From: Candidatus Woesebacteria bacterium GW2011_GWB1_38_8b
GTDB lineage: Bacteria; Patescibacteriota; Microgenomatia; UBA8517
DNA length: 36,822 nucleotides
Assembly (NCBI GenBank): GCA_000993115.1
Contig: LBVN01000002.1
Location: 1-36,822 of the forward strand
Direction: 5' to 3'
The notes under the pieces are model-generated. The model saw only the letters and a list, made by a program, of their open reading frames with translations. It was not told the DNA's origin and made no database searches. The translations under genes were made by a program, and so were the position numbers. Positions within the stretch are counted from its first letter, which is position 1, and every line of letters starts with the position of its first letter. This document shows, one piece after another, positions 1 through 36,822 of this stretch.

Positions 1-846
1 AATATTATCTTTAAAAAGCCCGACAAAATTATTTATAAACAAGCTCCACCTTGTTTGCCCGTCAGGTAAAGTTGAAAAATTGCTATTTATTATTGAAAGA
101 AATGTTTTTACCCCAAGAAATTTATTTTTCAGTTCAGCCAGGGGATATGATACAACAGGCAAAAAACCTAATGTTAGAATTTTAAACCAGTCACCGAACT
201 TTAATTTCCTTACCTTATCTCTTAAGAGAATCAACAAAACACCGACAACTAAAAATGAATAAGAAAGAATTAAATCGAACTGAGCGATAAAAGAGGTGGA
301 AACTATCATCAAAAATAAGCCTGGCTTAACTTTTTTCGAAAAACTGCTAATTAATCCCGCCCCAATAAATAAAACCGGCCAGAAAATATTTGATAGCGCA
401 GGATTTCCTGTAAAAATTCCGTAAATATATTGCTCATACGAAAACGCAAAAAGAAGCGATGCAAAAATTCCCGCAATTTTTCCAAAATAAGTAGTTCCGA
501 CAGCAAAAACCAATAAAACCCCAAGCGAATTAATTAGTCTAAAAATAATTGATACAAAGTAAGGGTCCCCCCGCCCGAGCAAAAATAGGGGACCGATAAA
601 ATATAAATAAATCGGTCCGTGGTTAATTCCTTTAAATGCCGACGCGGGAGGACCTGATATTTTCAAATCCCCTTTTGTATAAATATTTATTGAGTCGTAA
701 GCATCGCGTGCTTCATCATAACCAAAATAAACTGATTGTCGAAAGTTAATCATCCGGACTGAAAAAGAAATAATAAAAACGCAGGTCAAAAAGAGAACGA
801 TTATTTTATTTTTCGCAATGATTTTATAAAAATTTTGAAGTCTCAC
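1..846 (-). CDS. Membrane glycosyltransferase-like protein (GT39/ArnT-PMT-like), N-terminal part, runs off the window edge
   Basis: Absent from ORF track. Minus strand is open from GTG at 846 to base 1: VRLQNFYKIIAKNKIIVLFLTCVFIISFSVRMINFRQSVYFGYDEARDAYDSINIYTKGDLKISGPPASAFKGINHGPIYLYFIGPLF... Multiple hydrophobic segments, early D-E motif; in-frame TGA directly upstream of GTG. Confidence 0.8.
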   Translation of the reverse strand, partial: MRLQNFYKIIAKNKIIVLFLTCVFIISFSVRMINFRQSVYFGYDEARDAYDSINIYTKGDLKISGPPASAFKGINHGPIYLYFIGPLFLLGRGDPYFVSIIFRLINSLGVLLVFAVGTTYFGKIAGIFASLLFAFSYEQYIYGIFTGNPALSNIFWPVLFIGAGLISSFSKKVKPGLFLMIVSTSFIAQFDLILSYSFLVVGVLLILLRDKVRKLKFGDWFKILTLGFLPVVSYPLAELKNKFLGVKTFLSIINSNFSTLPDGQTRWSLFINNFVGLFKDNI

Positions 847-923
847 TCACTGATTTTACACCGAGGGTATTTGTTAGGCTACGCGTTCTTTCAAAGCACT
901 ATAAGCAAAGCTTGGCATTTCGC

Positions 924-2198
924 TCAAGCAACACGTTCCTTGAGCGCACTGTAGAATTTTTGAAGGTAATCTTCCGCACGATCCCAATGTTCATCTCCCA
1001 TTCCCCGCTCCGCCATATTTCTCTCAACATTAGCAAGAACTCTTAAGTGCGCCAATTTTGTCGCCTGAAACCTTGAAATTCTATATATTTCAGAATAAAG
1101 ATCACGCGCTATATTTTCTGTTTCCGCCGCTTCCTGAACATTACCTTTAGCTCCCCAGTCCTGCCATAAATTTACTTCAAGTGTCGCAGCCAATGACGGC
1201 TCAAATGCCAATTTAAGTTCACTCTTAATAAGTTTATAAAACTTAACAAGCGTTTTTTTAGATTTAATCCATTTACTTTGTTCACCTGAAACAACGGCAA
1301 CCGTCAAATATTTTGCGGCTTCGACAGCCAAACTTGTTGAAAGCCCAAATTGCTCCTTTAAATGGTTGATAGCGTAATCGCGAAATTTCGTACCCTCCGG
1401 AATTTTTCGAAGTCTCCACCAGTTAAGCTCCAAGTTCGCTGTGAGTTGAGGTTTAAATTTAAAGTGAAATACTTTGTCTTTTGCGCCGAACCTTCTTCTT
1501 CGTCTTGAATAGTCAATTATTGCTGCGCGCAGTTTTTCGGGAGTCATATCCGGTAAATGGTCCGGTTCAAAATAAAATTCTGAATAGACCATTTGCCAAG
1601 GAAGATACCCACTTGTACGTAGCTCACCCGAAGTACGGATAAATAAATCAGGGTTTGGGTATGGTTGACCTGCAGTATAAAGATATTTTTCAAATAGATT
1701 TTCGTCGATTTTGTCGGACGGTATATTGTCGGCAACTATTGCCTTTACCGCCTGAAGAATTTCTTCTCTCCCCCCATAATCCAAAGCCACGTTTAAAATA
1801 TGCGTTTTATTATCTTTAGTTTTTTCTTCGGCGTCCAAAATAATTTTCATCAGATCTCTAGGCAACCTGTCTTTCCGACCAATATGAATAAAACGGACAT
1901 CTTCCTCCATTGCTTCTCTTAACGTTTCCCTAATAGTGTTTTTTACAAGCTCGAAGATCTTCATTTTTTCATTGTGAGGTCTTTTCCAATTCTCCGTCGA
2001 AAATCCCCAAATAGTTAATGTGTGTACTCCCCACTCCCGAGACGCACGAATTACAGATTTTATGGCTTTTGCCCCGGCCTCATGGCCTTTTGTCACGGGA
2101 AGCCCACGGGAACGTGCCCAGCGGCCATTACCGTCTAGAATTACGGCAATATGATTTGGAACAATTGTACCTTTCGGAAGAGTAACCTTTTGGGTCAT
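924..2198 (-). CDS. uppS: Isoprenyl transferase (undecaprenyl diphosphate synthase) with about 180 aa C-terminal extension
   Basis: Motifs VILDGNGRWA, FSTENWKRP, DLFIRTSGELRTSGYLPWQ, YSEFYF, RRRRFG. Start chosen at MTQKVTLPKG (2198); the track start at 2246 lies upstream of a TATAAT box. Confidence 0.93.
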   Translation of the reverse strand: MTQKVTLPKGTIVPNHIAVILDGNGRWARSRGLPVTKGHEAGAKAIKSVIRASREWGVHTLTIWGFSTENWKRPHNEKMKIFELVKNTIRETLREAMEEDVRFIHIGRKDRLPRDLMKIILDAEEKTKDNKTHILNVALDYGGREEILQAVKAIVADNIPSDKIDENLFEKYLYTAGQPYPNPDLFIRTSGELRTSGYLPWQMVYSEFYFEPDHLPDMTPEKLRAAIIDYSRRRRRFGAKDKVFHFKFKPQLTANLELNWWRLRKIPEGTKFRDYAINHLKEQFGLSTSLAVEAAKYLTVAVVSGEQSKWIKSKKTLVKFYKLIKSELKLAFEPSLAATLEVNLWQDWGAKGNVQEAAETENIARDLYSEIYRISRFQATKLAHLRVLANVERNMAERGMGDEHWDRAEDYLQKFYSALKERVA

Positions 2199-2205
2199 GA
2201 GTGAA

Positions 2206-2211
2206 ATTATA
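2206..2211 (-). promoter_or_regulatory. -10 box TATAAT, 7 nt before uppS ATG
   Basis: Minus strand reads TATAAT-TTCACTC-ATG. No convincing -35. Confidence 0.5.
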
Positions 2212-2249
2212 ACATATACGCTACGCTTTCCTAAACGATTGTTCAAGGT

Positions 2250-2255
2250 TATAAT
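2250..2255 (+). promoter_or_regulatory. -10 box TATAAT, 6 nt before ATG of polyprenyl synthase
   Basis: TATAAT-TCAAGC-ATG. Confidence 0.5.
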
Positions 2256-2261
2256 TCAAGC

Positions 2262-3332
2262 ATGTCAGAGGACCAAACTGCGTTAGAAATATTGTCACAC
2301 TATAAATCATTGGTCTGGCCTGTTGTAGATAAATACATTAATGTTCCTGATTATCCAAAACAATTTCGAATTCCATCAAAATATCAGAACTTGGTTGATC
2401 ATCAAATGGAAATTATCAATGATTATCCAACGCGAAAAGGTAAGTACCTTAGACCTACAATTTTAATTCTTACTTGTTTGGCCATGAATGGAAAAATAGA
2501 AGAGGTGTTAAATACAGCTGCAGCAATGCAAATTTCAGAAGAATGGATTTTAATTCATGACGACGTAGAAGATGACTCAGAGGAACGAAGAGGACAATTA
2601 ACATTGCACAAGAAATATTCTTTTGGCCATGCTGTAAATGCTGGAGATGCTCTTTTTGCAATTCAACAAAAAGCAATTACTAATAATTTTGGTGTATTGT
2701 CACCTAAAATCGCAAAAAATATTGCGGATGAATTCTTCTTAATAATGTCCCGTACAACAATAGGTCAAGGAGTGGAAATCTCCTATATCAAGGATAAAAT
2801 AGTAGAATACTCAGATGAGGATTGGTTTTTCATTGCGGATAGTAAATCATCTTATTACACCGTGGCGGGACCAATTAGATTGGGTGCAATCATTGCAGGT
2901 GCTACTGAGAACCAACTTAACGATTTAGCAGAGTTTGGTAAAAATCTCGGCAGATCGTTTCAAATAATCGATGACATTCTTGATATAACATCAAACTTTA
3001 AGGGGTTAAAAAATCAAAAAGGTAACGACGTCTACGAAGGTAAAAGAACTTTAATTCTCGGTCATTTATTACGTACTATTAAGGGAGAAAATAAAAAAAA
3101 GGTAATTGAAATCATTTTAAAAAATCGTTCATATAAATCGGCAACCGAAGTTGATTGGGTAATCCAACAAATGCATTTGTACGGAAGCATCGACTACTCT
3201 AAAAAAATTGCATTAAAGTTCAAACAAAAAGCAGAAATTGTACTAGATAATAAGTTAAAATTTTTATACAAAGAACCTTATATCAATGAACTTAGGACAT
3301 TGATGAACTTTGTATTAGAACGGGATCATTAA
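2262..3332 (+). CDS. Polyprenyl (geranylgeranyl/farnesyl-type) diphosphate synthase
   Basis: First Asp-rich motif IHDDVEDDSEERRG and second IIDDILD; trans-isoprenyl diphosphate synthase family. Confidence 0.92.
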   Translation: MSEDQTALEILSHYKSLVWPVVDKYINVPDYPKQFRIPSKYQNLVDHQMEIINDYPTRKGKYLRPTILILTCLAMNGKIEEVLNTAAAMQISEEWILIHDDVEDDSEERRGQLTLHKKYSFGHAVNAGDALFAIQQKAITNNFGVLSPKIAKNIADEFFLIMSRTTIGQGVEISYIKDKIVEYSDEDWFFIADSKSSYYTVAGPIRLGAIIAGATENQLNDLAEFGKNLGRSFQIIDDILDITSNFKGLKNQKGNDVYEGKRTLILGHLLRTIKGENKKKVIEIILKNRSYKSATEVDWVIQQMHLYGSIDYSKKIALKFKQKAEIVLDNKLKFLYKEPYINELRTLMNFVLERDH

Positions 3333-3343
3333 AATACGAGGGG

Positions 3344-3474
3344 TCACTCAATCACTTCAACCTTAATCTCCTTTGGAAAAAGAAGCATGAATGCATAACC
3401 CTGATAGTTTCTTGAAATTTTGCCGGGACTAAATCATTTAAAAAATCAGATATTTTCTCTGGCTTTATATGAGT
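3344..3474 (-). pseudogene. Frameshifted relic of a CYTH-domain C-terminus
   Basis: Two frames: IKPEKISDFLNDLVP then GKISRNYQGYAFMLLFPKEIKVEVIE*; matches the intact CYTH tail VKPAEITRRMIKFLKEFNPGKISINYVGYPFQLLFPKEVEYESL*. Confidence 0.75.
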
Positions 3475-3475
3475 T

Positions 3476-3907
3476 TTAAGTCAGCCAGCTTGGTTTTCCT
3501 TCAACATTCACACCTAGTTTTTCCATAGCCAGTATCACTCGTTCGCTGGCTTTTAGACGTTCTTTTACCTCCTCCAAATTTTGGGGGTCAACGCCACTTT
3601 TTTCTGACTTGAGCTTACTATCTTGCCTTTGCCATATTAGTTCTGCTTGTTGATCAAAATTGTCCGCATCGGGAACAACATATCTGACGGAATCAGGAAG
3701 AACAGCCTTTACTTTGTGTCGAGTTAGGGCAACTATCGCACTGTCCAGGTTATCTCTTAATTCTTCCCACATTAACCATTTGAAGGTTTGCTCCGAATCC
3801 ACCACAACATTATTACCTTGCTTCGCCAGCTCATACACCGTTTTATGAAGTGCTAATGAAATTAAACCAAAGTATCGAAAACCGTCATTTTTGTATCTCT
3901 CTTTCAA
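3476..3907 (-). CDS. C-terminal part of a P-loop (nucleotide/thymidylate-kinase-like) kinase, TTG start, probably split by a frameshift
   Basis: LHKTVYELAKQGNNVVVDSEQTFKWLMWEEL resembles the central kinase region; overlaps the stop of the upstream P-loop ORF. Confidence 0.5.
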   Translation of the reverse strand: MKERYKNDGFRYFGLISLALHKTVYELAKQGNNVVVDSEQTFKWLMWEELRDNLDSAIVALTRHKVKAVLPDSVRYVVPDADNFDQQAELIWQRQDSKLKSEKSGVDPQNLEEVKERLKASERVILAMEKLGVNVEGKPSWLT

Positions 3908-4113
3908 TCTTTCAAGTCTTTCTTTATCCCCTCAGGAATTGGCCATGACTGAGGCTGAGTGCCTTTAATAAGGAGTGTTTCCGGTTTCTCTCGGACTAGT
4001 TGGTTAGCTAGAAAGCTTTTGCCTCCACCATCAGGTCCCACCAAAACCACAACATGTCCGAATCCGGGTTCCTTTTCTAATAACTTTATGCCTTCTTTAA
4101 CTTCGGTACTCAT
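3904..4113 (-). CDS. N-terminal P-loop fragment of the same kinase
   Basis: Walker A GPDGGGKS; only 69 aa, ends where the second ORF begins. Confidence 0.5.
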   Translation of the reverse strand: MSTEVKEGIKLLEKEPGFGHVVVLVGPDGGGKSFLANQLVREKPETLLIKGTQPQSWPIPEGIKKDLKD

Positions 4114-4118
4114 TTTAG

Positions 4119-4697
4119 CTAGAGACTCTCGTACTCTACTTCCTTGGGAAATAATAATTGGAAGGGATAACCCACATAATTTATCGAAATTTTCCCTGGG
4201 TTAAATTCTTTCAAAAATTTAATCATCCTCCTCGTTATTTCTGCGGGTTTTACTTTTGTAGGCTTTCCTTTATATTCTACTTCCACAAAATCTCCAAGTC
4301 CATTAATAGAGTCCACCGCAATTTCATAATCCTCATATACCCATATTTTTCGAGTCTTTTCAACAGTTACAAGTTTTTTCATATTTAATGCCCTAAATAT
4401 ATTTTTAAGCTGCTTTAAATCCGAAATTTCGCTTTCGTATTCGTCGCAGAAATGACTCCTACCATCTTTTTCAAGATGCCAATTTTTATAATTTATGGAA
4501 TATTTTTTACCAGATTTTCTAAGTCTTAACCATTCCAGAATTGGCCGCACGCCGGTAAAATCCCTATAAGCCGGAGTGAAATATGTATCGACCTGATGTT
4601 GTTGCCCAACAAATTTTCCATTTTTTTCCAAAAAAGAAATTAGTTTATTACTGCGCTGGATTTGCACCTGTATTTCGATTTCTTTATTTTTCGCCAT
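4119..4697 (-). CDS. CYTH-domain protein (CyaB / class IV adenylate cyclase-like or inorganic triphosphatase-like)
   Basis: N-terminal EIEIQ (variant of ExExK), WLRLRK, LGDFVEVEYKG. Start at MAKNKEIEIQ. Confidence 0.75.
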   Translation of the reverse strand: MAKNKEIEIQVQIQRSNKLISFLEKNGKFVGQQHQVDTYFTPAYRDFTGVRPILEWLRLRKSGKKYSINYKNWHLEKDGRSHFCDEYESEISDLKQLKNIFRALNMKKLVTVEKTRKIWVYEDYEIAVDSINGLGDFVEVEYKGKPTKVKPAEITRRMIKFLKEFNPGKISINYVGYPFQLLFPKEVEYESL

Positions 4698-5499
4698 GTA
4701 AGAATATAATTTTTGTACCAATATCTTCTCCTGTCAGGGCTTTATATACACTCCCCTTAGCTAACGCGTTAAAAATATGACAACTTAACGGACGGGTTTT
4801 TATTTTGAATATTTCCTCTAATTTTCCCCGCATTCCTCCGGTTACATCTAAATCTCCCGAATGACTCACCAATTTAAGAACGGATTTGTAATTGCTATCA
4901 TTTATATCGGGGATATGGACTGCGTTTGTGTTTTTATTCGGATCATTATCGTAAATACCATTAACATTAGTTCCAAAATATAGTTCATTAATTTTTAATC
5001 CTTCCATAATGTATGGCGTAATTTGATCGCCGGAAAGGATGCTGAATTTATAGTCCGAATCAATCACGGTATCTCCCCACAAAAACGGCAGTAACCCACG
5101 ATTTAAACCTTCTGAAATATTTTTTGTGAAAGCCTTCTCAATTCTTCTTTTTTTTAATAAAAAAACGGATGATGGCATTATAGGAAACAAGGGTACTTTG
5201 TGTTTATGAAATATCTCAGCGATTTGAATTGACATTTTTTGCATATTTGTAGTGGTTAAAGTAAATCCAATGTTGCTTTTAATTTTTTTGGAAGAGTTTA
5301 AATTGAATTTATGCGCAAGCGGGTGACCAAAAGATCCAGCTCCGGACACTAATATTAATTTGTTAACCCTGCTTTCTTTAAGCCATAAGGAAATATCTTT
5401 TGCAATACTTTTGACAACATCGACATTTAGCGCAGAATCCTTATTCTTATAAGTCACAACACTTCCACCAATTTTAAGAACTTTGATATTTTTTGCCAT
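4684..5499 (-). CDS. Isopentenyl phosphate kinase (amino acid kinase family)
   Basis: KIGGSVVT; VSGAGSFGHPLAHKF with the catalytic-type His; LSGDQITPYI; VTGGMRGKLEE. Confidence 0.85.
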   Translation of the reverse strand: MAKNIKVLKIGGSVVTYKNKDSALNVDVVKSIAKDISLWLKESRVNKLILVSGAGSFGHPLAHKFNLNSSKKIKSNIGFTLTTTNMQKMSIQIAEIFHKHKVPLFPIMPSSVFLLKKRRIEKAFTKNISEGLNRGLLPFLWGDTVIDSDYKFSILSGDQITPYIMEGLKINELYFGTNVNGIYDNDPNKNTNAVHIPDINDSNYKSVLKLVSHSGDLDVTGGMRGKLEEIFKIKTRPLSCHIFNALAKGSVYKALTGEDIGTKIIFLHGEK

Positions 5500-6510
5500 T
5501 TAAAACAAATGTTTGTTTGTTAATTGAGTACCTCGACAAGGTTTATTAGAAATAGTAAATAATACTTCAGGAAGTCTTTTAAACCTCGAGTTTAACTTAG
5601 AAACATCTTTTGCCAGACAAATTACGTGAACATTAGCCCCGGCATCCATTGTAAAAAAACCTGTTAATCCAACTTCTCTCCACTTTCTAATTTTGTTCAT
5701 GATTTCAACTGTGCCTTTATTCCAATAAAATATAGGCGGGTTTGATGTCATTGCCATAACATGCAGTTCAATTGCCTCTTGCTCAATAAGCTCACCCAAT
5801 TTTAAAAAGTTTTTCTTTTTAATTGCACCAATTACCCCAAGAGTTCTTCGTTGAAGATTTTTTTGACGTGTTTTGAAAAAGGGACTTGTAAGCGCAACAC
5901 CATGCCCTTCAGTAGAACTTTTCTTTTTCATTTTCTCAACAACCACCACGATATCTCTTAAGTCCCAATAACTTTCAGGGGCAATTTGAGCAGCAAAAGA
6001 AGTAGCATTGTTCGCTCCTTTTTTCCACCAGGCAAAACCATCGACTATAGATCTTGATGCAGATCCTGATCCGATTCTGGCCAAAATTGATAACTCTTTT
6101 TCTGATAGCGTTAAATCGGATGCAACACTTCCTGCCAGTGCAAGCGCAGAAAAAGCTGATGCGGACGAAGCAATTCCTGAGTCGGAAGGGAAATTATTTT
6201 TTGACACTACTTTAACGCCGTATGAAACTCCGGATTTTTCGCGGATTAAATCAATGATATTTAACACCCGAAGTTTTTTATCTTCCGCCAATTCTTTCCC
6301 ATCAACAATGACTTTATCACTTCTGAAACGCGGGTTAAATTCAACAGTTGTTGTTGTTAAGCATTTATCCAAATTCATCGAGACAGAGTCATTGAAAGGA
6401 ATATTAAGCTTAGAATTTTTCTTACCCCAGTATTTAATAAAAGCGATATTTGCAGGGGATACCGCTGTTGCTTTGGAGGTTTTAGATCTTCTTAAAATTC
6501 TTTTTCCCAT
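5500..6510 (-). CDS. mvaD: GHMP-family (di)phosphomevalonate decarboxylase
   Basis: SPANIAFIKYWGKKN, NDSVSMNL, SDSGIASSASAFSALA, FTMDAGANVHVI motifs of mevalonate diphosphate decarboxylase-type proteins. Confidence 0.88.
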   Translation of the reverse strand: MGKRILRRSKTSKATAVSPANIAFIKYWGKKNSKLNIPFNDSVSMNLDKCLTTTTVEFNPRFRSDKVIVDGKELAEDKKLRVLNIIDLIREKSGVSYGVKVVSKNNFPSDSGIASSASAFSALALAGSVASDLTLSEKELSILARIGSGSASRSIVDGFAWWKKGANNATSFAAQIAPESYWDLRDIVVVVEKMKKKSSTEGHGVALTSPFFKTRQKNLQRRTLGVIGAIKKKNFLKLGELIEQEAIELHVMAMTSNPPIFYWNKGTVEIMNKIRKWREVGLTGFFTMDAGANVHVICLAKDVSKLNSRFKRLPEVLFTISNKPCRGTQLTNKHLF

Positions 6511-6566
6511 AGATATAAGTTATATATACAGGAAATTAATTCTCATTTCATCCCTTGAAGTAAAAG

Positions 6567-6983
6567 TTATCGCTTTGGCGATTGTTTCTTTCGTCTTGCC
6601 TTTCCACCTGTTCCGACTTTGCGTCGTTCTCGGATTCTTGCATCGCGGGTTAAAAGTCCTGCTGTTTTAAGAGGTTTTCTGAATTTTTCTTTATCTTCTT
6701 TAACAAATGCTTTGGAAATTGCGTGAGCAACGGCTTCAACTTGTCCCTGTTTTCCACCGCCAATTACCCGAACAGTTACATAATATTTTTCGGAAACATC
6801 TAAGATTCTAAATGGTCTTGACCAAATATCCCGGTTAACAGACCCCGGGAAATATTTTTCTATCGGCATGGAATTCACCGTACTCTCACCTTTTCCTTTA
6901 AAAAGGCTGACTCTGGCGGATGCAGATTTTCTGCGTCCAACGGAGTAAGAATAATTTGTTTTTTTAATTTTTGCCTTTACCAT
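6567..6983 (-). CDS. rpsI: 30S ribosomal protein S9
   Basis: YSVGRRKSASARV ... VRVIGGGKQGQVEAVAHAISKA ... LLTRDARIRERRKVGTGGKARRKKQSPKR. Confidence 0.97.
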   Translation of the reverse strand: MVKAKIKKTNYSYSVGRRKSASARVSLFKGKGESTVNSMPIEKYFPGSVNRDIWSRPFRILDVSEKYYVTVRVIGGGKQGQVEAVAHAISKAFVKEDKEKFRKPLKTAGLLTRDARIRERRKVGTGGKARRKKQSPKR

Positions 6984-6984
6984 T

Positions 6985-7410
6985 TTATTTATTTTCTCCT
7001 AAAAACCTATTTTCATAAGGGTGTTCGCTACCTTCGTAAACTTTAAGTCTTGCCATTCGCTTTGCAGTCAAACGATTTGTTGGAATCATACCATAAATTG
7101 CCTTTTCAATTATACGGGTCGGCATCTCGTCCATCATCTTTTGCACTTTTACTTCTTTAAATCCCCCCGGGTGTCCCGAATGGCTTTGATAAACCTTATT
7201 TGCCATTTTTGCCCCGGTTAATACGATATCTTTCGCATTGATAATTACAACATAATCACCCATATCCAAATGCGGGGTATATATTACTTTATGTTTACCG
7301 ATTAAAAACTTTGCAGCTTCTGTTGCAAGCCTTCCCAATACTTTTCCTTTTGCATCAAATAAATGCCAAGTTCTTTTAATATCTTTTGCTTTTGGTTGAT
7401 ATGTTTTCAT
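6985..7410 (-). CDS. rplM: 50S ribosomal protein L13
   Basis: WHLFDAKGKVLGRLATEAAKFLIGKHK ... DYVVIINA. Confidence 0.97.
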   Translation of the reverse strand: MKTYQPKAKDIKRTWHLFDAKGKVLGRLATEAAKFLIGKHKVIYTPHLDMGDYVVIINAKDIVLTGAKMANKVYQSHSGHPGGFKEVKVQKMMDEMPTRIIEKAIYGMIPTNRLTAKRMARLKVYEGSEHPYENRFLGENK

Positions 7411-7415
7411 AAATT

Positions 7416-7925
7416 TTATTTTTTTATGCTAACTTTTTTAGTTTCGGTTTTATCCCTCTTTGCCAACCTGGCGGTTAACTTAGTTTTAAAATTTTCTTTT
7501 TTCGGTTTTTCAGTTACCACTTTTTTCTTACCGGATTTACTCACAGCTTGTTTTTTGTCGGCTACTATAACCGTCTCAGTCCACTCAAGTCTTGCAAGTT
7601 CTGCATTGTCTCCGCGTCTTCTCGGAAGAAGAGTCATTTTGGTAAATCCGCTTGAACGAGAACTAAATCCGTTTGCAATTTCAAAAAGCCGATTTGAAAT
7701 ATTCCTGTCGTTTGCTAAAAAAGCATATACTTTCCTTCTTTTTGACAGATCAGCTTTTATCGAATCGCTAACCAGCTTTTCAATATCTCTCTGGACAAAT
7801 TTTACTTTTGATTTTGTTGTTATGATTTTGCCGTTTAGGACCAGTGCTCTAATTAATGTTCGCCTAAGCGCCATTCGGGCACTTCTTCCACGCGACAACT
7901 TCATTCCAAAAACTTTCTTTTTCAT
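7416..7925 (-). CDS. rplQ: 50S ribosomal protein L17 with basic C-terminal tail
   Basis: MKLSRGRSARMALRRTLIRALVLNGKIITTKSKVKFVQRDIEKL. Confidence 0.95.
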   Translation of the reverse strand: MKKKVFGMKLSRGRSARMALRRTLIRALVLNGKIITTKSKVKFVQRDIEKLVSDSIKADLSKRRKVYAFLANDRNISNRLFEIANGFSSRSSGFTKMTLLPRRRGDNAELARLEWTETVIVADKKQAVSKSGKKKVVTEKPKKENFKTKLTARLAKRDKTETKKVSIKK

Positions 7926-7968
7926 ATATTTTTAAAAACTATCGAATCAGAGTTAAAATGAAAAATTA

Positions 7969-8880
7969 TTAACCGGTTATGGCTAAGTCTTTTTCGCCCA
8001 ATGCTGCTTCAATAATTTTGACTGACTTCTCACCTAAATTGCGAACTTTGACTAACTCGTCCCTCTTTGCTTTTACTAAATCTTCAACTGTTTCGTGTCC
8101 TGCTTTAATAAGCGCGTTTGCAACTCTTGTGGGAAGACCAATTTCTTCAACTGAAAGTTTTCCGACAGCTCCTAGTTCATCGACTTTCGCTACTTCCTCT
8201 TTCACAACTTTTTTCGGTGAAACTATTTGCTTAAAGTAAGCGATTACAATTTCAGCAGCTTTTGCAAGTGCATCTTTTGGTAAAATTGTTCCGTCTGTCC
8301 AAATCTCAAGAATTAGTTTATCAAAATCAGTTAATCTACCAACACGAGTTTCCTCAATTTTATAATTAACTCGTACTATTGGTGAATAGGCTGCATCGAG
8401 TGTGATAAGTCCGATTTCGTCTGTCTTTCGATCTTCGGCTGGCGAATAACCGTATCCATATTCAATATCAAGTCTGGCTTCCAGTTTTGCATCTTTTGCA
8501 AGTGTTGCTAAAACCAAATCCGGATTTGCTATTGTTACGGTTGCGTCGGTTTGGATATCTCCTGCCTTTACCTCACGCGGACCTTTAGCTGATATCGTAC
8601 CCTTTACACTTTTTTCACCCTCGTATTTAATCCTGACTTTTTTAAGATTAAGCAGGAAGTCAACAACATCTTCGCGCATCCCCTTTAGGGTTGAGAATTG
8701 ATGTTTAACTCCGGCGACTTTTGCCGAAGTTATAGCTGCTCCTCCTAAGCTCTCAAGAAGTACTCTTCTTAAGGCATTTCCGAGAGTTTGACCATAACCA
8801 CGAGCAAGTGGTGATATAACTAGTTTGGCATAACTGCCGTTTTCTTCTAATTGTTGTATTTCAAAAATTGGTTCGTTCAT
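7969..8880 (-). CDS. rpoA: RNA polymerase alpha subunit
   Basis: PLARGYGQTLGNALRRVLLESLGG; alpha-CTD LIKAGHETVEDLVKAKRDELVKVRNLGEKSVKII; strong SD AAGGAGGTGA upstream. Confidence 0.98.
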   Translation of the reverse strand: MNEPIFEIQQLEENGSYAKLVISPLARGYGQTLGNALRRVLLESLGGAAITSAKVAGVKHQFSTLKGMREDVVDFLLNLKKVRIKYEGEKSVKGTISAKGPREVKAGDIQTDATVTIANPDLVLATLAKDAKLEARLDIEYGYGYSPAEDRKTDEIGLITLDAAYSPIVRVNYKIEETRVGRLTDFDKLILEIWTDGTILPKDALAKAAEIVIAYFKQIVSPKKVVKEEVAKVDELGAVGKLSVEEIGLPTRVANALIKAGHETVEDLVKAKRDELVKVRNLGEKSVKIIEAALGEKDLAITG

Positions 8881-8906
8881 TAAGATTCACCTCCTTCCAA
8901 ATATAT

Positions 8907-9506
8907 TTACCTGGAATAAAATTCAACTATATCCTGTTCTGAAATGGGTTCAATAATATCTTCTTTTAGCGGAAATCTTACTATTCTACCAGCCGCGGCC
9001 TTTCTTTCCAACCACGAAGGTAGTTTTGTATTTTCCTGATCTAAAAGTTTCTTAATATGAGGAATCTTCATGGCAATTCCGGAAAGTATAACCGTATCTC
9101 CGATTTTGACTTGATATGAAGGAATGTTTAATCTTTTGCCATTTACCAATACATGCCTGTGGGAAACAAGTTGGCGTGCACCCGGTCTGGTTTGTGCAAA
9201 TCCAAGTCTGAAAATTACATTATCAAGTCTTCGCTCAAGCTGCGAAAGTAACATTTCTCCTGTATTTCCACGGGTCTTAAGAGCATTTTCAACATAAGTT
9301 CTAAATTGTTTTTCCATGAGACCATATAATCTTTTGACTTTTTGTTTCTCACGAAGCTGCCTCCCGTACTGCGACGGTTTTCGACCACCTCTGGGTCCGT
9401 GCATTCCTGGCGGAACACCAAGCCTTGTGAGTTTTGATCCTTTTCCAAAAAGATCAAATCCCTCACGTCTTGACAGTCTATCTTTTGGTCCTGTATATCT
9501 TGCCAT
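8907..9506 (-). CDS. rpsD: 30S ribosomal protein S4
   Basis: RLSRREGFDLFGKG ... LERRLDNVIFRLGFAQTRPGARQLVSHRHVLVNGK. Confidence 0.98.
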   Translation of the reverse strand: MARYTGPKDRLSRREGFDLFGKGSKLTRLGVPPGMHGPRGGRKPSQYGRQLREKQKVKRLYGLMEKQFRTYVENALKTRGNTGEMLLSQLERRLDNVIFRLGFAQTRPGARQLVSHRHVLVNGKRLNIPSYQVKIGDTVILSGIAMKIPHIKKLLDQENTKLPSWLERKAAAGRIVRFPLKEDIIEPISEQDIVEFYSR

Positions 9507-9509
9507 ACT

Positions 9510-9893
9510 TTATGCTCTCCTTTTCTTTTTCTGCCTCGGTCCGTTATGCGGAATAGGCGTTAAATCAGCAATCATAGAAATCCGAAGTCCACCGGCACGA
9601 ATAGCTCTAAGTGCTGCATCCCGTCCTGGGCCTGGGCCTTTAACATATACCTCAACTTCGCTTAACCCATGATCGGCAGCTGCAGCTTTTATGGCTTTTT
9701 CAACAGCAGTTGTTGCGGCAAACGGGGTTGATTTTCTTGTTCCTTTAAAACCGCTATTTCCTGAAGAACTCCATTTTAAAGTTTTTCCTTCCTCGTCCGT
9801 AACTGTAACGATAGTGTTATTAAAGGTCGCCGAAATAAAAACTTTACCTTTTTCGGTTTGCTTTTTAATGTCTTTTTTAGTTTTTTGTGCCAT
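9510..9893 (-). CDS. rpsK: 30S ribosomal protein S11
   Basis: [12 protein letters not shown] ... [22 protein letters not shown] ... [16 protein letters not shown]. Confidence 0.98.
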
Positions 9894-9896
9894 ATT

Positions 9897-10301
9897 TTAT
9901 TTATCTTTTTGAGCTGTAGCCATTTTTGTAAGAACTTCTTTCTTGAATGCTCCGACTGTTTTTCTTTTACCTCTTTTTGTTCTGGCGTTGTGTCTGGTCC
10001 TCTGACCTCTAGTAGGAAGGCCTCTTGCGTGTCTTACGCCTCTGTATGAACTTATAGTGCGAAGACGTGTTACGTTAGTTCTTACTTGCCGAAGTAAGTC
10101 TCCTTCAACCAGATATTTTTCAATTGCCGAAGTGATTTTGTTTATTTCCTCGGGTAGTAAATCAGAAATTCTTTTAGTGTCTGCGATTTTCGCCTCTTTC
10201 ATCACTTTTCCCGATAAAGTCCAGCCTAAACCCTTAATGCGAGTCAGTGCATAATTGACTTTTAGATGATCTGATAATTCGATGCCTGCAATTCTAGCCA
10301 T
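9897..10301 (-). CDS. rpsM: 30S ribosomal protein S13
   Basis: MARIAGIELSDHLKVNYALTRIKG ... RHARGLPTRGQRTRHNARTKRGKRKTV. Confidence 0.98.
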   Translation of the reverse strand: MARIAGIELSDHLKVNYALTRIKGLGWTLSGKVMKEAKIADTKRISDLLPEEINKITSAIEKYLVEGDLLRQVRTNVTRLRTISSYRGVRHARGLPTRGQRTRHNARTKRGKRKTVGAFKKEVLTKMATAQKDK

Positions 10302-10312
10302 ATATTCTTAAT

Positions 10313-10336
10313 TTAACCTTGACGTTGTTTACAACG
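10313..10336 (-). repeat. Displaced duplicate of the rpmJ 3' end
   Basis: CGT TGT AAA CAA CGT CAA GGT TAA (RCKQRQG*) versus rpmJ CGC CAT AAG CAA CGC CAA GGC TAA (RHKQRQG*). Confidence 0.75.
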
Positions 10337-10354
10337 CGTAAGCGGTGCCAAGCT

Positions 10355-10468
10355 TTAGCCTTGGCGTTGCTTATGGCGGGGATTTCGACAAATTACATAC
10401 ATAACACCCCGTCTTTTTACAAACTTGCAATCTTTACATCTTTTTTCAATTGACGCTATAACTTTCAT
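10355..10468 (-). CDS. rpmJ: 50S ribosomal protein L36 (not in ORF track, 37 aa)
   Basis: [41 protein letters not shown] zinc-ribbon layout; expected position between infA and rpsM. Confidence 0.97.
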
Positions 10469-10480
10469 ATTTATTTTTGA

Positions 10481-10507
10481 GTTACTGTGAACTCGTTCAC
10501 AAGTAAA
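10481..10507. repeat. Inverted repeat TTACTGTGAAC-tc-GTTCACaAGTAA
   Basis: 6+5 bp arms with a single-base bulge, between infA and rpmJ. Confidence 0.7.
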
Positions 10508-10517
10508 CGAAAACCTA

Positions 10518-10548
10518 ATTATATGAAATATTTAAAATTTCATATAAT
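10518..10548. repeat. Inverted repeat ATTATATGAAAT-atttaaa-ATTTCATATAAT
   Basis: 12-bp perfect arms, 7-nt loop, between infA and rpmJ. Confidence 0.8.
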
Positions 10549-10555
10549 GTCTTTA

Positions 10556-10810
10556 CTACCTCCCAATTTTTGCAACTATTCTTCCCCGATCCTCGTCGTA
10601 CTTTGTCATCTCAACAACTACTGTATCTCCGGGAAAAATTCTCACATACCTCCGACGCAGTGTACCTTTCAAACTGGTCAGAATTACCCGTCCACCTTCA
10701 AGTTCCACCCTAAACATCGTATTAGGCAGACTTTCCAAGACTTTCGCGTTTATTTTAACTATATCGACCTGATTATTCATAATCTGAACACTCATAATTT
10801 GACTGCTCAT
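10556..10810 (-). CDS. infA: Translation initiation factor IF-1 (start ambiguous: 10810, 10795 or 10780)
   Basis: AKVLESLPNTMFRVELEGGRVILTSLKGTLRRRYVRIFPGDTVVVEMTKYDEDRGRIVAKIGR. Confidence 0.93.
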   Translation of the reverse strand: MSSQIMSVQIMNNQVDIVKINAKVLESLPNTMFRVELEGGRVILTSLKGTLRRRYVRIFPGDTVVVEMTKYDEDRGRIVAKIGR

Positions 10811-10820
10811 AAAACATACA

Positions 10821-10849
10821 AAAAACCAAAAGCTTTTAGCTTTGGTTTT
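10821..10849 (-). terminator. Terminator/attenuator-like hairpin between map and infA
   Basis: Minus strand AAAACCAAA-gctaaaagct-TTTGGTTTT followed by a short T run. Confidence 0.4.
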
Positions 10850-10861
10850 CAAGTTATTCTC

Positions 10862-11629
10862 TTACGCTGTCAGCAAAAGTGGACCCTTTTTGGTTACTGC
10901 AATCGTATCCTCGAAAAGCGCTGATATTTTATCATCTCTGGTTGATATTGTCCACCCATCGTTTTCCAAAACCAACTCTCCGGAGCCGTAAGTATACATA
11001 ATCTCAATCGCTAATACTGCCCCAATTTCAATTCGAGGAGAATTTTCGCGCACCCCATATGTAAAACAGGGGATTTCCGGAGCTTCATGTAAATCTTTTC
11101 CGACTCCATGCCCTACAAGATCTCTTACGGGATGCAAATTAGCTGACTTTAGAATTCTCTCGGTTTCGGCCGAAATGTCGTAAACGTAATTTCCCGCAAC
11201 CGCTTTTGATATCGCTGACTTTAGTGCATTTTCGCCAACACTTAAAAACTTGGATATATCAGTGCTAACTTCAAGTCCGAGACTAAATGATGTATCCGTA
11301 TGAAACCCTTTATAAAACATTCCGACATCCACACTCACTACATCGCCATTTTTAAAAATAATATTTGGGTGAGGGATTCCATGGACAATACCTTGATTAG
11401 TATTCACGCAAGTTGTCCAAAAATAATTCGGGACCATTTTAAATGACGGTTTTCCTCCCTCTTCTTTTATAAGTTTCTCTGCTAATTCATCAATCTCTGC
11501 AGCGTTGCCTCCGATTTTTACAGCATTTTTAAGTGCATTTTTAACCTTGGCAAGCTTTTTCCCGCCTTCCAGCATGATTTCAATCTCCTGATCTGTTTTT
11601 AATAAAATGTTTGAAGATCGATTTGTCAT
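10862..11629 (-). CDS. map: Methionine aminopeptidase type I
   Basis: NQGIVHGIP, VSVDVGMFYKGFHTDTSFS, GHGVGKDLHEAPEIP, IEIMYTYGSGE. Confidence 0.95.
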   Translation of the reverse strand: MTNRSSNILLKTDQEIEIMLEGGKKLAKVKNALKNAVKIGGNAAEIDELAEKLIKEEGGKPSFKMVPNYFWTTCVNTNQGIVHGIPHPNIIFKNGDVVSVDVGMFYKGFHTDTSFSLGLEVSTDISKFLSVGENALKSAISKAVAGNYVYDISAETERILKSANLHPVRDLVGHGVGKDLHEAPEIPCFTYGVRENSPRIEIGAVLAIEIMYTYGSGELVLENDGWTISTRDDKISALFEDTIAVTKKGPLLLTA

Positions 11630-12267
11630 TTTAGTGTTTCGATAAACTTCGAGAGATCCTCAAATATCACATCAATAGGCCTATTCCCATCTACTCTTTC
11701 CAGTTTTTTATGACTATCAAGATACTCCATTAGTTTTTCGGTGTTGTTTTTATAATACTCAAAACGCTCCTCAACCGATTCCGGTTTGTCATCGTCTCTT
11801 TGAATTAATTCTCCACCGCATTTATCGCACACTCCTTTTTCTTTTGGAGGGTTTGTAACTAAATTAAAAACCTCTCCGCATTTACTGCAAATCACCCTTG
11901 ACGAAATTCTCCTCACAACTTCTTCCTTGCTTATTTCTAAAGATATTACTGCATCTATATCGTCTCCCTTATTTTTTAAAAATCTCTCGAGCGCTTCATA
12001 TTGAGATATGAATCTGGGGAATCCTTCAAACAGGATATCTTTCATTTCAGGTTTTTCATCTTTTAATAAATCCATCACGTACATTGACATTTCGTTTTCT
12101 GGAACAAGTTTTCCCGAGTCAACAATTTCTTTTATCCTCTCATCTTTTTTTGCAAGTTCACGAGCAATACCACCTGTTTGCAAATGGTAAAGGTTAAATT
12201 TCTTAGAAAGCATCTCCGCTTGTGTTCCTTTTCCTGACGCTGGTGCTCCAAGCAGTACAATATTCAT
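11626..12267 (-). CDS. adk: Adenylate kinase with four-Cys LID
   Basis: LLGAPASGKGTQAEML; LID CSKCGEVFNLVTNPPKEKGVCDKCGGEL; FEGFPR. Confidence 0.96.
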   Translation of the reverse strand: MNIVLLGAPASGKGTQAEMLSKKFNLYHLQTGGIARELAKKDERIKEIVDSGKLVPENEMSMYVMDLLKDEKPEMKDILFEGFPRFISQYEALERFLKNKGDDIDAVISLEISKEEVVRRISSRVICSKCGEVFNLVTNPPKEKGVCDKCGGELIQRDDDKPESVEERFEYYKNNTEKLMEYLDSHKKLERVDGNRPIDVIFEDLSKFIETLK

Positions 12268-12269
12268 AA

Positions 12270-13553
12270 TTAGCTTCGAAGATATGTGTCGTAACGCTTC
12301 ATCACAAGTTTCGATTCCAAATCACGCGTAAGCTCCAGTACAACTGAAACCACAATTAAAATTCCGGTTCCTCCTATTGCCAAATTTGCAACCCCGATCG
12401 CATTTTGGAAAAACGAAGGAAGAACTGCAATAAGACCCAAAAAGGTAGCTCCTACCAACGTAATCCGATTTAGAACCTGGCTTAGATATTTAGAAGTTGT
12501 TGCTCCGGGTCTTATTCCGGGTATAAAACCTCCGCTTTTTTGCAGATTCTCGGAAATTTGCTCCGGATTAAAAACTACGGAAGTATAAAAATAAGTAAAG
12601 CCAAATACTAAAAGAAAATATATCGCGTTATACAAAAAGGTATTGGGATTAAAATATGTCGCTACAGAAGTTGCAAGGCCGGCAATTTTGGGATTACCAA
12701 GGCCAGATAAAAACTGAGTTGCTAAGGACGGCATAAGTACCAAAGACACTGCAAAAATTATAGGGATAACACCGGCTTGGTTTAGGCGGAGCGGTAAGTA
12801 AGAGGATGATAGTCCTGTTTTTCCGATTCTTCTTGAATAATTTACCGGAATTTGTCGGGTTGCCTCATTCATAAAAACGATAAGTGCAACAATCAGAACC
12901 GATGCCGCCGCAAAAACACCAACCTTTAATACATCAGCAGCCGTTATTACAGACACGGATTGCCCTAAAGTAATTGGCAGCCTGGCCACAATTCCTGCAA
13001 AAATAAGAAATGATATTCCGTTTGAAAGTCCGTATTCAGTAATAAGCTCACCAAACCAAACTGCAAGCATCGATCCGGCAGTCATAGTAACAATTAGTGC
13101 AAGAAGTGATACCGGATTTAAATTTGTAATTACACCCTGGCTTCGAAGTAAAGTGTACATACCAAAAGCCTGACCGGCAGCAAGGGGGATTGTAAGTGCT
13201 CTTGTATATTGATTAATTCGCTCCTGACCGTATTCACCTTCTTTTGATAATTCTTCAAGTTTGGGAATTACATGAGTTAAAAGCTGTAAAATAATCGAGG
13301 CATTGATGTAAGGAGTTAAACCAAGCGCCATTATGGAAAAGTTTGCTAGGGTTCCTCCGGAAAAAACGTCCAGAAGAGATAACAAGGGGCTACCAGAAAA
13401 AAGAGCTTTAAGAGATGTTGCGTCAATTCCTGATGCCGGGATATGAGCAATTAACCTGAATACTACCAAAATTGCAGCTGTCGTTATTAACTTTTTCCTT
13501 ATATCGGGTGTTTTGACTATTCTTGTAAAAAATTGCTTTATAGAAGCCAACAT
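12270..13553 (-). CDS. secY: Preprotein translocase subunit SecY
   Basis: 10-TM pattern; [43 protein letters not shown]. Confidence 0.97.
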
Positions 13554-13581
13554 ATTATGTCAGTACTTAAAAATTACTAAA

Positions 13582-14034
13582 TTATTTGGCAGAACTCGAA
13601 CTTAAGACTTTCCCGCCTTTTTTGGTAATTTTCTCGCTAGCAGATTTTGAAGTAGGTAATTCTACAGTTAATTTTCTGGTAACCTCTCCATCACCCAAAA
13701 TCTTTACCCCATAAGTCTTCGCATCTTTTGCATCAACAATTCCGTATTTAACCAGAGACTCGATATTTACAACCGAATTCTCAGGAAAAACTTCCAAATG
13801 CTTTAAATTTATAATCAGAGGTTTTGCTTTTGCCTCAAATCTTCCCTTACCGCGTCTAAATGGAAGTCTTTTAATAAAAGATTTTCTGACTTTGTAGCCT
13901 TCAAAAATTACACCAACCTTGCCTCTGCTTTTTTGACCCTTTTGTCCACGTCCTGTAGTATGGCCTCCTTTTCCGCTACCATAGCCTCTACCGACTCTTT
14001 TTTTTCTTTTTGTAACAATTTTTAAATTACCCAT
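13582..14034 (-). CDS. rplO: 50S ribosomal protein L15
   Basis: KRVGRGYGSGKGGHTTGRGQKGQKSRGK. Confidence 0.96.
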   Translation of the reverse strand: MGNLKIVTKRKKRVGRGYGSGKGGHTTGRGQKGQKSRGKVGVIFEGYKVRKSFIKRLPFRRGKGRFEAKAKPLIINLKHLEVFPENSVVNIESLVKYGIVDAKDAKTYGVKILGDGEVTRKLTVELPTSKSASEKITKKGGKVLSSSSAK

Positions 14035-14509
14035 TTTTTTTGATATCTTTTTTATAACCTATATTGGAAATTTTCTCCAGTGCTTTAAGTGTTGCATAAA
14101 CGTTGGAGGTCTTATTGGTTGTACCCAAAAACTTTCCGACCGCATCTCTAATCCCTGCAGCCTCCAAAACTATACGCATCGGACCCCCTGCAATTATTCC
14201 TGATCCCGGAGGTGCGGGCTTAAGAAGAATTTTTGCTGCAGAAAATTTTTCAATTGTAGAAAAGGGGATTGTTGTTCCGCGAAGCGGAACCGTAATCATT
14301 TTTCGCTTTCCTGCTTCAATTGCTTTTCGTATTGCCGAGGCAACATCGGAGGCTTTCGCAAGCCCGATTCCGACTTTTCCTTTTCTGTTTCCCACAACAA
14401 CTAGGGCAGAAAATCTTATTGTATTTCCACCTTTAGTCTTTTTTGAAATCCTTTTAATTTCAACGACTGTTTCTTCAAATTCTTTTATTTGTCCGAATCT
14501 GTCTTCCAT
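14027..14509 (-). CDS. rpsE: 30S ribosomal protein S5
   Basis: RFSALVVVGNRKGKVGIGLAKASDVASAIRKA ... GSGIIAGGPMRIVLEAAGI. Confidence 0.97.
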   Translation of the reverse strand: MEDRFGQIKEFEETVVEIKRISKKTKGGNTIRFSALVVVGNRKGKVGIGLAKASDVASAIRKAIEAGKRKMITVPLRGTTIPFSTIEKFSAAKILLKPAPPGSGIIAGGPMRIVLEAAGIRDAVGKFLGTTNKTSNVYATLKALEKISNIGYKKDIKKNG

Positions 14510-14519
14510 GTTTGTTCTG

Positions 14520-14873
14520 TTAAAAATCTAATCCTCCTTCTCTTGCTCCTTCAGCAAGTGCCTTTACTCTTCCATGATAGCGATATCCTCCCCTATCATA
14601 AACAACTTGTTTTAGTCCGACTTTAAGAGCTTTCTTGGCCACTGCCATTCCTACCTCTTTGGCTTTTTGTGTTTTATTCATTTTTTTTGACTCTTTTTCA
14701 TCTAAATCTTTTTCACTCGCCGAAATTAATGTTTTATTCTCAGCGTCATTAATAACCTGCGTGTAAATATGAGCATTTGACCGATAAACCGCGAGTCTTG
14801 GCCTTTCCTTTGTGCCATTAACCCTGCTTCTTATTCTTTTTTTTCTTTTTAATTTTTCTTCAACTTTTCCCAT
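14520..14873 (-). CDS. rplR: 50S ribosomal protein L18
   Basis: [21 protein letters not shown] ... [28 protein letters not shown]. Start at MGKVEEKL, avoiding overlap with rplF. Confidence 0.95.
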
Positions 14874-14877
14874 ATTT

Positions 14878-15420
14878 TTAAGCCCCAGCTTTTGCAGCTT
14901 TACCAGCCTTTCTTCGGATAATTTCACCTTTGTATTTTATTCCTTTTCCTTTATACGGCTCGGGTGGACGAACTGCTCTGATACGCGCACAAATTAATCC
15001 CACCAACTCTTTATCAATTCCGCTTACAGTGATATCAGTTTTTTCAACTTTAAAATCAATTCCTTCAGGGGCATTAATTTTTACCGGGTGAGAAAAACCA
15101 ACCGCAAGAACCAAATCCCGACCGCTTACTTCAGCACGATATCCCGTACCCACCATCTCCAAAGTCTTGCTCCACCCCTCGGTTACGCCTTTTACAAAAT
15201 TTGACAAATGTGATCTGAAAGTTCCGTGCATCGCCATTGCCTGATCTTCCTGAGAGTTTCTGATTACCAGTAATTCTCCATCTTCCAGCTTGGCATCAAT
15301 TGTTGCGGGCAAAACTAAAGAAAGATTTCCTTTAGGACCAACAACTTTAACATTTTTGCTGTTTATTTCAACAGTTACGCCGTTTGGAACTGAAATTGGT
15401 AATTTGCCGATTTTGCTCAT
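14878..15420 (-). CDS. rplF: 50S ribosomal protein L6
   Basis: [19 protein letters not shown] ... [22 protein letters not shown]. Confidence 0.97.
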
Positions 15421-15425
15421 ATTTT

Positions 15426-15848
15426 TTATAGTACTTTTGCAATAACCTCTCCGCCTAGATTTTTCTTAACCGCATCACCGCCGGACATTATCCCTGACGT
15501 TGTTGTTAAAATCATCATATACGGACTTCTTACTTTTTTAATCTCTTCTGAGCTTATATAAACCCGATTGCTTGGCTTAGAAACTAAAATTATATCCGAT
15601 AAAATCGGCATTTTACTCTTATAAACCAAGTTAACTTTTAAAATTCCACCTTCTTTTTCAACATTACTTAAATACCCCATGGATTTTAATGTTTTGGCAA
15701 CCGATTCGATGAGTTTAGTGTTATCAACAACAACTTCTTTTTTACCGGCACGTACACAGTTTTTAAGTCTGATCAAAAAATCCCCAATCGGATAATTTTT
15801 TACCGTTATCTTTGTAATTTTTTTCATTTCTTTTTTATCTTTAACCAT
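15426..15848 (-). CDS. rpsH: 30S ribosomal protein S8
   Basis: IGDFLIRLKNCVRAGKKEVVV ... ILTTTSGIMSGGDAVKKNLGGEVIAKVL. Confidence 0.95.
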   Translation of the reverse strand: MVKDKKEMKKITKITVKNYPIGDFLIRLKNCVRAGKKEVVVDNTKLIESVAKTLKSMGYLSNVEKEGGILKVNLVYKSKMPILSDIILVSKPSNRVYISSEEIKKVRSPYMMILTTTSGIMSGGDAVKKNLGGEVIAKVL

Positions 15849-15863
15849 AATATCTTTTATTTA

Positions 15864-16049
15864 TTACCAACTTGCCTTTTGAACTCCAGGGATTTCACCT
15901 TTATGGGCATATTCCCTGAAACAAATTCTGCAAAGTCCGAACTTACGCATATAGCCACGAGATCTTCCACAAAGTTGGCATCTATTTCGATATCTTACTT
16001 TATATTTTAATTTTTTTGTTTCGCGAACTTCTTTTGCTGTTGTTGACAT
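15864..16049 (-). CDS. rpsN: 30S ribosomal protein S14, zinc-binding (type Z)
   Basis: [41 protein letters not shown]. Confidence 0.97.
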
Positions 16050-16054
16050 AATAT

Positions 16055-16594
16055 TTAGATCTTTTCAAACGGCATCTCCAAATATTCCAAAAGTTTTTTA
16101 GAAACTTCCGGGTTATTTGCGTTAGTAACGATTGTAATTTCAAGACCGCGTGAGCGTGATTTTGTAATATCGATTTCAGGAAATACGTTATGCTCAACTA
16201 TACCAAGTGTGTAGTTCCCAACTTTATCAAAGCTCTTAAGCGGGACTCCTCTGAAATCCCGAAATCTTGGTAGAACTATCGAGAATAGTTTATCCAAAAA
16301 CGCGTACATTCGATCGCCCCGAAGCGTTGTTTTCAACCCTACGTTCATGCCGCGTCTGATTCCAAAGCTTGCTACTGATATTTTTGCCGTACGAATTGAG
16401 GGCTTTTGACCCGTAATATCCGATAACTCCTTGATTGCCGCTTCAAGTAAACTTTTATCTTTTAAGGTATCTCCAATTCCCATATTCACAACAACTTTGA
16501 CAGGCTTCGGAATTGCCATAAAGTTTTTTATGTTTAATTCACTAGCCAGTTTTTTACTGATTTCTTTATTGTATTTTTGTTTAAGTCTTTGCAT
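16055..16594 (-). CDS. rplE: 50S ribosomal protein L5
   Basis: [69 protein letters not shown]. Confidence 0.97.
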
Positions 16595-16595
16595 A

Positions 16596-16901
16596 TTAAA
16601 TTTCTTTCTGACACTTTTTACATATTCTTACTTTCTCTTTATCAAGTTTTTTAAGGCCGACCCGTGTTACTTTTTTACACTTCGGACAAATAAGTGCAAT
16701 TTTCGCAAATGACAGCGGTCGTGGTATATCATAAATACCCCCTTTTTGACCTTGAGCACCTTTAACATGTTTTTTATAAATATTTACGTCAGGAACAAGG
16801 ACTTTTTCCTCTTTGATAAAAATCTTTTCAATTTTTCCGTCACGACCTTTATCTTTGCCGCTTGTAATTTTTACTGTATCTCCAACTTTAAATTTCAACA
16901 T
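16596..16901 (-). CDS. rplX: 50S ribosomal protein L24 with C-terminal CxxC...CxxC ribbon
   Basis: MLKFKVGDTVKITSGKDKGRDGKIEKIF ... ICPKCKKVTRVG...VRICKKCQKEI. Confidence 0.95.
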   Translation of the reverse strand: MLKFKVGDTVKITSGKDKGRDGKIEKIFIKEEKVLVPDVNIYKKHVKGAQGQKGGIYDIPRPLSFAKIALICPKCKKVTRVGLKKLDKEKVRICKKCQKEI

Positions 16902-16902
16902 A

Positions 16903-17268
16903 TTAAACAACCTCCCTGGCAAGTGATGCGATTTTCGTATAACCGATTTCTTTAACTTCACGGGCGATTGGTCCTAAAATCCGGGTTCCTCTGGGCATTC
17001 CGTTTTTATCGATGGCAACCGCGGCGTTATCATCAAAGCGTAAATAAGTTCCGTCCCTTCTTTTAATTTCTTTTTTTGTTCTTACTATTAAAATCTTTAA
17101 TTTTTCTTTATCGGCAACAATTCCGTTGGGGTCAGCTCCTTCTACAACGGCCATAACAACATCGCCGACTGTCGCGTATTTCCCAATTCTATGGGAAACT
17201 CCAATAATCATAAATTTCTTTGCGCCGCAATTGTCTGCCGGATTTAACATTGTTCGTAGTTGTAACAT
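16903..17268 (-). CDS. rplN: 50S ribosomal protein L14
   Basis: [24 protein letters not shown] ... [23 protein letters not shown]. Confidence 0.97.
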
Positions 17269-17269
17269 A

Positions 17270-17521
17270 TTATTTCGTTTTATCTTTTGAACTGCCTTTT
17301 TTGTCTTCAATTATTTTCCATCTTTTTGACTTACTAATAGGCTTACAGGCAACAAACTGTACTCTCTGCCCAACCTCTACTCCGAAATCATCCTGAACAT
17401 GATATTTTTTGCTCCTTTTAAACCTTTTTTTATAAAGCGGATGAACAACAACACGCTCAACCGCAACCGTTGCGGTCTTATCCATCTTTTTTGATATGAC
17501 TACTCCTGTAAATATTTTCAT
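17270..17521 (-). CDS. rpsQ: 30S ribosomal protein S17
   Basis: [45 protein letters not shown]. Confidence 0.95.
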
Positions 17522-17541
17522 AATGTTTTGATATTGTATAC

Positions 17542-17763
17542 TCAAACCGGCCTTTTTTCAGCCTCAATTAATGTTTTTTCATTTATGACTGTTAAAAGCT
17601 GTGCAATTTCGCGTTTTAAGTTCTTCACTTTTTTAAGATTTTTCTCTTTGCCGGAAGCCAAATCCAGCTGTATTTTCTCAAGATCCTGTTTTTTGTCATT
17701 AAGAGTTTTTCCCAATTCCTCAGAGCTTTTTGCACGAACAGTTTTTAATTCATTTTTCTTCAT
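17542..17763 (-). CDS. rpmC: 50S ribosomal protein L29
   Basis: MKKNELKTVRAKSSEELGKTLNDKKQDLEKIQLDLASGKEKNLKKVKNLKREIAQLLTVINEK; SD AGGAGG upstream. Confidence 0.93.
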   Translation of the reverse strand: MKKNELKTVRAKSSEELGKTLNDKKQDLEKIQLDLASGKEKNLKKVKNLKREIAQLLTVINEKTLIEAEKRPV

Positions 17764-18176
17764 ACTATTTCCTCCTTAGAAACAAGCCTTGTCTTAAAAG
17801 GCATTTTTGCCGATGCCATTGCAAAGGCTACTTTTACAACTTCGTAAGAGATCCCCGTTACTTCGTAAATAATTTTACCCGGTGTTACCACTGCAACGTA
17901 CCTATCAATATCTCCTTTTCCGCTTCCCATACGCTGACCCGCCGGTCTTGCAGTTACCGGCTTATCAGGAAATGCCCTTACCCAAAGTTTACCGCCTCTT
18001 TTAATGGAATGGGTAATCGCACGTCTTCCGGCTTCGATCTGAGCACTTGTCAGCCAGGCTCTCTCCATCGCTTTCAATCCATATTCACCAAAAGATAAAG
18101 TTGATCCACGGTAAGCTTTACCTCTCATTTTTCCTCTGAATTCTTTTCTGTGTTTTCTTCTTTTTGGTTCTAACAT
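17760..18176 (-). CDS. rplP: 50S ribosomal protein L16
   Basis: MLEPKRRKHRKEFRGKMRGKAYRG ... ERAWLTSAQIEAGRRAITHSIKRGG. Confidence 0.97.
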   Translation of the reverse strand: MLEPKRRKHRKEFRGKMRGKAYRGSTLSFGEYGLKAMERAWLTSAQIEAGRRAITHSIKRGGKLWVRAFPDKPVTARPAGQRMGSGKGDIDRYVAVVTPGKIIYEVTGISYEVVKVAFAMASAKMPFKTRLVSKEEIV

Positions 18177-18181
18177 AAAAA

Positions 18182-18835
18182 TTAATCTTCTTTCTCGCTA
18201 TGAATATATACTTTTATTCCAACATAACCCTTCTTTTGCAGCGCCGGAACTTGGGCATAATCAATAAATTTTCTTAGTGTTTGAGTAGGGACAGAGCCTT
18301 TATGAAATTTCTCCCGCCTACTTATATCCGCCCCCGCAATTCTTCCTGCTAATACAACTTTTACGCCTTTTGCTCCGGACTGCATAACTCTCTCAATTGC
18401 ACGACCTATTACTTTTCTATACGGCATACGCCTTTCTATATCGGAAGCGATTCTTGTTGCCACCAAATACGCGGAAAGCTCCGGATTTTTAATTTCCATC
18501 ACCCTTATATCAATTTTTGTATCTTTTGTTTTGGGTAACACCCCTTTATTCATGGTCTCAATAATGGTCCTTTTAACATCCTCCAAACCGCTTCCTCCCC
18601 GGCCTATTACAACTCCCGGGCGTGATACAAAAATGTTAACCTGCATGCTTTTTGGGAGTCGTTCTATTTCAATAGCATCAACTCCGGCAAGCTTGAGTTT
18701 ATCCATCAACACTTCCCTTATTTTTATATCTTCAAACAAATAATTCTTATATTTTGCGCCGTCAACAATCCACCTTGATTTCCAAGGGTAAAATTTTCCT
18801 ATTCTAAAACCGGTTGGGTTAACTTTTTGTCCCAT
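18182..18835 (-). CDS. rpsC: 30S ribosomal protein S3
   Basis: MGQKVNPTGFRIG ... VNIFVSRPGVVIGRGGSGLEDVKRTI. Confidence 0.97.
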   Translation of the reverse strand: MGQKVNPTGFRIGKFYPWKSRWIVDGAKYKNYLFEDIKIREVLMDKLKLAGVDAIEIERLPKSMQVNIFVSRPGVVIGRGGSGLEDVKRTIIETMNKGVLPKTKDTKIDIRVMEIKNPELSAYLVATRIASDIERRMPYRKVIGRAIERVMQSGAKGVKVVLAGRIAGADISRREKFHKGSVPTQTLRKFIDYAQVPALQKKGYVGIKVYIHSEKED

Positions 18836-18838
18836 ATT

Positions 18839-19270
18839 TTATTTCTTATTCTTAATCTTTTTAACTTTATTTTCGGATTTTACATTATCTCCATTTTTTA
18901 CAACTTCTGTTTTCTCAACTTTGACCTGTGATTTCACAGCTTCCACAACCTTAAGAACTACCCGGATATGGCTCATTCTTCTTTTGTATGGCTTCGCTCG
19001 GCCTCTTGAGCCTGCTCTGAATCTTTTTAACCTTGGGCCTTCACCTATTTGGATTTCGGAAAAAACCAAATCTTCCGGATTTACATTTTTTTGCTTTGCA
19101 TTTGCAATGGCCGATTTAACAACTTTCAAAAGCGGATCTGCCGCTCTTTTGTTTGTGAACGGAAGCCGCTCAACCGCGTCCATGGGTTTTAGTTTTTTTA
19201 TCATAGCAACTACTTCCCGCAGCTTCCTCGGGGAAGTAACAATAAATTTTTGTGTTGAAATATATTCCAT
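18839..19270 (-). CDS. rplV: 50S ribosomal protein L22 with basic tail
   Basis: TSPRKLREVVAMIKKLKPMDAVERLPFTNKRAADPLLKVVKSAIANA ... RAKPYKRRMSHIRVVLK. Confidence 0.95.
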   Translation of the reverse strand: MEYISTQKFIVTSPRKLREVVAMIKKLKPMDAVERLPFTNKRAADPLLKVVKSAIANAKQKNVNPEDLVFSEIQIGEGPRLKRFRAGSRGRAKPYKRRMSHIRVVLKVVEAVKSQVKVEKTEVVKNGDNVKSENKVKKIKNKK

Positions 19271-19276
19271 AAGCGT

Positions 19277-19558
19277 TTAAGTTTTATCCTGAGTTCTTTT
19301 GACAATTTGACCGTGACCTCGGAATGTTCTTGTCGGCGAAAATTCTCCAAGTCGGTGTCCAACCATATCTTCAGTTACAAATACTTCGATAAATGCCCTA
19401 CCCTGATGAACCATAAAATATTTACCCACAAAATCAGGTGGAATCTGACTTCCCCTTGCCCAGGTTTTTATGGCATTGCCTTTCAAACCCATGCCGGCTG
19501 CAACCTTTTTTATAAGGTTTGCATCTACATACGGTCCTTTTTTGCTACTTCTACTCAT
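19277..19558 (-). CDS. rpsS: 30S ribosomal protein S19
   Basis: [19 protein letters not shown] ... [16 protein letters not shown]. Confidence 0.97.
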
Positions 19559-19578
19559 GTTTTAATTTTTATTAATGC

Positions 19579-20346
19579 TTAGCCTACGTGCGGACCCTTC
19601 TTTCTATGGGCCACAATTAATTTGTTAGAATATTTATTCTTTTCCCTTGTCTTTCCGACTGCCCTTCTTCCGTATACAGTCTTCGGATACTTCATGCCGA
19701 CATGACTCCTTCCTTCTCCTCCCCCGTGCGGATGGGATTTCGGATGCATCGCAACTCCTCTTACGGTTGGCTTTATACCCATGTGCCTTTTTCGGCCGGC
19801 ACTTCCAATACGCTCATGTCTTATTTCCGCTTTGCCGATTTGGCCAATTGTTGCCCAGCACTCAGACAAAAACCTCCGAATTTCACTTGACGGAAGGCGC
19901 AAAAGTACAAAATTTGCTTCTCTTCCCTGAATTACGGCTGCACTTCCAGCACTTTTTACCATTTGCCCGCCTTTGCCTGGTCTTATTTCAACATTATGAA
20001 CGGCTGTTCCGACCGGAATTTTTCCCAAGGGGAGTGCGTTTCCGGACTCAATTGCAGCCACTTCTGATGCAATTATTTTTGCACCGAGTTTAAGTCCAAC
20101 AGGTGATATTATATACCTTCTTTCGCCGTCTTCGTAAAGAATCAGAGCAATGTCTGCATTTCTGTTTGGATCATACTCGATAGCTTCAACTCGTCCCCAA
20201 ACATCTTTTTTATTGCGCTTAAAATCAATCTCACGAAAAAATCGCTTCTCCCTGCCGCCTTGATGCCTGACAGTCAGTTTTCCTTTTGATCTTCCCGATT
20301 TCTTTTTTAAAATTCTCTTCAGTTTCATATTATTTTTTAGCTTCAA
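19579..20346 (-). CDS. rplB: 50S ribosomal protein L2, short N-terminus
   Basis: REIDFKRNKKDVWGRVEAIEYDPNRNADIALILYEDGERRYI ... HPHGGGEGRS. Confidence 0.97.
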   Translation of the reverse strand: MKLKNNMKLKRILKKKSGRSKGKLTVRHQGGREKRFFREIDFKRNKKDVWGRVEAIEYDPNRNADIALILYEDGERRYIISPVGLKLGAKIIASEVAAIESGNALPLGKIPVGTAVHNVEIRPGKGGQMVKSAGSAAVIQGREANFVLLRLPSSEIRRFLSECWATIGQIGKAEIRHERIGSAGRKRHMGIKPTVRGVAMHPKSHPHGGGEGRSHVGMKYPKTVYGRRAVGKTREKNKYSNKLIVAHRKKGPHVG

Positions 20347-20602
20347 ATAAATCTATTTTTTCTTTATCTTTCAAAGTCACAATTGCTTTTTTACTTGGCT
20401 TAACAGTCTTTTTCTTTCTCATCATAGTTGTTTTAGTTCCGCCTTTTTGAGACATGGTTTTTACGCTGGTTACATGAACCCCAAAAGTTTTCTCAACAAT
20501 TGCTTTAACTTCGTATTTTGTCGTATTTTTAGGAAAGCGGAATGTATATCTACCGGCTTTTGCGTCTTTTAGCGATTTTTCTGTAATAATTGGAATTAAC
20601 AT
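20330..20602 (-). CDS. rplW: 50S ribosomal protein L23
   Basis: IPIITEKSLKDAKAGRYTFRFPKNTTKYEVKAIVEKTFGVHVTSVKTM. Confidence 0.95.
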   Translation of the reverse strand: MLIPIITEKSLKDAKAGRYTFRFPKNTTKYEVKAIVEKTFGVHVTSVKTMSQKGGTKTTMMRKKKTVKPSKKAIVTLKDKEKIDLFEAKK

Positions 20603-21366
20603 TATTTTTTACCCACTTTCTTTATTTTCTTAACCGGTTTTACAGGTTTTTTGGTGTTTTTGGTTTTCTTTGTAACTGTCTTTTTAACTACAGACTTTTT
20701 GTTATCCGTCTTTTTACTTTCAGGTTCTGATTTTTTATCAGATTTTCCGGACTTTTCAAGATACTCCAATGCTTCGGTCTCAAATACAATTATCCCACCG
20801 TTAACAATTCTTAAAGCATTAAGCGAGTTTACGGGATAAATAAAAGTATTGGGAATATTGCGAAAAGCCAAATTAACATTTGCCTCTTTTAAAACAACCG
20901 TTGCTCTTGCGTCTGTTTTAATTCCTGCTTCTTTTTTCAAGCTAGCCAAAAGCTTAAATGCGTCTTTGGTTTTCTTGATACTGGAAAGGCCGTCTACAAC
21001 AAACAAAGTCTTCTCCTTAGTTTTTAATGCAAGGGCTGATTTTAGTGCTAGCTTTTTGATGCTTTTTGATAAAGTAACTACCCTCTTTAGTCCTTTTGGA
21101 CCGTGGGCGATTCCACCACCTACAAAAATAGGTGCCGATTTTGCGCCGTGTCTTGCGTTACCTGTTCCCTTTTGTCTGTAAATTTTTCTTGTTGAAATAT
21201 TTACGTCACCGCGTGTTTTTACCTTTGAAAGTGACGGGTGCAAATGATTTTCATAAACTCTGACTGCCTGTGTAATTGCGGTCATATTAACCTCGGCTTT
21301 TGTAAAACCCGGTTCAACTTCCTTTAACTTTGTTCCTTTATTTGAAAAAACAGTTATTTTTGTCAT
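20602..21366 (-). CDS. rplD: 50S ribosomal protein L4 with Lys-rich C-terminal tail
   Basis: TRGDVNISTRKIYRQKGTGNARHGAKSAPIFVGGGIAHGPK. Confidence 0.96.
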   Translation of the reverse strand: MTKITVFSNKGTKLKEVEPGFTKAEVNMTAITQAVRVYENHLHPSLSKVKTRGDVNISTRKIYRQKGTGNARHGAKSAPIFVGGGIAHGPKGLKRVVTLSKSIKKLALKSALALKTKEKTLFVVDGLSSIKKTKDAFKLLASLKKEAGIKTDARATVVLKEANVNLAFRNIPNTFIYPVNSLNALRIVNGGIIVFETEALEYLEKSGKSDKKSEPESKKTDNKKSVVKKTVTKKTKNTKKPVKPVKKIKKVGKK

Positions 21367-21368
21367 AT

Positions 21369-22157
21369 TTATTCTTTGATTTCTTCTTTTGTTTCTGTTG
21401 GTTGCTCTTTCGCCTCTTCTTTCTCACCATCGTTTTTTGTTTCCTCGTCTACCTCAACTTGCTCAACTTGGGCTTCGGGTACTTCCTCTACCAATTCTTC
21501 AAGTTTCCCGGATCCGGTTTTTACCAAAGTCAAAAGTCCGCCCGTAGAGCCCGGAACTGGGCCCGAAAGAAGAAGCTCATTTTTTTCTTTATCAATGTCC
21601 ACTACTATCAGATTTTTAATTGTAACAGTGTCACTTCCCATTCTTCCTGCCATATGTTTGCCTTTGTAAACGCGCCCGGGTGTCGTTCCTTGGCCAATTG
21701 ATCCCGGAGCTCTGTGTCTATCGGATTGGCCGTGAGTTTTTGGTCCTCCCGCAAAATGCCAGCGCTTTACTACCCCCGCAAATCCTTTTCCTTTTGATAC
21801 TCCCGTAATTGTTATCTGATCACCTCTTTTGAAAACATCCGACAAAGTTATTTCATCTCCAACTTTCAAATCAGATTCTTTTTCAATCCTAACTTCCCTA
21901 AAGTATCGAACTGTTTCTTTTTGAGTTTTGAATTTTGAGTTTTGAATTTTATTTATGTGTCCTTGAAGTGCTTTTGAAGTATTTTTTAGTTTTCTAAGAC
22001 CGTATCCCAACTGAACAGACATATATCCGTCGTGGTCGTCGGTCTTAATTTGGGTGACAACACACGGCCCAACCGAGAGTTTTGTCACGGAAACCCGTGT
22101 CCCTTCGATATAGGTTTGAGTCATTTTTCCTTTTGTACCCAAAAGTGTGTTTAACAT
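21369..22157 (-). CDS. rplC: 50S ribosomal protein L3 with Glu-rich C-terminal tail
   Basis: LLGTKGKMTQTYIEGTRVSVTKLSVGPCVVTQIKT ... GVSKGKGFAGVVKRWHFAGGPKTHGQSDRHRAPGSIGQGTTPGRVYKGKHMAGRMG. Confidence 0.96.
   Translation of the reverse strand: MLNTLLGTKGKMTQTYIEGTRVSVTKLSVGPCVVTQIKTDDHDGYMSVQLGYGLRKLKNTSKALQGHINKIQNSKFKTQKETVRYFREVRIEKESDLKVGDEITLSDVFKRGDQITITGVSKGKGFAGVVKRWHFAGGPKTHGQSDRHRAPGSIGQGTTPGRVYKGKHMAGRMGSDTVTIKNLIVVDIDKEKNELLLSGPVPGSTGGLLTLVKTGSGKLEELVEEVPEAQVEQVEVDEETKNDGEKEEAKEQPTETKEEIKE
21923..21950. repeat. Tandem heptamer repeat inside rplC
   Basis: GAGTTTTGAATTTTGAGTTTTGAATTTT = two exact copies of a 14-mer. Confidence 0.85.
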
Positions 22158-22179
22158 AAAATTATTAGTCAAAGAAGCC

Positions 22180-22200
22180 AAAAAAAAGCGCCCGAGGCGC
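22180..22200 (-). terminator. Intrinsic-terminator-like hairpin in the rplC leader
   Basis: Minus strand GCGCC-TCG-GGCGC-TTTTTTTT. Confidence 0.65.
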
Positions 22201-22265
22201 ATGATTTGCACAATCGGTTGCTCTATTTGTGGCTATAATTGACGAACTACTTCCACTGAGGGTGA

Positions 22266-22294
22266 ATTATAGCAAAATAATATGAAAGCTGCAA
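22266..22294 (-). promoter_or_regulatory. Sigma70-like promoter for the S10/spc/alpha block
   Basis: Minus strand TTGCAG-N17-TATAAT about 110 nt before rplC ATG. Confidence 0.65.
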
Positions 22295-22429
22295 TATAAA
22301 AACTGGCGATTAGTATTATATTAAATAAGGCTGAAGAAAACTTCTTAAGTAATATCCTTAACTAATAAAGTACAAGTCTTTGTAAAATTAAAGTCAAGGT
22401 AACCGATAGTAGAACCCAAACCAGCGAAT

Positions 22430-22458
22430 TTGAAATAATTATATTTATAACCTATAAT
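22430..22458 (+). promoter_or_regulatory. Promoter TTGAAA-N17-TATAAT, 6 nt before ATG (leaderless)
   Basis: TTGAAA at 22430-22435, TATAAT at 22453-22458, ATG at 22465. Confidence 0.65.
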
Positions 22459-22464
22459 ACAATT

Positions 22465-22914
22465 ATGGGTGAGTTAATTGCGTGGTCGGACGATCCTGAG
22501 GATAGTGGATTAATTGAATCTAAACCTAAACCATTAACAGTGTTACCCCACTGCGGTTCATCTGATGTGGAAAAAGATTTTGACAAAGTCAAAGTAAGAT
22601 ATTGTTGCCGTTGTGGTAAGGGTTGGTCCTGTACTGGAACCGAATGGATAAATGGAACATGCCCTAATTGCGGAGCATCAGGTACTACAGGAAACGGTTC
22701 GTCGATACAAACAAATGTTGCACGGTATGTTGAAAAACCACAAAATAATGATCATCCTCGCATAGTAAAACATACCAGTTTAATTAATAATAATCCGTTT
22801 GAATTTATTAAAAACAAAGAACTAAAAATTACAGAAGTGACCAAACTTAATTCTAAAATATTAAATTTCGGAAACACAAAAACGCTCAACGATTTTAGTA
22901 GTTACAACAAATAG
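22465..22914 (+). CDS. Uncharacterised Cys-rich (zinc-ribbon-like) protein
   Basis: HCGSSD...YCCRCGKGWSC...CPNCGASG; own promoter; lies opposite the flanking r-protein genes. Confidence 0.75.
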   Translation: MGELIAWSDDPEDSGLIESKPKPLTVLPHCGSSDVEKDFDKVKVRYCCRCGKGWSCTGTEWINGTCPNCGASGTTGNGSSIQTNVARYVEKPQNNDHPRIVKHTSLINNNPFEFIKNKELKITEVTKLNSKILNFGNTKTLNDFSSYNK

Positions 22915-22921
22915 GGGTCGA

Positions 22922-23236
22922 TTACATCTTTATCTCAATACTTACACCTGCAGGTAAATCGAGATTGGAGAGGGAATCAATTGTTCTTGAAGTCGGGTCC
23001 AAAATATCAATCAGTCTTTTGTGAACCAAAATTTCAAAATGTTCCTGGGCGTTTTTGATACCACGAGAAGTTGCAGGAACAACGGGATAGAGAGTTCTTT
23101 TTATAGGAAGAGGAATAGGGCCTTTAATTTTTGCTCCTGTTGCCATGGCTGTATCCAATATCTTCAAAACCGCCTCGTCCAAAACGCGGTGGTCGTAAGA
23201 TTTAAGCTTGACTCTTAGTCTTGCAATACCTGCCAT
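22922..23236 (-). CDS. rpsJ: 30S ribosomal protein S10
   Basis: ARLRVKLKSYDHRVLDEAVLKILDTAMATGAKIKGPIPLP. Confidence 0.97.
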   Translation of the reverse strand: MAGIARLRVKLKSYDHRVLDEAVLKILDTAMATGAKIKGPIPLPIKRTLYPVVPATSRGIKNAQEHFEILVHKRLIDILDPTSRTIDSLSNLDLPAGVSIEIKM

Positions 23237-23260
23237 AACAATTCAAGGTGCGAACCTATT

Positions 23261-24460
23261 TTAAGCAATAACTTTGGTGATTACACCTGCACCGACTGTG
23301 CTTCCACCCTCACGAATAGCAAATCTGAATCCTTCCTCAAGTGCAACCGGGACAATTAATTTAACTTTCATTTTTGCATTGTCGCCGGGCATAACCATTT
23401 CAATTCCTTCAGGAAGAGAAACATCTCCGGTAACATCAGCTGTTCTGATATAGAATTGTGGCTTGTAGCCTGTAAAGAAAGGTGTGTGTCGTCCGCCTTC
23501 TTCTTTGCTTAAGATATAAACTTCTGCTTCGAATTCGGTGTGAGGAGTAATTGAACCAGATTTTGCCAAAACCTGCCCGCGTTCAATATCATCTTTTCCG
23601 ATTCCGCGAAGTAAAATTCCCACGTTATCTCCAGCTTCGGCATAGTCAAGAGTTTTTCTAAACATCTCAAGGCCTGTTACGACAGTTTTTGTGGTTGCCT
23701 TAAGTCCAACAATTTCAACTTCCTCATTTACATTTACTTTTCCGCGCTCGACTCGTCCGGTTGCAACTGTTCCTCGTCCTGTAATTGAAAAGACATCTTC
23801 AACAGGCATAAGGAAAGGTTTATCGGTTTCACGAACAGGATCAGGAATATATGTATCAACTGCTTTCATAAGCTCCAAAATTCCTTTTTCAGCCTCAGCA
23901 TCACCTTCCAAAGCTTTCAAAGCAGAAACACGAACTATTGGAATTTCATCACCGGGATACTGATATTTTTTGAGTAAATCCCGAATATCTGCTTCAACTA
24001 ACTCAATAAGTTCCGGATCATCAACTGCATCGCACTTATTTAGTGCAACAACAATTGCAGGAACATTAACCTGTCGGGCCAAAATGATGTGTTCTCGGGT
24101 TTGAGGCATAGGACCGTCCGGGGCGGAGACTACCAAAATAGCCCCATCCATCTGTGCAGCACCTGTAATCATGTTCTTGATGTAATCTGCGTGTCCTGGA
24201 GCGTCAATATGGGCGTAGTGTCTCTTTTCTGTTTCATACTCAACGTGGGTAATGTTAATTGTTACTCCTCTTTCTTTTTCCTCAGGAGCATTGTCGATTT
24301 CGTCAAACTTATAAGCTTTTGTGGTTGCACCCGGCTGTTTTGCCAAAACAACGGTAATTGCGGAAGTTAAAGTTGTTTTACCATGGTCAACGTGACCGAT
24401 AGTACCAACGTTAACGTGTGGTTTAGTTCTTTCGTATTTCTTTTTTGTATCTGCTGCCAT
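23261..24460 (-). CDS. tuf: Elongation factor Tu
   Basis: [54 protein letters not shown]. Confidence 0.98.
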
Positions 24461-24534
24461 GATTAGTATATTTTATTTTAAACTTAAATTTTGTCCAGAG
24501 CCAAAAAGAATTAACACTTCTTTCAGCTTGGCGT

Positions 24535-24564
24535 ATTATATTAGAGGCCAATCAAACCTGTCAA
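24535..24564 (-). promoter_or_regulatory. Promoter TTGACA-N18-TATAAT upstream of tuf
   Basis: Consensus hexamers on the minus strand directly after the fusA stop. Confidence 0.7.
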
Positions 24565-24578
24565 TAGTTAATTTAGCC

Positions 24579-26738
24579 TTAAGCGCTAATTTTACTCGCT
24601 GCAACAATCTTATCTGCAATGTGACTTGGGACTTCTTCGTAATGGCTGGGTTCAATATAAGCCCTTGCTCGGCCTTGTGTAAGTGAGCGCAGTTTTGTTG
24701 CATAACCTGACAATTCGGAAAGAGGAACAATGGCATTGATAACTGTTTCCAATCCCCGTTTTTCAGAGCCTCTTATTTGTGCGCGTTTACTGGAAAGATC
24801 TCCTATAACATCTCCCATAAACTCGTCGGGTGTTGAAACTTCAACCTTCATTATCGGCTCAAGAAGAACCAAAACCGCTTTTCTTGCCGCATCTTCAACA
24901 GCCATTGACCCGGCAATCTTAAATGCCATTTCCGAGGAGTCAACATCGTGGTAGGATCCGTCGTAAACAACGACTTTCATATCAGTCATTGGAAATCCTG
25001 CCATGACTCCCTTCTCCATTTTTTCAATAACACCTTTATTGATTGCAGGGATAAACTCCTGTGGGATTGCTCCGCCTTTAATCTCGGACTCCCAAATGTA
25101 GCCCTCGCCACGGCCTAATGGTTCAACACGTAAGTAACAATGTCCATACTGACCGCGACCACCGGATTGACGAATGTATTTGCCTTCCGCTGTCGCAACA
25201 CCTTTAATTGTTTCTTTATATGCAACCTGAGGCGCTCCTGTTTTTGCATCAACGTTAAACTCCCGCTTCATTCGGTCAACCAAAACTTCTAGCTGCAACT
25301 CTCCCATTCCGGCAATTATCGTCTGGCCGGTTTCTGGATTTGATTTAATCTTAAAAGTCGGATCTTCATCCGAAAGCTTCTGAAGTGCCAATCCCATTTT
25401 TTCCTGATCAGACTTCGTTGCAGGTTCAATTGCCAAAGAAATTACGGGCTCGGGAAAATTAATCGATTCCAGAATTATTGGATGGCTTGGATCCGAAAGC
25501 GAATCTCCAGTTGATGTATCCCGAATTCCAACAACTGCAACAATTTCTCCTGCGTATGCTTCTTCGATAAGCTCTCGCTGGTCGGCATGAAGAAGAACAA
25601 GTTTTCCGACTCTTTCGGTTTTTTGCTTCGTTACGTTATAAATCGCGTCCCCTCCTGCAATTTTTCCCGAATAAACTCTTATATAAACCAACCTTCCCAC
25701 GTGAGGATCGGTAACAATTTTAAATGCCAATCCCGAAAAAGGCTCTTCATTTTTCGGATATCTTTTTTCTTGCTCACCTGTTTTTGGATTTGTCCCTTCA
25801 ACCGGTGGAACATCCAGTGGAGACGGTAAATACTCAACCACCGCATCCAGCAGTAACTGTGCTGTTGCAGATCTGTTATCACCACCCAAAATCGGAAAGA
25901 ATTTTCCGGCAACAACCCCTGCTCTGATTGCTTTTTTGATATCGGCTTCATTCAATTCAACACCTTCAAGATATTTTGCTAAAGTATCATCGTGGAATTC
26001 AGCTACTGCCTCAATAAGTTCATTTCTGTATTTTTTTACTGTATCTATAAGTTCAGCTGGTATTTCTTCTTCTTTAAGTTTTGTGTCCTCAACAGCCGAA
26101 TATGTATAAGCTTTCATTTTGATAAGATCAACAACTCCCCGGAGTGAATGTTCAATTCCTATCGGGTATTGAATCGGGGACGCGTTAGCACCAAGACGCT
26201 CTTTAATCGACTTTATGCTTCCGTCATAATCAGCTCCAATCAAATTTAATTTATTCAAAATACAAATTCGCGGCACTCCGTAACGGTCAGCCTGATGCCA
26301 AACTGTTTCAGACTGGGATTCAACACCTGTTCGACCATCAAAAACCATTACTGCTCCGTCCAAAACTCGAAGAGAACGCTCTACTTCGGCCGTAAAATCA
26401 ATATGTCCGGGAGTATCAATAATATTTATTCTGTAATGGCCGTTTTCTACACTAGACTCGGTTTGCAAATCCCAAAAAGTCGTAATTGCCGCAGAAACGA
26501 TTGTAATCCCGCGTTCTCTTTCCTGATCCATCCAGTCAGTTGCAGTTGTTCCGTCATCAACTGAACCCTGTTTATAAGTTTTTCCTGTTTCAAAAAGAAT
26601 ACGCTCAGTAGTTGTGGTTTTTCCGGCATCAATGTGGGCAATAATTCCGATATTTCGGATTTTCTCCATTGAAACCAAACGATCCTCGGTCTTTGTTGAG
26701 ACCAATGCTGATTTTTTCTTTGCTTGTTGACCTGCCAT
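24579..26738 (-). CDS. fusA: Elongation factor G (non-canonical G4/G5)
   Basis: IAHIDAGKTTTTERIL, RERGITI, DTPGHIDFTAEVERSLRVLDGAV; G4 is NKLN. Confidence 0.97.
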   Translation of the reverse strand: MAGQQAKKKSALVSTKTEDRLVSMEKIRNIGIIAHIDAGKTTTTERILFETGKTYKQGSVDDGTTATDWMDQERERGITIVSAAITTFWDLQTESSVENGHYRINIIDTPGHIDFTAEVERSLRVLDGAVMVFDGRTGVESQSETVWHQADRYGVPRICILNKLNLIGADYDGSIKSIKERLGANASPIQYPIGIEHSLRGVVDLIKMKAYTYSAVEDTKLKEEEIPAELIDTVKKYRNELIEAVAEFHDDTLAKYLEGVELNEADIKKAIRAGVVAGKFFPILGGDNRSATAQLLLDAVVEYLPSPLDVPPVEGTNPKTGEQEKRYPKNEEPFSGLAFKIVTDPHVGRLVYIRVYSGKIAGGDAIYNVTKQKTERVGKLVLLHADQRELIEEAYAGEIVAVVGIRDTSTGDSLSDPSHPIILESINFPEPVISLAIEPATKSDQEKMGLALQKLSDEDPTFKIKSNPETGQTIIAGMGELQLEVLVDRMKREFNVDAKTGAPQVAYKETIKGVATAEGKYIRQSGGRGQYGHCYLRVEPLGRGEGYIWESEIKGGAIPQEFIPAINKGVIEKMEKGVMAGFPMTDMKVVVYDGSYHDVDSSEMAFKIAGSMAVEDAARKAVLVLLEPIMKVEVSTPDEFMGDVIGDLSSKRAQIRGSEKRGLETVINAIVPLSELSGYATKLRSLTQGRARAYIEPSHYEEVPSHIADKIVAASKISA

Positions 26739-26892
26739 ATATTAGTTGTTATTTATTAGTTTTTAGTAATTAGTAAAATACAGAGAGAAAACCTCTTTGC
26801 AAAATAATAGCCCTGCAATACAGGACAATACTGGATTTTAACAGAAGAAATGACGCTAAGCAATAAATAACAATCTATTCCCACAATTGCAG

Positions 26893-26898
26893 TATAAT
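26893..26898 (+). promoter_or_regulatory. -10 box TATAAT, 6 nt before ATG at 26905
   Basis: TATAAT-AAATTT-ATG; weak -35. Confidence 0.45.
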
Positions 26899-26904
26899 AA
26901 ATTT

Positions 26905-27261
26905 ATGTTGCACTTCTTAAAATTTTCTAGGCTGAGATTAATAATATTTGTATTAATGATGCCTTTCATTCTTAAAATGCTTTTGGGTCTCTTGGGTGGA
27001 GCTTTCATATCGGCGGGAATGGGTACTAACCCTGCTGCAATGAAGACTTTGCCTTTGTATATAGTTTTCGCGCCACTCCTCATAAGTTACCCTTTTGTCA
27101 ATACAACAGGCTTACTGAGCCTTTTATTTATACCAGTTTTAACATTTTCTTTATTGTTACTGATACTCTACTGGTGGTTAATAGCAGGAGCAATAGAATT
27201 TCCTATATCGAAAATATTTAGGCGTTACAAAGAAGGAAAAAAAGTAGAAGTTACCACCTGA
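26905..27261 (+). CDS. Small uncharacterised membrane protein
   Basis: About three hydrophobic segments, basic C-terminus FRRYKEGKKVEVTT; start at MLHFLKF chosen from the -10 spacing. Confidence 0.65.
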   Translation: MLHFLKFSRLRLIIFVLMMPFILKMLLGLLGGAFISAGMGTNPAAMKTLPLYIVFAPLLISYPFVNTTGLLSLLFIPVLTFSLLLLILYWWLIAGAIEFPISKIFRRYKEGKKVEVTT

Positions 27262-27724
27262 AGTGTGCAAAGGCACGATTAGCCTCAGCCATTCGCTCGA
27301 CATCCATTTTCTTTTTGAATGCGAGGCCTTCGCTTTTGGAAGCGTCAATTATTTCTGCAGCGAGTTGCTCGGCAAATGTGTGCAGATCTTCTCGGGCACG
27401 AGCAGCTGCAATAATCCATCTGATCGCTAAAGAATCTTTTCTAGGACCTCTTACTGATATCGGAATTTGATATGCTGCCCCTCCGACTCTGCGTGGACGC
27501 ACTTCCATTTGCGGACGAACATTGTCCATAGCAGCTGCAAATATTTTCATCGGATCATCACCTGTTTTTTCTTTTACTTGTTCAAGTGCGGCATATACAG
27601 CCTTTTGGGCAATAGATTTCTTACCGTCTTTCATTGCACGGTTAATAAGCTTTGACAAAACCCTGTTTTTGAAAATTGGGTCCGGTCCTATGTTTTGTGG
27701 TTTTACTCCTCCTCTTCTTGGCAT
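27251..27724 (-). CDS. rpsG: 30S ribosomal protein S7
   Basis: SKLINRAMKDGKKSIAQKAVYAAL ... PRRVGGAAYQIPISVRGPRKDSLAIRWI. Confidence 0.97.
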   Translation of the reverse strand: MPRRGGVKPQNIGPDPIFKNRVLSKLINRAMKDGKKSIAQKAVYAALEQVKEKTGDDPMKIFAAAMDNVRPQMEVRPRRVGGAAYQIPISVRGPRKDSLAIRWIIAAARAREDLHTFAEQLAAEIIDASKSEGLAFKKKMDVERMAEANRAFAHFRW

Positions 27725-27734
27725 AATTATTTGT

Positions 27735-28160
27735 TTAAGCCGCGGCTACTGCTCCCGCTTCTTTTGAACCATATTTACTTCTGGATCTCTTTCTTCCGAC
27801 TACTCCTCCCGTATCAAATTTCCCTCTGACAACGTGGTATTTTACTCCCGCCAAATCTTTAACACGACCTCCGCGGATCATAACGATAGAATGTTCTGCC
27901 AAAGTATGGCCTTCACCAGGAATATAAGCGGTGACTTCCTGTTTGTTTGAAAGTCTAACCCTGGCAACTTTTCGAAGTGCCGAGTTTGGTTTTTTGGGTG
28001 TCATTGTGCGAACCTGAATTACAACTCCGCGTTTAAATGGAGAGGAATATTCCGAAAACTTTCTGTCTTTTGAACTAAACCAACGACGCAGAGCCGCTTT
28101 TCTTGTTTTTTTAGCGGCTTTTTTTCTACCATGTCTGATTAACTGATTTATTGTTGGCAT
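27735..28160 (-). CDS. rpsL: 30S ribosomal protein S12
   Basis: [22 protein letters not shown] ... [21 protein letters not shown]...PGEGH. Confidence 0.98.
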
Positions 28161-28185
28161 AAAATTATTTTAAAAACCCTTCGGT

Positions 28186-28214
28186 ATTTTACACGACGTG
28201 CGTTTAAATCACAA
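28186..28214 (-). promoter_or_regulatory. Candidate promoter TTGTGA-N17-TAAAAT upstream of rpsL
   Basis: Located between the rpoC stop and rpsL ATG. Confidence 0.5.
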
Positions 28215-28231
28215 TCGTAAGGCAAAAAACA

Positions 28232-31200
28232 TCAGTGCAGCATTTGCGCTCTCGCGGCATCTACCGGAATTAATCTTCCGATAATGACGTTCTCCTTAAG
28301 TCCGACCAAATTATCTTCGCGAGCAGCCAGTGATGAATTTGTCAGAATATCGGTTGTTTGCTGGAAAGATGCCGCAGATAACCATGATTCGGTAAACAGT
28401 GCCCGGCGTGTAATTCCGAGAACAACTTGCTGCGCAGTTGCCGGCTCACCACCTGCAGCTAATACTTTTTCATTCTCCTCCTCAAAGCGGGCTTTATCAA
28501 TCAATTCTCCCGGAAGAAGGGGTGTATCGCCCGATGACTCAACCCGAACCTCATCACTCATCTTTCGAACAATAACTTCAAAATGTTTATCGTGGATCGG
28601 AATTCCCTGACTTTCATAAACTTTTTGAATTTCGGCAATTACATATTCCTGTGCAGAGCGCAAACCCTTAACTGAAAGTACTTCGCGGATATCCAAAGAC
28701 CCGGTTGCAAGAGCAGTTCCCGCTTCAACTATGTCCTTTTCAGATACAGTAAGTTGCAATGTTTTTGGAATTATATATTCCCGCTCATCCTTGAGTTTAG
28801 TATGAGTTGATGTGATGGTAATTTTCCAACCAGCTTCAGTTTCCGAAATCCTTACTTCTCCGGAAATCTCCGATAGAGGAGCCATCATTTTTGGAGTTCT
28901 TGCTTCAATTAATTCCTCAACACGGGGGAGACCTTGTGTAACGTCGATACCAACCATACCAGCCCTGTGTTTGGTCTGAAGCGTAAGCTGAGTTCCCGGT
29001 TCACCGATTGACTGTGCAGCAACAACTCCGACAGGCATTCCAAGCTCCACCATTCTCTTGTTGGAAAGCTCTATCCCATAACACTTTACACACATTCCAT
29101 AGCGGTTTGCACAGGTCAAAGGAGATCGCACTACCACACTAGCAACTCCCGCGTTTGCCTCAATTTCTATTGCTTTTTCATCTGTTATAAGTTCTCCCTT
29201 CGGGAGTATAACTTTACCTTTGTTATCGAGAACATCTTCAGAAACATATCTTCCGACAATTCTCTGCATAAATACTTTAGGTCTTTGATCACGCCTTATT
29301 GTCAAACCTTCTTCAGATCCGCAGTCTTCGCTTCTTATAATTACGTCATGGGCAACATCAACTAACCTTCTGGTTAAGTAACCTGCATCAGCTGTTTTTA
29401 ATGCTGTATCGGTAAGTCCTTTTCGGGATCCCCGAGACGATATAACGTATTCAAAAATGGACAATCCTTCTCGGAAGTTTGACTTAATCGGAAGATCAAC
29501 AATTTTTCCAAGTGGGTCAACGACAAGTCCGCGGATAGCGGCAAGCTGCTTAACCTGTTCACGGCTGGCACGACCAACCTTCGCATCAATGAAAGTTCTA
29601 ATTGGGCTAAACGGATCCAGAAGTTCCCAGGTTTTATCAGCAACTTCCTCTGTTGTTTCAATCCAAACCTCCTGGCTTAGTCTTCGTTTTTCTTCTGCGG
29701 TTACCAATCCTTGTTCATAATTGCTTTCAATATCGGCAACTCTGGCATCAGCTTCCTTCAAAATACCTTCCTTTTCGGGCAAAATCTTTGAATCAAATAT
29801 ACCAAACGAAAGCCCCGACAAAGTGCCTCCTATAAAACCAAGGTCTTTTATCGCATCAATCATTTCAACTACTTTCTCGTGCGTTTGTTCTACATAAGCT
29901 TTACTAAACAGCTGTTTTATAACTGTAGACGTAATTGATTCATTTATAAAACTAAAGCCTGACGGCAGAGTTTCATTAAATATAATCCGCCCGGCAGTTG
30001 TACTTATAATTTTCCCTTCGATTCTTACCGAAATTTTTTGACGAAGCCCGATTTTTCCAGATTGATAGACCAATACCGCTTCTTCTTTATCTGAAAATAC
30101 TGTTAAGGACTCCGGAATTCGTGAATCATCGCTTGTAAAGTAATACACACCAAGGGCCATTTCTTTGCTCGCAGGGGTTGTAATAGGTGAGCCGTCAGCG
30201 GGCCGCAGTAAATTAAATTCCGGCAGCATTAAGGTTTTGGCCTCATTAACCGCTTTTTCAGATAACGGAACGTGAATAGCCATTTGGTCTCCGTCAAAAT
30301 CTGCATTGAATCCTGAACAAACGGCCGGATGCAGACGGATAGCGCTTCCTTCAATAAGTATTGGGTAAAACGCCTGAATTGATAGTTTGTGCAGAGTTGG
30401 GGCACGATTGAGTAGTACCGGATGATCTTTAGTAATTTCTTCCAAAATGTCAAAGACTTCGGACGGCCTTCGCTCGAGCATGTTTTTAGCACTTTTTACG
30501 TTGGGGGCAATTCCACGAAGGATCATTTCGCGAAGAACAAAAGGCTTAAACATCTCAAGTGCCATATCTTTAGGAATACCGCACTGGTTTAATTTAAGTT
30601 CAGGCCCGACAATAATAACGCTTCTTCCCGAATAATCGACTCTTTTTCCTAACAAATTCTGCCTGAAGCGCCCTTGCTTTCCGCGAAGCATGTCCGAAAG
30701 TGATCGCAGAGGTTGTTTTCCGCGTCCCCTTCTTGTTGCCTTTCTTTGGGATGCATCAATTAAGGAATCGACTGACTCCTGAAGCATACGCTTTTCGTTT
30801 CTCAAAATTATCTCAGGAGCTCCGAGCTCAATAAGATGTTTCAGACGGTTATTTCGATTAATAACTCTTCTGTATAAATCATTTAAATCGCTGGTTGCAA
30901 ATCTTCCACCCGAAAGCTGAACCATTGGCCTAAGATCAGGAGGGATTACGGGTAGAACTTTCAAAATCATCCAGGCCGGATCAATTTTTGCCCTACGCAT
31001 TCCATCAACTACCTTGAGCCTCTTTGCAAGCTTAACAAACTTATTGTCATTGCTTTTTGCTTCTTCAAGTTCTTTGCGAAGATCAGCTACCATTTTTTCA
31101 AGATCTACCTTTGAAATTGCCGATAGAATTGCCTCGGCACCCATTTTTGCTTCCAGAAAATCTGCCGCATCATGCCTAAATAGCTCGTCATATTCTTCTT

Positions 31201-31951
31201 CGCTTAATACCGATAATGGTTTAAGTCCTTTAACCAAATTGGTTAAGTTTTCAAAAAGTTCCTGAGTCTTATTGATTGCTTTTGTTTCTTCTGCTGACAA
31301 AGCCGCTTCTTTTTTACGCAAATCCAACTCAATCTCCGAGTATGCCAAGGCGAGCTGTTCTTTGCCTTTAATTTTTCCTCCGGCTTTATCTTTTTCCTCT
31401 TTAGTTTTTTCTTTAAGTTGCTGCTTTCGCTCAGCATACATATCTTTGGTTTCGGTAAATCTTTCGTTTTTGGCTTTATCAAGCTGCGCCAACGCATCTT
31501 TTTTCTTTTGAGGATCAATCGACAAAACAAGATATCTTGCAAAATAAATTACCTGCTCAACAGCACGAGGCGCAACGTCCAATACCAAAGATATTTTTGA
31601 TGGGGCGCCTTTGAAAAACCAAACATGGGCAACCGGAGTCGCCAAAGAAATATGTCCCATTCGCTCGCGTCTGACTCTTGATTGTGTAACCTCAACTCCG
31701 CATTTATCGCAAATGACTCCTTTATATCTGATTCTTTTGTACTTACCGCAATAACATTCCCAATCCTTAGTCGGACCGAAAATTCGCTCATCAAACAATC
31801 CATCTTTTTCGGGTTTCAGAGTTCTGTAATTAATTGTTTCCGGCTTTACCACTTCCCCACGCGACCACTTACGAATTTCATCCCATGAGGCAAGTCGCAC
31901 GACCAGTGATTTAAAGTCTGTTAAATTTTTTAACCCTGTTAATGGTTCCAT
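28232..31951 (-). CDS. rpoC: RNA polymerase beta' subunit
   Basis: [69 protein letters not shown]. Confidence 0.98.
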
Positions 31952-31957
31952 AATATT

Positions 31958-34900
31958 TTAATTGGCAACAACTTCTTCAACTTCCATCGGTGAATTATCC
32001 TCCAAAAGTTCCTCCGTTGCTACAACCGCAGCACCTACAACTTCCGCCAATTCCACCGCACTTTTGTCCGGCTCAACCGCTTCTTCTTCGTCATCTTCGT
32101 AAACTCCACCAACGGCTTCGATTGCCAGCCCCAAAGAATTTAACTCGCGAACCAAAACTTTAAAGCTTTCGGGGACTGTTGCATCAGGAATATCTGTACC
32201 CTTTACTATTGCCTCAAAGGCTCGTGCACGTCCCACAATATCATCCGATTTTATGGTAAGCATTTCCTGCAAGATGTAGGCAGCACGGTGTGATTCAAGT
32301 CCCCAAACTTCCATTTCCCCCAATCTCTGTCCTCCCATTTGAGCTTTGCCTCCGAGAGGTTGCTGGGTAACAAGCGAATACGGGCCGGTTGAACGGGCAT
32401 GGGTTTTGTCCTCAACCATGTGTTTGAGCTTAAGTGTGTAGCAAATACCAACAACCGTATCTTCTTTGAAAGCTTCTCCGGTTCTACCGTCGTAAAGTCT
32501 GATTTTTCCGGTAACAGGTAGGTTTGCTTCTTTTAGCTCGTTAACAATTACTTCTTCTGTTACCCTATCAAAAACCGGAAGCGCACCCTTTTCCTCCTTT
32601 TTGGACAAAGCCCAACCCAAATGTGTTTCCAGAAGCTGACCCAAATTCATACGTGACAAAACTGATAGAGGGGAAATAATGATATCCATAGGGGTTCCGT
32701 CAGCTAAATATGGCATATCGGCAACCGGCAGGATCTTTGCAATTACACCTTTGTTTCCATGTCTTCCGGCAATTTTATCTCCGACCGTAATCTTTCTCAT
32801 TTGTGCAACTTTTACAATAACGCGCTTAAGAACACCCGGTCCCAGCTCATCACCCTTATCCCGGTCAAGAATTGAAACATCTATTACAATTCCGCGTTCT
32901 CCATGCGGAACCCGAAGAGATGTATCGCGAACTTCGCGGGCTTTTTCTCCGAAAATCGCACGAAGAAGTCTTTCCTCAGATGTTAATTCTGTCTCACCTT
33001 TTGGTGCAATTTTTCCGACCAAGATATCGTTTGGTCCAACTTCGGCTCCAGTTACAACAATTCCGTCATCGGCCAAGTTAGCAAGTTCTGTTTCGGCAAC
33101 ATTTGGGATGTCTTTAGTAAGTTCTTCCGGACCCAATTTTGTATCAACAACATCCGCTTCATACTCTTCGATATGAATTGATGTCAGGACATCATCTTTA
33201 ACTAATCTGTCCGAAATTAAAATTGCATCTTCAAAACCGTATCCTTCAAATGACATATAGGCAACCAGTAAGTTCCTGCCGAGAGCGAGTTCGCCGTGGT
33301 CAACAGAAGGACCATCAGCCAAAAGATCGTCTTTTTTGATTTTTTGACCTGTAACTACTCTTATCCTTTGGTTATAACATGTAGAATTTGATGTCCTTCT
33401 AAACTTTGTTAAAGTGTAACTTTCAATTTTCCCGCCGTCTTTTACCTCAATATCCTCGGAGTTTCCCTCATCGGTCTTTTTATCAAGTTTAATTTCAATT
33501 CTTTCCCCATCAACATAAGTTACGGTTCCTGGGTTTCTCGCAATCAAAGTCCTTTTCATTCCTCTTGCAATTTCACTTTCCATTCCCGTTCCGACAACAG
33601 GAGAAACAGGAGTTACCAAAGGAACTGCCTGGCACTGCATGTTTGAACCCATCAAAGCCCTATTTCCTTCATCGTGAGCCAAAAAAGGAATAAGAGAAGA
33701 TGAAGCCCCGACAACCTGGCGCGGGGTAACGTCAACATAATCAACCAATTCGCTTAGTCCTTCCAAAACAGTACCTTTGTATCTAAAAGGTACGCGCTCG
33801 GAAGTTATAAAACCGTTTTCATCGGTTGGAACATTTGAATGAGTGATGTGATATTCCTCTTCATCATCAGCAGTCAAATAAACAATTTCATCTGTAATTT
33901 TGACTTTGGATTTGCTACCTCTTGTTACTTTTTCGGCTTTTCTATAAGGGGTTTCAATAAACCCAAATTCATTAATTTTGGCATACAAAGAAAGGTATGA
34001 AACCAATCCAATGTTAGGGCCTTCCGGCGTCCTTACAGGATCAATTCTTCCGTATTGAGAAGAGTTAACGTCCCGGATTGAGAACGACGCACGGTCACGA
34101 TTTATTCCACCTTGTCCTAAAACCGAAACTCTTCTTAAATTATCGATTTCGGATAAGGGATTTGTATCATCCAAAATTGTTGAGAGTTGGTTTGATCGGA
34201 AAAATTCATTCATTGCCGCAATAAGTGGCCTGGCATTAATAAGATTTGTCGGAAGAGGTTGGTCGTCGGGAGAAATCAAGCTCATCTTTTCTTTAATTGA
34301 TCGTTCAAGCCGAAGAAGTCCAACTCTGAAAGCATTTGTCGCGACAAGCTCACCAACCCGCCTTAAGCGTCTATTGGCAAGATGATCAATATCGTCAGTT
34401 CTTCCTATTCCGTTTTGCAGTTTAATTAAATAATCCAAAGTTGCGATTAAATCCTGTTTTGTAAGAATCCAATCTCTTTTTTCGTTCGGTATTTGGAGTC
34501 CAAGTCTTTTGTTTATTTTAAACCTTCCTACTTTACCCAAATCGTATCTTCTTGGATCAAAAAATAGACTCGTAAAAAGAGTCTCTGCATTATCCAAAAG
34601 TGCCGGCTCCCCCGGTCGCATTTTGCGATAAATTTCAATCAGTGCATCTTCGCGGCTTGCGGTTGTGTCTTTTTTTAGAGTTGACTCTATATATTTGTGG
34701 TTTTCGTTGACATCTGAATCTTTAAAGAGCGCCAATATTTCGTCGTTTGATTCAATCCCCAGTGCACGAATGATAGTTGTTGCAATAACTTTCCTGCGTC
34801 TATCAATCCTAGCTGCAATTACATTATTTCTGTCAACTTCAAATTCAAGCCATGATCCACGAAGGGGTCTGACTTCTGCCATATGAAGCATACGGCCGCT

Positions 34901-35344
34901 TGATGCGTCCAGGTCTCCAGAAAAATATACTCCCGGACTTCGTACAATTTGGTTGATTACGACTCTTTCAATTCCGTTTACAATAAAAGTTCCGCGGGAA
35001 GTCATCTGAGGAATATCACCCAAAAATACATCCTGGGTTTTTCTATCACCGTTTCTTTTATTAATTAATGTCGCCGATATTTTAAGAGGAACCGAAAAAG
35101 TCAGTCCTTTTTCTTCACATTGTCTAGGGGTTAGCTTTGGTTCTCCTATTGTTGGGTCCGAAAGTTCAATTTGCCAATTTTTTCCGGTGAAGTCATCGAT
35201 TGGGGAAATTTCAGTGAGTTCCGTTCTTATGTCGTCTAATAAAAACTTCTGCCACGACTCACGTTGAACTAAAGAAAGATCAAGTTCAGGAAGATTCTTC
35301 TCGTCTCTTCCAAAATTACGACGGATTTGTTTTTGTGACATCAT
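31958..35344 (-). CDS. rpoB: RNA polymerase beta subunit
   Basis: PVRTPEGPNIGLVSYLS, FEGYGFEDAILIS, KIAGRHGNKGVI, GGQRLGEMEVWGLE. Confidence 0.98.
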   Translation of the reverse strand: MMSQKQIRRNFGRDEKNLPELDLSLVQRESWQKFLLDDIRTELTEISPIDDFTGKNWQIELSDPTIGEPKLTPRQCEEKGLTFSVPLKISATLINKRNGDRKTQDVFLGDIPQMTSRGTFIVNGIERVVINQIVRSPGVYFSGDLDASSGRMLHMAEVRPLRGSWLEFEVDRNNVIAARIDRRRKVIATTIIRALGIESNDEILALFKDSDVNENHKYIESTLKKDTTASREDALIEIYRKMRPGEPALLDNAETLFTSLFFDPRRYDLGKVGRFKINKRLGLQIPNEKRDWILTKQDLIATLDYLIKLQNGIGRTDDIDHLANRRLRRVGELVATNAFRVGLLRLERSIKEKMSLISPDDQPLPTNLINARPLIAAMNEFFRSNQLSTILDDTNPLSEIDNLRRVSVLGQGGINRDRASFSIRDVNSSQYGRIDPVRTPEGPNIGLVSYLSLYAKINEFGFIETPYRKAEKVTRGSKSKVKITDEIVYLTADDEEEYHITHSNVPTDENGFITSERVPFRYKGTVLEGLSELVDYVDVTPRQVVGASSSLIPFLAHDEGNRALMGSNMQCQAVPLVTPVSPVVGTGMESEIARGMKRTLIARNPGTVTYVDGERIEIKLDKKTDEGNSEDIEVKDGGKIESYTLTKFRRTSNSTCYNQRIRVVTGQKIKKDDLLADGPSVDHGELALGRNLLVAYMSFEGYGFEDAILISDRLVKDDVLTSIHIEEYEADVVDTKLGPEELTKDIPNVAETELANLADDGIVVTGAEVGPNDILVGKIAPKGETELTSEERLLRAIFGEKAREVRDTSLRVPHGERGIVIDVSILDRDKGDELGPGVLKRVIVKVAQMRKITVGDKIAGRHGNKGVIAKILPVADMPYLADGTPMDIIISPLSVLSRMNLGQLLETHLGWALSKKEEKGALPVFDRVTEEVIVNELKEANLPVTGKIRLYDGRTGEAFKEDTVVGICYTLKLKHMVEDKTHARSTGPYSLVTQQPLGGKAQMGGQRLGEMEVWGLESHRAAYILQEMLTIKSDDIVGRARAFEAIVKGTDIPDATVPESFKVLVRELNSLGLAIEAVGGVYEDDEEEAVEPDKSAVELAEVVGAAVVATEELLEDNSPMEVEEVVAN

Positions 35345-35352
35345 TTATTAAG

Positions 35353-35385
35353 GCCAATCTTATTGGCTTGTCCGAAAAATTCGGA
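35353..35385 (-). promoter_or_regulatory. Two tandem hairpins directly upstream of rpoB
   Basis: TCCGAA-ttt-TTCGGA and GCCAAT-aag-ATTGGC on the minus strand. Confidence 0.55.
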
Positions 35386-35432
35386 AATTTTAAGTCAAAA
35401 AAATGAAAGAGCGTAAACAACGCCTGAGGAGG

Positions 35433-35460
35433 ATTATATCGCATAGAATCAACGTGTCAA
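35433..35460 (-). promoter_or_regulatory. Promoter TTGACA-N16-TATAAT for rpoBC
   Basis: Perfect consensus hexamers right after the mltG stop. Confidence 0.75.
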
Positions 35461-35463
35461 TAC

Positions 35464-36465
35464 CTATTTGCCCAAATATTTCGCGATGTTGGCTCTATGC
35501 TCTTCAATACTTTTGCCGTAGTGTATTGCGCCTTTTGTGTCATGAATATAAAACCAATATTCGCTGGGCACGGGATTTATTGCCGCCTTTAGGGAAGATA
35601 GTCCCGGATTTGCAATAGGAGCCGGAGGAAGAGATTTGTTTTTGTAAGTGTTGAAGGGTGAATTTATTTCCAGGTCAGTCTTTGTTAAGATCGGCCACCA
35701 GTTTTGACATTTGGAATTGGCGCTGCATTTTGCGCTTGCGACAGCGTATTGCACAGATGCATCCGCCTGAATTAACCAGCCATCCGTATCAAGTCTTTTC
35801 CAAAGAATACCTGCAACTATTGGCCGCTCTTCATCTGTTTTTGTTTCCCTTTCGATTATCGATGCCATGGTAACAATTTCGTTTTTTGTTCTTATCCCGC
35901 CACTACCTGTTAACTCCACAAATTTCTTCTCAAAAGTATCGTTCATAACTTTTACCACTCTTTCTGCGGATACATCTTTCGCAAATAAATAAGTGTCCGG
36001 AAAAAGCTGCCCTTCCAGACCCTTTGAGGCCGTTAAAAAGTTAGTTCTAAATTTTACATCAGCAACTCCAAGCTGAACCAAAACTTTTTCTACTACTTCT
36101 TCCCTTCGTAGTCCTTCCGGAATTGTTAACCAGATTTCAACCGGGCCTTTACCCAATCTGTCAACTATTTCATAAAGACTCATGTTTTTTGAGAGCTCGA
36201 ACTCACCCGTATTAATTTTTTTTGATTTATCGGTTACCTGAACGTAGATTTTGAAGGCCAACGGGCTTTTTATTAAACCAGCCTTATATAAACTTGATCC
36301 AACCTCACTTGCCGACTTTCCTTTAGGAATCAAAAAACTGATTTTCGTAGGATCATTAGACGGGGATTTTGTGTTGATTGTCCACCAAAGAAAAAGTGAA
36401 ATCGCCAGAAAAACCAGAAAAAATATCGGAAAAATAAGAATAATTAATTTTGCTTTAATTTTCAT
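35464..36465 (-). CDS. mltG: Endolytic murein transglycosylase MltG (YceG-like)
   Basis: N-terminal TM, VTMASIIERETKTDEERPIVAGILWKRL, SPFNTYKNKSLPPAPIANPGLSSLKAAINP. Confidence 0.94.
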   Translation of the reverse strand: MKIKAKLIILIFPIFFLVFLAISLFLWWTINTKSPSNDPTKISFLIPKGKSASEVGSSLYKAGLIKSPLAFKIYVQVTDKSKKINTGEFELSKNMSLYEIVDRLGKGPVEIWLTIPEGLRREEVVEKVLVQLGVADVKFRTNFLTASKGLEGQLFPDTYLFAKDVSAERVVKVMNDTFEKKFVELTGSGGIRTKNEIVTMASIIERETKTDEERPIVAGILWKRLDTDGWLIQADASVQYAVASAKCSANSKCQNWWPILTKTDLEINSPFNTYKNKSLPPAPIANPGLSSLKAAINPVPSEYWFYIHDTKGAIHYGKSIEEHRANIAKYLGK

Positions 36466-36577
36466 ATCAAATATTCAAAGCTTGATTAACACTAACCATT
36501 TTATAGCAAACTTAAAACAGAATACCAGCTTTAATCTTTGTTTTTTTAGTTTGATATATAGGAATTCTAAGCTTGCC

Positions 36578-36607
36578 AAACAAAATGTCAGTTCTGACAT
36601 TTTGTTT
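36578..36607. repeat. 30-bp palindrome AAACAAAATGTCAG-tt-CTGACATTTTGTTT
   Basis: 14-bp perfect arms in the divergent intergenic region between mltG and the right-edge ORF. Confidence 0.85.
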
Positions 36608-36691
36608 TAATATGACTATATCAAATAATTTGGATATCTGTGCGCTTTTTTGCTAGGATGAAGTAGGCTTTAAAGTAACTAAACTGAATTC

Positions 36692-36822
36692 ATGGATAAT
36701 ACTGAACTTGAAAAATTAAATGACAATAACCGCTTCATTAAAGTAATGGTATTAGTTTTTTCAATATCATTATTTACAATTTTGTACATTTTCGTGGGAG
36801 TGAAGTTTATTACTGCCAGAAA
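36692..36822 (+). CDS. N-terminus of a membrane-anchored protein, truncated by the window edge
   Basis: MDNTELEKLNDNNRFIKVMVLVFSISLFTILYIFVGVKFITAR..., open to the edge; one N-terminal TM. Confidence 0.6.
   Translation, partial: MDNTELEKLNDNNRFIKVMVLVFSISLFTILYIFVGVKFITAR

Follow-up and report, generated by a model that had tools for sequence, protein, structure and literature searches.

A dispersed mini hairpin repeat at the duplicated 3' end of uppS in Candidatus Woesebacteria, and the probable origin of the second tail

Background

Why would a gene carry its own ending twice? The question is raised by the essential cell-wall gene uppS in Candidatus Woesebacteria bacterium GW2011_GWB1_38_8b (the source genome, G000; 0.9 Mb), whose contig C2 provided the window, that is, the whole stretch of 36,822 nucleotides analysed here. 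An original prediction, made from the letters alone, had noticed that the last nine sense codons of uppS reappear after its stop codon with synonymous changes. It proposed that both tails had been translated before they became neighbours, and that a diverged 3' end had replaced the old one and left it stranded, as in phage attachment at icd of E. coli. We followed the locus through the family, whose members are likewise named Candidatus Woesebacteria. The features concerned are the following.

924..2198, minus strand: uppS, undecaprenyl diphosphate synthase with a C-terminal extension of ~180 aa
924..953, minus strand: T1, the functional uppS tail (TAC AGT GCG CTC AAG GAA CGT GTT GCT TGA), which also forms hairpin 1's 5' arm and loop
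916..928, minus strand: X, the 3' arm of hairpin 1 (CTTGAGCGAAATG), which overlaps the stop codon and complements tail codons (CGCTCAAG/CTTGAGCG)
902..915, minus strand: CCAAGCTTTGCTTA, the core of a dispersed repeat, with an AAGC-TTT-GCTT mini-hairpin, ending in a TA junction
874..903, minus strand: T2, the stranded old tail (TAT AGT GCT TTG AAA GAA CGC GTA GCC TAA)
1..846, minus strand: the next gene, a membrane-protein-like ORF that starts at a GTG directly behind T2 and is cut off by the contig end

Results

The first 228 aa of the uppS stretch tested match Pfam PF01255 (E=5.7e-73), and the orthologues in the family align over 414 aa. Their C-terminus, (Y)xALKERVA, is conserved, the last seven residues being ALKERVA or near variants. 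A Pfam search with the next gene gave no match. Re-reading the window confirmed the pair of tails as described: T1 and T2 both read YSALKERVA and a stop, seven of the nine sense codons differ without changing a residue, and 9 of the 30 nt are different when the stop codon is counted. The tails are offset by exactly 50 nt with a spacer of 20 nt, and because of this offset T2 is out of frame with uppS. Could such a pair be a chance match? Among the 1,999 pre-stop 9-mers in the six frames of the window YSALKERVA is the sole one that is repeated, no other pair sharing more than 6 of 9 residues. When nine random substitutions were placed in the G000 tail, the peptide and the stop were kept in 0 of 200,000 simulations; for the intact-tail pairs of two relatives, G011 and G030, the same simulation gave P <= 4e-5. 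Thus both uppS tails had been coding before they became neighbours. The synonymous-only differences exclude in-place duplication followed by drift for these three genomes; one tail replaced the other en bloc.

Is the arrangement peculiar to this genome? Arrays of uppS tails were found in 5 of 50 Woesebacteria genomes, which fall in five separate clades of the uppS tree where most relatives are single-tailed; the largest has three readable tails and one decayed. There are two readable tails in G000, three in G011 (followed by a decayed, broken fourth), three in G030 (the third reads APALKERVA) and two, identical to each other, in G060. In G031 the second tail has decayed to YSTLKERVT, and in G010 the inverted arm and the core are present and a readable second tail is absent. 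Spacing is 50-77 nt across all arrays, and the tails farther from uppS are the more decayed ones (G030, G011, G031). In 56 relatives ALKERVA followed by a stop is nearly always confined to a single place per genome, the end of uppS (reversed control, 0). A genome-wide C-terminal motif was considered and rejected, the sequence being restricted to uppS and its arrays. The prediction had itself allowed for two doubts, that all close relatives share the arrangement and that it is an artefact of sequencing or assembly. Relatives free of a second tail exist in most clades, and an assembly artefact is very unlikely because independent MAGs from other projects carry arrays of like kind.

The codons of the tails can also be compared between lineages. 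T2 of G000 matches T1 of G011, a functional tail, at 28/30 nt, and T1 of G000 resembles T3 of G011 (26/30) and T2 of G030 (24/30); like tails are therefore stacked in opposite order. The codon identity of LKERVA is 0.53 in four array genomes versus 0.34 in single-tail genomes ending in ALKERVA (permutation p ~0.03). This sequence comparison suggests tails shared across lineages, a modest signal, and the match to array tails is just as good in some single-tail genomes (20/21). In the sister pair G031/G017 the tail is not clearly singled out as replaced, and the uppS tails of control pairs are synonymously variable too. Other uppS loci of the family show features of their own. G057 has two full-length diverged uppS paralogues in tandem, ~2 kb apart (L099 1927..3216, 5297..6595), each ending in ALKER(V/I)A; in the MAG of G003 (L118/L030) uppS is frameshifted between codons ~358 and 379; and in G059 (L307 868..1575) a RAYT-like Y1 transposase gene lies convergent, right at the uppS 3' end.

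What lies between the two tails? The spacer contains CCAAGCTTTGCTTA, the core of a dispersed hairpin repeat with many other insertion sites, a point absent from the original prediction. With up to 2 mismatches allowed, AATGCYAAGSTYTSCTTA recurs elsewhere in the family genomes; the exact core CAAGCTYYGCTTA was counted 341 times, in 44 of 50 of them (reversed control, 1), each genome having 0-36. Elsewhere in the class the distribution is patchy, with many copies in the families f2, f3, f5 and f9 and none in others. Copies are single or form head-to-tail arrays with periods of 24-36 nt, and those beside a gene often duplicate its end. Most likely, the units belong to a mobile mini hairpin element that Woesebacteria share with other families of their class. 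A double unit of the core, with a CCGAGTC..GACTCGG hairpin, lies at the same place near tmRNA in G000 (L087 2327..2368) and G014 (L075 2392..); since these are two genera, some core copies are old and conserved. An Rfam search at gathering score with 10 core loci returned tRNA and tmRNA matches only.

The unit, of 30-60 nt, consists of TA, hairpin 1 (a variable stem plus loop), (C)CAAGCTYYGCT and TA. The stem-loop of variable sequence lies to the left of the core, with its 5' arm following TA. At 71 of 143 distinct loci the core is preceded by TA and 4 nt complementary to the 3' arm (9 expected), and at 27 by a 6-nt arm (0.7 expected). The last letters of the core are TTA, and adjoining units are therefore joined at TA. 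The two sides of the core do not generally pair; where they do, the right flank mostly repeats the left one. The ends of the unit are variable (CC.., CAG..) versus ..AAGCTYYGCT; the left junction is YTAC at the tRNA and uppS sites (GTAG/GTAA on the other strand), and TTAT and others occur. At uppS, the final ten codons, stop included, form the 5' arm and loop of hairpin 1, beginning with the TA of the conserved Tyr codon; the pairing uses the tail codons from AGT GC onward, and the 3' arm is an inverted arm after the stop. The arms are CGCTCAAG/CTTGAGCG in G000 and TGCTCTCAA/TTGAGAGCA in the third unit of G011. In the seven uppS units the true T1/X arm pairs beat permuted pairs (p=0.0004). Those of G000 and G010 and two of G011 fold in one layout with a conserved mismatch near the base, and the fold energies are mildly better than those of shuffles (z about -1.4 to -1.6). 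Because the arms co-vary and the units fold alike, T1, arm and core act as one unit, of which T2 is not a partner in G000.

Are the ends of other genes duplicated in the same way? The sequence to the right of the core repeats that to the left in 23 of 149 loci (score >= 12) and in 0 of 447 control pairings. Some of the 23 are array-internal copies, and ~13 are tRNA genes (Leu, Gly, Gln, Trp, Ile, Thr, Ala and others). At the tRNA loci 14-27 nt are repeated; the repeat starts at CTA^CC in the D-loop and runs up to the 5' end of the tRNA or slightly past it, some duplications overrunning the gene by 3-9 nt. One copy stays in the intact tRNA and the inverted arm precedes the core, so the geometry is that of uppS: intact gene (T1), inverted arm, core, stranded copy (T2). 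In G061 a 30-nt unit sits within tRNA D-loop sequence at CTA^CC, without a restoring copy. The same genome has on contig C6 (L323 7607..9181, 9174..9322) a putative large serine recombinase ORF of 524 aa, judged by its N-terminal sequence, beside tRNA-Lys and a tRNA-like sequence in which two core units interrupt the D-loop.

Do the units move? G061 and G007 are close sisters, with 86% identity in the uppS region, and 0 of the tested G061 core loci share flanks with the G007 loci compared. One clean empty site was seen in G007 versus G061, a 30-nt indel with ATCAT flanking the filled site on both sides, the other alignments being too diverged to read; at this locus the unit is mobile. The tRNA-Leu locus of G009 was discarded as an empty site, as it carries another degenerate unit.

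RAYT/Y1 genes are present in 23 of 50 genomes, the five array genomes among them, and none was detected in several copy-rich ones (G025, G002, G019, G007, G010). Of ~20 Y1_Tnp loci inspected, the core is near two (G061:C5, G008:C34) and inside one ORF (G011:C8), and at none is it on both sides of the gene. RAYT as the driver was rejected, there being copy-rich genomes with no RAYT detected and the core being rarely near RAYT genes. In the G011:C8 case (L304/L309 1673..1685) the exact core CAAGCTTTGCTTA is in frame within the RAYT coding sequence (SSFAY), possibly by chance.

Discussion

How did the uppS tail pair come about? A tail-carrying hairpin unit from a diverged uppS would most likely have inserted at TA^C in the Tyr codon. 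With T1 the incoming unit would have given the gene a new working 3' end, and the tail already there would have been displaced downstream to become T2; repeated insertion may then have produced the longer arrays of G011 and G030. We consider such an insertion the probable origin of the pair. The decay of tails with distance from uppS is expected if newcomers arrive at the gene-proximal position. We infer the order of events, the source in another lineage and the enzyme. Insertion of an incoming unit is favoured over homologous recombination, not proven, since the cross-lineage signal is modest and some single-tail genomes match equally well. Away from uppS, the genomes examined yielded no unit with a full uppS tail that could be the donor, and the identical tails of G060 are also explicable by simple in-place duplication.

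The strongest competitor, in our judgement a good deal less probable, is that the unit arose where it stands: the core hairpin would have primed its own foldback synthesis, and return to the template would have duplicated the tail. T1 would later have been exchanged, as far as the shared core, by homologous recombination or gene conversion with a diverged uppS, and the old T2 would have stayed behind. This rival accounts well for the X arms, which are inverted copies of the adjacent T at tRNA and uppS loci alike, for G060, where there are two identical tails and nothing else changed, and for the tRNA duplications that overrun the gene. However, it needs two independent processes in several lineages, the uppS bodies are only 57-64% nucleotide-identical, and the T duplication often ends exactly at a gene boundary, for example at the stop codon in G060. 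A simple tandem duplication of the tail followed by drift would suit the 24-36-nt tandem units common in these genomes and the G060 pair, but is rejected by the substitution simulations for G000, G011 and G030, and is very improbable.

Might the second tail itself be expressed and selected, as a mini-ORF (MPSFAYSALKERVA), a frameshift rescue or a tag? There is an ATG five codons before T2 in G000, G011, G030 and G060. Nevertheless, this ATG belongs to the arm-core junction, the frame offset differs between genomes (50 or 55 nt), the distal tails decay in G011, G030 and G031, and the tmRNA tags of three relatives do not end in ALKERVA; we give such a role hardly any weight. For the last of these reasons tmRNA was also dropped as a source of the tail, the G000 tag being unresolved by ARAGORN. 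Equally slight is the probability that the uppS 3' end once served as the target of a site-specific phage or integrative element that was later deleted: such an element would restore the gene end as at icd, and the recombinase-like ORF of G061 does adjoin core units, yet the conserved 50/55-nt spacing and the conserved spacer repeat are unlike random deletion scars, neither an integrase nor a kilobase element lies between the tails in any genome examined, and no viral contig searched carries the tail. The G057 candidate for a large element between tails is the pair of paralogues described above. The original prediction is partly supported: replacement of the old 3' end by a diverged one is largely borne out, and the vehicle appears to be this element rather than one of phage type with an integrase.

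To which known elements is the unit related? It resembles the REP or GTAG-tagged repeats and the RAYT-associated REPINs in being a short stem-loop, dispersed, single or arrayed (20-40 bp in REP), and in the presence of RAYT/Y1 genes in the family. But REP reach >100 copies per genome, against the 0-36 exact cores here, their RAYT gene is flanked by repeats, which was seen at none of the ~20 loci inspected here, and the conserved part here is the small core hairpin and not the main stem. As to the terminal GTAG/CGTC tetranucleotide of REP, one end of the unit bears YTAC at tRNA and uppS sites (GTAR on the other strand), and TTAT and others occur besides. Duplication of 5-30 nt of a gene end is not among the features that define REP (PMC3733652). 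With icd and tRNA attachment sites the unit shares an insert that gives a working gene end and strands the old one, an intact gene and a fragment being left at uppS and tRNA loci. Unlike them, the units are gene-free, 30-60 nt long and found at many different target genes, the gene-end copies enclose no integrase, and it is the tRNA 5' end rather than the 3' end that is duplicated. Rickettsia palindromic elements (RPE), which insert in frame inside ORFs, and bacterial MITEs are likewise small hairpin insertions, able to sit within or overlap genes that keep working. The terminal inverted repeats inside a TA duplication that mark TA-target MITEs (IS630/mariner type) are absent here, the unit ends being variable, and RPE carry CGTC ends (PMC3733652). 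The ends of IS200/IS605 (TTAC target) have subterminal hairpins and a TTAC-like junction in common with the unit; here, no autonomous copy with these ends was seen and the flank duplication is variable. The IS200/IS605 family is not known to make such duplications. In its action the element resembles the REP/RPE-type palindromic mini-elements, and at gene ends gene-restoring attachment sites. A literature search on Woesebacteria or Microgenomates and palindromic repeats, with preprints and most subscription journals outside it, found no description of the element.

Conclusions

It is conceivable, though somewhat short of an even chance, that these units form a new class of mini mobile hairpins in Microgenomatia-type CPR bacteria, one that carries gene ends in its own loop, moves between species, re-tails an essential gene with each insertion and leaves a stack of former tails that can be read as its history. 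The CPR bacteria, in which small-scale mobile DNA is little described, gain a widespread dispersed repeat with an unusual habit. Gene-adjacent copies repeat the end of their neighbour (the 5' end of a tRNA, the 3' end of uppS), so that a gene is not harmed by an insertion inside it. Older tails are kept in their order within the uppS arrays, which therefore record repeated gene-end replacement. Finally, a self-primed or single-strand mechanism, open to testing, is suggested by three features: the variable flank duplication, the hairpin arm that complements the duplicated target, and the fixed core.
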